A stretch of 64,000 nt of DNA from an uncultured Lachnospiraceae bacterium (lineage in GTDB: Bacteria > Bacillota > Clostridia > Lachnospirales > Lachnospiraceae): positions 165,888 through 229,887 of the forward strand of contig CAMRSM010000001.1 of the NCBI GenBank assembly GCA_947053345.1. The letters are read 5' to 3'. The notes below the pieces were generated by a model. It was not told the DNA's origin. It did no database searches and saw only the letters and a list, made by a program, of their open reading frames with translations. Of this stretch, positions 1 through 64,000 are shown piece by piece; position 1 is the first letter of the stretch, and each line of letters begins with the position of its first letter. Made by a program: the position numbers and the translations under genes.

Positions 1-209
1 AAGGATGTCTTATTCAGGGATGAAAGGAAAGGCCGCCGCATAGAGAAAGCAGGGTGGGAATATTGAGGGTATATCTTGAATTTCAACCCTTAATGCGGCA
101 GCCCTGCTAAGGATCATTCCTTTCTGTCCGCGGACAAAGAAAGGCACGTCCTGCTGCACCCGGATATTCGGGGGACACCGGAAAGAATCCTGTAAAAAGG
201 AGGCTAACA

Positions 210-989
210 ATGGACAAAGTAAAAGATTTTTTTTCGGCACCTGCAAAAGCGCTCGGAAAGCTGTTTGAGACGGCAAAGGAAAATGTGGGCTTTTTGCTCA
301 TCAGCGTGCTGATCGTCGCACTCATCCTGGGGGCGGCGTACGGGGCGGAGTATTATTTCGCGAAGAAAAAGCATGCGAGCCGGAAAAGTGACCGCTTAAA
401 GGTGCACCGCATGACCCTGATTGCGCTGCTTTCCGCAATCGCATTTGTATTGATGCTGTTTGATTTTCCGCTCTGGTTTTTGCCGGGTTTTTATAAGATT
501 GACTTAAGTGAGCTTCCGGTGCTGATCGCGGCGTTTACCTTAGGGCCGGTGGCGGGCGTTACGACCGAGTTCCTCAAGGTGTTTTTGAATGTGCTGATCC
601 AGGGAACCGGCACAGGGTTCATCGGGGAATTTGCCAATTTCCTGATCGGCTGCGCGTTCATCGTCCCGGCATCGGTCGTGTATTACGCAAAGAAAACAAG
701 GAAAAATGCGGTGATCGGGCTTGTGGCGGGGACACTCGTCTGCGTTGTGACCGGATGTTTTATGAATGCTTTTGTCCTGCTCCCGGCTTACGGGAAAGCG
801 TTCCACATGGAAATCGGTAATTTAGTTGCAATGGGCACGGAGAAGAATGGATTGATCTCCGGGATGTTTTCCTTTGTTGTATTTGCCGTAGCGCCGTTTA
901 ACCTGATCAAATGTGTTGTGACGGGAGGGGTTACCATGCTGATTTACAAAAAAATCAGTTACCTGCTCAAAGGCAGGGATACACGGTAG
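210..989 (+). CDS. ribU: ECF transporter S component, RibU-like (riboflavin uptake)
   Basis: Polytopic membrane protein with RibU/Gx-S-component pattern (FYKIDLSELPVLIAAFTLGPVAGVTTEFLKVFLN). RBS aaggagg upstream. Confidence 0.8.
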   Translation: MDKVKDFFSAPAKALGKLFETAKENVGFLLISVLIVALILGAAYGAEYYFAKKKHASRKSDRLKVHRMTLIALLSAIAFVLMLFDFPLWFLPGFYKIDLSELPVLIAAFTLGPVAGVTTEFLKVFLNVLIQGTGTGFIGEFANFLIGCAFIVPASVVYYAKKTRKNAVIGLVAGTLVCVVTGCFMNAFVLLPAYGKAFHMEIGNLVAMGTEKNGLISGMFSFVVFAVAPFNLIKCVVTGGVTMLIYKKISYLLKGRDTR

Positions 990-1028
990 TTTTAACGGGG
1001 CGGTCCGGCATGGAGCGAGGATCCGCTT

Positions 1029-1076
1029 AAAAAACCGGTGAATTTATGATATTATACATAAATTCACCGGTTTTTA
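1029..1076 (+). terminator. Rho-independent terminator
   Basis: aaaaccggtgaatttatg (1031-1048) / cataaattcaccggtttt (1057-1074), 18-bp perfect stem, flanked by A and T tracts. Confidence 0.9.
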
Positions 1077-1349
1077 TTATTCATACCGTTTCCGGCAGAT
1101 GTCTGGAAAGATTTCCGTTTGGTGATGTGCTTAGAGTATTTGCAGTGTGGGGCAAAACGTAAAACCGCTGCTTTAAAAGTCTTGGAAACGGTATGTGTTC
1201 GCCGTGGGGAAAGGGCAGAAAGCATTGACAAAAACAATGGTATGCCCTATCATATTTTGGGGAGTGAAAGTATTATACGGGGGAAAGGAGGGATAACGTC
1301 CTTCCCGTAAATACTGAATTTTAAGAAAAAGAAAGAGGGAAAATCAACA

Positions 1350-2831
1350 ATGTTTAATCGTTATAGATTGCAAAATGGCCTGGAAGTGATCTCTGAGCCG
1401 ATGGCAAACCGGAAGACGGTGGCGCTCGGTGTTTTTGTGAAAGTCGGTTCGCAGGATGAGACGAGGGAAAATAATGGGATTTCCCATCTGGTGGAGCATA
1501 TGTTCTTTAAGGGGACAGGAACGAAAAGCGCGAAGGAGATTGCGGATATTACGGCGCGCATCGGCGATGATGTGAACGCTTTTACGAGCAAGGAATGCAC
1601 CGCGCTCTACGGCATGACGATCACGGAAAAACTGCCGGAATTGGCTGCCCTGCTCGGCGATCTGCTGACAGATCCGCGTTTTGACGCGAAGGAACTGGCG
1701 AAGGAAAAACGGATTGTGATGGACGAGATTGATATGTATGGGGATTCGCCGGAGGATCTGGTGCATGAACTGCTGCAAAAAAGAGTCTGGCGGGAGGACG
1801 CGCTCGGCTTTCTCATTTCCGGGACAAAATCGGTCGTGCGAAGGGTTCGGCGCGAGGAACTGCAGCAGTTTTTGCGGGAACACTATTTTGCGGAAAATAT
1901 GCTGGTCTCAGCCGCGGGAGGGTATGAGGAAGAAACATTAAGGGATATTTTGGAGCAGGCTTTCGGGAAGATAAAAAGCCGTAAAGAGCGGCAGGAGGAA
2001 CCGGCAGAAGAAAAAGAAAGGAAGGGCGGATCAGAGATTTCCGGTATAATGGAATGCGCGTCAGAGCAAAAAATGTTGCAGCGCCCGTCCCCGGAACGTG
2101 CCGCGGCGGCGGTAAAACGGCAAAAGGCGGCAGAGCTTTCTCTGCCGCCGTACCATAAAGAATATGGGCAGGCCGCCGGGAGCAAAAAAGAAACCACCGA
2201 AATGGCCTGCTGCCTGCCCCCGTGCTATTTCCGCAGCTTTGCAGCGGCGGACAGGGATATTGAGCAGTTCCACCTAAACCTCGCCTTTCCGGCACTGTGC
2301 GTTTGGGATAAGAGACGTTTTGCATATTCCGTTTTTAATTCGGCATTCGGCGGCGGCAGCAATTCCCTTTTGTTCCAGAAAATCCGTGAGGAAGCAGGGA
2401 TGGCATACTCCGTTTACTCTTACAGCAGCGCTTACCGGCGTGCGGGGCTTTTCCATATAGACATCACGGTGCAGCCGCAGCTTTCCGTGCCCGTGTTAAA
2501 AAAGGTGGCTGGGATCGTGGAAGAATTTGCCCGCACGGGACTGAGCGGAGAGGAGCTGGCCCTGCATAAGCAGCAGGTCGGGACGGAGCTGGTCATGAGC
2601 GCGGAAAGCCCGAAAACAAGAATGGATTCGAACGCGAAATATGTACTTGCGGGAGCGGAGGTTTATACCCTGGAGGAAAAACTTACGCAAATCGACGCTG
2701 TGGATGGCGCACAGTTAAAAGAACTTGCCGGGGAGATATTAAAGCTTTGTAACGCGAGCATCTGTGTGGTCGGCAATAAAAACTGCGCAAATCTGCGCGG
2801 GCTGAAAAGAATTTGGGAGAACTGGGGCTGA
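1350..2831 (+). CDS. M16 family zinc metallopeptidase with an atypical central insertion
   Basis: HxxEH motif in GISHLVEHMFFKGT, downstream NAFTSKE, and DIEQ-H signature of the second domain. Confidence 0.88.
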   Translation: MFNRYRLQNGLEVISEPMANRKTVALGVFVKVGSQDETRENNGISHLVEHMFFKGTGTKSAKEIADITARIGDDVNAFTSKECTALYGMTITEKLPELAALLGDLLTDPRFDAKELAKEKRIVMDEIDMYGDSPEDLVHELLQKRVWREDALGFLISGTKSVVRRVRREELQQFLREHYFAENMLVSAAGGYEEETLRDILEQAFGKIKSRKERQEEPAEEKERKGGSEISGIMECASEQKMLQRPSPERAAAAVKRQKAAELSLPPYHKEYGQAAGSKKETTEMACCLPPCYFRSFAAADRDIEQFHLNLAFPALCVWDKRRFAYSVFNSAFGGGSNSLLFQKIREEAGMAYSVYSYSSAYRRAGLFHIDITVQPQLSVPVLKKVAGIVEEFARTGLSGEELALHKQQVGTELVMSAESPKTRMDSNAKYVLAGAEVYTLEEKLTQIDAVDGAQLKELAGEILKLCNASICVVGNKNCANLRGLKRIWENWG

Positions 2832-2852
2832 ACGGGAAGGAGGCATCTTGAT

Positions 2853-4964
2853 ATGGGGAAGAGGACGGGGCATCCGCAAGGACGGACAGTAACAAAGATT
2901 AACGATGGCTGGAAATTTTTAAAGCTATCCCAAAAGGATAGTCTTCCCGGCATTGTATTGGAAGCGGCGGACTTTGATGACAGCGGTTTGGAGGAAGTTT
3001 CACTGCCGCACACATGGAATGACATCGACGGCGCGGATGGCAGGTCAGGCAGGGATAAGGGCGGGGAGGATTACTACCGGGGACTTGGCGGTTACCGGAA
3101 ACGGATCGTGTTTTCCGGACAGGAACATGGGGGAAAGTCTGTTTTTATCGAGTTTGAGGGTGCAAATACCGTCACCGAACTTTTTGTCAATGGAACGTGT
3201 GCGGGCAGGCACGAAGGCGGCTATGCGGCGTTCCGCTTTGACATCACCCCGTTTCTTTGCCTGGGGGAAGAAAATGTTCTCGCGGTCAAAGTGGACAACG
3301 CCCCGACGGATGTTATCGCGCCGATCACGGATCAGGGGGATTTTACAAAAATGGGCGGTATCTACCGCGGCGTAAAACTGATTGCCGTCCCGCCCGTACA
3401 TATTGACCTGATGGATTTCGGCTCATCGGGAATCTATGTTACCCCGGAAAATATAGGGGAAGACCATGCAGACCTTGATATTCAGGTCCGGCTTGCCAAT
3501 GATGCATCGGAGGGACAAGCCGCCCATGTGGTGCTCAAAATATTTGATATGGATGAAAAGCCCGTGGCACAGGATGAAAAAGATATTTTTCTCCCGGCGG
3601 GAGGAAAGGCTGCGGCGGGATTTGCCATACCGCTGGAAAATCCCGTTTTGTGGAACGGTGCGGAAAATCCATATTTGTATACCGCAGAGATCATGGTGGA
3701 AGCAGGGGATAATGAATTTGATAACCTGAGGCAGGCATTTGGCATCCGCACCTATCACATTGATCCTGAAAACGGTTTCTTTTTGAACGGGAAATACCTT
3801 GACCTTCGCGGGGTAAACTACCACCAGGACAGTTTTGAAAACGGCTGGGCCATGACGGATGAACAGCGGGGGAGGGATTACCGGATGATCCGCGCGATGG
3901 GTGCTACTTCGGTGAGGATGGCACACTATCAGCATGGCAGCTATGAATATGAGCTTTGTGACCGGCTCGGCCTGACCGTTTGGACGGAGATCGGGATTGT
4001 AAATAAAATGTCTGCCGACGACAGCGATGCCCACGCGGTCGCACCGGGATTTGCGGATAATGCCGCACAGCAGCTGACCGAGTTGATCCGGCAGAACTAC
4101 AACCATCCTTCGGTTATTGTCTGGGGGATTTCGAACGAACTTTTCCAGATGACGGATGAGATATACCGCATATTTACCGGGCTTTATGAGCTGGCAAAAA
4201 AAGAGGATAAAACGCGCCTAGTCACTTTTGCGGATGCCCAGTTCTGGGGCAGGTTTTTAGAACTTCCCGCGGATGTCGTGGGATATAACCGGTATTTTGG
4301 ATGGTATCATGACGCGGGGGGCGCGGAGCAGTTTGGGGCTTGGCTTGATCTTTATCATGAGACAAAGGAGAGGAGGCCAATCTGCGTTTCCGAGTATGGG
4401 GGCGGTGCGGCGATGTCCCAGTATAAGGATAATGTTGACTGGAAGACGGAGATTGAACCGTGGGGAAAACGCCATTATCAAAATTATCAGTCGGCGATGC
4501 ATGAGGCGATATGGGCACAGTTTGCGGCGCGGCGGTATCTCTGGGGAAAATATATCTGGTGTATGTTTGATTTTGCTTCCGACGGGCGGGAGGAAGGAGA
4601 TACCAGAGGGCAGAATGACAAGGGGCTTGTGACCCGCACCCGCATCCCGAAGGATTCTTTTTATTTCTATAAATCGGTCTGGAACCCTGAGCCGATGGTC
4701 CACCTGACCGAGAAGGGGTTTGTGCTTCGCCCTGCCGCTGTACCGCAGGTGAAAGCATATGCAAATGGGGAGCGGGCAGAGCTGTTCGTCAACGGGCATT
4801 CTAAAGGGAGCATCCGGTGCGGCGGGATTGACGGGATGCTTCCGACTGTGTTGATATGGAAGGATGTTGCGATTGCCGCTGGAACGGAAAATGAGATTGT
4901 TGTAAAGGCCTTTTTTGCAGATGGATCGGTTTTGGAAGACCGTGCGTTTTGGATGGGAGAATAG
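2853..4964 (+). CDS. Glycoside hydrolase family 2 (beta-galactosidase/glucuronidase-like)
   Basis: VSLPHTWNDIDG, GGYRKRIVF, GVNYHQDS, SVRMAHYQH, NHPSVIVWGISNEL motifs. Confidence 0.9.
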   Translation: MGKRTGHPQGRTVTKINDGWKFLKLSQKDSLPGIVLEAADFDDSGLEEVSLPHTWNDIDGADGRSGRDKGGEDYYRGLGGYRKRIVFSGQEHGGKSVFIEFEGANTVTELFVNGTCAGRHEGGYAAFRFDITPFLCLGEENVLAVKVDNAPTDVIAPITDQGDFTKMGGIYRGVKLIAVPPVHIDLMDFGSSGIYVTPENIGEDHADLDIQVRLANDASEGQAAHVVLKIFDMDEKPVAQDEKDIFLPAGGKAAAGFAIPLENPVLWNGAENPYLYTAEIMVEAGDNEFDNLRQAFGIRTYHIDPENGFFLNGKYLDLRGVNYHQDSFENGWAMTDEQRGRDYRMIRAMGATSVRMAHYQHGSYEYELCDRLGLTVWTEIGIVNKMSADDSDAHAVAPGFADNAAQQLTELIRQNYNHPSVIVWGISNELFQMTDEIYRIFTGLYELAKKEDKTRLVTFADAQFWGRFLELPADVVGYNRYFGWYHDAGGAEQFGAWLDLYHETKERRPICVSEYGGGAAMSQYKDNVDWKTEIEPWGKRHYQNYQSAMHEAIWAQFAARRYLWGKYIWCMFDFASDGREEGDTRGQNDKGLVTRTRIPKDSFYFYKSVWNPEPMVHLTEKGFVLRPAAVPQVKAYANGERAELFVNGHSKGSIRCGGIDGMLPTVLIWKDVAIAAGTENEIVVKAFFADGSVLEDRAFWMGE

Positions 4965-5053
4965 AAAAAAGAGGAAGCAGAGAATTTCAAATATCATTTT
5001 ACGTACATAACATCGGGTATATAATAAAAGCATCGCGCGAATACTAGCTGTAT

Positions 5054-5078
5054 CCGGGAGAGGAAAATCCCGTTTTTT
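5054..5078 (+). terminator. Rho-independent terminator
   Basis: cggga gaggaaaa tcccg tttttt just downstream of the GH2 gene. Confidence 0.6.
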
Positions 5079-5241
5079 ATGCGGACAGGTATTCATCCGG
5101 CGGCTGACAAAAAACGGGCGGGAACCTGTTTGGCAGGCGGGGGAAGTTTGTCCCTGTGGATATTAAAACAGAAAAACTGGCAGTTTTGCCGGGCCTTTTT
5201 ACGGGCATCCGGCAGATGAATACTGCCGGATGGAGGGATGC

Positions 5242-6132
5242 ATGAATACAGCGATGTGGAAGGAAGAAAACGGCGGGGGGACAGAGGGAAAAACAGAAGT
5301 GGGACGTGTGCCGGACCGGTTAAGGGATGATCGGCAAACGGCTGCCGGGGAGCAAAAAGATACCGGCCGTGCGAAAGGAGATTTACAAGAACCGCAAGCT
5401 TTATCAAAGAACGAAAGGACTGCGAAGTCCGGTGAGAAGTCGGAGAAGGAAGAAAAACGCGACCAGAAAATTTCGGATTACGGACAAGTGACATTGGACG
5501 AGAATCCCGCGCACCACAAAATCCACCTGCTTTCAATCATCGGCGAGATCGAGGGCCATGAAAACTTAAACTCCAGCCAAAAAACAACGAAATATGAGCA
5601 TGTCCTGCCGCAGCTTGCCGCAATAGCGGACAGCACGGAGGTGGATGGGCTTTTGGTACTATTAAACACCGTGGGCGGTGACGTGGAGAGCGGCCTTGCG
5701 ATCGCGGAGATGATCGCGACGCTTGGAAAGCCAAGCGTATCTTTGGTGCTTGGCGGCGGGCATTCGATCGGCGTGCCGCTTGCAGTGGCGACGGATTATT
5801 CCTATATCGTGCCAAGCGGGACGATGATCATCCATCCGGTCCGCATGAGCGGTACCGTGATCGGTGCGCAACAGACCTACGATTATTTTAAGCGGATCCA
5901 GGACCGGATCCTTGGGTTTGTGGCGGGGCACAGCGGCGCGCCGAAGGAAAAACTGGAAGGCATGATGATGAATACCGGCATGCTCACAAAGGATCTCGGC
6001 ACAATCTTAGTCGGGCAGGAGGCGGTGGACTGCGGGCTGATCAACGAGGTCGGCGGGATCCGGGACGCGATGCAGAAATTGCATGATCTGATTGACGCTT
6101 CCAAAGAAAGAGAATCGGGGGGATCGTTTTGA
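5242..6132 (+). CDS. ClpP-like / TepA-type serine peptidase with charged N-terminal extension
   Basis: LLVLLNTVGGDVESGLAIAEMI, LVLGGGHSIGVPLAVATDY, GTMIIHP. ATG at 5242 preceded by ggaggg; the ORF opens at 5230. Confidence 0.8.
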   Translation: MNTAMWKEENGGGTEGKTEVGRVPDRLRDDRQTAAGEQKDTGRAKGDLQEPQALSKNERTAKSGEKSEKEEKRDQKISDYGQVTLDENPAHHKIHLLSIIGEIEGHENLNSSQKTTKYEHVLPQLAAIADSTEVDGLLVLLNTVGGDVESGLAIAEMIATLGKPSVSLVLGGGHSIGVPLAVATDYSYIVPSGTMIIHPVRMSGTVIGAQQTYDYFKRIQDRILGFVAGHSGAPKEKLEGMMMNTGMLTKDLGTILVGQEAVDCGLINEVGGIRDAMQKLHDLIDASKERESGGSF

Positions 6133-6719
6133 AAAAAATATATTTTACGCGCCACGGGCAGTCTTTGTGGAATGTAGAAAATAAAATCTGCGGGGCAACG
6201 GATATCGCGCTGACAGAGCAGGGACACGCGCAGGCAGCAGAGCTTGGAAGAAAAATCGCTGCGGTACTTTCGGGGGAAGTATTTCCCCTGCTGCCGCAGC
6301 ATATGAAAATCGACGAAATTTTATATTCCCCGCTTTCGCGCGCCGCGGAAACGGCAAGGCATATCCACGAGGAGACGGGGATTGCCATGCGCGCCGAGGA
6401 GCGGCTGCGGGAACAGAATTTCGGGCGCTATGAGGGGACGGCGCGGGACGGCGCGGAATTTCTGGCGGCAAAAGGGCAGTTCGCAGATCACTATGGCGGA
6501 GGGGAATCCATGATGCGTCTGGCGCAGCGCATTTACAATCTGCTGGATGAACTAAAATGCGGTCCGGATGAAAAAAATTATCTACTAGTCGCACACAACG
6601 GAATCGCGAGGATTGTACATTCCTATTTTTATGATATGGGGAATGCAGAATTCGCAGCACATGGAATCAGGAACTGCGAGGTTGTGGAATATTGTTTCCG
6701 GGAGGATTCCTGCCGGTAA
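6129..6719 (+). CDS. Histidine phosphatase (phosphoglycerate mutase-like) family protein
   Basis: FTRHGQSLWNVENKICG and LVAHNGIAR motifs. TTG start overlapping the upstream stop. Confidence 0.85.
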   Translation: MKKIYFTRHGQSLWNVENKICGATDIALTEQGHAQAAELGRKIAAVLSGEVFPLLPQHMKIDEILYSPLSRAAETARHIHEETGIAMRAEERLREQNFGRYEGTARDGAEFLAAKGQFADHYGGGESMMRLAQRIYNLLDELKCGPDEKNYLLVAHNGIARIVHSYFYDMGNAEFAAHGIRNCEVVEYCFREDSCR

Positions 6720-6864
6720 GGTTCCGGTGGGAAAACAAAGTTTTGGACGGCACTTGGGGTGTGGGGGCATAAAAAATGCAGAAAACAAAACAATAACCAG
6801 GATACAAAAGAATCGGGGAAAACGGAAGCTTTTTTGCACATTTTCCGGTTCGCAGGGGGGAAGC

Positions 6865-7536
6865 ATGGAACGTATCTTAATTGTAGATGACGATGTACAT
6901 ATCGGCAATATGTTGGAGGAAGTATTGCGGAGGGAGGGATATGCTGTATCGCGGGCGTATTCGGGCACGGAAGCACTTTTGGTGCTTGAGGGCGCAAAAC
7001 CGGATCTGGTTCTGCTTGATCTGATGCTGCCGGGACTTTCCGGCGAGGAGGTGCTTTTCCGGTTTTCGGAACTTGCGGTGATCGTCGTCAGCGCGAGGGC
7101 TGATGTGGACAGTAAGGTGGGGCTTTTGACTTCCGGCGCGGTGGACTATGTTACAAAACCATTTGATGTGCGGGAATTGCTTGCAAGGATCAAAATCGCG
7201 CTGCGGGAAAAGACGGTATCCCGGCTGTCGGTCGGCGATCTTCGGCTGGATACCGCGGCAAAAAGTGTTTTTTGCAATGATATAAAAATCCATCTCACGC
7301 GGACGGAGTATGCCATCCTGAAAATACTGATGCAAAATTGTACGGGAGTGGTCGCAAAGCATATCCTGTTAGACCGCATCGCGCAGGACACGCCGGACTG
7401 CACGGAGAGCTCGCTAAAAATGCATGTCAGCAACCTGAGAAAAAAGCTTCGGGAAGCGGGCGGGAAAGATTATGTCGAGGCAGTCTGGGGGATCGGTTTC
7501 CGCCTGAAAGGCAGTGGGGATTGTCAGACAAAATAG
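6865..7536 (+). CDS. OmpR-family response regulator (module 1)
   Basis: ILIVDDD...LLDLMLPGLSGEE...KPFDVRELLARI plus winged-helix C-terminus. Start chosen at the ATG after aggggggaagc. Confidence 0.9.
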   Translation: MERILIVDDDVHIGNMLEEVLRREGYAVSRAYSGTEALLVLEGAKPDLVLLDLMLPGLSGEEVLFRFSELAVIVVSARADVDSKVGLLTSGAVDYVTKPFDVRELLARIKIALREKTVSRLSVGDLRLDTAAKSVFCNDIKIHLTRTEYAILKILMQNCTGVVAKHILLDRIAQDTPDCTESSLKMHVSNLRKKLREAGGKDYVEAVWGIGFRLKGSGDCQTK

Positions 7537-7570
7537 TTTTTCGCGGATTTCCCGATAGTCTTCCCATAAT

Positions 7571-7627
7571 CTTTACATTTTCTTTACGGTTTCCTTTACC
7601 GGTCTCTTTACCCTTCTGCTGTACAAT
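7571..7627 (+). promoter_or_regulatory. Candidate response-regulator operator: four CTTTAC direct repeats upstream of a TACAAT -10
   Basis: CTTTAC at 7571, 7582, 7594 and 7606 (11-12 bp period), then TACAAT at 7622-7627. Confidence 0.6.
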
Positions 7628-7672
7628 GCATGTTGTCCGGTGCGGGAAGTCTGCGCCAGAAAGGAGAGAGAA

Positions 7673-8671
7673 ATGGAATACGTTCTTACGGCAGATGGAT
7701 TGTGCAAACAGTATGGGAATTATAAGGTATTAAACGGGCTTAGCTTGCATGTCCCCAAGGGGGCGGTCTACGGTCTGGTCGGGAAAAACGGCGCGGGCAA
7801 GACGACATTCATCCGTATCATTTGCGGATTGCAGCAGCCGGGCGCGGGGGATTTTACCCTGTACGGCACATCGGGGAAAAGCAGGGAGATCATCCGGGTG
7901 CGCAGGCGGATCGGGGCGGTCGTGGAAACCCCGTCGCTTTATCTTGACATGTCGGCGGAGGATAATCTGAAGATGCAGTACCGCATTTTGGGGCTGCCGT
8001 CGTTTGAGGGGATCGGAGAACTGCTCGCGCTCGTCGGGCTTTCTGGGACGGGCAAGAAGAAAGCCGGGCATTTTTCGCTCGGGATGCGGCAGCGCCTCGG
8101 CATTGCCGTTGCGCTTGCCGGAGAACCGGATTTTCTGGTGCTTGACGAGCCTGCCAACGGGCTTGACCCGCAGGGGATCGTGGAAATCCGTGAGCTGATC
8201 CTGCGGCTGAACCGTGAGCGGCAGATCACCGTGCTGGTCTCAAGCCATATTCTGGATGAACTCGCGAAGCTCGCGACCCATTACGGCTTCATTGACGGCG
8301 GGCGGATGGTGCAGGAGGTGAGCGCCGATGAGCTTGAAATGGCATGCCGCAAATGCATCCGAGTCTCGGTGACGGATACGTCGGCACTCGCCTGTGTCCT
8401 TGACGGGTTTGGCGTGCAATACCGCATCTTCTCTGAAAAGGAAGCAGATATCTATGCCGGGATCAATGTCTCGCGGCTGGTTCTGGCACTTGAGGAGCAG
8501 GGCTGCGGCGTGGAGTCGATACAGGAGCGCGGTGAGAGCCTTGAGAGCTATTATATCAGTCTGGTTGGCGGGAGGACGCGCAAGACAGAACCGGAAAACA
8601 ACATGTCCGTCGGCGGGATTGGGGACGCTGCCACAGAAAACGGAATGTCCGGGAAGGAGCATGATGAATAG
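7673..8671 (+). CDS. ABC transporter ATP-binding protein (module 1)
   Basis: Walker A GLVGKNGAGKTT, signature FSLGMRQRLGIA, Walker B FLVLDEPANGLDP. Confidence 0.93.
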   Translation: MEYVLTADGLCKQYGNYKVLNGLSLHVPKGAVYGLVGKNGAGKTTFIRIICGLQQPGAGDFTLYGTSGKSREIIRVRRRIGAVVETPSLYLDMSAEDNLKMQYRILGLPSFEGIGELLALVGLSGTGKKKAGHFSLGMRQRLGIAVALAGEPDFLVLDEPANGLDPQGIVEIRELILRLNRERQITVLVSSHILDELAKLATHYGFIDGGRMVQEVSADELEMACRKCIRVSVTDTSALACVLDGFGVQYRIFSEKEADIYAGINVSRLVLALEEQGCGVESIQERGESLESYYISLVGGRTRKTEPENNMSVGGIGDAATENGMSGKEHDE

Positions 8672-9497
8672 ACTATTTGGTGCAAACCTGACGAGGCTTT
8701 GGAAAAATAAATGTTTTTGGCTCTGCGTCGGTGGGATGTTCGTTTATATTGTCGTGTACATGGTGAGCCGCTGCCAGACCGCGTTGGTGGATATGACGGA
8801 TGGGGAGAAGAATCTGGAAAAATATTATTTTCAGTCCGCGTCCGTGATCGGCCTGTTTTGTGCAGTATTCTCCACCATTTTTTTAAGCCGGGAATACAGT
8901 GACGGCACAGTCCGCAACAAGGTCGTTGCCGGGCATACGAGAAAAAATATTTATCTTTCACACCTTGCCGTGACTTTTTTGGCTTCGCTCTTGATGCTGC
9001 TTGTGGGAATGGCGGCTGCACTGGTGGGGATACCGGTTCTTGGGGTATGGAAGATGGGGACGGGATGGCTTTTTATGTATCTTCTTATCACGGTAATGGC
9101 CACCCTTGCATTTTGCGCCATTGATACCATGCTCAATATATTGATCCAAAACAGGGCGTTTTGTGCGGTACTTACCATTTTGGTGTTCTTTGCCCTGCTT
9201 TTTGCCGCCGGTAAATTGGAGGAGAGGCTTTCCGCGCCGGAAACCGTATTTCAAAATATCTTGGTCGTGGACGGTGAGGTTGTGTTTGGTGACCCAATAC
9301 CGAATCCGCGGTATGTGGACGGGGGTAAGCGGGACATCATGGATTTTGCCGTAGACTTCCTGCCGGCCGGACAAGTGTGCCGCGTGGCAAATTTGAAGGT
9401 GGCGGCTCCTGTCCGGATGCTGGTATCGTCGCTGTTTTTGACAGTCTTTTTGACACGTTTTGGGATATATTTGTTTGAGAGAAAGGATTTAAGATAA
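8664..9497 (+). CDS. ABC-2 type permease (module 1, paralog 1)
   Basis: Membrane protein overlapping the ATPase stop; conserved EYSDGTVRNKVVAGHTRKNIYLS shared with the next gene. Confidence 0.8.
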   Translation: MNRLFGANLTRLWKNKCFWLCVGGMFVYIVVYMVSRCQTALVDMTDGEKNLEKYYFQSASVIGLFCAVFSTIFLSREYSDGTVRNKVVAGHTRKNIYLSHLAVTFLASLLMLLVGMAAALVGIPVLGVWKMGTGWLFMYLLITVMATLAFCAIDTMLNILIQNRAFCAVLTILVFFALLFAAGKLEERLSAPETVFQNILVVDGEVVFGDPIPNPRYVDGGKRDIMDFAVDFLPAGQVCRVANLKVAAPVRMLVSSLFLTVFLTRFGIYLFERKDLR

Positions 9498-9499
9498 GG

Positions 9500-10327
9500 A
9501 TGAAACGACTATTTTACGCAAATTTTGCACGGCTTTTCAACAACTGGGTATTTTGGATAAACAGCGGCATTCTCCTGGTTTATGCCGCCGTTTATATGCT
9601 CAACGGGTGCAGGCAGGAGAGGAGCGGCTTGGTGGGAGTCCATGTTTTGGAGGACTATTATTTCCAATTTGCGATGTTTATCGGTCTGTTTTCGGGGGTA
9701 TTCACGACCCTTTATTTAAGCGTGGAATACAGTGACGGGGTGCTGAAAAACAAGATCATTGCCGGGCATACGCGGGAGGAAATCTATTTATCCAATTTGT
9801 TTTTCACATTTTTTGTTTCCCTTTTTATGGCTTGTATGGGATGCCTGGGAGGGCTTGTGGGAATCCCGACCTTTGGGACTTTTGGGATGGGAGGCTTTCC
9901 TGCACTATGCAATTTACTTATCATGGTAATGTTCCTGTTTGCGTTTTCTGCGGTTTTCACGATGGTTGCCATGCTCTCACCGAATAAGGCGGTGGGTGCA
10001 GTTGTTACAATCCTGGCATTTTTTTTGATGCTTTTTGCCGCGAGTATTATGAGTAACCGTCTTGGCGAGCCGGAGATGGTCAGTGATACCCTTATTACGG
10101 AAAACGGAATCACGTTTTCCGACCCAAAACCAAACCCGCGGTTTGTGGACGGGATGGCAAGGGAGGTTTTGGATTTCGCAGTTGACCTTCTTCCGGCAGG
10201 GCAGGGAATGCGTCTGGCGATGGGGGAGGCAAAGAACCCGGTGCGGATGTTGCTTTTGTCCGTTTTTGTTTCCGGTTTTGTGACATGGGGCGGAATATTT
10301 TTGTTTCGGAGAAAAAATTTGAAGTAA
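9500..10327 (+). CDS. ABC-2 type permease (module 1, paralog 2)
   Basis: Shares EYSDGVLKNKIIAGHTREEIYLSN and the C-terminal FAVDLLPAGQ block with the preceding gene. Confidence 0.8.
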   Translation: MKRLFYANFARLFNNWVFWINSGILLVYAAVYMLNGCRQERSGLVGVHVLEDYYFQFAMFIGLFSGVFTTLYLSVEYSDGVLKNKIIAGHTREEIYLSNLFFTFFVSLFMACMGCLGGLVGIPTFGTFGMGGFPALCNLLIMVMFLFAFSAVFTMVAMLSPNKAVGAVVTILAFFLMLFAASIMSNRLGEPEMVSDTLITENGITFSDPKPNPRFVDGMAREVLDFAVDLLPAGQGMRLAMGEAKNPVRMLLLSVFVSGFVTWGGIFLFRRKNLK

Positions 10328-10359
10328 GCGGTTTTATGGAACGGTAAAAGGAGCCTGCC

Positions 10360-11256
10360 ATGATTGTTTTTCTGTCTTTTCTGTGTATCGCCTCATATGC
10401 CGCGGTGATTGTACTTGGCATAAAATTGTATCTGGTTAGGAAAAGTATGGAGGAAATCCGGGGGGAATTAGAGAGGTATCTTGGCGCGGATACGAATGTG
10501 CTTCTGACCGTCAGCACGCGTGATAAAAAGGTGCGGGCGCTTGCAGCGGAGCTAAACAGGCAGCTGCGTGCGCTCCGGGAGCAGAGATGGAAATATCAAA
10601 GCGGTGACCGTGAATTAAAGGAAGCTGTCACGAATATTTCCCATGACCTGCGCACGCCCCTGACCGCGGTCTGCGGGTATCTGCACCTGCTTGCGCAGGA
10701 GGAATGCACAGCGGGGGCGGCGCGCTATCTGGCACTGATCGAAAACCGCCTGCGGGCGATGACGGGGCTTACGGAGGAATTGTTCCGCTATTCGGTGATC
10801 CTGTCCGGAGAAACGCAGTTAAGCTTTGCGCTTCTTAATGTGGGGAATGTGCTGGAGGAAAGTCTGTCGGCGTTTTACGCGGCATTTACCGGGCGCGGGA
10901 TCGTGCCGGAAATCACAATGCCAAAAGAACCGGTCATACGGAAGCTGGACCGGATGGCACTTTCAAGGGTTTTTGAGAATCTGTTAAATAATGCCCTAAA
11001 ATACAGTGACGGGGATTTAAACGTAGTCTTGAGGGAAAACGGGGAGGTTTGTTTTTCTAACGCGGCAGCGGAACTTGACGAAGTGCTGGTCGGAAGGATT
11101 TTTGACCGCTTTTTTACCGTCTCGGCGGCAAGTAAGGGCGGTGGGCTGGGACTTTCCATCGCAAAGACTTTTGCCCGGCGCATGGGCGGGCAGATCTGGG
11201 CGGAGTACCGGGATGGGAGGCTTTTGGTGACGGTGAAGTTTGAAAGGGAGGATTAG
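10360..11256 (+). CDS. Sensor histidine kinase (module 1)
   Basis: H-box NISHDLRTPLTAVCGYLHLL, N-box FENLLNNALKYS, G-box GGGLGLSIAKTFARRMGG. Confidence 0.9.
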   Translation: MIVFLSFLCIASYAAVIVLGIKLYLVRKSMEEIRGELERYLGADTNVLLTVSTRDKKVRALAAELNRQLRALREQRWKYQSGDRELKEAVTNISHDLRTPLTAVCGYLHLLAQEECTAGAARYLALIENRLRAMTGLTEELFRYSVILSGETQLSFALLNVGNVLEESLSAFYAAFTGRGIVPEITMPKEPVIRKLDRMALSRVFENLLNNALKYSDGDLNVVLRENGEVCFSNAAAELDEVLVGRIFDRFFTVSAASKGGGLGLSIAKTFARRMGGQIWAEYRDGRLLVTVKFERED

Positions 11257-11396
11257 CAGGGAAGGGGCAGAATGATAATGGCAAGTATTCCGGCTGTTTA
11301 TATTGACTTGGCTGGCCTGATTTATTATAATGGTAGCAGGATGGTTCAAAACCGATATGGATGGTATCTGGCAGGCTTTGCGGAGGAGGTATTTGC

Positions 11397-11948
11397 ATGA
11401 AACATAAAAGGATATGGATCACGGTTGTTTTGATTGTGGCTTTCTTTACTGCTTTTGGGTTTTACGCTTCCTATTCTTTTGATCATAGCGGTCTTGACCG
11501 GGCGTTGGTCGGGCTGGTTGCGGAGGACGGGTATCCGGACTGGGATCACTGGAACGGCAGTGAAAAGGTTTCTTTGCTGGATTGTGATATTGTGAGTAAA
11601 AGTGGGCTTTATATTTCGAAAATATATTGGATGGAACGCGCCAATCATTATCAGATCCGTTTTCGGATCGGCTATAGGATACCTTTTATGCATCCTGGAC
11701 TGTTAAGTGATACCTGCTGGATTTTGGAGGATGTGGAAGGAAACAGCTATACCGGAAATATGGTAGTTTACACGGAGCAGGTCGCGGGTTTTCACTGTGT
11801 GAATGTCACCCTGGTGCTGGATGGAGGCTATATGGATTTGTCCGGAAAGGAATTTTATATCACAGCCGTTTGTTCAAAAGAAGGGCGTGCGGGGGAGGAC
11901 ATTGAAAACAGCTATGCTCATTGCAGCGCGAAACTTTTGTTTCCGTGA
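11397..11948 (+). CDS. Hypothetical membrane-anchored/secreted protein
   Basis: ORF with N-terminal hydrophobic segment (MKHKRIWITVVLIVAFFTAFGFYASYSF). Confidence 0.55.
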   Translation: MKHKRIWITVVLIVAFFTAFGFYASYSFDHSGLDRALVGLVAEDGYPDWDHWNGSEKVSLLDCDIVSKSGLYISKIYWMERANHYQIRFRIGYRIPFMHPGLLSDTCWILEDVEGNSYTGNMVVYTEQVAGFHCVNVTLVLDGGYMDLSGKEFYITAVCSKEGRAGEDIENSYAHCSAKLLFP

Positions 11949-12110
11949 GAAGGGTGATTCCGTGCAGGAACAGAATCTTTGAACCGCCCGGTTTTTAGTA
12001 CAAAAGAAAACGAGACTGTAAATTCAGCCATGATAGGGATTATTTTATGCAATGGGAACACTGTTTGGAAAAGGGAAAATGGAGAGGCTTAAGTATGTTG
12101 AGGTAAAATT

Positions 12111-12893
12111 ATGGAAATGAACAACGAAAATATATTAAAAATCGCAATGCAGCAGTCCGCATTGGATGCAAACTGTGCTGCCGGGGATTTTATGCGGGAG
12201 GAAAATGTCATTGTTCCCTCGGTGGCAAATCCCGGTGCAAGAAAATACCTGACGCTTCCGTTTGACTGCAGCCTGATCTCCTATGGGAACAATATTGTTG
12301 CTTCCGCGGATGAAAAGTATCACGGTATCATTTCCGGCTATATCAGCCGTTTTCCGGCCTGGCATTGTTTTGAAACCCCGAACCTGCATGTGCTCGATGA
12401 CGCGGTGAAAGAGGAAGGGCTTAGGGTTTGTTTTATGGCGGAGTATTATCTGCCGGATACAAAGAGCCTGAAAGAGCTTGCCTGCCCTTATGAGTTAAGG
12501 GTCTTGCACCCTTGTGATTTTGAGGAATTATACACCGATAAATGGGAGAACGCGCTGTGCAAAAAACGGAAGGAACTTGATGTTTTGGGGGTCGGGGCAT
12601 ATGACGGAACGAAACTGGTCGGTCTTTCCGGCTGCTCGGCGGATTGTGAAACGATGTGGCAGATCGGGATTGATGTCCTTCCGGAATACCGCAGGAGATA
12701 TATCGCGGCTGCGCTTACAAGCCGTTTGGCGCTTGAAACATTGGAGAGGGGGAAGGTTCCGTTTTACTGCACGGCGTGGTCAAATATCCGCTCGGCGCGC
12801 AATGCGCTAAGGAGCGGGTTCCGTCCGGCCTGGGTGGAGCTGAATGTGCGAAGCAGTGTTTTTGTTGGTGAAATGAACGGAGGGGTGCGGTAG
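12111..12893 (+). CDS. GNAT family N-acetyltransferase
   Basis: C-terminal VGLSGCSADCETMWQIGIDVLPEYRRRYIAAALTSRLALETLERGKVPFYCTAWSN. Confidence 0.75.
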   Translation: MEMNNENILKIAMQQSALDANCAAGDFMREENVIVPSVANPGARKYLTLPFDCSLISYGNNIVASADEKYHGIISGYISRFPAWHCFETPNLHVLDDAVKEEGLRVCFMAEYYLPDTKSLKELACPYELRVLHPCDFEELYTDKWENALCKKRKELDVLGVGAYDGTKLVGLSGCSADCETMWQIGIDVLPEYRRRYIAAALTSRLALETLERGKVPFYCTAWSNIRSARNALRSGFRPAWVELNVRSSVFVGEMNGGVR

Positions 12894-13238
12894 TTGATCG
12901 CATTCGGTTCGCACATTATAATTTGGATATCAATTTTTGCCGGAGGAAATACTTGTGAAAAAAAGAAAAAGATACCATTATCAAAAACACTAGAACGCAA
13001 AAATTCTATGAGGATTACCTTGAAATTATCCATTTAATGATCCAGCAAAAAGATCAAGTTTGATGAACCGGAGGCAAGCAACAGATACCGCTGGTCGTTT
13101 CCGGTTCATCAAGCTAAGAGGTGACAGTCCCCGAAAAAGAGACAGAACCGGGATGTGTGGCGATTGTAATATTTCATATCCGATTTTAAGTTCATACAAA
13201 AGTTGAAACACCTTTAGGAAACCGGTTGGTGCTCCCCT

Positions 13239-13847
13239 TCACGAAAGCGGTTTTTCATGCGCCGCAATAATGCTCCGGATAACTTCAAAAAGATGCGGCT
13301 TTAACTGTGTTAAGTCCACCGGATCCTCGTAGAGGATGGCACTGTAACAGGTCGAGCTGACAAGCTCGATGATCAAAAAGAGCATGATCTCCGGGTCGCG
13401 GATCGGGATTTTTGCCTCGGCAATCATCTGTTCGTAGACTTCCCGGAAATCAATGTCCTCGTCCGCGCCCGTGATCAGGGCGTTTTTGAATATCCCCCAG
13501 CTTAGGTTTTTGTTGATCAGGTTTAATAGTGCCTGGTTCTCGTTGAGCTGGTCAAGGATATGGTCGGCGATAAAAACGATTTTATCCTCCAGCCGGGTAA
13601 GACCTGCTGCCGCAAGTGCCCCGGCGGCTTTTTTAAATACCTGGCTTGACTCATGTGCAATCAGCTTGTTGCGGATATCGTACTTGTCCGTAAAATAAAG
13701 GTAAAAAGTCCCCTTGGCAATCCCGGAAGCTTCCGCAATTTCGGAGATGGAGGTCTTGTTGATGCCCTTGGTCGTAAATAAACGGAACGCAGTGTTTAAC
13801 AGCGTTTCTTTTTTTTGTTGTTTGTTCTGGTCTGTCTTGGTTCCCAT
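13239..13847 (-). CDS. TetR/AcrR family transcriptional regulator
   Basis: N-terminal HTH: LLNTAFRLFTTKGINKTSISEIAEASGIAKGTFYLYFTDKYDIRNKLI. Confidence 0.9.
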   Translation of the reverse strand: MGTKTDQNKQQKKETLLNTAFRLFTTKGINKTSISEIAEASGIAKGTFYLYFTDKYDIRNKLIAHESSQVFKKAAGALAAAGLTRLEDKIVFIADHILDQLNENQALLNLINKNLSWGIFKNALITGADEDIDFREVYEQMIAEAKIPIRDPEIMLFLIIELVSSTCYSAILYEDPVDLTQLKPHLFEVIRSIIAAHEKPLS

Positions 13848-14050
13848 AGGATATGCCTCCTGCCTTTGCGGGATTTGTGATTTGTGGATGCGCGGAAAGA
13901 ATGAGCGGGTCTTAGAACCTGCCGTTTTTTGCTTGCTTTCTAGTATACCATACTCTGTTCTAACTTTGCAAGGTATGTGAGCCCCTTCGGGGCAAAATTC
14001 CCATTCTTTTCAAAAGAAATTCTAACGAATCTAAACAGAATATTAAATAG

Positions 14051-14131
14051 TGACCAATGGTCAATTTTGGTATTGACGAACGGTCATTTTCATGATATGA
14101 TACCGGACAGAAAGAAAATGACCGATGGTCA
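14051..14131. promoter_or_regulatory. Three 13-bp TetR-type operators (TGACCAATGGTCA, TGACGAACGGTCA, TGACCGATGGTCA)
   Basis: Palindromes at 14051-14063, 14074-14086 and 14119-14131 between the divergent tetR and MMPL genes. Confidence 0.85.
14073..14101 (+). promoter_or_regulatory. Sigma-A promoter for the MMPL operon
   Basis: -35 TTGACG (14073-14078), 17-bp spacer, -10 TATGAT (14096-14101). The -35 is embedded in the second TetR palindrome. Confidence 0.8.
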
Positions 14132-14151
14132 TAAGGAAAGGATGAGGAACA

Positions 14152-16269
14152 ATGGTGAGTTTTGGAAAGAAAGTAGTGAAGTACCGGATCCCGATTTTTG
14201 TGGTCAGTATCCTGCTGTTGATACCTTCCGTGCTTGGGTACATCAACACGAAGGTAAACTACGACATACTGTATTATCTGCCGGGCGATATCGACACGAT
14301 GGTGGGGCAGGATATTCTGCTTGAGGATTTCGGAAAGGGTGCCTTCTCCATGTTTATGGTAGAAGGCATGGAGAGCAAGGATGTCTCGGAGCTAAAAAAA
14401 GAGATTGAGCAGGTGGATGGGGTGGATTCGGTTATCTGGTATGACAGCATTCTGGATATCCGTGTGCCGATGGAGCTGTTGCCCAAAAAGCTGCTTGATG
14501 TTTTCCACAACGGCGATACAACGCTGATGGCAATTTTCTTTGAGAATACGACTTCTGCATCAGAGACGATGGAGGCTATCGAGCAGATCCGAAGGATTGG
14601 CAATAAGCAGTGCTTCCTTGCCGGGATGTCCGCCGTCGTGACGGACACAAAGAATTTGTCGGATTCGGAAACACCCATCTATGTGATGATCGCGGTACTG
14701 CTTTCTGTACTCGTGCTCTCGGCCACGATGGATTCCTTCCTCGCGCCGTTCTTGTTTTTGCTCAGCATCGGCATGGCGATCGTGTATAACCTCGGAACAA
14801 ATTATTTCTTTGGCGAAGTTTCCTATATCACGAAAGCGTTAAGTGCAGTGCTCCAGCTCGGTGTCACCATGGATTATTCCATTTTTTTGTGGCACAGCTA
14901 CAAAGAGAACCAGCAGCGCTTCCCGGAAGATAAAAACCGGGCGATGGCGCATGCCATCTCCAATACCTTAACCTCTGTGGTGGGCAGTTCCATCACGACA
15001 GTCGCGGGCTTTATCGCCCTGTGTTTTATGAGTTTTACGCTCGGCAGGGATCTCGGGCTTGTGATGGCGAAGGGAGTTGTCTTCGGGGTGGTCGGATGTA
15101 TCACCATCCTTCCGGCGATGATCCTGATTTTTGACAAGGAGCTCGCAAAAACGATGCACCGCCCGCTGATCCCGGATATCGGAAAATGTGCGGGGTTCAT
15201 CACAAAACATTCGTGGGTGTTCGTGGCACTGTTTCTGGCGGTGCTGTTCCCGGCGCTGTACGGCTATACGCATACCGATGTGTATTACAACCTCGACCGC
15301 ACGTTGCCGAAAGAACTGGCGAGCATCACGGCAAACGAGAAGCTTGAGCAGGATTTCCATATGAATTCCATCCATATGGTACTCGCGGATTCCTCTCTTG
15401 ACGGAGGAACGGCGGCGGATATGCTGGCGGAACTTGGCCGGGTGGACGGCATTTCCTTTGCGCTTGGGTTTGATTCCCTTGCGGGCGGCGCGGTGCCGGG
15501 GGATTTCTTCCCGGAGGAATTAACCGCATTGCTGAAAGGGGAGCGTTATCAGCTTATGTTGGTTGCGTCGGAATATAAAGTCGCCTCCGATGAAGTCAAC
15601 GCGCAGATAAAGCTGCTAAATGACATCGTAAAAAAATACGACGCGAAGGGGATGGTGATCGGGGAGGCACCTTGCACGAAGGATCTGATTGAGATCACGA
15701 ATGTGGATTTCCAGACGGTCAGCGCGGTTTCCATTATCGCAGTGTTCGTGATCATCGCATTTGTATTCCGGTCAATCTTCCTGCCGGTTCTTCTGGTGGC
15801 GGTGATTGAGTTTGCGATATTTATCAACATGGGCATCCCGTGCTTTACAAAGACGGAGCTGCCGTTCATCGCTTCCATAGTGATCGGGACGATACAGCTT
15901 GGCGCGACCGTAGATTACGCGATTTTGATGACAACGCGCTACCGCAAGGAAAGAAGCCGTGGCAGCGAGAAGATGGAAGCAGTGACAACGGCGCTTTCAG
16001 CCTCGATGGGTTCCATTTTGATCAGTGCGTTCTGCTTCTTTGCGGCGACGTTCGGGGTCGGGCTTTACTCGGATATTGATATGATCAGTTCCCTCTGTTC
16101 GCTGATGGCGAGGGGCGCACTGATCAGTATGGTAGTCGTAAACTGTGTGCTTCCGTCGATGTTGCTGTTGTTTGACAAGGTGATTGTCAAGACAAGTTAC
16201 AATTTTCTTGGGGAAAAATCCCCTGCAGGCCGGAAGGGGAAAGAAAGCAGGGAAAACCAATTGGCATAA
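14152..16269 (+). CDS. RND/MMPL family transporter
   Basis: About 705 aa with two repeats; LQLGVTMDYSIFLWHSY and IQLGATVDYAILMTTRYRKE. Confidence 0.88.
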   Translation: MVSFGKKVVKYRIPIFVVSILLLIPSVLGYINTKVNYDILYYLPGDIDTMVGQDILLEDFGKGAFSMFMVEGMESKDVSELKKEIEQVDGVDSVIWYDSILDIRVPMELLPKKLLDVFHNGDTTLMAIFFENTTSASETMEAIEQIRRIGNKQCFLAGMSAVVTDTKNLSDSETPIYVMIAVLLSVLVLSATMDSFLAPFLFLLSIGMAIVYNLGTNYFFGEVSYITKALSAVLQLGVTMDYSIFLWHSYKENQQRFPEDKNRAMAHAISNTLTSVVGSSITTVAGFIALCFMSFTLGRDLGLVMAKGVVFGVVGCITILPAMILIFDKELAKTMHRPLIPDIGKCAGFITKHSWVFVALFLAVLFPALYGYTHTDVYYNLDRTLPKELASITANEKLEQDFHMNSIHMVLADSSLDGGTAADMLAELGRVDGISFALGFDSLAGGAVPGDFFPEELTALLKGERYQLMLVASEYKVASDEVNAQIKLLNDIVKKYDAKGMVIGEAPCTKDLIEITNVDFQTVSAVSIIAVFVIIAFVFRSIFLPVLLVAVIEFAIFINMGIPCFTKTELPFIASIVIGTIQLGATVDYAILMTTRYRKERSRGSEKMEAVTTALSASMGSILISAFCFFAATFGVGLYSDIDMISSLCSLMARGALISMVVVNCVLPSMLLLFDKVIVKTSYNFLGEKSPAGRKGKESRENQLA

Positions 16270-16445
16270 GCCAAAAGGTGAAGGCAAGGCGAAGGGGATG
16301 CCAAAAAACTCCCATTTGTCCCACAAGCCTTAAAACTTAAAAGTCTGGGGCTGTTGTGGAGGTTGTTTTACCGGCACGGCCGCAGGGTGGTGCCAGGGTG
16401 TGAATTTTATATTTAGGCCGCGTGGGCGGCAGAAAAGAGGGAATT

Positions 16446-18632
16446 ATGAGGAAGACATATCAGAAATTGGTAGCAGGCGGGTTGATTGTGGCACTTTCGG
16501 CGGGGGCAACGTTTCTGTATGCAGGAAACCGCGTGGATGCCGGGACAGACGGCGCGGTGACGGTCGGGGTGAGTTCCGAGCCAGAGTTTTCCGTCACAAA
16601 GACAAAGAGTGCGCTTGGGATGACAAAGAAGGAAGTAGTGTATGTATTTACGGGAACGGACGGGAAGGAAAATAAGATCGTGGTCACGGATACGCTGACC
16701 AACCCAGATGCCCTTACTAGCCTTCCCGACATCACAAGCTTAAAGGATATTGTCAATGTCAAGGGGAACGAAGGCTTCGCACAAAACGGGAACAGCCTGA
16801 CTTGGCAGGCGGACGGCAGTGATATCACATACCGCGGTACAGCGCAGGAGGCGGCCCCGGTCGGTGTTAGGGTAACATATTTCCTTGACGGGAAGGAGAT
16901 TTCCGCGCAGGAGCTTTGCGGGAAGTCCGGCAAGGTGACAATCCGTTTTGATTATTACAACAACCGCAAAGAAACTGCTACGGTGGACGGTAAGCAGGAG
17001 GAGATCGTTGTGCCGTTTGCGATGGCGACGGCGGTACTTCTTGATGAGGAGAAATTCACCAATATTGAAGTGACGCGCGGCAGGCTGCTGCATGAGGGCA
17101 ATGTCTGTGCGGCAGTCTTAGTCGGGATGCCGGGGGTAGCACAAAGCCTTGGCCTGCCGGAAGATTACGCGGCAGATTATGCCGAGATTACGGCGGACAT
17201 GGTGGATTTCTCCCTGACCAACACATTTACGGTGGCGACCAACAGCCTGTTTTCGGGGCTTGCACTTGACGGTGAGGGAAATCTGGATTCCCTTGGAAGC
17301 GCCTTTGCAAAGCTTGGCGATGCGACGGATGCGTTGGTGGACGGCACAGTGAAATTAAAGGACGGCGCATCGGAACTTTTTGAAGGTGCACAGGAACTGG
17401 AAGATGGTGCCGGAAAGTTAAAGGACGGTGCAAATACCCTTTCTGCGGGTGCGGCGACACTTTCCGGGAATCTGCTGGTGCTTGCGGCGGGCGCGAAGGA
17501 CCTCAACGGCGGGGCGGGAAGTCTTTCGGCGGGGCTTGACAGCTTTGTGGCAGGGGTTAAGAGTGCGAAGAAGGGTTCCGCGGCGTTAGCGGCAGGCAGC
17601 AAAACATTGGAAGACGGTACAGCACAGTTTGAAGCGGGTTTTGAGGCGGCAGGGGAGGGTGTTTTTTCCCTTGCGGCGGGCAGCAGGGAACTGTCTGGCG
17701 GAGCCTGTCGGGTACAGGACGGTGTTGCCGGCTTAAACAGTGGGGTTGGGCAGCTTTTAGATGGAATTAAAAATCTGGATGCAGGGGTGGATAAGGCGTA
17801 TGCTTCCCTCGACGCAACGATTTCATACAACAGGCAGGTGCTTGAGGGGCTGACCGGATTTGTAAAGGCCTACGGGGCGAACTTGGATGCGGAGACGGTG
17901 GCTTCCTTACAGACGATGATCGGGACATTGCAGCAGACGGTCACGGCACAACAGCAGATCGCGGACAGCATGGCCGGTGAGGGTGCGCTAAAGAGCGGCG
18001 TGAAAGCACTTTTGGACGGCACGGCAAGTTTACGTGCGGGCGGTACCGAACTTGCGGCAGGGACAAAAACACTTGCCGAGGGTGCGAAAGCACTGGATGA
18101 GGGGATCATTGCGTTTTCCGGGAAGCTCCCGCAGTTAGCCGAAGGGTTTACGGTGCTGTCGGATGGCATCCGTAAGCTTGCGGGCGGGGCGGAAGAGCTT
18201 GATGCGGGGCTTGCACAGCTGGAAGCGGCAGGAGGACAATTAACGGCGGGCGCGGGCAGCCTGTGTGATGGCGCAAAGGAGCTTGCAAGCGGCGCAGATG
18301 CCTTGGCAGAGGGCAGCATTGCCTTAAAGGACGGCGCACGGGAGCTGGCGGACGGCACAGGCGATCTCCTTGAAGGCGCAGGGAAATTAAAGGACGGCGC
18401 AAAGGAACTCGCGGACGGTACGGCAACACTTGCGGATGGTATGGCAGAATACAGCAGCGAAGGGATCGGAAAGCTCCTTGACGCGCTTGATGATGCGGAA
18501 CTGACCAGCGTATATGCGAGGCTTGACGCGATGATCGACGCGGCAGGGCAGTATAAGAGCTTTACCGGGGTGAGCGATGAGATGGACGGAAGTGTGACCT
18601 TCCTGATCCGGACGGAGAGTGTGGGAAAATAA
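16446..18632 (+). CDS. YhgE/Pip-like surface protein with tandem 11-residue-type repeats (LKDGAxxLxxGxxxL)
   Basis: Signal-like N-terminus and many copies of LADGTG-LLEGAGKLKDGAKELADGT type repeats. Confidence 0.7.
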   Translation: MRKTYQKLVAGGLIVALSAGATFLYAGNRVDAGTDGAVTVGVSSEPEFSVTKTKSALGMTKKEVVYVFTGTDGKENKIVVTDTLTNPDALTSLPDITSLKDIVNVKGNEGFAQNGNSLTWQADGSDITYRGTAQEAAPVGVRVTYFLDGKEISAQELCGKSGKVTIRFDYYNNRKETATVDGKQEEIVVPFAMATAVLLDEEKFTNIEVTRGRLLHEGNVCAAVLVGMPGVAQSLGLPEDYAADYAEITADMVDFSLTNTFTVATNSLFSGLALDGEGNLDSLGSAFAKLGDATDALVDGTVKLKDGASELFEGAQELEDGAGKLKDGANTLSAGAATLSGNLLVLAAGAKDLNGGAGSLSAGLDSFVAGVKSAKKGSAALAAGSKTLEDGTAQFEAGFEAAGEGVFSLAAGSRELSGGACRVQDGVAGLNSGVGQLLDGIKNLDAGVDKAYASLDATISYNRQVLEGLTGFVKAYGANLDAETVASLQTMIGTLQQTVTAQQQIADSMAGEGALKSGVKALLDGTASLRAGGTELAAGTKTLAEGAKALDEGIIAFSGKLPQLAEGFTVLSDGIRKLAGGAEELDAGLAQLEAAGGQLTAGAGSLCDGAKELASGADALAEGSIALKDGARELADGTGDLLEGAGKLKDGAKELADGTATLADGMAEYSSEGIGKLLDALDDAELTSVYARLDAMIDAAGQYKSFTGVSDEMDGSVTFLIRTESVGK

Positions 18633-18652
18633 AGTTCGTTTTGGTTGGAAGC

Positions 18653-18697
18653 TGCGGCATGGAACCTTGGAAGAGGAAACCCGTGCCGCATTTTTTT
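18653..18697 (+). terminator. Rho-independent terminator
   Basis: tgcggcatgg (18653-18662) / ccgtgccgca (18681-18690) followed by ttttttt. Confidence 0.75.
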
Positions 18698-18892
18698 GAT
18701 GCATCCCCAAAAAATAAAGCAGGGGATTTCCTCCCTTGCTCTGATCCTATGATAGCATATTTTTCATGAAAGTTCAAGACTTGCATTTTTCCTCTCATAT
18801 GATAAGGTATTAAAGACGGAAAATAGCGGGATATAGCAGCAAAAAAATTGATTTCCGGAAAAAAGGATATAATACGGAAAAAGGAGGAAAGT

Positions 18893-20314
18893 ATGGAAGA
18901 TCGGATGACGGAGGCAGAACGGATGGATGCGCTCTATGACCTTTCCACGGCGTGGCGGGCGGCGGGGGAGATTTTCCCGTATTTTGAGGAGAAGGAGATG
19001 GATTGGGACGCGGTGTACGGGGAGTATTTGCCGCGTGTGTTTTCTGTGGTGACGAAAAAAGAATTCCATCTTCTGATGGCGGAATTTTTAAACCGGCTGG
19101 GGGACGGACATACGGATTACCGATTTCCGAGAGAACTGGTGCAGGAAGCGGGTTATCTCCCGTTCCACCTGGTTTATTTGGACGGCGGCTGGCATATCAG
19201 GGAGATTCCTGCGGGAAAGGAAGAATTCCTTCTGGCAAAAGTTACCGCAGTAAACGGCGTAAAGATGCCGGACTTTCTTTCGGAGTGCTTCCGCTACATC
19301 TACCATATCGGGGATTATGCCAATCCGGGAAAGCTGGAAGAAATCATGCCGTTTTTGTTAAAAAAATCAGAAAATGTATTGACAACTTCCAATGGGATGT
19401 TCCGGTTTGATCTGTTGCGGGAGGCCGCAGAGCTGGTCGGGATAACGGAATGTGTGCAAAATTCCGGGGAAGGGGAAGAAGCAGGAGAGTTGAAAAATGA
19501 CGGAAATCCGAACCGACGGGGAGGACGGAGCGGGGATGGTACATGGATGCCGAAATACCGGCGTATTTCCAAAGGAAATACGGAGATCCGCATTTATGAA
19601 GGGAACATCCTGTATGCTCGCATGGATGATTTTTTGCATCCGGGGGCGGCAGGGGAGATTGCGGAGGCGCTTTCCGGCATGGACTCCCCTGATGGGGTGA
19701 TCCTTGATATCCGGGAAAATATCGGCGGGATGACGGCATATGCGGCGCGGGTAGCGGAATTATTTATCGCGGGGGAGTTTTCCGGCTGCCGGAAGAAGAC
19801 GAGGCAGATGAAGGGGATTGACGTATCCTCCGCAAGCCAATATATTGGTATGTGTGCGGAACAGATCGAAAAATGCGTGGCGGACGGCCTCTGTACGAAA
19901 GAGGAGGTGGAGCGCTGCCTGCGCACAGGAAAGAATATGTATTATTACGAATATCAGGATTTCTTTGGCACGCAGGGGAAGGCGGCAATGTATGACGGAC
20001 CGGTAGTCCTGCTTACCTCGCGTGGGACGATCTCGGCGGCGGAGGATTTTACCGCCATGTTTAAAAGTAACTGCCGGGCAACCCTGATCGGCGCACCGAC
20101 TCTCGGCACGACCGGGACACCGTTTTTAAAACGCCTCCGTCTGGGCGGCGCTTTCCGGATCTGTTCGGTCGGATACCGGCTGTTGGACGGCACGGAGTTT
20201 ATCGGAAAGGGAATCCTGCCGGATATTTATCTGGAGGGGGATGCAAAGGATACCGCGTACGGAAGGGATGTGGTTCTTGCGAAGGCGTTTGCATTATGCA
20301 GCAATCCCAAATAA
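18893..20314 (+). CDS. S41 family peptidase-like protein
   Basis: LGDGHTDYRF, PDGVILDIRENIGGMT, LTSRGTISAAEDFTAMFKS, GAPTLGTTGTP. RBS aaaaaggaggaaagt. Confidence 0.8.
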   Translation: MEDRMTEAERMDALYDLSTAWRAAGEIFPYFEEKEMDWDAVYGEYLPRVFSVVTKKEFHLLMAEFLNRLGDGHTDYRFPRELVQEAGYLPFHLVYLDGGWHIREIPAGKEEFLLAKVTAVNGVKMPDFLSECFRYIYHIGDYANPGKLEEIMPFLLKKSENVLTTSNGMFRFDLLREAAELVGITECVQNSGEGEEAGELKNDGNPNRRGGRSGDGTWMPKYRRISKGNTEIRIYEGNILYARMDDFLHPGAAGEIAEALSGMDSPDGVILDIRENIGGMTAYAARVAELFIAGEFSGCRKKTRQMKGIDVSSASQYIGMCAEQIEKCVADGLCTKEEVERCLRTGKNMYYYEYQDFFGTQGKAAMYDGPVVLLTSRGTISAAEDFTAMFKSNCRATLIGAPTLGTTGTPFLKRLRLGGAFRICSVGYRLLDGTEFIGKGILPDIYLEGDAKDTAYGRDVVLAKAFALCSNPK

Positions 20315-20446
20315 TCTATCGTGGACTTATGCGGGTGCATATGATAAAATATCCTGCGGAACATAAGGTTTTGCGGGGAAAGGGTTCCCGTCTTTTACGT
20401 GGGATACCATTTTTTGCGGACAAGTTTTGGGCAGGGGGGAGCAGTT

Positions 20447-21121
20447 ATGGATTATAAGATCATGATCATAGAGGACGATGCCGGCATTGCCACAGCCATC
20501 GCTGACCGCGCCGCGGCATGGGGCTTTGTGGTGTGCTGTGCGCAGGATTTCCGCAACGTCACTGCGGAATTCGCAGAATTTTCGCCGCAGCTTGTGCTGC
20601 TTGACATTGTGCTGCCGTTTTACAACGGCTATCACTGGTGCGCCGAACTTCGGAAAATATCGGATGTACCGATCATTTTTCTCTCCTCCGCGTCCGACAA
20701 TATGAACATTGTCATGGCGATGAATATGGGGGCGGATGATTTTATCGCCAAACCCTTTGATATGGACGTGCTTATTTTAAAAATCCAGGCGCTTCTGCGC
20801 CGCAGTTACGCTTTTGCGCCGCAGGCCCCTTTCCTGGAGCATAACGGGGCAATCTTAAATATGGCGGATCAGACGCTTTCCACGAAGGAACAGAAAATTG
20901 ACCTGACGAAAAATGAGTACCGTATCCTGCTGACGCTGCTTCGGAGCAGGGGGCAGGTGGTGAGCCGCGAGCGGCTGATGGAAGAACTCTGGGAGTCGGA
21001 AAGTTTTGTCGATGAGAATACGCTGACCGTCAATGTGAACCGGCTGCGGAAAAAACTTTCTGCGGCAGGGCTTTCCGGGTTCATCACGACAAAATTCGGG
21101 GTGGGGTATCTGGTGCAGTAA
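20447..21121 (+). CDS. BceR-like response regulator (module 2)
   Basis: IMIIEDDAGI...LLDIVLPFYNGYHWCAELRK...GADDFIAKPFD, winged helix. Confidence 0.9.
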   Translation: MDYKIMIIEDDAGIATAIADRAAAWGFVVCCAQDFRNVTAEFAEFSPQLVLLDIVLPFYNGYHWCAELRKISDVPIIFLSSASDNMNIVMAMNMGADDFIAKPFDMDVLILKIQALLRRSYAFAPQAPFLEHNGAILNMADQTLSTKEQKIDLTKNEYRILLTLLRSRGQVVSRERLMEELWESESFVDENTLTVNVNRLRKKLSAAGLSGFITTKFGVGYLVQ

Positions 21122-21210
21122 AGGACGGAATGGAAAAAAAGACTGGTGGGTCAAAAGCAGCTGTTTTTGCAGAGGGAAGAAGCAGTGCAGGAAGGGTGTG
21201 AAGGATTGTT

Positions 21211-22200
21211 ATGGGTTTGTACAAAATGTATTTGAGGCAGCACCGCAGGCTGATTGCTGTATTTTTCATTTTTTGCGCGATTTTTCTTGTTGTGTTCGCA
21301 CTCTACCGTCTGCCGATTGGCGCGGTACTTTATCCAATGCTGCTCTGTGCGGTACTGGGCGGCGGTATCATGGTGTTTGATTACCAAAGGGCGGTCCGCA
21401 AGCATGGGCGGCTTAAGGAATTGGCGATGCGCAGCGCGGAACTGATGGAGGGTTTTTTTGAGAGTGAGAACTGGCTGGAGGCGGATTACCGGAAAATCAT
21501 CGAGGCGCTCAGGGAACAGCTTCGCTCGGCAAAAGATACGATGAATGCAAATTACTCGGACATGGTGGATTATTATACGATCTGGGTGCATCAGGTCAAA
21601 ACACCGATTGCGGCGCTGCGCCTGTACCTTGAGGGGGAGGATTCGGAAAATGCCAGAAAGATGCGCGAGGAGGTATTCCGGATTGAGCAGTATGTCGGGA
21701 TGGTGCTGGCATTCCTGCGCCTTGACTCCGATTCAACGGATTATATTTTTGCGGAATATGACCTGGATGAAATTGTGCGCGCCGCGGTCAAAAAATTTGC
21801 AGGGCAGTTTATACGGAAAAAAATCTCCCTGATTTACGAACCGCTTGGGATCAAGGTGGTGACAGATGAGAAATGGCTCTCGCTCTGCATTGAGCAGATT
21901 CTCTCCAATGCGTTGAAATACACAAGGAGCGGAAGTGTTACAATCAGGCTTGACGGCGCGTGGGTTCTTACGGTGCGGGATACCGGTATCGGGATTGCAC
22001 CGGAAGATCTGCCGCGCGTCTTTGAAAAGGGATACACCGGTTATCACGGCAGGGAGGACAAGAAAGCAAGCGGGATCGGGCTGTATCTGTGCCGGAGGAT
22101 CTGTGAAAATCTGGGACATTCGATTTCTGTCACTTCATGTTTTGGGGAAGGGACAAATGTGCGGATTGATTTGGAGCAAAAAGGGGTGCGGGTGGAATGA
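21211..22200 (+). CDS. BceS-like intramembrane-sensing histidine kinase (module 2)
   Basis: Two TM helices with a minimal extracellular loop; IWVHQVKTPIAALRLYL H-box; GIGLYLCRRICENLGHSISV. Confidence 0.9.
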   Translation: MGLYKMYLRQHRRLIAVFFIFCAIFLVVFALYRLPIGAVLYPMLLCAVLGGGIMVFDYQRAVRKHGRLKELAMRSAELMEGFFESENWLEADYRKIIEALREQLRSAKDTMNANYSDMVDYYTIWVHQVKTPIAALRLYLEGEDSENARKMREEVFRIEQYVGMVLAFLRLDSDSTDYIFAEYDLDEIVRAAVKKFAGQFIRKKISLIYEPLGIKVVTDEKWLSLCIEQILSNALKYTRSGSVTIRLDGAWVLTVRDTGIGIAPEDLPRVFEKGYTGYHGREDKKASGIGLYLCRRICENLGHSISVTSCFGEGTNVRIDLEQKGVRVE

Positions 22201-22214
22201 TTTCCAAATACCTT

Positions 22215-22230
22215 CTTACAACAATGTAAG
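22215..22230. promoter_or_regulatory. Candidate BceR-type operator CTTACA-acaa-TGTAAG upstream of the bceAB-like genes
   Basis: Inverted repeat with a 4-bp spacer, plus an additional half site ATGTAAG at 22244-22250 (20 bp downstream). Confidence 0.65.
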
Positions 22231-22421
22231 ATTTCGTGGGAAAATGTAAGCCGATTCGATGGCGTACATTTTCCTTTTTTGATAGAATCATTTGCGGAGT
22301 AAAAACAGCAGATGCTACCGGCAGTGACAGGGACTTTGCGGAACTTGGAAGCGGCAGGACCCAAAACATTGCCGGAAGGAATTTTTCAGGATATAGAAAG
22401 AGGAAAGGTGGTAAACGGTAT

Positions 22422-23195
22422 ATGAGTATTTTGGAGGCGCAGAACGTCAAAAAAATTTATACGGCCAGATTTGGCGGAAACAAAGTGGAGGCGTTGAAAA
22501 ACGTATCTTTTACAGTGGAAGAGGGAGAGTATGTGGCGGTTATGGGCGAGTCCGGTTCGGGCAAAACAACGCTGCTCAATATCCTGGCGGCGCTTGATAA
22601 GCCGACGGCCGGCAGGGTGCTGCTTGACGGGCAGGATATCGGGGCGATAAAGGAGTCTGCGGTGGCGGCATTCCGCAGGAATAACCTTGGCTTTGTATTT
22701 CAGGATTTCAACCTGCTCGATACCTTTTCGCTCGAGGACAATATCTACCTCCCGCTCGTCCTGATGGGCAGGCGCTACGATGAAATGCACAACCGCCTGA
22801 TGCCGATCGCCGACCGGCTTGGGATTTCAGATCTCCTCAAAAAATATCCTTACGAAGTTTCCGGCGGGCAGAAACAGCGCGCGGCGGTCGCAAGGACTTT
22901 GATTACAAGGCCGAAATTGGTGCTTGCCGACGAGCCGACCGGGGCGCTTGATTCAAAATCAACCGATGAGCTGCTTGATATTTTTGGGGATGTCAACCGT
23001 ATGGGGCAGACCATCGTGATGGTAACACATTCCGTCAAGGCAGCAAGCCGTGCAGGGCGCGTTATGTTCATCCGCGACGGCGAAGTGTTCCACCAGATTT
23101 ACCGGGGGAACAGCACGAACGAGGAACTTTACCAGAAAATTTCAGATACGCTGACGCTGCTTGCCAACCGCAAGACCAGTGCGGCGATCGGCTAG
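22422..23195 (+). CDS. BceA-like ABC transporter ATP-binding protein (module 2)
   Basis: MGESGSGKTTLLNILAALDKPTAG, VSGGQKQRAAVARTL, LVLADEPTGALD. Confidence 0.93.
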   Translation: MSILEAQNVKKIYTARFGGNKVEALKNVSFTVEEGEYVAVMGESGSGKTTLLNILAALDKPTAGRVLLDGQDIGAIKESAVAAFRRNNLGFVFQDFNLLDTFSLEDNIYLPLVLMGRRYDEMHNRLMPIADRLGISDLLKKYPYEVSGGQKQRAAVARTLITRPKLVLADEPTGALDSKSTDELLDIFGDVNRMGQTIVMVTHSVKAASRAGRVMFIRDGEVFHQIYRGNSTNEELYQKISDTLTLLANRKTSAAIG

Positions 23196-23211
23196 GGAAG
23201 GGGGCAATATA

Positions 23212-25263
23212 ATGAAACATACAATATACCCGAGGCTGGCGTGGACCGGCATCCGCAAGAACGGGCGGTTGTACCTGCCCTATATCCTGACCTGCATCGG
23301 GATGGTGGTCATGTTCTATATCGTGTCATTCCTTTCCGCAAGCGATTATATCGGTAGCTGCAAGGGCGGGGATCAGATGCAGCTAGTTCTGCAGTTTGGC
23401 TGCGGTGTGATTGGATTTTTTTCGGCGCTGTTTTTGTTCTATACCAATTCCTTCTTGATGCGCCGCAGGAAAAAGGAATTTGGGCTTTACAATATCCTTG
23501 GCATGGGCAAGTGGAACATCGCGCGTGTGCTTTTGTGGGAGACTGCCATGATCGCTGGTATCTCGCTCTTGTCGGGGTTGGCGCTCGGTGTGCTGCTCTC
23601 AAAGGTCGCGGAGCTCTGCATGGTGAATATCCTGCAGGCGGATGCCATGTTTTTTATAAGTGTTGATGCGGCGGGCATCCTGCACACCGCTGTGCTCTTT
23701 TCCATCATCTTTCTGCTCATTCTTGCCAATGCCCTAAGGCAGCTTCATTTTGCGAACCCGATTGAGCTTTTGCACAGCGAGAATACCGGGGAGCGCCCGC
23801 CGAAGGCAAACTGGCTGTTTGCGGTGGTCGGCGTGGCACTGCTTGGCGGGGCTTACTATCTCGCGGTAACGCTGGAAAACCCGATCGAGGTCATGATGCT
23901 GTTCTTTGTTGCCGTGATTATGGTGATTGCCGCGACCTACCTGCTTTTTATGGCGGGTTCGGTCGCAATCTGCAAAGTGTTGCAGCGGAATAAAAAGTAT
24001 TATTACCGCACGAACCATTTTGTTTCCGTTTCCTCGATGGTCTACCGCATGAAGCGCAACGGAGCGGGGCTTGCCTCCATCTGTATCCTGTGCACGATGG
24101 TGCTTGTTATGGTGTCCTCGACTGTCTGCCTGTATGTCGGCAAGGAGGAGGGCATGCGCACGCGCTACCCGAGGGATATTAATTTTTATGCGCGGGCGGA
24201 TCAGTTTTCCGCTTTTTCCTCGGTTAAGGCAAAGGGGCTTCGGGAAATTTTTTCACAGGTGCTAAAGGAGCGCGGGCAGACCAAGAAAAATTTCATGGAT
24301 TACCGCCGCGGGGAAACTTCCGCGGTTGAGAAGGACGGCATATTTTGGACGGAGGATCCGGGCGTGTATGGCTCGGACATCGGGAAATTATGGCAGGTCT
24401 ATCTGGTGCCGCTTGAGGATTACAACAGTATTATGGGGGAGAATGAGGAACTTTCGGGGAGGGAAGTGCTGCTATATACAACAAAAAGGAATTATGAGAA
24501 GGAAGAGATATCCATTTCTAACCATGCGCCATTTACCGTAAAGAAGACCGTTGATTTTGTGGATGACGGGGAGTCAGCGATGATTGTAGTTCCATCCATA
24601 TTCCTGTTTGTCGCGGATTTTGACGCGGTGGCGGAGGAATTTTCCGGGCTTGTCAATTATGCCGGGAACCGTGCGTTTTCGCTGAAATGGGTTTATGCTT
24701 TTGACCTGAGCCTTGAAGATGAGGGGCAGGTGGAGATTATGGATGAAATCTGGGCGCGGGTGAAGCAGTATAATGAAAGCGATGTGGAGGCGAGCGTTTT
24801 TAATTCCATGCAGATCGAGGGTGCCGCGAAGGAGAGGTCCGGCTTTTATGCGTTATATGGCGGGCTGTTCTTCCTCGGAATCCTGCTTGGCATTGTCTTT
24901 GTGTTTGCGGCGGTGCTGATTATGTACTACAAGCAGGTTTCGGAAGGGTACGAGGATCAGTCCCGGTTTGAGATTATGCAGAAGGTCGGCATGACAAAGC
25001 ATGAAATTAAGAAAAGTGTGAATTCCCAGGTGATCACCGTATTTTTCCTCCCGCTTCTTGCCGCGGGGACGCATCTTGCATTCGCATTCCCGATGATAAA
25101 AAAGTGCTTGGTCTTGTTCGGGCTGCTGAATGGGAAACTGCTTGCAGTGGTGACACTTATTTGTTTTTGTATCTTTGCATTGCTGTATGTGGCTGCATAC
25201 CGGATCACGTCGCATTCGTATTATGCGATCGTGAGCGGGATGGAAGGGAAAGCGCGCGGATAA
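23212..25263 (+). CDS. BceB-like FtsX-domain ABC permease with large extracellular domain (module 2)
   Basis: About 680 aa, ARTLRRIGK-like N-terminus (WTGIRKNGRLYLPYIL), FALYNILGMGKWNIARVL, C-terminal YEDQSRFEIMQKVGMTKHEI. Confidence 0.92.
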   Translation: MKHTIYPRLAWTGIRKNGRLYLPYILTCIGMVVMFYIVSFLSASDYIGSCKGGDQMQLVLQFGCGVIGFFSALFLFYTNSFLMRRRKKEFGLYNILGMGKWNIARVLLWETAMIAGISLLSGLALGVLLSKVAELCMVNILQADAMFFISVDAAGILHTAVLFSIIFLLILANALRQLHFANPIELLHSENTGERPPKANWLFAVVGVALLGGAYYLAVTLENPIEVMMLFFVAVIMVIAATYLLFMAGSVAICKVLQRNKKYYYRTNHFVSVSSMVYRMKRNGAGLASICILCTMVLVMVSSTVCLYVGKEEGMRTRYPRDINFYARADQFSAFSSVKAKGLREIFSQVLKERGQTKKNFMDYRRGETSAVEKDGIFWTEDPGVYGSDIGKLWQVYLVPLEDYNSIMGENEELSGREVLLYTTKRNYEKEEISISNHAPFTVKKTVDFVDDGESAMIVVPSIFLFVADFDAVAEEFSGLVNYAGNRAFSLKWVYAFDLSLEDEGQVEIMDEIWARVKQYNESDVEASVFNSMQIEGAAKERSGFYALYGGLFFLGILLGIVFVFAAVLIMYYKQVSEGYEDQSRFEIMQKVGMTKHEIKKSVNSQVITVFFLPLLAAGTHLAFAFPMIKKCLVLFGLLNGKLLAVVTLICFCIFALLYVAAYRITSHSYYAIVSGMEGKARG

Positions 25264-25360
25264 GTGCGGCGGTATCCGGGCATCCGCAATATTTTTTCGC
25301 AGGGGGACATGAAATACTCTTGAAATCATCCGAAATGTAAGTTAAAATAAGATTCGGGAA

Positions 25361-25399
25361 AAAAGCGGCAGGGTTTTATAGCATCCCTGCCGCTTTTTT
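25361..25399 (+). terminator. Rho-independent terminator
   Basis: aaaagcggcaggg / ccctgccgcttttttt. Confidence 0.9.
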
Positions 25400-25426
25400 A
25401 ACTTATCAAAGAAGTCCTCAGTTTTT

Positions 25427-25519
25427 AAGTTGTAAAGAGGAAAGCGGCGGGGAAGGGGGAGACTTCTTTGTTGGGTTGGGGGAGCCCTATCGGACAAGCT
25501 GCGATAGCGGCATAGGGAT
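25427..25519 (+). ncRNA. Candidate structured RNA element, copy A (paired with copy B at 38983-39076)
   Basis: Sequence similarity to copy B with three conserved helices, including GCUGC-GAUA-GCGGC versus GCUGU-GGUA-GCAGC. Confidence 0.4.
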
Positions 25520-25538
25520 ATTTATCAGGAAAGAGGGG

Positions 25539-26012
25539 ATGACAATGCAGATTCGTCTTGCCAGACAATCCGATCTGGAGGATATCAATCAATTATTATA
25601 TCAGGTACATAAAGTGCATTCCGATGGAAGACCGGATATTTTCCGGCCGGGGAATAAGAAATACACCGATGAGGAGTTAGCGGGGATCATTGACGATAAG
25701 AAACGGCCGATTTTTGTGGGAGTGATTGATCATCATGTGGCGGGGTATGCGTTCTGCATGTTTGTGGAACATGCCGGGGAGTCATCCCTTACGGATATCC
25801 GCACCCTTTATATCGACGATCTCTGCGTGGACGAGAAACTGCGCGGGCAGCATATCGGCAGGGAGCTTTACGAGTATGTGCTCGCGTTTGCAAAGGAGGA
25901 GGGTTGCCATAACCTGACGTTGAATGTGTGGGCGTGCAATCCTGCTGCCATGCGCTTTTATGAAAGCTGCGGCCTTAGCGTGCAGAAGATTGGGATGGAA
26001 CAGATTTTGTAA
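25539..26012 (+). CDS. GNAT family N-acetyltransferase
   Basis: LYIDDLCVDEKLRGQHIGRELYEYVLAFAKEEGCHNLTLNVWACNPAAMRFYESCGL. Confidence 0.92.
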   Translation: MTMQIRLARQSDLEDINQLLYQVHKVHSDGRPDIFRPGNKKYTDEELAGIIDDKKRPIFVGVIDHHVAGYAFCMFVEHAGESSLTDIRTLYIDDLCVDEKLRGQHIGRELYEYVLAFAKEEGCHNLTLNVWACNPAAMRFYESCGLSVQKIGMEQIL

Positions 26013-26167
26013 GTCATCTGTCCAAAAAACTGTGATAATACATCCCCGGATAAGTTATGACATTTCCATGGGAAAGATGATATGTTAAACTTATGAAAGA
26101 AACGGGTATGGGACGAACGGACACAAAGGGCTGTTACGAAATTACATAAAGAAAGGCGGATTTTGCG

Positions 26168-28747
26168 ATGAGTAGTTTTTATGCTTTGACCTCCCCGGAG
26201 GTCACGGAATTGGAAAAGAAGAACCAGGAGATTGTGCGCCGGCTTGCGGGCGAGTGCATGGTGCTGTTAAAGAATGACGGTGCGCTCCCTCTTAGCGGGA
26301 CGGGCAAGATTGCGATGTACGGCGACGGGGTGCGCCATACGGTAAAGGGCGGCACCGGTTCGGGCGACGTGAACACGAGGGAAGTCATCACGGTCGATCA
26401 GGGGATGCTTGACGCGGGATTTACCATTACGTCAAAGGCATGGCTTGACGCTTATGACGCGCATTTTGAGAAGGCAAAGAACGATTATCTGGATGATATC
26501 TCGAAAAAGGCGAATGGAAACCATTCCCATATGATTGGGCTGATGTTTGAATTCCCGTTCTTCCCGCCGGATATGCCGGAAATCACGGAAGCGGATGTGG
26601 CGGAGGCGGACACGGATACTGCGGTGTTTGTGATCACGCGCAATTCCGGCGAAGGGAAGGATCGCAAAAACCGCAAGGGGGATTATGAACTTACGGACGG
26701 CGAGGAGCGCGCAATCCGCTTTTTGGCAGAACATTACAAAAAATGTATTGTCCTGTTAAATGTCGGCGGCGTGATGGACATGTCCGTGATTGACGGGATT
26801 CCTGGCGTAAATGCGGTGCTTTTAGTCGGCCAGACCGGGAATATCGGCGGTTTTGTTGTGGCGGATGTCCTGACGGGCAAAAGCATCCCTTCGGGGAAAC
26901 TGACGGATACCTGGGCGAAGAAGTATTCCGATTATCCGTCCTCCGGGGAATTCGGGCATATTGGCGGGAATTTGGATGACGAATACTATAAAGAGGGGAT
27001 TTATGTCGGCTACCGTTATTTTGACAGCTTTGGCGTGGAACCGGCATACTGCTTTGGCTACGGGCTTGGCTATACGGTATTTTCAATGCAGGCACAGTCG
27101 GTCACGGTAGAGGATGGCAAGGTGAAGGTGTGCGTGACAGTGAAAAATACCGGGAGCAAAAATGCGGGCAGGGAAGTTGTGCAGGTATATGTGACGATGC
27201 TTGGCGGGATGATTGAGAAGCCGTTCCAGGAGCTTGTTGGTTTTGCGAAAACAAAGCTGCTCTCCTGCGGCGAGGAAGAAACGGTTACGGTCACCTTCCC
27301 GCTTGCGGACATGGCATCCTACGATGTGGCGGATGCGGCATGGAAGCTTGAAGCGGGTCAGTATAAGATCAATGTCGGCAGCAGTTCGCGCAACACCAGT
27401 ACCGCCGCTGTCCTAAAGCTTGGTGAGACGGTGGTGACCGCGAAGTTAAAAAATCTTTTTGCGCTGAATACGCCGATGGAGGAACTTTCTGCCGCTGCGG
27501 GCGGATGGGATTCTATGTATCATCTCCCGGTGCAGCAGGACTGTGTTCAGGTCGGGGTGCAGGAAACGCAGATAATTGAGCTGGATGCTTCGCAGATCGC
27601 AGGAAAGACTGTCGTCTATGACCAGGAGCGCCCGGTTTATACGGATACCCGCGCCACAGAGAAGCTCACGCTTTCCGATGTGAGGGAAGGAAAGGCAGAG
27701 CTTTGTGAGCTTGTCGCGCAGCTTAGCGTGCAGGAGATGGCAGAACTTTGTGTCGGCCGTTTCGGCGACATCCACACGCATTCCGGCATGATCGGCTCGG
27801 CTTCCGCGGCAGTGCCGGGCGCGGCGGCGGATACGGTATCGACGCTGATTAAGGAGCGCGGTATCCCGAATATGATCCTTGCGGACGGACCTGCCGGGCT
27901 GCGGCTCTATCCGCATTTTAAGGCGACCCCGGACGGAAAGCTTTTGCGCGGCGGCGAGGTGTTTGGCATGGATCAGGCACCGTTCCCGGAGGATACGCCG
28001 TCTGATGCGGTGGATTATTATCAGTACTGTACGGCGATCCCGATTGCAAATACCCTGGCACAGTCCTTTGATATGGAATTATTCCGGCAGATGGGGCGCG
28101 CCGTCGGGGAGGAAATGAAGCAGTTCCATGTGCATTTCTGGCTTGCGCCGGGCATGAATATCCACAGGAACCCACTTTGTGGGAGAAATTTTGAGTATTA
28201 TTCCGAAGACCCGCTGCTCTCCGGGAAATGCGCGGCGGCAATGACGCAAGGTGTGCAGTCCTTTGCGGGTCAGGGCACGACGATCAAGCATTACGCGGGC
28301 AACAATCTGGAGGATAACCGCCAGTTTAACAATTCGCATATCAGCGAGCGGGCGCTGCGCGAGATTTACTTAAAGGGTTTTGAGATCGCGGTGAAGGAAT
28401 CGCAGCCTTACTCGATTATGACATCCTATAACCTGTTAAACGGCGTGCACGCCGCGAACCATTATGAGTTGATCCAGAATGTGGCGCGCGACGAGTGGGG
28501 CTTTGAGGGTGTGGTGATGACGGACTGGTTTACCACGCAGGATACTTCGGGCGGACAGAAAAAGGCCTATCCGCATTCCAGCGCCGTTAAGTGCATCCGG
28601 GTCGGCAATGACCTGATTATGCCGGGCTGCGAGCAGAATGTGAAGGATATTGTTGCGGCGGTGGAAAAGGGCGGGGAGATTACGCTGGCGGATCTCCAGT
28701 TTTGTGTGATGAACATCTTAAAAATTGCCCTGCACATCGAAGGATAA
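26168..28747 (+). CDS. Glycoside hydrolase family 3 (permuted domain order)
   Basis: GTGSGDV, GKLTDTWAK, then C-terminal catalytic half ILADGPAGLRL...KHYAGNNLEDNR...GVVMTDWF. Confidence 0.92.
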   Translation: MSSFYALTSPEVTELEKKNQEIVRRLAGECMVLLKNDGALPLSGTGKIAMYGDGVRHTVKGGTGSGDVNTREVITVDQGMLDAGFTITSKAWLDAYDAHFEKAKNDYLDDISKKANGNHSHMIGLMFEFPFFPPDMPEITEADVAEADTDTAVFVITRNSGEGKDRKNRKGDYELTDGEERAIRFLAEHYKKCIVLLNVGGVMDMSVIDGIPGVNAVLLVGQTGNIGGFVVADVLTGKSIPSGKLTDTWAKKYSDYPSSGEFGHIGGNLDDEYYKEGIYVGYRYFDSFGVEPAYCFGYGLGYTVFSMQAQSVTVEDGKVKVCVTVKNTGSKNAGREVVQVYVTMLGGMIEKPFQELVGFAKTKLLSCGEEETVTVTFPLADMASYDVADAAWKLEAGQYKINVGSSSRNTSTAAVLKLGETVVTAKLKNLFALNTPMEELSAAAGGWDSMYHLPVQQDCVQVGVQETQIIELDASQIAGKTVVYDQERPVYTDTRATEKLTLSDVREGKAELCELVAQLSVQEMAELCVGRFGDIHTHSGMIGSASAAVPGAAADTVSTLIKERGIPNMILADGPAGLRLYPHFKATPDGKLLRGGEVFGMDQAPFPEDTPSDAVDYYQYCTAIPIANTLAQSFDMELFRQMGRAVGEEMKQFHVHFWLAPGMNIHRNPLCGRNFEYYSEDPLLSGKCAAAMTQGVQSFAGQGTTIKHYAGNNLEDNRQFNNSHISERALREIYLKGFEIAVKESQPYSIMTSYNLLNGVHAANHYELIQNVARDEWGFEGVVMTDWFTTQDTSGGQKKAYPHSSAVKCIRVGNDLIMPGCEQNVKDIVAAVEKGGEITLADLQFCVMNILKIALHIEG

Positions 28748-28763
28748 AAAGACAGGGGAAGAC

Positions 28764-28806
28764 GCAGTGCGGGAAACGATTGAAACACGTTTCCCGCACT
28801 GCATTT
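28764..28806 (+). terminator. Rho-independent terminator
   Basis: gcagtgcgggaaacg (28764-28778) / cgtttcccgcactgc (28788-28802), 15-bp perfect, then atttt. Confidence 0.8.
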
Positions 28807-28821
28807 TATGGAGGTTTGACG

Positions 28822-29124
28822 ATGGTGTTTGACAACCATGATGCCAGAATACGGTATTATAAGCTTTTGTTACAGAGGGATACGCTTTGCGATATCCCGG
28901 AATATAAGCTTCCGAAAGGTTACCGGTTCGTATATTATCAGGACGGTGACTTGGAGGACTGGATTGCCATCGAGCAGTCGGCAAAAGAGTTTGACAGCAG
29001 GGAGGAAGGGTATAGCGCGTGGGGGCGCTTTTACTTGGGGCGTGAAGAGGAGCTTTCTTCCCGGATGGTTTTTATCGAGGATATGGCGGGGAAGGCTGCT
29101 ACGTGTTTACCCCGAGTGACTTGA
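28822..29124 (+). pseudogene. 3'-truncated GNAT-like acetyltransferase at the left edge of the accessory island
   Basis: GYRFVYYQDGDLEDWIAIEQSAKEFDSREEGYSAWGRFYL...MVFIEDMAGKAAT, then out-of-family CLPRVT and stop. Confidence 0.65.
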
Positions 29125-29285
29125 TGGGGTACATGGGGCATGAGGGCATACTGTATAAAGCAGAAGAGGTATATGCGGAACTTCTGAATAGGGTAAGCCT
29201 GAGTTATTGTGAGGATGAGGATAGAAGTGACTATTACTCAGTCCTTGAGCTTTATATGGACTTGGGCGATATATTGGAGGCTTAG
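29103..29285 (+). CDS. Small hypothetical protein (mobile-element type)
   Basis: 60-aa ORF, GTG start, acidic C-terminus; start overlaps the GNAT remnant. Confidence 0.35.
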   Translation: MFTPSDLMGYMGHEGILYKAEEVYAELLNRVSLSYCEDEDRSDYYSVLELYMDLGDILEA

Positions 29286-29434
29286 TCTTGTTTTTGGGGG
29301 GAAGGCTTGTATGGCTGTCACACTGTTTATAGAGAGGCATTCTATAACACGGGGTGTGGCAGCCAGTGAGTGATCAAAGAAGGTAGAGTATGGATAGTGA
29401 ATTTATTAATAATATGCAGGAAGGAGTGTATGAT

Positions 29435-29668
29435 ATGAGAGGATACAAGGAACTTATGGGGAGATTTAGGGTTGCAACATCAGCCACCACTTGGGATCCT
29501 GTGCAGCGACAGTCTGTGCCGATAGATCCTGATGCATATGATGTGATACTGAATAAGGTCTGTAATGGGTATGCTTGCGAGATATATGAGGTTAAGAAGA
29601 ATGCGCCAGGACTTAGTGATTATGAACTTGCGCTTATATGTGATGAAGGGAATTTGTGTTTTGGGTAA
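29435..29668 (+). CDS. Small hypothetical protein sharing a motif with the N-terminus of the 31619-32425 ORF
   Basis: CEIYEVKKNAPGLSDYELALICDEGN compared with [26 protein letters not shown]. Confidence 0.5.
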   Translation: MRGYKELMGRFRVATSATTWDPVQRQSVPIDPDAYDVILNKVCNGYACEIYEVKKNAPGLSDYELALICDEGNLCFG

Positions 29669-29836
29669 GAGAACCGGGGCGGTAAGATTGTTGTCTATAT
29701 AGACTGAGTAATGTAGCAGTGAATGAACTTGCGTTGCATAAGGAGTTATGGTAGGATATGGGTGGGAGAATTACGTGTTGGTCAGAGTTCTGTCAGGTTA
29801 TTAAGTGGAATGGTAGTTATTACTTGGAGGTGTGTT

Positions 29837-30283
29837 GTGGCAATTAATGTGTATATTGGTAAAGAGAATCTTCCGAAAGAAAAAGTACTGGTATTTGATG
29901 TAGAGGCAGCAATTTTAGCAGTAAGGGTGATTGGGAGTGCATTCCAGAGAAAAGTATTGGCAGAGCTTGAACAAGGGGAATATAAGGATGGAAGGGTCTT
30001 TATTGATCGGTTTGGTAACCATTTATATTATACAGAGATGAGTGCTGGTTCAAAAGCCTTATTTGAATTGGAGGGATTACCTGACAAAGTGGTCAATGGT
30101 GCAGAAATGGGCTTTAATGCCCTGCGCTTTGTTGCAGAGATACCAGAATGCAGTATTTATTTTGCCCAGAGGGATGAGGCACTTCCTTTCCATGGCACAA
30201 AAACGGAGTTATATTTGAATGGGAAGCTTTATAAAGATTGCAGTCTGTTAAACCAGAAAATAGAAAGTGGGGGGCTTGAGTGA
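29837..30283 (+). CDS. Uncharacterised cassette protein 1 (VDVEAA...DRFG...EMSAGSKALFELEGLPDKVVNGAEMGFNAL)
   Basis: GTG start after cttggaggtg; overlaps the next gene by 4 nt. Confidence 0.6.
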   Translation: MAINVYIGKENLPKEKVLVFDVEAAILAVRVIGSAFQRKVLAELEQGEYKDGRVFIDRFGNHLYYTEMSAGSKALFELEGLPDKVVNGAEMGFNALRFVAEIPECSIYFAQRDEALPFHGTKTELYLNGKLYKDCSLLNQKIESGGLE

Positions 30284-30684
30284 AGATCGTAGTTGGCAGT
30301 ATGGTTATTAGCATAGAGTTGCCTTTTGGAATTCATGCAACAGAAGATGATTCTGCAATGGGAAAGACTTACTTGGCAAAGTTATTGCAGGCGGGCATGA
30401 TGGCAGGGGATGCAAATTATTTGGTGATTACTTATTTTGAGGGCATTACAACTGATTTTGTAATAAAACGCTTGAGGGAGAGAACTTATTTATTTATTAT
30501 GATGGATCGACTTGATTTGTATTTAAGTGATGGCATTGCAGATGCTTTGGTCGATATTCGCGAAAACACATGTATTTTTGTCGATTTGAAAAATTGGAAT
30601 CTGACCAAAGTATTCTGTCCAAATTTGGTTGATTTTGAGTTTACGGAAAGGGGAATCCGGCTGTATGAGGGTGATGATATTTGA
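30280..30684 (+). CDS. Uncharacterised cassette protein 2, small P-loop-like ATPase
   Basis: Degenerate Walker A EDDSAMGKTYLAKLL and Walker B-like YLFIMMDRLDLY. GTG start. Confidence 0.6.
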   Translation: MKIVVGSMVISIELPFGIHATEDDSAMGKTYLAKLLQAGMMAGDANYLVITYFEGITTDFVIKRLRERTYLFIMMDRLDLYLSDGIADALVDIRENTCIFVDLKNWNLTKVFCPNLVDFEFTERGIRLYEGDDI

Positions 30685-31381
30685 GGATGCAGAAAATGCA
30701 CCTATTAGTCAGATGATTGCAAGCGCTTACAAGAATCAGTCAGAGGTTATGTTGTACTTTACAGGTGGAAATTCTGTTCTTCGGGACAAGTTATGTGAGA
30801 TATATGATGCTGGGAACCAGTACATAGTTTATATTGATTTGGTTCCGGACAATTACACAACAATCAAGGAATATCGTATACTTAGAAAGATTATACGGAG
30901 AAGGAATTTTAAAAATGTTTATGTACTACCAATCATTTGTATAGAGTACTATGTAATGAAGACTTTTTTCCTAGAAACGCCAGCTATTGAGGTGGCAATA
31001 AAATGCGGAGATTATAGAGAATATGGGTCGCAGACTTCATTAGAGAGATACTGTAAGTTTGTGTTGAATACAGTGTATCCAGTATGTATGCATACAGATG
31101 ATGATCCAAATGTTAGATTTGGATGGTTTTATGTACAGGATTGTTTGTGCGTTGCACCAATGAAAGAATGCAATGGATTTAGTTTATTAGCTAAAGCAAA
31201 AGAACTAGTTAAAAAGTTGCCTGCATTTTACAGACCAAGCAGTTGGGCAGATAGTGAAACAAGGAGTGTGGATTTAGGGATTATACACAATAAACTGGTT
31301 GAAGAGTTTAAGAGGATAACAGATAGATATAATGTTTTAGGGCTGATTGATGCGGCTATAAAAGATTATAGAATTGAGTGA
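30665..31381 (+). CDS. Uncharacterised cassette protein 3, possibly TOPRIM/DUF4435-like
   Basis: MIFEDAENAPIS...YIVYIDLVPDN...VYVLPIICIEYYVMK. ATG overlaps the end of the previous gene. Confidence 0.6.
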   Translation: MRVMIFEDAENAPISQMIASAYKNQSEVMLYFTGGNSVLRDKLCEIYDAGNQYIVYIDLVPDNYTTIKEYRILRKIIRRRNFKNVYVLPIICIEYYVMKTFFLETPAIEVAIKCGDYREYGSQTSLERYCKFVLNTVYPVCMHTDDDPNVRFGWFYVQDCLCVAPMKECNGFSLLAKAKELVKKLPAFYRPSSWADSETRSVDLGIIHNKLVEEFKRITDRYNVLGLIDAAIKDYRIE

Positions 31382-31458
31382 CATTGAGTTTAACAAGCAA
31401 TGAATGAGTAATATAATGTAATTGATAGAGTAAGCGAACGAGAGTAATATTGTTTATT

Positions 31459-31489
31459 AAAGTCCTAGTATTTGTACAGGGACTTTTTT
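31459..31489 (+). terminator. Rho-independent terminator of the three-gene cassette
   Basis: aaagtcct...agggactttttt. Confidence 0.7.
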
Positions 31490-31618
31490 CTTATGTGATG
31501 TTTTTGGGAAGTGTAGGGTATAACGAAAAGAGAAAAGATTGCAGTTGATATAGATGATATTTTAAATATGCTTCCGTCGGAACTGTTAAGGTAGGGTATT
31601 TAAAAAGACTCCTGTTTT

Positions 31619-32425
31619 TTGATGGTGTCCGGGATTATCGTATGTAGTGAGGGGTGGTTAGCAAGTTCACGGGAAGATGTATGCAAGATATACAGGGTCG
31701 TGAAAAATGTGCCTGGACTGGATGAGAAGAGCCTTGCGCTCCTTTGCTATGAAAGTAATGGAGGGTTTTATCCATACACGCGGGTACGTTGCAATAATGC
31801 TGGGTGCTGCCGACTGGACAGTTATTGGGTATGCCGTGAGGTTGTGTGTTCAGACAAACTGCCAGGAAACCCTCCTACCATGGAGGAAGTCGAGGCATTA
31901 CGTGCGGAGTACCCAGCGGGAACGCGAGTTGCATATGGTGCGGGTATGGTGCGTGCTGTTGAACCAACAGAAGGGAAAAGAAGACAGAGAGTGAAGAAAA
32001 TAAAAATTCAGTATTTGGACGATTCTATCGAGCGCCTGCGCTATATTGACGGGAAATCGGACTGGATTGACCTGCGGGCAGAGGAGGAAGTTGCGATGAA
32101 GGCGGGAGAATTTGCGCTGATTCCGCTCGGTGTGGCGATGCAGCTCCCAGAGGGCTACGAGGCGCATATCGTTCCACGGAGCAGCACGTTCAAAAATTTT
32201 GGCATCATTCAGACGAACCATACCGGGATCGTGGACAATTCCTACTGCGGTCCGAACGATTGGTGGTACATGGCAGCATACGCGCTGCGCGGTACAGTAA
32301 TCCACAAAAATGACCGTATCTGTCAGTTTAGGATCGTTGAAAATCAGCCTTTACTATCTTTTGAAGAGGTGGACAGGTTGGCTGGGGTGAACCGGGGTGG
32401 GATTGGAAGCACTGGAACACGGTAG
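31619..32425 (+). CDS. Chimeric ORF: mobile-element fragments fused to a complete-looking dUTPase
   Basis: C-terminal dUTPase: [26 protein letters not shown]...[36 protein letters not shown]...[10 protein letters not shown]-like tail. N-terminal [13 protein letters not shown] and [14 protein letters not shown] segments. Confidence 0.7.
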
Positions 32426-32521
32426 TTAGTGTGGCAGTAAGTGCTTGGCAGGAGGCTACCCGATCTTTAGATAAAGCAGGTGATGCATTAGGGTTGGATA
32501 CTTTGAGAAGGGAGGGTAGAT

Positions 32522-32737
32522 ATGCTGCCAGAGAAGTTTACATTATACTGGCTTGTGGCGGTGTTCCGTAAACGGAGGAATACGAGGAAGAGGAGAAAAC
32601 GGGAAGAGGATAAGCAGCCTTGCGGTACAGCACGGAATATTGAGGCACATCCGGCGTACGTAAAGGCTTTAGCAGAGCGGGATGTATATGAGAAGTTGTA
32701 CAAAGACTTGTTGAGGGAGGTTCGGGTTAATTTGTAA
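32522..32737 (+). CDS. Small basic hypothetical protein
   Basis: 71-aa ORF RKRRNTRKRRKREEDKQ...AHPAYVKALAERDVYEKLYKDLL. Confidence 0.4.
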   Translation: MLPEKFTLYWLVAVFRKRRNTRKRRKREEDKQPCGTARNIEAHPAYVKALAERDVYEKLYKDLLREVRVNL

Positions 32738-33099
32738 GCATGGTACACATGGTAAAGTCTTGGGTAAGCCGATGAGTTAGGTTTACTCAAGATTTTGCTT
32801 ATAACGGTCTGGGTATGATAAAGAGAGAATTGGAGGTTCGAGATGAATAACATTAAGAAAATATTTTGGTATAGGGAATCACGAATATGGATAAAATCTT
32901 AGCAGTTACCAATTTTGGTGATACATGATGCCTATGTGGTATTTATAGTATTTTATTATAAAGTTATTGTGCGGTTTACGTTACACATGAACTATAATGC
33001 AAAAAGCATAGAGGTAAATTTTACGACACATTATGGGTAAATAAAATTTCCTGCATAGAATAAAAGGTATGTAGAAAAAAGTCTGGAGGAGGTGTTATA

Positions 33100-35160
33100 A
33101 TGCAGTGGGAGGGGTTTGATATGAATAATCCGAATACGCTAGTCGCACTTGCATACATAAAGACGAATGATAATCCGTTACTGGTTTTTTGCAATTATAT
33201 AATGAGTGTATTAGTCACTGCACCAGGCCGGTCCTTACGGAATGATGAGCTTTTGGATAAGCTAAAAGGAAAATTTGGGCTGGAAATGAAGCAGTCAATG
33301 ATCAATAACTGTATCTCCATCCTGAAGAAGAATGGGGAAGTCAAGTATTTACCAAGGTATGCAGGCTATGTGGTGGGCGAAACAGAATTTAATGTGGAAG
33401 AGTTTGAAGCGAATATGCGGAGGCTGCATGTACAGGAGGATGCAGTTATCGGATGTTTGGTGCAGTTCGTAAGGGAGAAGTACAACTTGTCGTGGGATAA
33501 TGATAAGGCAAAGAACGGCTTGTCTTTTTTCCTGAATGAACGTGGGAATGCCGCAAGGCTCTTTATGGATGAGGAAATTGATACAGAGGATAACAAGCTG
33601 AGCGAGTCATGGTATATTGGGAGATTTATTGATTATATCCAAGGGAGCGACCGGGTTGAAAAAGAGTATCTGGAAGATATCAATAATGGCTTGATGATAT
33701 ATCAGGGCATTTATCAGACGAACGATTACCAGCAGGATAAGAACCAAAAGTTTAGGGGGACGGTATTTTATTTTGATACTAAGATGATTCTGCGTCTTGT
33801 GGGTTATTCTGTTGAAATGCATGTGAGGGCAACGCAAGAACTTGCACAGCTGGTGAAAGATGAGTATGGTGGGAAGATTGGTATTTTTGACAAGACAGTG
33901 GAAGAGGTTGCACATGCCTTATATGTTGCAGGAAAATGTTATAAGGGGAAGAAACAGATTTTAAATCGGGAGCTTGCCATTTATGCAGAGAAAAATCCGA
34001 CAGGAGCCTCTTTTTTCTGTGAGGTCTCCCAAAGTATTGATAGTTTGCTGAAAAAGCATGGGATTGTACGTGAACCGGATATATCTTGGGAAGCGCAGGC
34101 ATACCATAAATATTGGCTGGAAACAGAGGCTGTCGAAAATTACATCAAGGACAAATTTCATTGGAGGGAAGGTGCGGTATCAAATGATGTCCAAGTGATT
34201 AACCAGATTAATATACTGAGGGCGGGGGATTATACCGTCCGATATGGTGGACGAAAGAAACTGCCGGTTTTTGTTACAACGAACACGCAGTTGGTATATA
34301 GCTTTAAGGAATATGTTGCAGAAGCCATGAGTGCCGACGATGAGTCTCGTTGGAATTTGCATGCCTTGCCTATAATTTCGGAAAATATGCTTGTTACCCG
34401 GTTATGGGTCCCATATGCGAAAAAGTATAGTGACCTGCCCGCGCTTACCTTGGCAAGGCAGGCTTATGCGGCGCAGAATCCGACAGCCGGCTTTTTTGAA
34501 AAGTTAAAAAGTGTAGCAGTTGAGTTTAAGAAGACGGAAAATATTGATATCCTTAACATTGATGAACTTAGAAAACAACAGCTTGAGGATATTCTGGTAG
34601 CGAAGACACGGGGTGATGTGGACGCGTTGACTATAGAGACGGTTGCATCGAGTGTTGAGGAACTTGTACAGATGCAGAACATTTCGTTGAAGGAGGAGGT
34701 TGCGGCAAGTCAGGAAACAATAAGATTAAAGGATGTCCGGTTGTCAGAAGCGGAGGAGGCTGTCATACGTCTGGCAGCTAAGCCATACGTAAATAGGTTG
34801 GGCTGGAGACGGATGCTGATATGGGCGGCAGAATATTGGTGGGTTCTAGCAACCTTGATTTTTCAGGTTGCGGCTTATTTTATTGGCAAGCCATTGGATA
34901 GCAAGTGGCCGCCACATTTGCTCGCTTTGCTTCCGGTGGTTGCGGAAGCTGCTTTGACAGTACTGGATAAGCATTTTGAAAAGAAGGAGTGGCATGAGTG
35001 TATTTTGCGCTGCGCTGTTAAGTATGTATGGCAATGGTACATGGCAAAAATAATGGAGGGCGTGCGGCAGGAGAAGGAGGTTTATCGTCCCCATGTCGTC
35101 CGTTATTGCCTTGAGGGTACACCGATATTTGCGGAACATAGGGAGTGGTGTGAATATTAA
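33100..35160 (+). CDS. Uncharacterised 686-aa protein: N-terminal HTH-like region, PIN-like nuclease domain, C-terminal two-TM region
   Basis: VFYFDTKMILRLVGYSVEM, IFDKTVEEVAHAL, PVFVTTNTQLVYSFKEY (PIN-like pattern); LIWAAEYWWVLATLIFQVAAYFIG and HLLALLPVVAEAALTVL hydrophobic segments. Strong RBS ggaggagg. Confidence 0.7.
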   Translation: MQWEGFDMNNPNTLVALAYIKTNDNPLLVFCNYIMSVLVTAPGRSLRNDELLDKLKGKFGLEMKQSMINNCISILKKNGEVKYLPRYAGYVVGETEFNVEEFEANMRRLHVQEDAVIGCLVQFVREKYNLSWDNDKAKNGLSFFLNERGNAARLFMDEEIDTEDNKLSESWYIGRFIDYIQGSDRVEKEYLEDINNGLMIYQGIYQTNDYQQDKNQKFRGTVFYFDTKMILRLVGYSVEMHVRATQELAQLVKDEYGGKIGIFDKTVEEVAHALYVAGKCYKGKKQILNRELAIYAEKNPTGASFFCEVSQSIDSLLKKHGIVREPDISWEAQAYHKYWLETEAVENYIKDKFHWREGAVSNDVQVINQINILRAGDYTVRYGGRKKLPVFVTTNTQLVYSFKEYVAEAMSADDESRWNLHALPIISENMLVTRLWVPYAKKYSDLPALTLARQAYAAQNPTAGFFEKLKSVAVEFKKTENIDILNIDELRKQQLEDILVAKTRGDVDALTIETVASSVEELVQMQNISLKEEVAASQETIRLKDVRLSEAEEAVIRLAAKPYVNRLGWRRMLIWAAEYWWVLATLIFQVAAYFIGKPLDSKWPPHLLALLPVVAEAALTVLDKHFEKKEWHECILRCAVKYVWQWYMAKIMEGVRQEKEVYRPHVVRYCLEGTPIFAEHREWCEY

Positions 35161-35525
35161 AACATGGATGTGAAACTAAAAACTGTGATGGTAGATAGTG
35201 AGGATGTAAGAGACACACTTGAGGAAAGCCTCCAGGCAGATGGTATTGAAGTAAGGGTTCGGCAGTGAAATATAATTGTGTGCACATACACATATTAAAT
35301 ATGTAATATGGTTATAATTTCTTGCCGAGTGGTGTAGTATGGCCAGAGTTTAAGTGAACCCGTACAATAAGCTGTAAAGGAAAGTTTTGACAGATATTTT
35401 AGGAAGGTGACAATAGAGTTTTGATAAATATATGGTTTAGAGGACATGGCTTATTGTTAGGCTATTGGAGATTCTGGCTAGATGACTGTGGGTTAGATGT
35501 CTGACAAGTTGATACTTAAAAGGGG

Positions 35526-35561
35526 AAAAGCTTCCATATCTGTAAGATATGGAGGCTTTTT
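35526..35561 (+). terminator. Rho-independent terminator
   Basis: aaaagcttccatatc tgtaa gatatggaggcttttt. Confidence 0.8.
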
Positions 35562-35655
35562 GGTATGATAAAATTATTGTAGGAGGGCGAAGAACAGTGT
35601 ATGGCAGATTTATTCCGAAGATGGACGGTAAATCTGGTTATGTAGGAGGCTAAAA

Positions 35656-35885
35656 TTGTGGACATACTTGAAATATAAGTTGGAAGAACAGGGCAAAAAG
35701 CTTGTAAAAGTGGATAAATTTTTGCGAGCAGTCAGATTTGCAGTGCCTGCGGCTACAAAAACACAACGATTAAAAATCTTGCTGTTAGAGCGTGGGATTG
35801 TCCTGAATGTGGCACTCATCACGATAGAGATGTAAATGCCGCAATAAATATCAGAAATGAGGGTATGCGAATAGTTCTTGCATAA
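35656..35885 (+). pseudogene. tnpB: 3' remnant of IS200/IS605-family tnpB (zinc ribbon and last RuvC motif), frameshifted
   Basis: [21 protein letters not shown] / frameshift / [52 protein letters not shown]. Confidence 0.9.
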
Positions 35886-35897
35886 CTCACAACATAA

Positions 35898-35914
35898 CCC
35901 CGTGTCCCACGGGG
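35898..35914 (+). mobile_element. IS605-type right-end hairpin CCCCGTGTCCCACGGGG
   Basis: Hairpin 12 bp after the tnpB stop, immediately followed by unrelated response-regulator sequence. Confidence 0.6.
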
Positions 35915-35926
35915 TTAGCTCGCTTT

Positions 35927-36433
35927 ATGCTCCCTGCAATAACAGGACTTGGTGTGTTACATGAAATCCGCAAAAAAAGCTCTGTTCCTGTTCTTATGCT
36001 CACAGCTATTAAAGACGAATATACGCAAGTTACAAGTTTTGATGAACAAGCGGATGACTATGTTACAAAACCGTTTTCTATGGTATTGCTTGGCAGACGC
36101 ATCACGGCACTTTTACGCAGAAACGGAAGCACCGATGTTCTTAATACAATGACCTTTGGTGATGTGACAGTAGATTTTTCTGGCTATACGGCCAAAGACC
36201 CGAATGGTAAAATTGATATTACCCCAAAAGAAATTGATTTGTTGAGATTGTTAGTAGAGCATAAAGGGTTAGTGCTTACCCGCACCCAAATTCTTGATGA
36301 TTTATGGGGGAGTGATGCCCCGATTATCGACAGAACAGTGGATGTCTACATAAGAAATTTGCGAAAAAAATTACGGCTTGACTGTATTGTTACTGTCAAA
36401 GGAATTGGATATAAATACGAGGTAGACGAATGA
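35927..36433 (+). pseudogene. 5'-truncated OmpR-family response regulator (receiver lacks first part and phosphoacceptor Asp)
   Basis: Begins abruptly at MLPAITGLGVLHEIRK (normally ...DLMLP), then intact KPFSM and winged helix to stop. Confidence 0.8.
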
Positions 36434-37548
36434 AACGGCTAAAACTATTTCCAAAAATCTTTATATATACGCTTTTTCTTATGTTGATGATAGCTTTATT
36501 CGCAAGTGGAATGTTTTATCTTCTTGCTCCTATTATTGCAAGTGATAATCCCTTAACCCCCGGTACGGCTGGAAATATTTTTCCGGCAGAAGTAACGCGT
36601 AATGCGGAAGTAACGCAAGCCATTCTTGGCTCATTACCATACACAATGGGTATGTGTGTGCTTATTTCTTTAATATCCGCTTTCTTTTTTTCAAAAGCAA
36701 TTACAAAACCGATTAAGCATATTGTAGATACTACATTTTCCATGACTATTCTGAAAAAAGACGCTAAATGCAGGGTGCAATCAGCAGATGAAATAGGTCT
36801 ATTATCGGAAAGTATTAACAGATTATATTCAAAGTTACTACAAACTATCGAAAATCTTGAACATGAAAAAGAACAGGTGGCCGAAGTAGAACGGCAAAAA
36901 ATAGATTTTCTGAGAATGGCAACACATGAATTAAAAACGCCTGTTACTGCGCTTAATGCTATTCTTGATAATATGGTTATGGGGATTGGAAAATATAAAG
37001 ACTACAATGCTTATTTACCCCTATGCAAAGAGCGGAGTGAACAAATTGCTAAAATGATTACAGAAATTTTGGATACATCAAAATTGGGGACAAGCATAGA
37101 CACTGAACCGTCAACGACTTTTGATGCTACTGCGCTTTTACTGCCTTTATGTGAACAGTATCAACTGATAGCACAGGCAAATGGTATGATTTTCAAAATG
37201 ACCCTATTAAATCAGTTCCCCGTATGCTTGCCTCCGAAGATCATCTCGAAAGCTATTTCGAATATTTTGGCAAATGCTGTTGCTTACACGATTCCCGGAG
37301 GAACAATATCTGTTTATTTTGATAACCGTAACTTGGTTATTGAAAATGAGTGTTTACCTATACCATCAGAGCACCTAAAGAAAATATTTGAGCCCTTTTA
37401 TCGTCCAGATTATGCCCGAAATAAAAAGGACGGCGGAAATGGTCTTGGCTTATATATCGTAGCATCTATTTTGAATTATCTTGATTTGCCATATTCCTTT
37501 TACCCTATGAAAGAGCCAGGGGGTATGCGATTTACAATATCGCTATGA
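36430..37548 (+). CDS. Sensor histidine kinase
   Basis: HAMP-like region, FLRMATHELKTPVTALNAILDNM, GGNGLGLYIVASILNYLDLPY. ATGA overlap with the RR stop. Confidence 0.92.
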   Translation: MKRLKLFPKIFIYTLFLMLMIALFASGMFYLLAPIIASDNPLTPGTAGNIFPAEVTRNAEVTQAILGSLPYTMGMCVLISLISAFFFSKAITKPIKHIVDTTFSMTILKKDAKCRVQSADEIGLLSESINRLYSKLLQTIENLEHEKEQVAEVERQKIDFLRMATHELKTPVTALNAILDNMVMGIGKYKDYNAYLPLCKERSEQIAKMITEILDTSKLGTSIDTEPSTTFDATALLLPLCEQYQLIAQANGMIFKMTLLNQFPVCLPPKIISKAISNILANAVAYTIPGGTISVYFDNRNLVIENECLPIPSEHLKKIFEPFYRPDYARNKKDGGNGLGLYIVASILNYLDLPYSFYPMKEPGGMRFTISL

Positions 37549-37660
37549 CTATCGACAAAAATTTTCACTTTAACATACGTTTTATACAGGTTTCATATAG
37601 GGGTGCTATCATGTCGATACACTCAAAAGATGAGTGAAATCAAAAAACGGAGGTAATACT

Positions 37661-38101
37661 ATGAAACACAAACCTATCCTTTTGGGGACGGCACTTGCCG
37701 TCATCATGCTTTTGTCCATTAGCGGGTTAGCTTTTGCGGCAAATGCAACCAACACTTCACCAAATTCTGCAAACGGTGATGTGGAAGTACGAACCGACTT
37801 GGCACCGGGAGGCAAGACGGCTAACCAGCCCGAATTTTGGCAAGCCGATGAATTTGAAAGCTGGATGGAGCAAGAACGCGCATACTATCAGCAACTCGCA
37901 GACGACGGAGACAAATCCTTTTGGTACAAAAACGCAGATGAGGAATATGTTTGCCGCGAATGGACACAAGCCGATGTTGATGTTCTGTATGCAACATGGA
38001 AAGAACAGCTTGCTTTGATGCGGCAAGGCTATCAATTCACAAAGGTTTTTGAGGCGGCAGACGGCGGCTCGCTTGTAGGAGGATTTCTGCCGGAAGAATA
38101 A
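37661..38101 (+). CDS. Small secreted protein of unknown function
   Basis: Signal peptide MKHKPILLGTALAVIMLLSISGLAFAAN. Confidence 0.7.
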   Translation: MKHKPILLGTALAVIMLLSISGLAFAANATNTSPNSANGDVEVRTDLAPGGKTANQPEFWQADEFESWMEQERAYYQQLADDGDKSFWYKNADEEYVCREWTQADVDVLYATWKEQLALMRQGYQFTKVFEAADGGSLVGGFLPEE

Positions 38102-38114
38102 CACAACAAACGCT

Positions 38115-38152
38115 TTGGGGCAGTTCTCTTTTAGGGGGACTGCCCCAATTTC
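38115..38152 (+). terminator. Hairpin/terminator
   Basis: ttggggcagt / actgccccaa followed by tttcat. Confidence 0.55.
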
Positions 38153-38407
38153 ATATGAATGAGTTTTAATAGGAACACTGTAATATCAAGGCTTTTCAGA
38201 GCCTGCACCCACAAAAAAATTTAATCGGAGCTATCGAAAGAAGCCGAGAAAATCCGAAAGAGCGTTTACAGTATCTTGCGGCAGGAACAGCGGGAATACG
38301 CGCCTTACAGGACACAAGATATGGATCGATAACGGACGGGGCGGCGGGATAATGAAAGACTGCCCCGCCACCCATGTTTTATTGCCCTACAAACTGAAAG
38401 TTGTTGA

Positions 38408-38790
38408 TTAGTCCCACACGATTTCCAAACAATTGTAGTTTTCTGGAATTGGTGGTACACACGAATAAGTATTTAATTCAGATGCCTCTATTGTAATCAC
38501 TCCGTCAGAGCAAAGCCATTCGCAATTTACTAATTTTTCTAATTCTGTAGGTAAAATGGTGGTGCAAACCACGATTGTATCTCCTGCAAGAGCTAATTCT
38601 TCTGCCCCCATTGTTTTCTATGATTTCTGTATCATCGTGCAGAGTAACACGCACCCACGCTATGTCAGGCATTAACTCAATCTTTTGCAGCGTATCCCAT
38701 ATTTCAGAAAGCGTCGGTCGCCCAAATTCCCATTGGTTCGGAGCAATAGAATCTCATAGCCACAATTCTCCTCAAATTCCGATTAGTCTG
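38408..38790 (-). pseudogene. Frameshifted uncharacterised gene (approximate 5' limit)
   Basis: Frame 1 QWEFGRPTLSEIWDTLQKIELMPDIAWVRVTLHDDTEIIENNGG continues as GAEELALAGDTIVVCTTILPTELEKLVNCEWL in the neighbouring frame. Confidence 0.6.
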
Positions 38791-38982
38791 TCTGTATTGG
38801 TAGAAATTATACCATAGCCAATTACGAAAAACAATCCCCGTTCTACGCCCGTTCTTTCTGCCCGTTTCCTGCCGAGCTGAAAAGTTTTGCGTCAGTAACT
38901 CAAAAAAGCACTTGACAAAACGCTTCATGGGGGACAGAAAAGGACATCAAGCCGTTCACCGACCCCAAGTTTGAAAGCTTCT

Positions 38983-39076
38983 AAGCCGTAAAGAGGAAAG
39001 TGGTGGGAAAGGGGGACTTCTTTGTGTCAGGTGGGGGATAAGCCCCGTCTGACATGCTGTGGTAGCAGCATAGGGA
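38983..39076 (+). ncRNA. Candidate structured RNA element, copy B
   Basis: GTAAAGAGGAAAG..ACTTCTTTGTGTCAGGTGGGGGATAAGCCCCGTCTGACATGCTGTGGTAGCAGCATAGGGAT; similar in sequence and fold to 25427-25519. Confidence 0.4.
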
Positions 39077-39276
39077 TCGCGGAACGGATTCCGAATTTCC
39101 TCTGCCCCGGACAAAAGCCTGAATGGCAAGAAATGCTAACCGATTGATAGAAAATATCAAGCGGCTTATGATAGAATAAAAGGGGGAGGAAGATACCGGG
39201 TGGTGGTGGAATCTTCCCTTTTATGGTTTAAAGATCAAACGGGGTGTTTACCCCGGTATTTGGAAAGGGGAATCGT

Positions 39277-40902
39277 ATGAAGTATATTAAAGTGTATACA
39301 AAGCAGGCAGCAGGAGCAGAATACCCGAATTCATTTGCAAACAGCGTTCATTTTGCGCTCTGTGACGAGGACGGGAAAGTCGAGGAACTGAATCAGGGCT
39401 GTGGTATCCTATATGCCTGCGCCAAAATCAGGGAGGACGATACACTTTTGGAGCGAGGTGTAAAAAATCCGGTGTTGTTTGAGAAGGATGGGCAGTACGG
39501 GATTCTGGCAGAATATGTCGATGCACAGGGAAATCCGCAGAAACCGGATACCCTGCTTTTGTGGAACACGGAGGATTTTGTTGATTTTTCAGAGCAGAGG
39601 GAGGTTTCCCGCGCGGAATATTCTGCTTATTTTGAGTCTGGAAATAGAATGCTTCCTGTTACGGACGAGCAAAGTGAAAAAATCCGTGCGCGTTTTATTC
39701 CGCTTTGCAGTGTGAGCGCCGAATATCCGAAAAAGATTTCGGTAAGGAATGTGGAGGAACTCTCTGCGGTAAGTGCCAGGGTGACCTACTCGGATGGCTC
39801 CATGGATGAAAAGAGAATTTACTGGGACGAGCAGGAAATCCATGCTTTAAATTCTGGAAGTACCAGTATCCTGCACGGGGAAATCCGGGCGGTATCACCA
39901 AAATTCCCGCAGGCGGTAGGCTATGCTGACCCGGTAATTTTTCATTGGGAGGGCGCTTGGTATTTCCTTGCAACAAATGACAATGTCAATGATATCGGGA
40001 TATTTGTCCGCAGGGCGGATACCGTAGAGGGACTGTTTGCGCCGGATATGAAAGAATACTGCATTTTAGCTCAGGATAAGGAAAAGGGGCTGGTACAAAC
40101 TTTCTGGGCACCGGAATTCCATGTGATCGGCGGCGCGCTCTACATTTTGTTTGCAGTTAGCGGGGAGGCGTGGGGACCACAGTGCCATTTTATGAAGCTG
40201 AGGGAAGGCGGAGAGATCATCCGTGCCATGGACTGGGAAGAGCCTGTGCGTGTGGTAAGACAGGACGGCAGCCCGCTTACACAGGATGGGATCACGCTCG
40301 ATATGACATGGGTGCGCTCCGGCGGCCAGGGTTATCTTGTGTGGTCATACCGCCGGGGCATCGGTACGCCTTTGGACACGGGTTCCATGCTCTATATTGC
40401 GGCAGCACACGAGGAGAAGCCATGGGTGCTCACTTCCGAGCCGGTACTGCTTTCCAGACCGCTGTTTGGCTGGGAAAACACAAAGGGCACGATCAATAAT
40501 GAGGGGCCGTATGCCCTGTATGCAAACGGCAGGATTTATCTTGCCTATTCCGGAGGGGATGCCTGCGGCTATTCCTATGCGGTGGGCTATCTGGTCGCGG
40601 AGGATGGGGCAGATCTTTTAAAGCCGGATTCCTTTAAAAAGCTTCCGTACCCGATGCTTCGCTCTACATTTGTAGAAGGAATCAACGGACCGGGGCACAA
40701 TTCCTTCTTTCAGGATGAGGACGGGCGGTGGATGGTTGCCTACCATGCGCAGGAGCGGGGGAAATACAACTGCCGCTGTAGTACATACCACAGGGTACAT
40801 TTTTCTGCGGACGGCATTCCGATGCTTCATGTTTCCGGGGAACGGGATGTATCAAAGGAGATTGCAAAAATTGCGGTCGAAGTGAAAGTTTGTGAAAAAT
40901 AA
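39277..40902 (+). CDS. Glycoside hydrolase family 43-like protein
   Basis: VGYADPVIFHWEGAWYFLATNDN, FWAPEFHVIGGALYILFAVSG, NEGPYALYANGRIYLAYSGG, GHNSFFQDEDGRWMVAYH. Confidence 0.85.
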   Translation: MKYIKVYTKQAAGAEYPNSFANSVHFALCDEDGKVEELNQGCGILYACAKIREDDTLLERGVKNPVLFEKDGQYGILAEYVDAQGNPQKPDTLLLWNTEDFVDFSEQREVSRAEYSAYFESGNRMLPVTDEQSEKIRARFIPLCSVSAEYPKKISVRNVEELSAVSARVTYSDGSMDEKRIYWDEQEIHALNSGSTSILHGEIRAVSPKFPQAVGYADPVIFHWEGAWYFLATNDNVNDIGIFVRRADTVEGLFAPDMKEYCILAQDKEKGLVQTFWAPEFHVIGGALYILFAVSGEAWGPQCHFMKLREGGEIIRAMDWEEPVRVVRQDGSPLTQDGITLDMTWVRSGGQGYLVWSYRRGIGTPLDTGSMLYIAAAHEEKPWVLTSEPVLLSRPLFGWENTKGTINNEGPYALYANGRIYLAYSGGDACGYSYAVGYLVAEDGADLLKPDSFKKLPYPMLRSTFVEGINGPGHNSFFQDEDGRWMVAYHAQERGKYNCRCSTYHRVHFSADGIPMLHVSGERDVSKEIAKIAVEVKVCEK

Positions 40903-40962
40903 AATATTTATTTCCGAGAGATGGAGCATTATGAAGGATAAGAAAAACGAAGGAGGTAAAAA

Positions 40963-41922
40963 ATGGAACCGGATCTTTTGGCAGAAGCACTTTTCCGATA
41001 TGGGATGCAGGGGGCAAAAACGAATCTGATACGCCACAATGAAAATATGACATACTGTGTCGATAACAGGTATTTGCTCCGCATCCACAAGCATGCGCAA
41101 GGGTTTCAGACGGGAGCGGTCTATGATGGTATGAACCGCGGGGAAATCTACCGGGAAGAACTTCGTTTTTTGGACTTTTTGAGCAGCCGCGGCATGGAGG
41201 TGCAAAAGCCCTGTCCGGACGGCGAAGGCAAACTTGTAACCACGCTTTCCGACGGTACTTTTGCCACGATGCTGACGTGGCTGCCCGGCAGGAATCCTGA
41301 AAAAGATGAGGTGGACTATGACCTGTGTTTCCGGATCGGGGAGATGGTCGGAAAGCTCCATAAACATGCGCGCATGTGTCAGAAAATCCCGGTGCTTTGC
41401 TATGACGCTGCCCTGTGCCGCCGCCTGAAACAAAAACTTTATGATGATTTGGGGAGCGGTGCTTTTGATTTGGAATGGGTGCAATGTATGGCGGATGCCT
41501 TTGACTTTATTACAAAGCAGATGGATGCGTTCGGACAGGATGTGATAATAACCCACGCGGATCTTTCTTTGTCCAATATACTGATTACCGAAAACGGGCT
41601 TGTTCCGATCGATTTTTCTCTGTTCGGCTACTGCCACCCGATGATGGATCTCGCGATGCTGTATTGCAGCATTAACGGATTGGAAAACCGGCGCGCGATA
41701 GCGGCGGGGTATAAAAAGGCGGGTGGGGCAGTCTGCCTTAAAATGCTCGATGCCTGTTTTGCGCTTAATATTTTGCTTTCCATCCTTCTGCATAGCGCCT
41801 GCTGGCCGGGGCAGGAGTGGTTTGCTGCCCGCTTTAAGCGCTGGTGTGAGGAAGTGTTTTTGCCGCTTACCAGAGGGGAGGCATTGTTCTCGGATGATTT
41901 TTACCTGATTCATGCAAATTGA
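40963..41922 (+). CDS. Phosphotransferase / aminoglycoside phosphotransferase-fold protein
   Basis: ITHADLSLSNILITENGLVPIDFSLFGYCHPMMDLAML. Confidence 0.82.
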   Translation: MEPDLLAEALFRYGMQGAKTNLIRHNENMTYCVDNRYLLRIHKHAQGFQTGAVYDGMNRGEIYREELRFLDFLSSRGMEVQKPCPDGEGKLVTTLSDGTFATMLTWLPGRNPEKDEVDYDLCFRIGEMVGKLHKHARMCQKIPVLCYDAALCRRLKQKLYDDLGSGAFDLEWVQCMADAFDFITKQMDAFGQDVIITHADLSLSNILITENGLVPIDFSLFGYCHPMMDLAMLYCSINGLENRRAIAAGYKKAGGAVCLKMLDACFALNILLSILLHSACWPGQEWFAARFKRWCEEVFLPLTRGEALFSDDFYLIHAN

Positions 41923-42099
41923 GTTTGCTGCCGTATCCTATGATGTTTCGCTATAAATAAAACTTAATAAAAATATATTTTTATAATAGAAGAGTCGATA
42001 AAATAAATTTATTTAGAAGGCCTGCATACCCCCTGTGATTTGATCTTGCGTAATTTCCAAGAATATGCTATACTTTTACCGGATAAGATTTGTATAGGG

Positions 42100-42180
42100 G
42101 GTGCGCGGGCTTTTCCATGCCAACGCTGCTGCTTTTTGGCAGCACCGGCAGTCCGAAAGAGAGGAAAAGCCGCGCGCCGC
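42100..42180 (+). promoter_or_regulatory. Structured 5' leader upstream of uppP
   Basis: ggtgcgcgggcttttcc ... ggaaaagccgcgcgcc long stem enclosing tgctgc-tttttg-gcagca. Confidence 0.5.
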
Positions 42181-42198
42181 TGTACTTGGAGGTATCGT

Positions 42199-43035
42199 AT
42201 GGAATTTGATATTGTGGAATGGTTCAAAGCGGTTTTCCTTGGGATTGTGGAGGGAATTACCGAGTGGCTGCCGATCAGCAGCACCGGGCACATGATACTG
42301 GTGGACGAATTTATCAAGATGGATATTTCGAAAGAGTTTAAGGCGCTTTTTCTGGTAGTGATACAGCTCGGTGCAATCCTTGCGGTTGTTATGCTGTATT
42401 TTAAACGGCTCTGGCCGTTTTCGGCAAAGGAGCGGTATTTTATCTGCAAAGATAAGTTTTCGATGTGGTTTAAGATTTTTGTTGCCTGTATCCCGGCGGG
42501 GGTGATCGGGATATTGTTTGATGACCAGATTGATGAACTTTTGATGAAGCCGATCGTGGTTGTGGTTACATTGATCTTATATGGTTTCATATTTATTGTG
42601 CTGGAGAAAAAAAAGATCGGGGAACGGCCGCGGGTGGAGTCCATCGACGGCCTGACATACCGGGATGCCCTCATGATCGGCATATTTCAGCTTTTGGCGC
42701 TGGTTCCGGGAACTTCCCGTTCCGGTGCCACGATTATCGGCGGAATGCTGATCGGCTGCGCGAGGCCAGTCGCCGCAGAATTTACTTTTTTCCTTGCGGT
42801 TCCGGTCATGGCGGGTGCAAGCCTGATCAAAAGTGTGAAATTCGGGATGGAGAATGGATTTTCTTTAAGCGGCAATGAGACGATGATCCTGGTCACCGGC
42901 ATGGTAGTCGCGTTTGCGGTCTCGGTTGTCGTAATCCGCTTTCTGATGAGTTATATCCGCAAACATGATTTTGTCGTTTTTGGCTGGTACCGGATCGTGC
43001 TTGGTTTGGTTTTACTTGGGTATTTCTGTTTGTAA
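42199..43035 (+). CDS. uppP: Undecaprenyl-diphosphatase
   Basis: FLGIVEGITEWLPISSTGHMIL and LLALVPGTSRSGATIIGGMLIG signature motifs. Confidence 0.96.
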   Translation: MEFDIVEWFKAVFLGIVEGITEWLPISSTGHMILVDEFIKMDISKEFKALFLVVIQLGAILAVVMLYFKRLWPFSAKERYFICKDKFSMWFKIFVACIPAGVIGILFDDQIDELLMKPIVVVVTLILYGFIFIVLEKKKIGERPRVESIDGLTYRDALMIGIFQLLALVPGTSRSGATIIGGMLIGCARPVAAEFTFFLAVPVMAGASLIKSVKFGMENGFSLSGNETMILVTGMVVAFAVSVVVIRFLMSYIRKHDFVVFGWYRIVLGLVLLGYFCL

Positions 43036-43115
43036 ATATATTTTAATGGCGGAAGTATTGTGACCGGGAACACGGGGTACATCGGCATAGAATGATTTGG
43101 AAAGGGGTTTGTTGC

Positions 43116-46100
43116 ATGGCAGACCAGAAGATGGCAAAGGGCAAACATACTGCGGCGGGAAAGCAGGCTGGCGCGGGCACAAAAAAGCAGGCGGGAGCGG
43201 CAGGGAAAAAGAATACGGCTTCCGGGCGGCCTGCAAAAAAGGCAGGTTCCGGGGCAAGAGCCGACGGCAAGGGGCAGATCGGTTCTGCGTATGAGCCGGA
43301 GGAGAGGCTTTCGGATTCTATGAAGGAAGAAATCGTGCTGGCAGTGACACTTCTGGTGGCATTGTTGTTTTTCTTAAGTTATATCAATCTTTGCGGGACG
43401 GTCGGAACATGGCTGAATACCATTATTTTCGGTTTATTCGGGATTTTTGGCTATCTTTTTCCGTTTTTGTTGTTTTTTGGGGTCGCATTTGGGATTTCCA
43501 ACCGCAAAAACCGCATCGCGAGGAGAAAGCTGTGGTGCGCGGCAGGGGCATTTGTGTGTCTTGCCGCATTGGTGGAGCTTCTAAGCGCATATGACCCGGA
43601 ACTAAAATGGGCAAAATCCTTCACGGTGTCCGCGGAGACAAAAAGCGGCGGCGGAATTTTGGGTGGGACGTTGGTGAGGCTTTTATGTCCACTGTTTGAT
43701 ACGGTGGCAACGACGGTGATCCTCATCATCCTGCTATTAATCTGCCTGATGCTTGTGACGGGAAAGGAGATTTTTTCCTATATCAGAAATATGGCGGACG
43801 GTGCTGTCACGAACCGGCGCGGGGCTGCTTTGGAAGAAGAAGCATACCAAGAGGAGTTTGCAGAGGAAGGGTATGAGGAGATCACAAGGCAGGCACCGCG
43901 CGTGATTACGTTCCAGAAGAGCGGGAAGGAAGAACGTGCGGATGCTTTGGCGGCAGGTGGAAAACAGCCGAAGGAAGAGCCCGTGCGTTTTGTGGATGCA
44001 CTAAAAGCAAGGGGGAAAAAGGGAAAAGGGCAAAAGGAGGCACCGTACGGCACGGCGGAGGAAGTTGCCTTGGTGCAGAACACGGAAGAAACTCCGAAGA
44101 CGGCTCCTGTAGAAGAAGTTGTACCGCCGCAGTGCATGCAGGAGATTACGATCACCGGAGATTATCAAAAGGAAAATGTCCCGTTCTATGAGGAGGAACT
44201 AAAACGTAAATTTGGCGGCACGGAAGGAAATTCTGCGACTGTAGAACGGAAATTCTACGATGTTAGTGTGTCCAAAGATGGTTCTACCGTCAAGGAAAAT
44301 GATGTCGTTTTGATCTATAAGGAACTTTACGGTGACGATGAGCCGATTATCCCGCCAAAACCGGAGGAAAAGGAAACCGAAACCGCGGACAGGAATAAGC
44401 CTGCGGATGCCGGGACAGAGGGGGACGATTTTGTTGTCAGTGCGGATATGATCTTTGCCAATGCAGGGATTGACCCGGCCGTGCGGGAATTTGCCAAAAT
44501 GGAGGAGACGCAGAACCAGGCCATATCAGCGGGTGTGAGTGCCGCGGAAGAGGGCGGTACGGTTCTTGCGTTCCCTGTAAAAGAAAACCCACCACAAAGA
44601 ACCCCGGACTTCTGGCCGGATATGTCCGTAGACCAAGGCGGGGCTTTACCGTCTACGGCATCGGAGGGCGGTATTGTAAAAGTTGTGCCGCAGGCAGAAA
44701 TGGGTATCGTCGGGGATTCTTCCGGCGATGCGCCGGAGACGGCACTGGATCAGGAAAATTTCTTTGGCGGGTTCGGGACGGCGTATCCGGATGAAGATGT
44801 GCCGGATCTTACACCGTCGGAACTGCAGTACCCGGTAAAGGGCGGTGCGGAAGGTTTTCCAAACGCCGTGCGTCAGGCGGTTCCTGCGGCACCTGCATCC
44901 TGCGGTGCGCCGCGCGCGGATGCAGGTGCCGCAGGAACCCCACGGATATCCGGTGGCAGCGCGGCATTATCGCTCGTGCCGTTCCCGGTGCCGGAAAAGA
45001 AATACGAATTCCCGCCGATTGACCTTCTGGCAAAACCAGTGCAGGGAAAGGGGGCAAATGAGCGGGAACTAAAAGAGACTGCAGCAAAGCTCCAGAGCAC
45101 CCTGCAAAGCTTTGGCGTGCGTGTCACCATCACCAATATCAGCTGCGGGCCGGCGGTCACTCAGTATGAGCTCCAGCCGGAACAGGGCGTGAAGGTCAAC
45201 CAGATCACGAAGCTTTCCGATGATATTAAGCTGAACCTCGCAGCGACGGACATCCGCATCGAGGCACCGATCCCCGGCAAGGCGGCCATTGGTATTGAAG
45301 TTCCGAACAAGGAAAATACACCGGTTATTTTGCGGGAATTGTTGGAAAGCGAAGAGTTTAAAAAACACAAATCCCGTCTTGCTTTTGCGGTCGGGAAAAA
45401 TATCAGCGGGCAGATCGTTGTCTCGGACATCGCCAAAATGCCGCATATGCTGATCGCGGGGGCAACGGGATCCGGTAAGTCCGTCTGTATCAACACCATC
45501 ATTATGAGCATTCTCTACAAAGCCGACCCGAAGGATGTCAAGCTGATCATGGTCGATCCGAAGGTTGTGGAGTTAAGCGTGTACAACGGCATACCGCATC
45601 TGCTCATCCCGGTCGTGACGGATCCGAAAAAGGCAAGCGCGGCATTAAACTGGGCGGTGGCGGAGATGACCGACCGTTATCAGAAATTCGCGGCACTCTC
45701 TGTGCGCGACCTGACCGGATACAATGAAAAGGTAGGGGCATTTGACGAGCCAAACCCTGCGTTCCCTCGCCTGCCGCAGATCGTTATCATTGTGGACGAG
45801 CTTGCCGATTTGATGATGGTGGCATCGGCGAACGAGGTGGAGGATGCCATCTGCCGCCTGGCGCAGATGGCGCGCGCGGCAGGGCTTCACCTGATCATAG
45901 CGACACAGAGGCCTTCCGTAAACGTCATCACCGGCGTGATTAAGGCGAATGTGCCTTCGCGCGTGGCGTTTGCGGTGACTTCTGCCGTGGATTCCAGGAC
46001 AATCTTGGACGGCGTGGGGGCAGAGCGCCTGCTCGGCAAGGGCGACATGCTCTTTTTCCCGTCCGGCTATCCGAAACCGGTGCGCATTCAAGGCGCATTT

Positions 46101-46466
46101 GTCTCCGATGCCGAGGTCAGCAAAGTTGTTGATTTCTTAAAGGAACAGACCGAGGGAGCGGGCGGTTACAACGAGGAAATCAACCAGAGGATCATGACCG
46201 CCACATCGGGCGGGGACGGCGCATCGGCATTGGGCGGGGACGGCAACGACGATTATTTTGCGGAAGCGGGAAAATTTATCATCGAGAAGCAGAAAGCATC
46301 CATCGGTATGCTGCAGAGGGTGTATAAGATCGGCTTTAACCGTGCCGCCCGCATTATGGACCAGCTGACTGCAGCGGGGGTTGTAGGTCCTGAGGAAGGC
46401 ACGAAGCCAAGAAAAATCCTGATGACACAGTTGGAATTTGAAGAATATTTAAAGACGGCACATTAA
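43116..46466 (+). CDS. ftsK: DNA translocase FtsK/SpoIIIE
   Basis: 4-TM N-terminus, low-complexity linker, [44 protein letters not shown]-terminal gamma winged helix. Confidence 0.96.
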
Positions 46467-46503
46467 GGGAAAATGCTGTAAAGACGGCAGAATGAGAGGG
46501 AAA

Positions 46504-47418
46504 ATGAAGCATTTTAGATCGATGTGGGAGGCACAGCCTGTATTTAAAGCCCTGAGTGCGCCGATGCGCGTGCGGATCATGGAACTGCTCTATGAAGAGG
46601 GCGACTGGAAACTCGATGATATTGCGAGGGCGTTGAAGCTGACCAACAGTGCTGTCTCGATGCATGTGGAGCGTCTGGTGGAAGCGGGGCTGGTGACAGT
46701 GCAGACTGTTCCGGGAATCCGGGGGATCTGTAAGATCTGCAAGCCCTGCTACGGCGGTATGATGGTCGACATGTGCCCAAACCTGCCGGAACAGCAAAAT
46801 TTCTATACCGACGATATCCCGGTCGGTGCTTACTACGAGTGCGCGGTAACCCCGACTTGCGGAATTGCAACACCAAAGCAGATCATCGGGGAATTTGACA
46901 TGCCGAAATATTTCATGTTCCCGAACCATTATGATGCCGGGGTTTTCTGGATCGGAACGGGTTATGTCCTCTATTGTCTGCCCAACCGCTTAAAGCCGGG
47001 GGAGCGTCTTGTAAAGCTGACGCTCTCGATGGAGCTTTCCTCGGAATATCCGGGTTACAACGAAGATTTTCCGTCGGATATTTATTTTGAGGTGGCGGGG
47101 GTTAACGTCGGCAAATGGATCAGTCCCGGCGATTACGGGAGCCGCAGGGGACATTACACGCCGGCGTGGTGGCCGGAAAACTGCAACCAGTACGGTCTGT
47201 TAAAAACGCTTTCCATCACGCGCGAGGGCACGTTTATCGACGGCGGTTTCCGGATTGGCGACGTGACGGTTGATGAGCTTGGAATCGACTATACGACACA
47301 GATCACATTCCGGATCTCCGTGCCGAAGGATACGAAAAACTGCGGCGGCTTAACGGTCTTTGGACGCGGCTTCGGGGACTATGACCAAGGGATCGTCTGC
47401 ACGGAATATTATGAATGA
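46504..47418 (+). CDS. ArsR-like HTH regulator with approximately 220-aa C-terminal domain
   Basis: VFKALSAPMRVRIMELLYEEGDWKLDDIARALKLTNSAVSMHVERLVEAGLV. Confidence 0.75.
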   Translation: MKHFRSMWEAQPVFKALSAPMRVRIMELLYEEGDWKLDDIARALKLTNSAVSMHVERLVEAGLVTVQTVPGIRGICKICKPCYGGMMVDMCPNLPEQQNFYTDDIPVGAYYECAVTPTCGIATPKQIIGEFDMPKYFMFPNHYDAGVFWIGTGYVLYCLPNRLKPGERLVKLTLSMELSSEYPGYNEDFPSDIYFEVAGVNVGKWISPGDYGSRRGHYTPAWWPENCNQYGLLKTLSITREGTFIDGGFRIGDVTVDELGIDYTTQITFRISVPKDTKNCGGLTVFGRGFGDYDQGIVCTEYYE

Positions 47419-47451
47419 TACGCGGGACTAAAATATGAAAGGGAAAACGAT

Positions 47452-49326
47452 GTGGGGCGGATGAAGCGGCATGGATGGAAACGACAAAAGAATATCCGGA
47501 CATTGTTTCTTTTTGAGCTGCTCTGCAAAGCGGCTTTCACGATGATTTTTTATCCGTTTTGCACCGCCGCATTCCGTCTGCTCTTGAGGATTACGGGCTA
47601 CAGTTATCTGACCCTTGAAAACCTCGCGCGGTTTGTGAGGCAGCCGGCAACCATTCTGGTCATTTTCCTCCTGCTTTTGGCAGGGGCACTGTTTTATCTT
47701 GTCGAGGCGGTCTCCCTGATTGTGTTTTATCAGGGGTATATAAAAGAAAAAAGAGTAACTGTCGTACAGATCCTTTTTCCGGGTCTGAAGGAGGTACGGT
47801 ATCTCCTGGGACAAAAACATTGGATGGCGCTGCTTTTGTTTTCCCTTCCCAATGCGCTCGTTACGCTCTCGCCGATGCTGATCGTTTTTGCGATCCAGTT
47901 AAAAGTGCCAGCATATATCGCAAGGACAGTGACAAGTAAGCCGTACGGCACTTTTTTTGTCGTGGTTTTTCTTTTGCTTTGTCTTTTTGTCAGTTTTTTC
48001 GGGATGTATTCGCTATATTATTGTGTGCTTGGCGAATACAGTTTCCTTGACGGTTTTCGCAGGAGTGTCCGTGTCGTCCGGCAGAAGCTGTTTACGTTGA
48101 TTGGTTGCTGTGTCGGGATAAATTTGCTGTTATCCGCAATTTATGCCGTTATATACATTGGGGTACTGATCCTTGCTTGCTACCTGATCTATCTTACTAA
48201 AAGCGAGGAAGTGCTGATGGCGGCATTGCTCACGGCGTATGATGAGGTCATGATCTATATGGGTGTGATGATTACGGTCGTGACACAGATCGTAAATTAT
48301 GCGGTGCTTGCCCGTCTCTTTACAAAATACGGCATGCCGTTCCTTCCAGGAAACCGGATCGAAAAATTCCAGGAGCAGATCGCCTATGAGGATGCGGCGA
48401 GACAGCTTGAGTACACGAACGGAGAGCGGGTGCTAAAAAGGATGGACAGCCATTATACGAGGCTTACGGCGCTTGTTGTGGCGGCGGTGGTCTTTGTGAA
48501 TGCGTACGGGCTCATTGACGCGTTCCGGAACGGTTCGCTGACGGACCGGGAAACACTTTTTGGAACATATATCACGGCACACCGGGGATCCTCCGCGGCA
48601 GCCCCGGAAAATACACTTGCCGCCTTGGAGCGGGCGATTGATGATATGGCGGATTTTGCGGAAATTGATGTGCAGGAGACAAGGGACGGTGTCGTGATCC
48701 TGATGCACGATGCCAGCCTGCGGCGCACGACGGGGGCAAGGGCAAGGGTGAGCGACCTGACCTACGCGCAGATTGTGGAGCTTGACGCAGGAGTATGGTT
48801 TTCGGGGGATTACGCGGGAGTACATGTGCCGACGTTGGAGGAAGCGCTAAAGCTCTGCAAAGGGAAGATCAACCTCAACATCGAGTTAAAGGCAGGGAAA
48901 TCCACTGCCCTGAATGATGATTTAACGGAGAAGGTGCTGCGCCTTATCGACCTGTATGACATGGAGGACCAGTGCATGATCAGCTGTACCGACCAGGCGA
49001 TGTTAGCGAAGGTGAAAGACTACAACAGCAAGATCAAGACCGGATATATCCTTTCGTTTGCTTACGGAATGTTTTATAATGTGGATTACATTGATTTTTT
49101 CAGCATGAAGTCAAGCTTTGTGAATGAGAGCACGGTAAAAACCCTGCACAGCCTCGGTAAGGAAGTGCATGCCTGGACTGTAAATTCGCGCTCGGAAACC
49201 GAGCGCATGAAGCAGCTTGGCGTGGACAATATCATCACGGATCATCCGGTCATGGTGCGGGAGATCGTTTATGAGGAAAATGTCCGGATGGGATTTTTTA
49301 AACTGCTGGGTTTTATCAGGCCTTGA
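47452..49326 (+). CDS. Glycerophosphodiester phosphodiesterase with N-terminal polytopic membrane domain
   Basis: ITAHRGSSAAAPENTLAALERAIDDMADFAEIDVQETRDGVVILMHD; VHAWTVNSRSETERMKQLGVDNIITDHP. Confidence 0.93.
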   Translation: MGRMKRHGWKRQKNIRTLFLFELLCKAAFTMIFYPFCTAAFRLLLRITGYSYLTLENLARFVRQPATILVIFLLLLAGALFYLVEAVSLIVFYQGYIKEKRVTVVQILFPGLKEVRYLLGQKHWMALLLFSLPNALVTLSPMLIVFAIQLKVPAYIARTVTSKPYGTFFVVVFLLLCLFVSFFGMYSLYYCVLGEYSFLDGFRRSVRVVRQKLFTLIGCCVGINLLLSAIYAVIYIGVLILACYLIYLTKSEEVLMAALLTAYDEVMIYMGVMITVVTQIVNYAVLARLFTKYGMPFLPGNRIEKFQEQIAYEDAARQLEYTNGERVLKRMDSHYTRLTALVVAAVVFVNAYGLIDAFRNGSLTDRETLFGTYITAHRGSSAAAPENTLAALERAIDDMADFAEIDVQETRDGVVILMHDASLRRTTGARARVSDLTYAQIVELDAGVWFSGDYAGVHVPTLEEALKLCKGKINLNIELKAGKSTALNDDLTEKVLRLIDLYDMEDQCMISCTDQAMLAKVKDYNSKIKTGYILSFAYGMFYNVDYIDFFSMKSSFVNESTVKTLHSLGKEVHAWTVNSRSETERMKQLGVDNIITDHPVMVREIVYEENVRMGFFKLLGFIRP

Positions 49327-49341
49327 GGAAGGGGGAGGAAC

Positions 49342-51444
49342 ATGGTGCGGGATTATCTTCCGGTTTGCAGAGAGGATATGGAAAAACGGGGGTGGGAGCA
49401 GTGTGATTTTGTCTATGTGATCGGGGATGCCTATGTGGATCACCCGTCCTTTGGACCGGCGATCATCAGCCGCCTGTTAGAGAGCGAAGGCTACCGGGTT
49501 GGGATCATATCGCAGCCGGACTGGAAGCATGAGGACAGCATTTCGGTGCTCGGGCTTCCGAGGCTTGCCTTCCTTGTGTGCGGTGGAAACATGGATACCA
49601 TGGTAAACCATTACACGGTGGCGAAAAAGCGCCGGCAGACGGATTATTATTCGCCGGGCGGCGAGATGGGGAGGCGGCCGGACCGGGCGACAATCGTCTA
49701 CTGCAATCTGATCCGCAAAAAATATAAGTCCGTACCGATCGTCATTGGCGGCATTGAGGCATCGTTGCGCAGGCTGGCACATTATGACTACTGGAGCGAT
49801 AAAGTAAGGCGCTCCATCCTGTTGGATTCGCAGGCAGATATTTTATCATACGGTATGGGGGAACATTCCGTTGTCGAGGTGGCGGATGCGTTAAACGCGG
49901 GCATTGCGGTGAAGGATATCACGTTTGTGCCCGGGACGGTGTACCGTGCGGTGGAGCTTAGTTCCGTCTATGATGCACTCATGCTGCCGTCCTTTGCGGA
50001 AATCACGGAGGACAAGGCCGCCTTTGCGAAAAGCTTTTATATCCAGTACTGCAACACCGACCCGTTTTCCGGGAAGCGTTTGGTGGAACAATACAAGGAT
50101 GCGGAATATATTGTACAGAACCCTCCGGCAAAGCCGCTGACACAGGGGGAAATGGACCGTGTGTACGCATTGCCGTACATGAGGAATTACCATCCGTCCT
50201 ACGAGGCGGCGGGAGGTATCCCTGCCATCAGCGAACTGCGGTTTTCCATCACGAGCAACCGCGGCTGCTATGGCGGCTGCAGTTTTTGCGCGCTGACGTT
50301 CCATCAGGGGCGCATCATCCAGACGCGCAGCCACGAATCTATTTTGCAGGAGGCGGCGGCATTTACTTATGAGCCGGATTTCAAGGGCTATATCAATGAT
50401 GTCGGGGGGCCGACGGCGAATTTCCGTGTGCCCGCATGTGAAAAACAGCTTACAAAGGGGGCTTGCGTAAACAGGCAGTGCCTTTTCCCGTCCCCGTGCA
50501 AAAACTTAAAAATCGACCACAGCGATTACCTTTCCCTGCTGCGAAAGCTCCGGGAAATCCCGCGCGTGAAAAAAGTATTTATCCGTTCCGGCATCCGCTT
50601 TGACTATTTGGTGCACGATGCGGATGACACCTTTTTTTACGAGCTCTGTAAGTACCATGTCAGCGGGCAGTTAAAGGTAGCGCCGGAGCATGTGTGCGAC
50701 GCGGTATTAAGGCGGATGGGAAAGCCGGAGAACGCGGTTTACGGGCGTTTTTTGGAAAAATATAAAAGAATCAATGAAAAGCTTGGGCTAAAGCAATTTG
50801 TTGTCCCGTACCTGATGTCCTCCCATCCCGGATCGACGTTAACGGAAGCGGTGGCGCTCGCGGAATATCTGCGCGATCTTGGATACATGCCAGAGCAGGT
50901 GCAGGATTTTTACCCGACCCCTTCTACCATCTCGACCTGCATGTATTACACCGGGCTTGACCCAAGGGATATGAAACCGGTCTATGTGCCGAAGACACCA
51001 CATGAAAAAGCGATGCAGCGGGCGCTTATCCAGTACCGCAACCCGAAGAATTATGAGCTTGTATATGAGGCGCTTGTTGCGGCAGGCAGGGAGGATCTGA
51101 TCGGGTTTGATAAGAAATGCCTGATCCGCCCGCGCCAGAGGAAACCAGAGGGCGCATATCATACGGACCGCGGCAGGAAGGGCATAGGAGAAAGAAACGG
51201 CGGCAAGGCGCGGGAGAAGCAACGGATGCCGGAAATGAAAAAACAAAAGGGTGCAGGGGAGGATTTCAAAGGAAAATGCGGACACGGAGAAACCGGGAAA
51301 CGGCAGGCACAGAGTCCAAAAGGGAAGGAAAAATCCGTAAGAAACCGGACAGGGGAGAAGAAGGAGGCAGCCGGCAAGACAAAAAGACCGGATAATTTTA
51401 AACTGCGGGGACAAAAAGCCGCGGAAAAGAAGAGAAAGTCATGA
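49342..51444 (+). CDS. YgiQ family radical SAM protein
   Basis: [53 protein letters not shown]; long Lys/Arg-rich tail. Confidence 0.95.
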
Positions 51445-51465
51445 TTGTGAATAAGGGGGAATGGG

Positions 51466-52170
51466 ATGGGAAAACCAGTAATCGGTGTTATGCCGCAGTA
51501 CAGTGCGGAGAGCGGCCGCATTATGGTCACGGCAAATTATTTCCACGCGGTACGGCAGGCGGGGGGAATTCCGGTACTTTTGCCGCTTTTTTCGGAGTGT
51601 TTTGATATTGAGGGAATTTTGGACCGGTTTGACGGCTTTCTTTTTCCGGGCGGTCCGGATATCAACCCGCTGTTGTTCGGGGAGGAAACGCTTCCGGAAT
51701 GCGGTAACATTGTGCCTGAGCGCGACACGCTCGAACTCGGCCTGATGTCAGGGATCCTGCGTTCCGGCAAGCCGGTTTTCGGCATCTGCCGCGGGATCCA
51801 GGTGATGAATGTAGCATTGGGCGGCACGCTTTTTCAGGATATCTCCAGCCAGACCGGGGAACAAAAAGTCGGGCACTACCAAAAGGCGGGGAATGCCGTG
51901 CTGACCCACTCCGTCCGCGTTGAGAAGAATACCCTGCTATACGATATTGTAAAAAAAGAGCGGATCACCGTCAACAGCTTTCACCATCAGTCGTGCAAGA
52001 TACTTGGGGAAGGGCTGGTTTTAAACGCGTCCGCAGCGGACGGGATCATCGAGGCCGCTGCACTAAAAAACCACCGCTTTTTCCTCGGGGTACAATGGCA
52101 TCCGGAACACCTTTACGGCTTGGATGATGCCATGACAAAGGTGTGGGATACTTTTGTCGGACTGTGCTGA
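51466..52170 (+). CDS. Gamma-glutamyl-gamma-aminobutyrate hydrolase-like (peptidase C26)
   Basis: FLFPGGPDINPLLFGEE, PVFGICRGIQVMNVALGGTLFQD, FLGVQWHPEHL. Confidence 0.93.
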   Translation: MGKPVIGVMPQYSAESGRIMVTANYFHAVRQAGGIPVLLPLFSECFDIEGILDRFDGFLFPGGPDINPLLFGEETLPECGNIVPERDTLELGLMSGILRSGKPVFGICRGIQVMNVALGGTLFQDISSQTGEQKVGHYQKAGNAVLTHSVRVEKNTLLYDIVKKERITVNSFHHQSCKILGEGLVLNASAADGIIEAAALKNHRFFLGVQWHPEHLYGLDDAMTKVWDTFVGLC

Positions 52171-52173
52171 TGG

Positions 52174-52401
52174 GAGATATGCGAGACTTAAAACAGCAAA
52201 TCTTTGAACCGTGCCCGGAACGGATATCCGGGAGTGGAGCGGACGGAAAGCCGTTTGGCGCTGTCCGGCACGGGGAGGAGATATGCGGGACTTAAAACAG
52301 CAAATCTCTGAACCGTGCCCGGAACGGATATCCGGGAGTGGAGCGGACGGAAAGCCGTTTGGCGCTATCTGGCACGGGGAAGAGATATGCGGGACTTAAA
52401 A
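52174..52401 (+). repeat. Two tandem 104-bp units plus a 20-bp partial third; each encodes a 38-aa sORF and a long hairpin
   Basis: gagatatgcgRgacttaaaacagcaaatctYtgaaccgtgcccgg... repeated at 52174 and 52278; partial copy at 52382. Confidence 0.93.
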
Positions 52402-52417
52402 TAGGAGGATAGTTGAT

Positions 52418-53317
52418 ATGGCCATACATACAGTCGAGAACGAAGAACTTAAGGTGCAGGTATCCGATCACGGCGGGGAACTGGTCTCCATCGTCAGGAA
52501 AGCGGACGGACAGGAATATCTCTGGAACGCGGATCCTGCTTTTTGGAACCGTCACGCACCCGTCCTTTTCCCTTTTGTCGGAGGGTTAAGGGATAAGACT
52601 TACCGATATCAGGGGAAATCGTATTCACTCGGACAGCACGGGTTCGCGCGGGACATGGAATTTGAGCTTGTCTCAAACAGCGGGACGGAAATTTGGCATC
52701 GCCTTGTTCCGACAAAGGAAACTCGTGCCAATTACCCGTTTGAATTTGAGCTTGAGACCGGACTGCGTCTGTTCCGCAATCAGGTTGTTGTCCTCTGGCG
52801 CGTCCAAAACAAGTCAAAGACGGAGGACATGTATTTTTCCATCGGTGGGCATCCGGCATTTTTGTGTCCGGTTGGGGGCAGGGGAAAACGCTGCGACTAT
52901 GAAATCCTTTTTGAGGGGGTTTCCATCGTAAATACAAGGATGCTTGCGGGCGGACTCGCCATGACAGGGCTTGAGCAGCTTGAACTTGAGAAAAAGGAGA
53001 TCGGCGGGAAAACTTACGGCGCGGTAAAAGTAGACGAACATCTGTTTGACCGCGATGCTTATGTGATTGAGGGGCATCAGACGAGGGAGGTCGCACTTGC
53101 AGATCCAAACGGTAAGATTTATCTCGCCGTGAAATTTGACGCGCCTCTTTTCGGTGTCTGGGCACCGAGGGGAAACGCACCGTTCGTCTGCATCGAACCG
53201 TGGTACGGCCGCTGTGACAGTGTGGATTTTGCCGGGACGCTTGAGGAGAAAGCCTATATCAACACCTTGGAGCCGGGGCAGGTATTTAGCAAAAATTATC
53301 ATATCTGCATATATTGA
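52418..53317 (+). CDS. Aldose 1-epimerase family protein
   Basis: WNADPAFWNRHAPVLFPFVGGLRD, LGQHGFARD, IGGHPAFLCP, CIEPWYGRCD. Confidence 0.9.
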   Translation: MAIHTVENEELKVQVSDHGGELVSIVRKADGQEYLWNADPAFWNRHAPVLFPFVGGLRDKTYRYQGKSYSLGQHGFARDMEFELVSNSGTEIWHRLVPTKETRANYPFEFELETGLRLFRNQVVVLWRVQNKSKTEDMYFSIGGHPAFLCPVGGRGKRCDYEILFEGVSIVNTRMLAGGLAMTGLEQLELEKKEIGGKTYGAVKVDEHLFDRDAYVIEGHQTREVALADPNGKIYLAVKFDAPLFGVWAPRGNAPFVCIEPWYGRCDSVDFAGTLEEKAYINTLEPGQVFSKNYHICIY

Positions 53318-53517
53318 TCATGATATCCCGTGAAAAAAGTATTTAGCGTAATTGCATAACAAAAAGATGTTCGGGAAAAAGGAATGCTTTCGGTCATTCG
53401 GAAGACTCCCCCAACAGGCAGGTGTGTAAAAAGAGAAGAAAATTGGCGGGATCAGAAAATGTGTTAAACAGTGCCGCAAGGGGCAGGAACTCTTGGACAT
53501 GATAGATCGGGGGATAT

Positions 53518-54474
53518 ATGGATATTGATGTAGAGCGGGAGATCGGCAGCCTTGTCGATGAGATTTTGTGTGATTACCGGAGTGAGCGGACGATTGACCG
53601 GGGAAATACCGTCAATCAGCTTGACAAAGAAGCAATCATCGAGATTGTATATAAATTGCAGCAGATTATATTTCCGGGGTATTTTAAAAACAAAAAATAC
53701 AAATTCTATACGCAGAAAAATAATCTGACCATGCTGCTTGAGGATGTTTTGTGCCATCTTAACCGCCAGGTAGTGAATGTGTTTGAGCATATGGAAGAAT
53801 ATGCGGACAGTACGCATGAGGAGCTTTTATGTCTGGCAGGGGAAAAGTGCATGGCGTTTTTGCGGTGCATCCCGAACATACGGGCGCTGATTGAGACGGA
53901 TGTGCAGGCAGCGTACGACGGTGACCCGGCCGCCTACAATACGGATGAGATTATTTTTTCGTATCCGGGGCTTTATGCCATTATGGTCAACCGCATCGCG
54001 CATGAGCTCCACAGACTTTGTATCCCGCTGATCCCGCGCATCATGACGGAGCACGCGCACAGCCTGACGGGGATTGACATCCATCCGGGAGCGACGATCG
54101 GGAAATATTTTTTTATTGACCACGGGACCGGGATTGTCATCGGTGAGACTACGGTAATCGGAGACAATGTAAAGATTTACCAGGGTGTTACGCTCGGCGC
54201 GCTCTCGACCAAGGGCGGGCAGAAATTAAAGAGCAAAAAGCGCCATCCGACGATCGAGGATAATGTGACTATTTACTCCGGTGCCTCCATCCTCGGCGGG
54301 GAGACGGTGATCGGTGCGGGTGCGGTGATCGGCGGCAATGCCTTTATCACGGCATCCATCCCGGCGGGCACGCGCGTCAGCATAAAAAACCAGGAGCTTA
54401 CAATGGATTACGGTAAAGCCAGCATCAAGGGGATGGATATCGGACAGGATGACAGTTGGTTTTATGTGATCTGA
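53518..54474 (+). CDS. Serine O-acetyltransferase (EpsC/CysE type)
   Basis: TGIDIHPGATIGKYFFIDHGTGIVIGETTVIGDNVKIYQGVTLGALSTK. Confidence 0.92.
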   Translation: MDIDVEREIGSLVDEILCDYRSERTIDRGNTVNQLDKEAIIEIVYKLQQIIFPGYFKNKKYKFYTQKNNLTMLLEDVLCHLNRQVVNVFEHMEEYADSTHEELLCLAGEKCMAFLRCIPNIRALIETDVQAAYDGDPAAYNTDEIIFSYPGLYAIMVNRIAHELHRLCIPLIPRIMTEHAHSLTGIDIHPGATIGKYFFIDHGTGIVIGETTVIGDNVKIYQGVTLGALSTKGGQKLKSKKRHPTIEDNVTIYSGASILGGETVIGAGAVIGGNAFITASIPAGTRVSIKNQELTMDYGKASIKGMDIGQDDSWFYVI

Positions 54475-54680
54475 CCGGGTCAAGGCCGCGGATGAAAAGC
54501 GGATAAACCCCAAAATTAGAGGAAGTTTTTTGGCGGCGGTAAGTTTTGTTGCCATGCAGCAGGAAATCAGCTGGACTTTGAAAGATCGGGAGGCGTTCCG
54601 GACATAGGGAGATGACTGCGGGGCAGGGGAAATGATGCCCCGCAGTCCGGCGAAAAACGTTTTAGGAAAGGATAGGACAA

Positions 54681-55580
54681 ATGTTGGATGTACTGATTAT
54701 TGGCAGCGGTCCTGCGGGGCTGTCCGCTGCAATTTACGCAAAAAGAGCGGAACTTTCGGTGACGGTTTTGGAAAAGCTCTATTTGGGGCTTGGGCAGATC
54801 ACGGAGAGCGGTAAGGTAGACAATTATCTTGGGATGCCGGGTATGAGCGGTTACGATATGGGAGAGGCATTCCGAAACCATGCGGTGTCGTTTGGTGTCG
54901 ATTTTAAAGAGGGGGAGGCAGCGGCGGTCGAAAAGACAGAGGACGGTTTTGCCGTCACATTGGCGGACGGGGAAATTTTAACGGCAAAATCAGTGATCTA
55001 CGCGGCGGGAGCTGCCCACCGCCATCTGGGAATCCCGGGTGAGGAGGAATTTTCCGGGCGCGGGGTTTCTTACTGTGCAGTCTGTGACGGGGCATTTTAC
55101 CGGGGAAAGGATGTGGCGGTGGCAGGCGGCGGGAATACCGCGCTGGACGACGCGCTCTATCTGTCCGAGCTGTGTGGGAAGGTGTATTTGATCCACCGCC
55201 GGGAAGAATTCCGTGGGGCGGCGGCAACCCTTGCAAAATTGAAGGGAAAAGAGAATGTCGAAATTCTCGCGCCGGCGGTTATCAAAGCCGTGACAGGGGA
55301 GAAAAAGGTATCGGGTATTGTGCTTTTGGACGGGCGGGAGCTTTCCGTCTCCGGCCTGTTTGTCGCGGTCGGTATGATGCCGCAGGCGGCGCTGCTTAGC
55401 GGGCTTGTGGAACTTGATGCGTCGGGTTATGTGGTGGCGGACGAGACCGGGAAGACATCGCTGCCCGGATTTTTTGTGGCGGGGGATGTGCGTACAAAGA
55501 AGCTGCGCCAGGTAGTGACGGCGGCGGCAGACGGGGCGAATGCCGCCGTGGCAGCCGCGGAATATCTGCGGGAGGGCTGA
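54681..55580 (+). CDS. trxB: Thioredoxin reductase-like FAD/NAD(P) oxidoreductase
   Basis: LIIGSGPAGLSAAIYAKRAEL, YCAVCDGAFYRGKDVAVAGGGNTA, GFFVAGDVRTKKLRQVVTAAADGANAA. Confidence 0.9.
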   Translation: MLDVLIIGSGPAGLSAAIYAKRAELSVTVLEKLYLGLGQITESGKVDNYLGMPGMSGYDMGEAFRNHAVSFGVDFKEGEAAAVEKTEDGFAVTLADGEILTAKSVIYAAGAAHRHLGIPGEEEFSGRGVSYCAVCDGAFYRGKDVAVAGGGNTALDDALYLSELCGKVYLIHRREEFRGAAATLAKLKGKENVEILAPAVIKAVTGEKKVSGIVLLDGRELSVSGLFVAVGMMPQAALLSGLVELDASGYVVADETGKTSLPGFFVAGDVRTKKLRQVVTAAADGANAAVAAAEYLREG

Positions 55581-55647
55581 GCTTTCCCACAGGCTTTTCC
55601 GGGTTATAAATGGTTTTTGGTTTAAAGAGCATGCAAGGAGGGGGAAT

Positions 55648-56313
55648 ATGGAGAGGATCTTGCTGGTGGAGGACGACCGGATGATCACCGAAAGCCTGAG
55701 TGCATTTTTGAAGCAGGAAGGGTTTTTGGCGGAATGTGCACCCGGACAGCGCGAGGCAGAGGCGCTTTTGGATGCGGGCGGCTTTGATCTGGTGTTGCTC
55801 GACGTTTCCCTGCAAAACGGGAACGGATTTTCGCTGTGCGGGAAGCTGAGGGAGGAATACCGGATCCCGGTGATTTTTTTGACAGCATCCGGAGATGAGT
55901 ACAGTGTTGTAACAGGGCTTGATATGGGGGCGGAGGATTATATCCGCAAACCATTCCGCCCAAGAGAACTGATTTCCCGCATCCGCGCAGTGCTGCGCCG
56001 CACCGGGGGAAGCCGGTCCGTTTTCGATTTTTACGGTGTGCGCGTGGATACGGACAAGGCTCTTGTGAGCAGGGACGGAAAGGAAATCGTGCTTTCAGCG
56101 TTGGAGTACCGCCTGCTTCTGATTTTTTGCCAAAACAAGGGGAATGTGATCGCAAGAGAACGGCTGCTTGCGGATCTTTGGGATGTGGCGGGTGATTTTG
56201 TGAATGACAATACACTGACCGTGTACATCAAAAGGCTTCGGGAAAAGATTGAGGATGACCCGGCGAAACCGGAGCGCATCAAGACGGTGCGCGGTATCGG
56301 ATACCGCGCTTAG
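55648..56313 (+). CDS. OmpR-family response regulator (module 3)
   Basis: ILLVEDDRMITESL...LLDVSLQNGNGFSLC...GAEDYIRKPFRPREL. Confidence 0.92.
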   Translation: MERILLVEDDRMITESLSAFLKQEGFLAECAPGQREAEALLDAGGFDLVLLDVSLQNGNGFSLCGKLREEYRIPVIFLTASGDEYSVVTGLDMGAEDYIRKPFRPRELISRIRAVLRRTGGSRSVFDFYGVRVDTDKALVSRDGKEIVLSALEYRLLLIFCQNKGNVIARERLLADLWDVAGDFVNDNTLTVYIKRLREKIEDDPAKPERIKTVRGIGYRA

Positions 56314-56325
56314 AGGGAGGGACGG

Positions 56326-57348
56326 ATGAACAAAAAAAGCAATGCGCTGCTCTGGGGATTCTTTTTTGCAACGGCACTTTTCGGCTTTTTGGCGGGACTT
56401 TTCATTAACTTGCGGGCGGCGCTCCTTGCGGCCGCCTGCGTTTTTTTCTGCGCGCTTGCCACGGCCGCTTCTTACCGCAAAAACCGCAAAGTTTTAAGTG
56501 AACTTGCCTTTGATATGGACCGGCTTCTGCACGGCGATTACCGTGTACGCTTCCAGAAATACGAGGAGGGCGAGACGGCGGTCGTGGCAAACGAACTCGC
56601 AAAAATTACGGATACACTGCAGAGCCAGGCAGAGAAGTTAAAAAAAGAGAAAATATATCTGGCAGATTCGATCGCGGATATCTCCCATCAGATCCGCACA
56701 CCGCTCACTGCGCTAAATCTGACACTTGAGACATTCCCGGTGATGGCTGACGCGGCAAATACCAACCCGGCCATAGCGAGGGAACAGGCAGAAAAGCAAA
56801 AGCAGCTGAAAGGGCTGACACGCCGGATGGAATGGCTGATTGAGGCACTGTTAAAGCTTTCCAAGCTGGATGCCGGGACGGTTCATTTTGTGAAAGAACC
56901 TGTTTGTGCGGCGGAACTTGTAAAGCATGCCGTGCAGCCGTTCGGGATTTTGATGGAGGTGCGCGGCCAGACGCTTGATCTGTCAGGGCTTTCGGGGGAA
57001 GCGCACTTTCTCGGCGACATGGCATGGAGTGCGGAAGCGGTCGGGAATGTGCTGAAAAACTGCATCGAACATACAGGAGAAGGCGGAACGATCTGGGTAT
57101 CAGCATCGGAAAACGCGATTTATACCGAGATTATTATAGAGGATGACGGCGAGGGACTGGATGAAAACGATCTGCTCCATTTATTTGAGCGTTTTTATAA
57201 GGGAAAGAATTCTTCCGGGAACAGTGTCGGCATCGGCCTGGCGCTCACTCGGGCAATCCTTTCGGCGCAGAATGGGACGATCTGTGCCGAAAACCGAAGA
57301 ACGGGCGGCGCGCGCTTTCTTCTCCGGATTTATAAGGGGATTGTATGA
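56326..57348 (+). CDS. Sensor histidine kinase (module 3)
   Basis: SIADISHQIRTPLTALNLTLE; GNSVGIGLALTRAILSAQNGTI. Confidence 0.92.
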   Translation: MNKKSNALLWGFFFATALFGFLAGLFINLRAALLAAACVFFCALATAASYRKNRKVLSELAFDMDRLLHGDYRVRFQKYEEGETAVVANELAKITDTLQSQAEKLKKEKIYLADSIADISHQIRTPLTALNLTLETFPVMADAANTNPAIAREQAEKQKQLKGLTRRMEWLIEALLKLSKLDAGTVHFVKEPVCAAELVKHAVQPFGILMEVRGQTLDLSGLSGEAHFLGDMAWSAEAVGNVLKNCIEHTGEGGTIWVSASENAIYTEIIIEDDGEGLDENDLLHLFERFYKGKNSSGNSVGIGLALTRAILSAQNGTICAENRRTGGARFLLRIYKGIV

Positions 57349-57431
57349 AAACCGAACGGGCGGGCAATTTCGGAACCGTACCGTTTTGTGAGGAAGCAGG
57401 AGAAATTTGTTGAAAAAATAAATTTCATCGA

Positions 57432-57486
57432 AGTGACGAAATTGTCACTTAAAATTCACCGTACCGTAAGTTTCGCAGGATATAAT
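57432..57486 (+). promoter_or_regulatory. Operator palindrome AAGTGAC-gaaatt-GTCACTT upstream of a TATAAT -10
   Basis: Palindrome at 57432-57451; TATAAT at 57481-57486, no good -35. Confidence 0.65.
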
Positions 57487-57555
57487 AGGGGAAAACAAAA
57501 AAGGAGCCGGGGCGGATAAAGAAATTGTTGCTGCCCTAGGAACAAGGGAGGTTTT

Positions 57556-58239
57556 ATGGAAATATTGCGCGTGGAACATCTGACAAAAGTATATGGGGAG
57601 AAGGAAAATAAGGTTGTAGCGCTGAACGACGTTAGTTTTTCGGTTGAATGGGGGCAGTTTGTCGCGATCATCGGGCCATCCGGTTCCGGAAAATCGACAC
57701 TTCTGCATATTCTGGGCGGTGTGGACCGCCCGACATCGGGAAAAGTATATCTCAGCGATACCGATGTGTACGGGCAGAAAGATGAGCAGCTTGCTATCTT
57801 CCGCCGCCGGGAGGTAGGTCTGATCTATCAGTTCTATAACCTGATCCCGGTCTTAAACGTGACGGAGAACATGACACTTCCGGTATTGCTTGACGGGCGC
57901 AAAGTCAACGGCGAACGTTTGGATGAATTGTTGGAAGTCCTAAAACTAAAAGGGAGGGAGGATCATCTGCCAAACGAACTTTCCGGCGGCCAGCAGCAGA
58001 GAGTTTCCATTGGAAGGGCGCTGATGAACGCGCCTGCCGTGATGCTTGCAGACGAGCCGACCGGGAACCTTGACTCGAAAAACAGCCATGAGATCATTGA
58101 ACTCTTAAAACTGTCGAACAAAAAATTTAACCAGACGCTGATTGTCATCACACACGACGAGTCGATCGCGCTGCAGGCCGACCGCATTATTGCCATTGAG
58201 GATGGGCAGATCACGAGAGATGAGGTGATCCGCAAATGA
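57556..58239 (+). CDS. ABC transporter ATP-binding protein (module 3)
   Basis: [53 protein letters not shown]. Confidence 0.95.
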
Positions 58240-61007
58240 AAATTTTAAATAAAGTGACGCTTGCAGGCTTAAAGAAGAACAAAGTGCGCACGGCAGTGAC
58301 AATCATAGGGATTATTTTATCGACCGCAATGTTTACGGCGGTCACGGTCAGTATTTCCAGCCTGAAACATTATATGCTGGAAACAACAATCGCGGAGGAG
58401 GGCGAGTGGGAGGGCTCTTTGTACGGGATCGGACAGGACGTTGCAGCACAAGTGATGGGAGATGCAGAAATCGATCGCGCGTTCGGAATATATGAAATTG
58501 GATACATGGATCTGGCAGATTCGATAAAAAACGGCAGGGAAGCGCTGGAATGGACGGACGATTATCAGCCATATCTGCAGTTTTGCAGTCTGTTCGGGGA
58601 TATTTCCAACGCGGAGGAACTTGCAAAGTTTGAATTGATTGAGGGCAGGATGCCGGAGAATGAAAATGAAATCCTGCTTTCGGAGGAATTTATCAACTAC
58701 GGGAAACGCAAGTTTAAGATTGGCGATACGGTCACGGGAAGTATCGGTTACCGGGAATTTGAGGGCGAGATTTTAAACGGGCATAATGATCTTATCGTCA
58801 AGATGATAAAAGTGGATGAAGAGGGTTCGGTGGAAGATGGGGAGGAAGACGCAGCAAAAACCGGGGAAAAAATGGTGAGGACAGTTGCCGAACGCCTGGT
58901 GACGGACGGGCAGAAAAGAACCTTCACGGTTGTCGGTGTGTGCCGCTATACCACACAGCACTATGCTACGCCGGGCTATACTGTATTTTGCGGGGCGGAT
59001 CGTTCCACAGGAGAGCGCTTATCATCGGGCAGGGGATTTACCAGTGTATTTTTCACGATGAAAAAGCAAAGCGGGCTTTTTAGTTTTCTTGACCGCTATC
59101 AGGCATCCGCGCGGGACTATGACTATCATAGCCATCTGCTGTACACGAACGGTATTTCCAGGGCAGATTCTTTCTCCAACGTGTATTTCGGTCTTGGAAC
59201 CATTCTTTGCATCATCATTGTATTCGGTTCGGTCGCGCTGATCTACAATGCGTTTTCGATTTCCGTCAACGAGAGAATCAAGCAGTTCGGCCTTTTGGCT
59301 TCGATCGGCGCGACCAAGCGCCAGCTTCGTCATAGTGTTCTTTTTGAGGCCTGTACGGTGAGCCTGTTCGGCATACCGCTCGGTATCGGGGCGGGAATCC
59401 TTGGGATGAGCATTACCTTCTACGTGCTTCGTTACCGTTTTGTCGGGCTGGTCGGCTCCGCGTCCATCCCGTTTTCCCTGCATGCAGAGCTCTGGGCGCT
59501 GATTGCGGCGGCGGTGCTGGCATTTTTTACGGTTCTGGTCTCTGCGGTGATCCCGGCAAAAAAAGCAATGAGGATCTCTGCGATCGAGGCCATCCGCCAG
59601 AACAGCGAAATCCGCGTAAACCGCAGGGCAGTGCGCACAAAGGGGTTTCTTCACCGGCTTTTTGGCATGGAAGGGACACTGGCGGACAAAAATTTCCGCC
59701 GCAACCGCAAAAAATACCGCGCGACGGTAATCTCGCTCTTTGTCAGTATTGTGCTCTTTATCTCGGCAAGTAGTTTTGTCGAATATTTAAAGGACAGTGC
59801 CGCCTCGGTCTCGGTCGCGGACAATTATGATTTCCGCTATTATGTGTATCCGGATCGCGGCTATACCGCCAAGGAGGTCTGCGATGTGATCAAACCGGTC
59901 TCCGGTGTTGCGAAAGCATTTGCGGTAGCGTCCCTGTATAATCCGACGCTGGTGGAATGGTCCATGCTTTCCAATGAGTATGTTGAATGGGCGGAGGAAT
60001 CGGGGGACTATGGCTATGACCGTGAACTTGCAAAGGAGGAGACCGGGCGTGATCGGGCGGTCATTACGGCATATTTTTACTTCATGCAGGATGAGGAGTA
60101 CATCGCCTACACGAAAGAATGCGGGCTTGCGGAACAGGGGTGGTTTTCGCAGCGCAAGGAGGCGCTCGTGTTTGACAGCGTCCGTCTGGAGCTTACCGGG
60201 AAGCGCTATTCCAAGGTGGATATGCTGCGGGAAAAGAGCGGTGTGTTCACCGGCAATTCATATGAAATCCTCTACGACAACGACGGGGAAGTGGGGGAGG
60301 ACCATGACCGGTTGACCGAGGGGAAGGAGTATGTGCTCCCGTACACGGTGGTTGATGCGGAGATTCCGATCGGTGTGAACGGGAAGTACCTTTCCCTTGT
60401 GTACCCACTCTCGGCGCTTGATGCGCTGGAGGAGATCGCGGCACAGGGAATGTATATGTCGGATATGGTCTATGTTGTGGGGGACGGTGACCTGACCAAG
60501 ATTTATGACGATATCTGCAAAGAACTGACGGCACAGGGCATCCCCAACCATTCGTTTTACAACATTTCACAGAATGACGCGTTTGAGCGCAATATGATCG
60601 TGATCATCAATGTCTTCTCCTACGGTTTTATTGTGCTGATCTCCCTGATCGCTGCCGCCAATGTCTTTAACACGGTCTCGACCAATATTTCCCTGCGCCG
60701 CAGGGAAATCGCGATGCTTGAGTCCGTGGGCATGACGAAGAAGGGGCTGCACAAGATGCTGAACTATGAATGCCTGCTCTACGGGATTAAGAGTCTTTGC
60801 TACGGGTTGCCGGCGGCCGGCCTTATCACTTTCGCGATCTACCGCGTGGTCAACGAGGGGTATGTGCAAAGTTTTTACATCCCGGTAGGAAGTATTGTGG
60901 TTGCAGTTCTAAGTGTTTTTTTGGTGGTGTTTTCAACGATGTTTTACTCGGTTGTCAAGCTGGAGAAGAACAGTCTGGTGGAAACATTGAAAAACGAGAA
61001 TGTGTAA
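58236..61007 (+). CDS. FtsX/MacB-like ABC permease (module 3)
   Basis: Two FtsX-type repeats ([58 protein letters not shown]). Confidence 0.92.
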
Positions 61008-61076
61008 CAGGATGCATATCTTTTCTTAACAAGAGCATACAAAAACAAAAGATTTAATGGACTGTAAACCTTACGC

Positions 61077-61113
61077 AAAACACCGCTTCCGCCAAAAACG
61101 GAGCGGTGTTTTT
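61077..61113 (+). terminator. Rho-independent terminator
   Basis: aaaacaccgct ... agcggtgttttt. Confidence 0.85.
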
Positions 61114-61329
61114 GTAATGGATTCTGCACACCATGACCAGAATGCCCCCAATTTTCCCCGCTTCATTCACGGAGGCTCTGCCGGATGTATCCCCCCGCCG
61201 CGCCTTGGGAGGTAGCACAGCCGGGGAATATATCCTCCAGAGCCGCCCCTTTCCCTGGTATCATTGTCCGAGCCCGATTTATCAAAATACTGTCAACATC
61301 TGAATTTACGGGAGGTATCTATGAACAGT

Positions 61330-61526
61330 CAAAATTCAATGCCTTGCAGCCCTGAAAACCAGTCAACGCTGGTTGCCGGGAAAAGCGTATTCGGAGTCCG
61401 TCCGTCTGTGTCTGGCTGTCCCAAGACGAGCAGACAAAAATCAAAGTCCTGCAAAAAGATTATGCCGGTTTATGGGAGCCGCTCTCTGAATTGCCGGAAA
61501 GACTTTCGGAGGTGGTGGCGCTGTAA
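61330..61526 (+). pseudogene. Frameshifted C-terminal remnant of a mobile-element gene
   Basis: ENQSTLVAGK (frame a), AYSESVR (frame b), VWLSQDEQTKIKVLQKDYAGLWEPLSELPERLSEVVAL* (frame c) read as one degraded ORF. Confidence 0.55.
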
Positions 61527-61579
61527 ACGCATAAGATCCCAGGAGCGTCAGCGACGGGATCGCAGAAAAGAGGATTTCC

Positions 61580-61765
61580 GGTCACTGTGACCAGAAGCAG
61601 AGGAGCCCCCACGCGAGCCTGGCGGAGCGGGTCGCGTGGGGAGAGGAGGAGCAAGGGAGCGAACTTTGTTTTCACTGTAAGGTGGAAACGGAGTTGAGCG
61701 GACTTTGCGACGACGGGGATTTGGGGGCACCCCAACAAGCATTATCGCAAGGCGAAAATGCTTGT
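61580..61765 (+). mobile_element. Palindrome-rich ICE/oriT-like remnant
   Basis: GGTCAC-T-GTGACC, ccccacgcga/tcgcgtgggg, and acaagcattatcgc/gcgaaaatgcttgt followed by gtataacactcgccctgc. Confidence 0.4.
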
Positions 61766-61858
61766 GTATAACACTCGCCCTGCTTGCTGTTAGTGCGCTC
61801 CCTAAAATTGGGGAATAGTAGAGACTGCGTATTCCTAATTTCTTCTGAAAATATAGAC

Positions 61859-61887
61859 TTGACAGAAGGACGACAGCGTGTTATATT
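61859..61887 (+). promoter_or_regulatory. Sigma-A promoter of blaI/blaR1-like operon
   Basis: -35 TTGACA (61859-61864), 17-bp spacer, -10 TATATT (61882-61887). Confidence 0.75.
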
Positions 61888-61929
61888 TTGATTGTCAACA
61901 TTATGTTATACAATAAGGAGGGCTAAAGC

Positions 61930-62313
61930 ATGTTACAGCAATTATCGGACTCCGAACTTGAAATTATGAAAATCGTATGGGCAAACCCGGAGGAGGTGAC
62001 GCTGTTTCCCTATATCATGGACGGGCTGGCAGCAAGAGGCAAGCCGTGTCAAAAGAATACTTTGATTGTACTCCTGTCGCGGCTGATGAACAAAGGCTTT
62101 CTGAGTGCTAAGAAAATCGGACGACGCAACGAATATACCACTCTCATTTCAGAAGCAGAATACCAGACAGTGCAGACGAAAAATTTCCTGGACAAGATTT
62201 ATGAGGGCAGCGCAAAAGGTCTGGTTTCCAATCTGATTATGGGCGACTTGCTGGCAGATGAAGAATATGAGGAATTGAAAAAACTGCTGGAGAAAGGAAA
62301 CGGGCAACCATGA
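61930..62313 (+). CDS. BlaI/MecI/CopY family transcriptional regulator
   Basis: LSDSELEIMKIVWANPEEVTLFPYIMDGLAARGKPCQKNTLIVLLSRLMNKGFL. Confidence 0.92.
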   Translation: MLQQLSDSELEIMKIVWANPEEVTLFPYIMDGLAARGKPCQKNTLIVLLSRLMNKGFLSAKKIGRRNEYTTLISEAEYQTVQTKNFLDKIYEGSAKGLVSNLIMGDLLADEEYEELKKLLEKGNGQP

Positions 62314-64000
62314 ACGCAGTTTTGAAAATATTCCTGTCGATGTCCTTTTCCGGCGGGCTACTGATCCTGGCTCTGCTTTTTGGAAAGCGATTTTTGAAAG
62401 ACAAAGTCAGCCGTCAATGGCAATATTACATTTGGTTGGTCGTCGTTTTGCGGCTGCTTCTTCCATTTGGGCCGGAAGTAAGTCTGCTGGGGAAAACCTA
62501 TCAAGCTGTCGATCGGGCAATCACCAAGGCTCCTTTGCCGTTACAGCGCCCTGCAATAAACACTCCGGGAGATATTTCTGTTCCTGCTGTCGATTTGGAG
62601 CAAAACAATGAAAATGTAAATCGTCCGTCAGAGGATTTGACAGCCGTCCGCCCGCTGCAGGATATTGGGACGTTGTTTATCAATCACGTCTGGCTGGCCT
62701 GGCTGGTGGTTGCGCTGGGGCTGCTGATACGAAAAATAACTACCTATCAGGGCTTTATGCGGTATATTAAGGCAGGATTGACCCCGGTTTCTAGCTTTGA
62801 AATTTTAGACCAGCTCTCCATCGCCGCAGGAGGGGCAGGGATCCAAAAGCCGGCAGAGTTATGTGTCAATCCGTTGGTTTCTTCTCCGCTGCTGATTGGC
62901 TTTTTTCATCCGTGTATTGTGCTGCCAAGCGCGGACATTTCCGAAAAAGACTTTCAGTATATCGTCCTGCATGAGCTGACGCATTACAAACGCCGGGATA
63001 TGTTCTATAAGTGGCTGGTGCAGATTACGGTCTGCCTGCATTGGTTTAACCCGCTTGTATATCTTATGAGCCGGGAAGTTACAAAGGCTTGCGAATTTTC
63101 CTGTGACGAGGCGGTTCTCGCAAAAATGGGATGCGGTCATGCGCAGGATTACGGGAAAACCTTGCTTGACGCGATGGCCGCAGTTGGAAAATACAAAGAA
63201 AATCTCGGCGCTGTTACTTTAAGCGAAAATAAACAACTGTTAAAAGAAAGGCTAGGTGCGATTATGAGTTTTAAGAAAAAATCAAAAGCAATTCAGCTTT
63301 TGACTGGTATGCTGACGTTGTGCATTATTTTCAGTGCAGCTTTCGTCGGGATTTATTCTACTGCCGCCGCCGCAGATGTGCCAAATTTGATAAATACAAA
63401 GAATTCATTTCCGCCACTGTTTGATAATTCGCAAACAGCAGGCAATTTGTTAGAAATGGAAACATTGGATATTAAGGGAACATCATACTATTTAGTTTAT
63501 AATGAAGCCCAACTCAGGGCTATTGGAACAGGTGAGTATGGCATGGATCAGAATTATATGCAGCAGGCGGATATTCGATTATCCACGGAAGAATGGGTAC
63601 CCATTGGAACATGGGATAATCCATTTACAGGCACTTTTACTGGCAATGGTTTTGAAATTGCAGGCCTTACCATGACCGACCCAGATGCAGAGGTTATAGG
63701 GCTGTTTGGTGTTGCCAAAAATGCTCATATCTATAATGTTATTTTGCGGGATTATGACATCACGGGTGCGGGTAGAAATATTACAGGAAAATCGGTTGGT
63801 GCAATCCTTGCGATTGGGCAGGGAAGCCGTTCTTACGATAATTTTGTCTATCCCAAAAAAGCAGCCGTGAGCATCAAAGATAATTCTTCCGAGATAGATC
63901 GGTATTATAAAGCCGGCAGTCTGCCTCTGTTTGAGATTACTTTTCCCCGGCTGGATGAAAATACTCAAAAGATGTGGCTTGAAAAGCTCTATGCGGATGG
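62310..64000 (+). CDS. BlaR1-type M56 metallopeptidase with a GLUG-motif-like C-terminal extension (runs off window; absent from the supplied ORF track)
   Basis: ATGA overlap with blaI; HELTHYKRRDMFYKWLVQITVCLHWFNPLVY, CDEAVLAKMG; later TGTFTGNGFEIAGLTMTDPDAEVIGLFGVAKNAHIYNVILRD. Confidence 0.88.
   Translation, partial: MNAVLKIFLSMSFSGGLLILALLFGKRFLKDKVSRQWQYYIWLVVVLRLLLPFGPEVSLLGKTYQAVDRAITKAPLPLQRPAINTPGDISVPAVDLEQNNENVNRPSEDLTAVRPLQDIGTLFINHVWLAWLVVALGLLIRKITTYQGFMRYIKAGLTPVSSFEILDQLSIAAGGAGIQKPAELCVNPLVSSPLLIGFFHPCIVLPSADISEKDFQYIVLHELTHYKRRDMFYKWLVQITVCLHWFNPLVYLMSREVTKACEFSCDEAVLAKMGCGHAQDYGKTLLDAMAAVGKYKENLGAVTLSENKQLLKERLGAIMSFKKKSKAIQLLTGMLTLCIIFSAAFVGIYSTAAAADVPNLINTKNSFPPLFDNSQTAGNLLEMETLDIKGTSYYLVYNEAQLRAIGTGEYGMDQNYMQQADIRLSTEEWVPIGTWDNPFTGTFTGNGFEIAGLTMTDPDAEVIGLFGVAKNAHIYNVILRDYDITGAGRNITGKSVGAILAIGQGSRSYDNFVYPKKAAVSIKDNSSEIDRYYKAGSLPLFEITFPRLDENTQKMWLEKLYAD

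Follow-up and report, generated by a model that had tools for sequence, protein, structure and literature searches.

In the PARIS system, the ABC ATPase AriA sequesters the TOPRIM nuclease AriB and frees it upon sensing a phage protein such as Ocr, and the freed AriB cuts tRNA-Lys (PMC11455837, PMC12409363). OLD nucleases also act in anti-phage systems (PMC10568477), and OLD-ABC/TOPRIM modules serve as a recruited back-up layer at BREX loci (PMC12839542). BrxF, a small P-loop protein, has been described as a protein of the STAND/ORC-Cdc6 type (PMC12839542).

A locus of three overlapping genes from a Lachnospiraceae bacterium was compared with these systems. It lies within a window of 64,000 nucleotides, i.e., the whole stretch of DNA that was analysed, and an earlier note, made from the letters of this window, had proposed it as a candidate novel system.

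The three-gene locus and its surroundings

The features of the locus are the following.

29826..29830, + strand: ribosome-binding site GGAGG of gene 1, read from the sequence
29837..30283, + strand: gene 1, DUF4869-type, 148 aa, GTG start; proposed ABC-signature half, without Walker A
30038..30055, + strand: codons 68-73 of gene 1 (M-S-A-G-S-K), LSxGxK-like ABC signature, from conservation and alignment to ABC signatures
30280..30684, + strand: gene 2, small P-loop NTPase, 134 aa, GTG start; proposed Walker A/B half
30346..30369, + strand: Walker A of gene 2, codons 23-30 (D-D-S-A-M-G-K-T), first Gly missing
30505..30507, + strand: Walker B Asp of gene 2, codon 76
30665..31381, + strand: gene 3, TOPRIM-like, 238 aa, ATG start; proposed nuclease effector
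30683..30688, + strand: E7-D8 of gene 3, acidic pair after strand 1
30836..30853, + strand: D58 to N63 of gene 3, acidic motif after strand 3
30944..30946, + strand: E94 of gene 3 (ICIEYY; compare SFENYF in OLD-like TOPRIM proteins)
31459..31486, + strand: intrinsic terminator hairpin, then a T run (MFE -9.7 kcal/mol, z -2.4)

The gene layout was confirmed as it had been described, i.e., genes 1 and 2 share 4 nt at 30280, and genes 2 and 3 share 20 nt, with the ATG of gene 3 at 30665 lying inside gene 2. The three open reading frames are not due to chance, because dozens of other genomes contain all three families together. The terminator that had been placed at 31459 fits the hairpin and the T run found there; the hairpin was absent from the list of the terminator pattern scanner.

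The G+C content of the trio stretch was 0.39, compared with about 0.50-0.53 on either side. To the left of the trio lies a gene for a GNAT-like acetyltransferase (28822-29124), which is truncated near 29106, and the full protein of 217 aa is encoded in a congener (L122). The missing 3' half of the gene was not found within the window. The window copy was placed in an accessory stretch because the G+C content is low and because the acetyltransferase gene, which is broken here, is whole in the congener; the term accessory island used in the earlier note was thus a fair one. A dUTPase-like gene, the gene for a 686-aa protein and a two-component pair follow to the right. The 686-aa protein (33100-35160) is encoded in the same low-G+C stretch, had no confident Pfam match and is possibly the product of another conflict-type gene. 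A stretch of 29 aa (CEIYEVKKNAPGLSDYELALICDEGN, or a second version of it) was observed on both sides of the trio, at 29390-29668 and at 31619-32425; its second occurrence precedes the dUTPase domain, and a matching DNA repeat was not found. Direct or flanking repeats around the window trio were not convincing, RNA families were not found near it, and neither an integrase nor a conjugation gene was recognised among the examined neighbours of the window copy.

The three protein products

Product 1 had been likened to DUF4869-type proteins. The match to the Pfam model DUF4869 (PF16163) had an E-value of 0.006 and 16.9 bits, below the gathering cut-off of 28.9. Intermediate relatives of product 1 exceed this cut-off, and a profile as well as a tree join product 1 to them. 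Though the Pfam match alone was too low, profile, tree and gene partners agree with the proposed assignment, and judged by these product 1 is a protein of the DUF4869 kind.

A PDB search with the sequence of product 1 yielded nothing useful. The AlphaFold2 model, which was based on a 42-row alignment, had a pLDDT of 94.2 and a pTM of 0.88. When it was compared with the PDB using Foldseek, 48 of the best 50 entries were ABC-type ATPases by description, and the matches included ABCF1, condensin, MlaF, TAP, an SMC head, FtsE, EttA, the retron protein PtuA and the AriA-AriB complex; no single match was significant (best E 7.5e-3, TM 0.25-0.43). The family-conserved residues are S69 (66/67), G71 (67/67) and K73 (63/67), which belong to the LSxGxK-like motif. 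LSxGxK is the form that the ABC signature has in SMC, RecF and OLD ATPases. In an unguided profile-profile alignment this motif of product 1 fell on the signature of ABC transporters with a score of 22.7, which was reached by none of 150 column shuffles (mean 11.6, maximum 17.1). It also fell on the signature of OLD-like ATPases, in this case with a score of 19.6, and 3 of 150 shuffles were as high. After the motif, the model of product 1 continues with a helix, a strand, a helix, a strand, two strands and a helix, an order that, as read from the model, these elements would also have in the second half of an ABC domain. A Walker A motif is missing from product 1, and the Walker B-like strand of the protein has no acidic residues. 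The earlier view that the first component is unlike known ones was not borne out, as product 1 resembles that half of an ABC ATPase which bears the signature, and this likeness would also explain why product 2 is so small.

In the family of product 2 the motif GK[ST] was found in 59/59 proteins and the Walker B Asp in 57/57, and there is no signature motif. The residue after the Walker B Asp is Glu in the fused forms described below (IDEGN) and Asn or Arg in the three-gene forms. The profile of product 2 matched KaiC- and ABC-type P-loops in the PDB, and it aligned to the ABC Walker A (95%). With OLD-like ATPases it aligned locally at Walker A and, separately, at Walker B, and no alignment was obtained over the intervening >200 residues, which hold the signature. 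The first Gly of Walker A is missing not only from product 2 of the window, it is also missing in its clade mates L023, L090 and L117, and therefore its absence is a feature of the clade and not a sign of decay. Of the earlier description as a degenerate P-loop protein the second part was verified, while the first has to be revised: neither GK[ST] nor the Walker B Asp varies in the family, and the protein is not simply decayed. BrxF surfaced weakly in the searches and was set aside as a protein of the STAND/ORC-Cdc6 type (PMC12839542).

For product 3, the model was good for residues 1-100 only, and the C-terminal half was poorly modelled. The first 100 residues have the order b-a-b-a-b-a-b with four strands, a Rossmann-like fold that is not specific to TOPRIM. 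The fold search of the PDB retrieved only generic Rossmann folds, receivers among them, and the search of a viral library retrieved phage DNA primases among its matches, which were not significant. Product 3 had no Pfam match, its sequence search of the PDB gave nothing useful, and the P0003 query found no relatives in genome contigs, phages or plasmids.

In the sequence of product 3, E7-D8 lie after strand 1, D58 and N63 after strand 3, and E94 after strand 4; these residues are invariant or nearly so, e.g., the Glu after strand 1 was present in 31/31 proteins. A classic DxD after strand 3 is absent, and instead there is the motif D-x3-[D/N]-N (Asp 34/34, Asn 34/34). OLD-like proteins of the same bacterial family have a matching series, i.e., VEG..D / TNSCTN / RDSDG / YYSFENYFLDP, and product 3 aligned in register with the OLD-like TOPRIM, with 0/100 shuffles as high. 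The alignment to RecR was weak (1/60 shuffles as high), and no alignment to DnaG was obtained. Because the classic DxD is absent, product 3 was named TOPRIM-like; that it is a true TOPRIM nuclease we consider somewhat more likely than not. Of the earlier label TOPRIM/DUF4435, a TOPRIM/OLD-like nature is thus plausible, with membership in TOPRIM unproven as the DxD is missing, and the DUF4435 part had no match. DUF4435 was also rejected as a candidate in a direct comparison, in which the sole clear DUF4435 protein among 60 relatives did not align usefully. A receiver domain was tested too and is not favoured, since no alignment in register was found and the conserved Glu stands where receivers have Thr/Ser.

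Distribution, architectures and neighbouring genes

A P-loop gene was present directly downstream of the gene in 57 of the 68 distinct DUF4869-type proteins, often overlapping it, and the co-occurrence of the trio in other genomes, which had been set beforehand as a check, was thereby verified. The gene for product 3 lies on either side of the DUF4869/P-loop pair or is fused to that for product 2. A tblastn search with product 3 found 12 of 200 genomes of the family Lachnospiraceae, and the flanks mostly revealed the same trio. The product 3 profile matched 32/346 genomes of the family, and the Pfam DUF4869 model matched 38/200. The latter matched 0/300 genomes from across the phylum, of which only four belong to the family of the window, and the product 1 profile had no match outside the family in a class-wide sample. 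Matches of the product 3 profile were found in two genomes from other families of the order. The module is thus common in the family of the window and rare elsewhere.

Four architectures were observed. In the first, which is that of the window, the order is DUF4869, P-loop and TOPRIM-like, and in the second it is TOPRIM-like, DUF4869 and P-loop. In the third, DUF4869 comes before a protein of about 320 aa in which the P-loop and TOPRIM-like parts are fused (P-loop::TOPRIM-like); this fused protein is the usual partner of canonical Pfam DUF4869. In the fourth (L072) the fused protein comes first and DUF4869 second. With hhalign, the fused proteins proved homologous to product 3 in their C-terminal part (probability 95.6%, E 1e-8). 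A natural fusion of products 1 and 2 was not seen. According to the tree of product 1, fused and TOPRIM-first forms are each confined to one side of a branch with moderate support (82/79 and 82/76), and the window falls into a clade of four members with L117, L023 and L090 (98/97).

Broken or decayed copies were common and scattered. In L182 (8654-9160) and L114 (1306-1782), the start of DUF4869 is joined to a TOPRIM-like tail and the P-loop gene is lost, and these deletion remnants represent recurrent decay of the module. An unusual expansion was observed in genome G111 (L017-L020, L063, L066, L074, L075, L079), which has 13 DUF4869 matches belonging to several clades and architectures.

Defence genes were found near 6 of 20 trio loci and near 1 of 20 control regions from the same genomes, when three genes on each side were counted (p = 0.046, one-sided); this enrichment is borderline and partly post hoc, as the count was made after the loci had been seen, and the same kind of neighbour, TOTE, was counted at two of the six loci. 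The single positive control was a CRISPR I-C locus. BREX-type PglX/PglZ genes lie near the trio in L177, and in L171 the pair sits between hsdS and hsdR in a type I R-M operon. L181 (6654-11075, G927:C6) is a dense defence island, in which the trio lies between a pair of ThsB-type TIR and DUF1883-TIR genes and an AbiE pair. An AbiL-type ATPase is encoded beside the decayed copy in L182, and TOTE primase-helicases were found in L165 and, as a remnant judged by sequence likeness, in L173. Many copies of the module adjoin housekeeping genes.

Plasmids of Agathobacter rectalis, Ruminococcus albus and Collinsella aerofaciens also carry the DUF4869 pair, with the partner of DUF4869 annotated as a hypothetical protein, and the conjugative plasmid pRUMAL02 of Ruminococcus albus has the pair at three places. 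DUF4869 matches are present in unannotated gut phage records, and a query with canonical DUF4869 had no match in viral contigs.

Two further loci have unusual neighbours. In L100 (1-2211, G976:C53) an ABC-transporter gene stops just past its D-loop, and its reading frame continues into the TOPRIM-like gene of the trio, which suggests that this cassette arrived inside or beside the ABC-transporter gene; a clear orthologue of the transporter, sought in congeners for an empty site, was not found. In L183 (2276-5155, G188:C23) a 959-aa protein without a Pfam or PADLOC match is encoded directly upstream of the trio, and we take its N-terminus to read like a DUF4062-type sensor.

Proposed function of the module and comparison with known systems

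On balance, and with hardly more than even confidence, we favour the view that the cassette is a compact conflict module of the OLD/PARIS style, in which an ABC ATPase is split over two polypeptides and combined with a TOPRIM-like protein. The best-supported parts are the module itself and the ABC nature of DUF4869. The computations established the three families with their linkage, the ABC-like fold of product 1, the sequence motifs and the architectures with fused or rearranged genes. Even chances are given to a further claim, according to which DUF4869 would be a free-standing ABC signature subunit that acts in trans on a separate mini P-loop ATPase, and the module would be an immune switch of a split-ABC kind that differs from OLD, Gabija and PARIS and occurs widely in gut Clostridia. 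Product 2 would be the ATP-binding core with its Walker A and B motifs, and product 1 would contribute the helix with the LSxGxK signature and, behind it, a unit that resembles the C-terminal half of an ABC domain. The two proteins may assemble to a complex with ATPase activity, in which the signature of product 1 would close in trans over the ATP held by product 2. This ATP-dependent switch would hold or release product 3. A cue from infection may act as the trigger, i.e., disturb the ATPase and free product 3, which, as a putative metal-dependent TOPRIM-like nuclease, would cut host tRNA or DNA and thereby stop phage growth. A role in defence is suggested by the genomic context and by analogy.

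The same split ABC ATPase could also be part of a toxin-antitoxin or addiction unit, in which product 3 is neutralised by the other two products and is set free once the module is lost. The small overlapping genes, the many scattered and decayed copies and the carriage on plasmids, including the three places on pRUMAL02, would agree with this, and PARIS itself acts like a toxin-antitoxin pair (PMC11455837). However, defence genes adjoin 6 of the 20 loci, and an ATP-driven switch of two proteins exceeds the needs of a simple antitoxin, so that we regard an addiction unit as fairly unlikely. A second alternative is that the likeness of product 1 to an ABC half is superficial and that the trio is another P-loop/Rossmann signalling unit, e.g., with product 3 as a receiver-like or nucleotide-binding regulator. 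It fits that each fold match of product 1 has an E-value above 0.001, that receivers and generic Rossmann folds are among the fold matches of product 3, and that product 3 lacks the DxD. Yet 48 of the 50 fold matches of product 1 belong to one superfamily, its signature residues are invariant, the shuffle tests agree, and product 3 is not in register with receivers and has a Glu in place of their Thr/Ser; a signalling unit without an ABC part is therefore considered unlikely. It is quite improbable that the cassette is a passenger or helper of mobile elements that serves gene maintenance or integration and has no role in defence: the window copy does lie in a stretch of low G+C content that is bordered by a truncated gene, and the G976 cassette (L100) does follow a broken ABC-transporter reading frame, but the module was not seen to have an integrase, transposase or conjugation gene as a constant companion, flanking repeats are absent at the window copy, and copies within a single genome are diverged and not identical.

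Searches with Pfam, NCBIfam, PADLOC and PHROGs returned nothing specific for the window proteins, and the trio is present in no defence catalogue searched, in agreement with its proposal as a candidate novel system. A literature search, outside whose reach lay most subscription papers and preprints, retrieved no mention of DUF4869 or PF16163 and no paper on a "split ABC ATPase". If the preferred reading, i.e., a split ABC ATPase in a conflict module, is true, DUF4869, with up to 13 matches in one genome, would gain a concrete structural role, and a minimal OLD/PARIS-like system would be added to the known defence repertoire. The module would also represent a natural experiment, in which the two faces of the ATP sandwich lie on different proteins and can be separately mutated, mixed and swapped. 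The restraint and release of the nuclease by ABC-TOPRIM immune switches would then be directly testable with proteins of <240 residues.

Among the known proteins, SMC and Rad50 resemble the module in the LSxGxK signature, in the presence of SMC and condensin heads among the fold matches, and in the large distance between Walker A and signature in the sequence. They differ in that a single chain contains both halves, with the catalytic Walker B located in the signature half, whereas in the module Walker B stays with Walker A. OLD and the Gabija protein GajA have the ABC ATPase and the TOPRIM domain in one chain, in contrast to the three genes of the window. The two-gene form of the module is closer to them, because it joins the P-loop and TOPRIM-like domains in one chain, and OLD-like proteins of the same bacterial family match the module in the SFE motif and in the order of the acidic residues. 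However, OLD and GajA have 550-700 aa, while the fused chain has about 320 aa and lacks the signature lobe, which is on DUF4869. Canonical DUF4869 (PF16163) with its hypothetical partner of 320 aa has the same product 1 family and the same P-loop and TOPRIM-like parts, but there the latter two are fused and the proteins form a separate clade, while those of the window are unfused.

Like the trio, PARIS has an ABC-type ATPase and a TOPRIM-like partner encoded by separate genes, and AriA was among the fold matches of product 1. PARIS-like modules have been recruited to BREX/R-M loci (PMC12839542), and the same is true for some of the trios. In contrast to the trio, in which the ABC part consists of two proteins of <150 aa, AriA is one full-chain ABC ATPase of the OLD type. 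In addition, AriB is a DUF4435 TOPRIM nuclease, whereas product 3 has no DxD and no PADLOC or Pfam match to AriB/DUF4435; the PADLOC models for AriA and AriB did not call the trio and gave only weak P-loop matches to the AriA models. Taken together, the module was rated as belonging among the ABC-TOPRIM conflict systems rather than as a categorically new system.

Follow-up and report, generated by a model that had tools for sequence, protein, structure and literature searches.

The window analysed here is a 64-kb stretch of DNA (bases 165888-229887 of contig 1) from a 4.13-Mb genome, and the gene of interest lies in an accessory island between a GH3 and a GH43 gene. The island, the gene and its predicted parts are positioned as follows:

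28747..39250, no strand: accessory island holding the gene, between the GH3 and GH43 genes (congener comparison, GC content)
33100..35160, + strand: whole gene, 686 aa (ORF, family alignment, ribosome-binding site)
33136..33378, + strand: N-terminal winged-helix domain, ~residues 13-93 (AF2 model and Foldseek)
33742..34419, + strand: PIN-like nuclease domain, ~residues 215-440 (invariant residues, hhalign, AF2 topology, match to 2fe1)
33775..33777, + strand: D226, predicted first catalytic acid, at the end of beta 1 (D in 25/26 members)
33904..33906, + strand: E269, predicted second catalytic acid (E in 25/26 members)
34186..34188, + strand: D363, predicted third catalytic acid (D in 23/26 members; S or G in one subclade)
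34276..34284, + strand: T393-x-N395, fourth PIN motif, T-x-D/N (T393 in 25/26 members; at 395, N in 20, D in 4 and T in 2 of 26)
34813..34965, + strand: two hydrophobic C-terminal helices, residues 572-622, a predicted transmembrane hairpin (hydropathy, relatives)

The 686-aa reading frame on which the earlier note had commented is real: an ATG opens it in the ORF list (33100-35160, + strand), and a strong Shine-Dalgarno sequence, TGGAGGAGG, lies upstream of this ATG. The island that had been proposed around it is likewise borne out, as the distance between the same two flanking genes is ~10.5 kb here (28746 to 39277) versus 281 bp in a congener (L127 3616 to 3898), and the GC content is ~0.41 inside the island versus ~0.51 outside. 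No known defence gene was recognised in the island by PADLOC. Its other genes include three adjoining ORFs at 29723-31381, the first of which is weakly like DUF4869 and for which no function was found, and a 268-aa ORF at 31619-32425 with a C-terminal dUTPase-like domain (PF00692), whose best PHROG is a phage dUTPase family. At 35927-37548, a response regulator that lacks approximately its first 50 residues is followed by a VanS/PhoR-like histidine kinase; the PADLOC matches of this kinase were weak and partial and were taken as generic.

For the 686-aa protein, the predicted domain order is a winged helix, a helical linker, a PIN nuclease domain, a coiled coil and a transmembrane hairpin. The window protein gave no significant match of its own in Pfam, NCBIfam, PADLOC, PHROGs or PDB sequences, and it was unmatched by the PADLOC 2.0 curated models, to which ten members of its family gave weak, scattered matches only. 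The PIN fold, on which the earlier note had made its reading depend beforehand, is nevertheless supported by profile comparison with controls, by predicted topology and by a Foldseek match. In hhalign, the PIN region matched a mixed set of PIN proteins from related genomes at 85.6% (P 5.6e-6), while controls (profiles that were reversed or came from elsewhere in the protein) reached 0.1-0.2%; results against three single PIN subgroups were mixed, with one at 79.5% and two at <1%. PIN_3 (PF13470) was matched by two members (best E 3.4e-4), the window protein's own PIN region being without a Pfam match. An AF2 model of modest quality (3-sequence alignment, mean pLDDT 56) places strands at 222-225, 259-262, 390-393 and 425-427 with helices between them, in an order that fits PIN. 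Foldseek with this model gave no match at E <0.001; among its matches was 2fe1, which we take to be the PIN/VapC-type protein PAE0151 (probability 0.99, TM 0.51 by target, E 0.054). Methyltransferase matches ranked above PAE0151 and were rejected (TM <=0.20, rmsd 13-17); they probably reflect a winged helix combined with a Rossmann-like shape in the model. A single-sequence AF2 model was discarded (pLDDT 39), and a search of a viral fold library gave no match with E <0.19. From profiles and model together, a PIN fold is very likely.

The three motifs quoted in the earlier note, said there to be spaced as in PIN-fold nucleases, each hold PIN residues in the expected order (VFYFD226, VEE269V and VTTN395), and a fourth, ND363VQVINQINILR, was absent from those quotes. 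Across 19 full-length members with a median pairwise identity of 19%, only D226, E269, D363, T393, N395, W436 and L451 are invariant, and five of these seven positions (D226, E269, D363, T393-x-N395) make up the PIN active site, so that the acids whose conservation had been put forward as a check are among the few residues retained in a very divergent family. The D, E and D of the PIN superfamily (PF13470, VapC-type, PAE0151) thus occur in order together with T-x-D/N. The canonical D is present at position 395 in four remoter members and N is invariant in the 19 closest; because D and N exchange there among members, position 395 is taken as the fourth PIN position occupied by N, and the substitution of canonical acids pointed out earlier, namely N395, is a family trait. 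The window family differs from the PIN superfamily in placing the domain in the middle of proteins of 650-750 aa, between a preceding winged helix and a following coiled coil and transmembrane hairpin, and in a long insertion between E269 and D363. In one subclade (L056, L059 and L060) D363 is lost, L056 also lacks D226, and other site residues are partly changed. Since D363 is lost, not all members are ordinary PIN nucleases, and judged by their residues those of this subclade may be inactive. L067 groups with these three in a sister subclade in which the third acid is replaced by S or G and the T-x-N motif is altered; this subclade is possibly a non-catalytic branch, and its members still adjoin defence genes or ride a mobile element.

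At the N-terminus, the winged-helix-like region recognised in the earlier note is also predicted by AF2, with helices at 26-40, 48-59 and 65-77 and strands at 81-84 and 89-92, an element order of H-H-H-H-E-E and a pLDDT of ~67-88 over the block. Foldseek matched this domain to the IclR structure 5tjj with a probability of 1.00 but an E of 0.24. A winged helix is predicted with fair confidence. The claim of two C-terminal hydrophobic helices holds clearly for the relatives, 23/25 of which have two separate segments (the other two have one), and is marginal for the window protein itself, in which residues 572-598 and 604-622 have Kyte-Doolittle values of 1.45 and 1.60. A hairpin of this kind would leave both ends of the protein in the cytoplasm.

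Sequence comparison places the protein in a divergent, unnamed family that spans Bacillota, Pseudomonadota, Actinomycetota and Bacteroidota. The nearest relative found, with 37% identity over the whole length, is from Robinsoniella peoriensis, a member of the Lachnospiraceae and thus of the same GTDB family, in which the gene sits among phage-type genes and not known defence genes; in the tree, the window protein groups with this member and G1116. The distribution is very patchy: members, some of them weak or fragmentary, were found in 5/397 genomes sampled at the family level, 10/392 at the order, 9/391 at the class and 11/399 at the phylum level (the samples share genomes, among them the window's own), and in 2/5426 E. 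coli genomes. Genome contigs scanned with a degenerate pattern yielded no member when the window protein was the query, and Robinsoniella only when a two-sequence alignment was used. Scans of viral contigs gave two members, and the annotated phage records searched gave none. Plasmid relatives were found by tblastn in Enterococcus faecium, Sporosarcina, Klebsiella, Pantoea and Arthrobacter, and one on a Hymenobacter plasmid by querying with other members. The homolog of one E. faecium plasmid (L011 5854-9286) is split by an insertion of IS16 (IS256-type). The fold and the kind of job proposed below are known; the architecture of winged helix, PIN, coiled coil and transmembrane hairpin was found neither named nor described in four family libraries and the open-access papers searched, and an earlier description may exist elsewhere in the literature.

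The genomic contexts of the relatives agree with the expectation that homologs lie in defence islands. The homolog of E. coli FDAARGOS_1337 is a lone gene in a P2-like prophage, flanked by the genes for tail-fibre assembly and the tail sheath and encoded on the other strand from these two; it thereby has the position and orientation of fun(Z) in P2. According to Vassallo et al. (PMC9519451), the fun locus is a second defence hotspot of P2 and holds three of their validated systems. The likeness is one of place and orientation: homology to P2 Fun(Z) itself was rejected (hhalign 0.1%), Fun(Z) being an unrelated protein with a P-loop-like motif. Gene D of a P2-like prophage, or of what is left of one, is the neighbour in the other E. 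coli member and in a contig from IMG/VR. The Sporosarcina member adjoins a CBASS-type operon, and the Hymenobacter member adjoins DNA methylase, helicase and CHAT genes. Neighbours that could be assigned to individual member loci were AbiLi, NsnA/PD-T4-2, IIG-type and type II methylases, type IV restriction, IetS and GajB, together with PDC-S46 in L055; neighbour tallies pooled over loci also contained type I R-M, AbiEi and GajA, and gene sizes suggest that the type I R-M belongs to L053. L067 lies on a mobilizable element with an integrase, a relaxase and a RepA-like ATPase, its ORFs having been identified by inspection. As controls, 86 ORFs from eight regions of genomes in the set were run through PADLOC, which gives a qualitative contrast with the member neighbours and not a statistical enrichment. 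Control ORFs also matched PADLOC, mostly PD-T4-6 and kinase-type models, and among the 25 of 40 families listed there was no restriction, Gabija, IetAS, AbiLi, AbiE or other Abi family. Members are thus found in defence islands, at prophage hotspots or on mobile elements, as is expected of an anti-phage gene.

Since plasmids, prophages and defence islands carry the family between bacteria, it probably acts as a single-gene anti-virus weapon. The explanation considered best, with a probability of roughly 55%, is that of a single-gene, horizontally mobile, membrane-tethered and auto-inhibited PIN RNase that would be released by infection and block the phage. With its C-terminal hairpin, the protein would be anchored at the cytoplasmic side of the cell membrane. 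It would fall to the winged helix and the helical linker to detect nucleic acid or a phage trigger and to keep the enzyme inactive. Once infection sets in, the PIN domain, a metal-dependent enzyme with the site D226/E269/D363/T-x-N395, would cleave RNA (tRNA or mRNA being the likeliest substrates) and so halt phage production, probably via growth arrest of the cell. A precedent by description is DS-3 of DefensePredictor, a stand-alone, one-gene PIN ribonuclease that defends against phage without an antitoxin and needs its catalytic residues to do so, and whose PIN domain, unlike that of the window family, reportedly consists of an N-terminal and a C-terminal part (PMC13092281). Counting against the proposed RNase are the window copy, which has no recognised defence neighbour, and the subclade L056, L059 and L060 with its lost acids.

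Abortive cleavage of RNA is favoured over the cutting of incoming DNA. The latter is the main rival, unlikely as it is: a membrane-bound exclusion nuclease like SNIPE, which would cut entering phage DNA at the inner membrane without killing the cell. The predicted combination of a membrane tether, a nuclease and a nucleic-acid-binding domain speaks for such a function, and carriage by prophages and plasmids would fit the exclusion of competitors; against it, RNA is the usual substrate of PIN proteins such as VapC. SNIPE itself, a phage-defence protein, demonstrates the principle, in that it joins a membrane-tethered nuclease to an extra recognition domain and its anchor prevents autoimmunity (PMC13190303). 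It differs from the window family in its GIY-YIG fold, its N-terminal instead of C-terminal anchor and its DUF4041, differences that also count against this rival, and a Pfam search of the window protein at E up to 10 matched neither GIY-YIG nor DUF4041.

Plasmid carriage also fits plasmid maintenance, and a second, rather improbable alternative is a maintenance toxin of the toxin-antitoxin type for plasmids or prophages, with its antitoxin nearby or built in and phage defence as a secondary effect. The VapC toxin fold is PIN and several members lie on plasmids with recombinases, but the E. coli P2-prophage gene, alone between phage structural genes, is too closely flanked for an ordinary antitoxin gene to fit in, the loci inspected share no annotated partner gene, and many chromosomal members adjoin defence genes. 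Membership of VapBC was rejected for this family, as the window protein has 686 aa and several domains, a member stands alone in a P2 prophage, and the inspected loci have no antitoxin gene in their annotation. Least probable is a host RNA-processing or regulatory enzyme that is mobile by chance and not a conflict gene. In its favour, housekeeping RNA metabolism also makes use of PIN and winged-helix domains, and the closest relative lies among phage-type genes, not known defence genes; the very patchy distribution, the extreme divergence and the defence and prophage contexts across several phyla argue against it.

A broader reading, at somewhat less than even odds, is a phylum-spanning, unnamed single-gene defence family whose winged helix would act as the sensor and govern a PIN nuclease tethered to the membrane. 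Here the membrane would both keep the enzyme harmless and let it meet the phage at entry or takeover, and the subclade without the site would represent a non-catalytic version. If true, this would add a widespread defence family that four family libraries have missed, and would make PIN the second nuclease class, besides GIY-YIG, to be tethered to the membrane. The natural members in E. coli P2 prophages allow immediate testing in laboratory strains with published phage panels.

Downstream of the gene and just ahead of the truncated response regulator, the island holds a C-terminal fragment of an IS200/IS605-type TnpB at 35741-35885 (CSACGYKN..., 18 further protein letters not shown), followed by the hairpin-like CCCCGTGTCCCACGGGG; the regulator was probably cut by the IS605-type element. 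Another congener (L128, G005:C20:1500-8000) has the GH43 gene directly next to the GH3 gene, in reversed order relative to the window.
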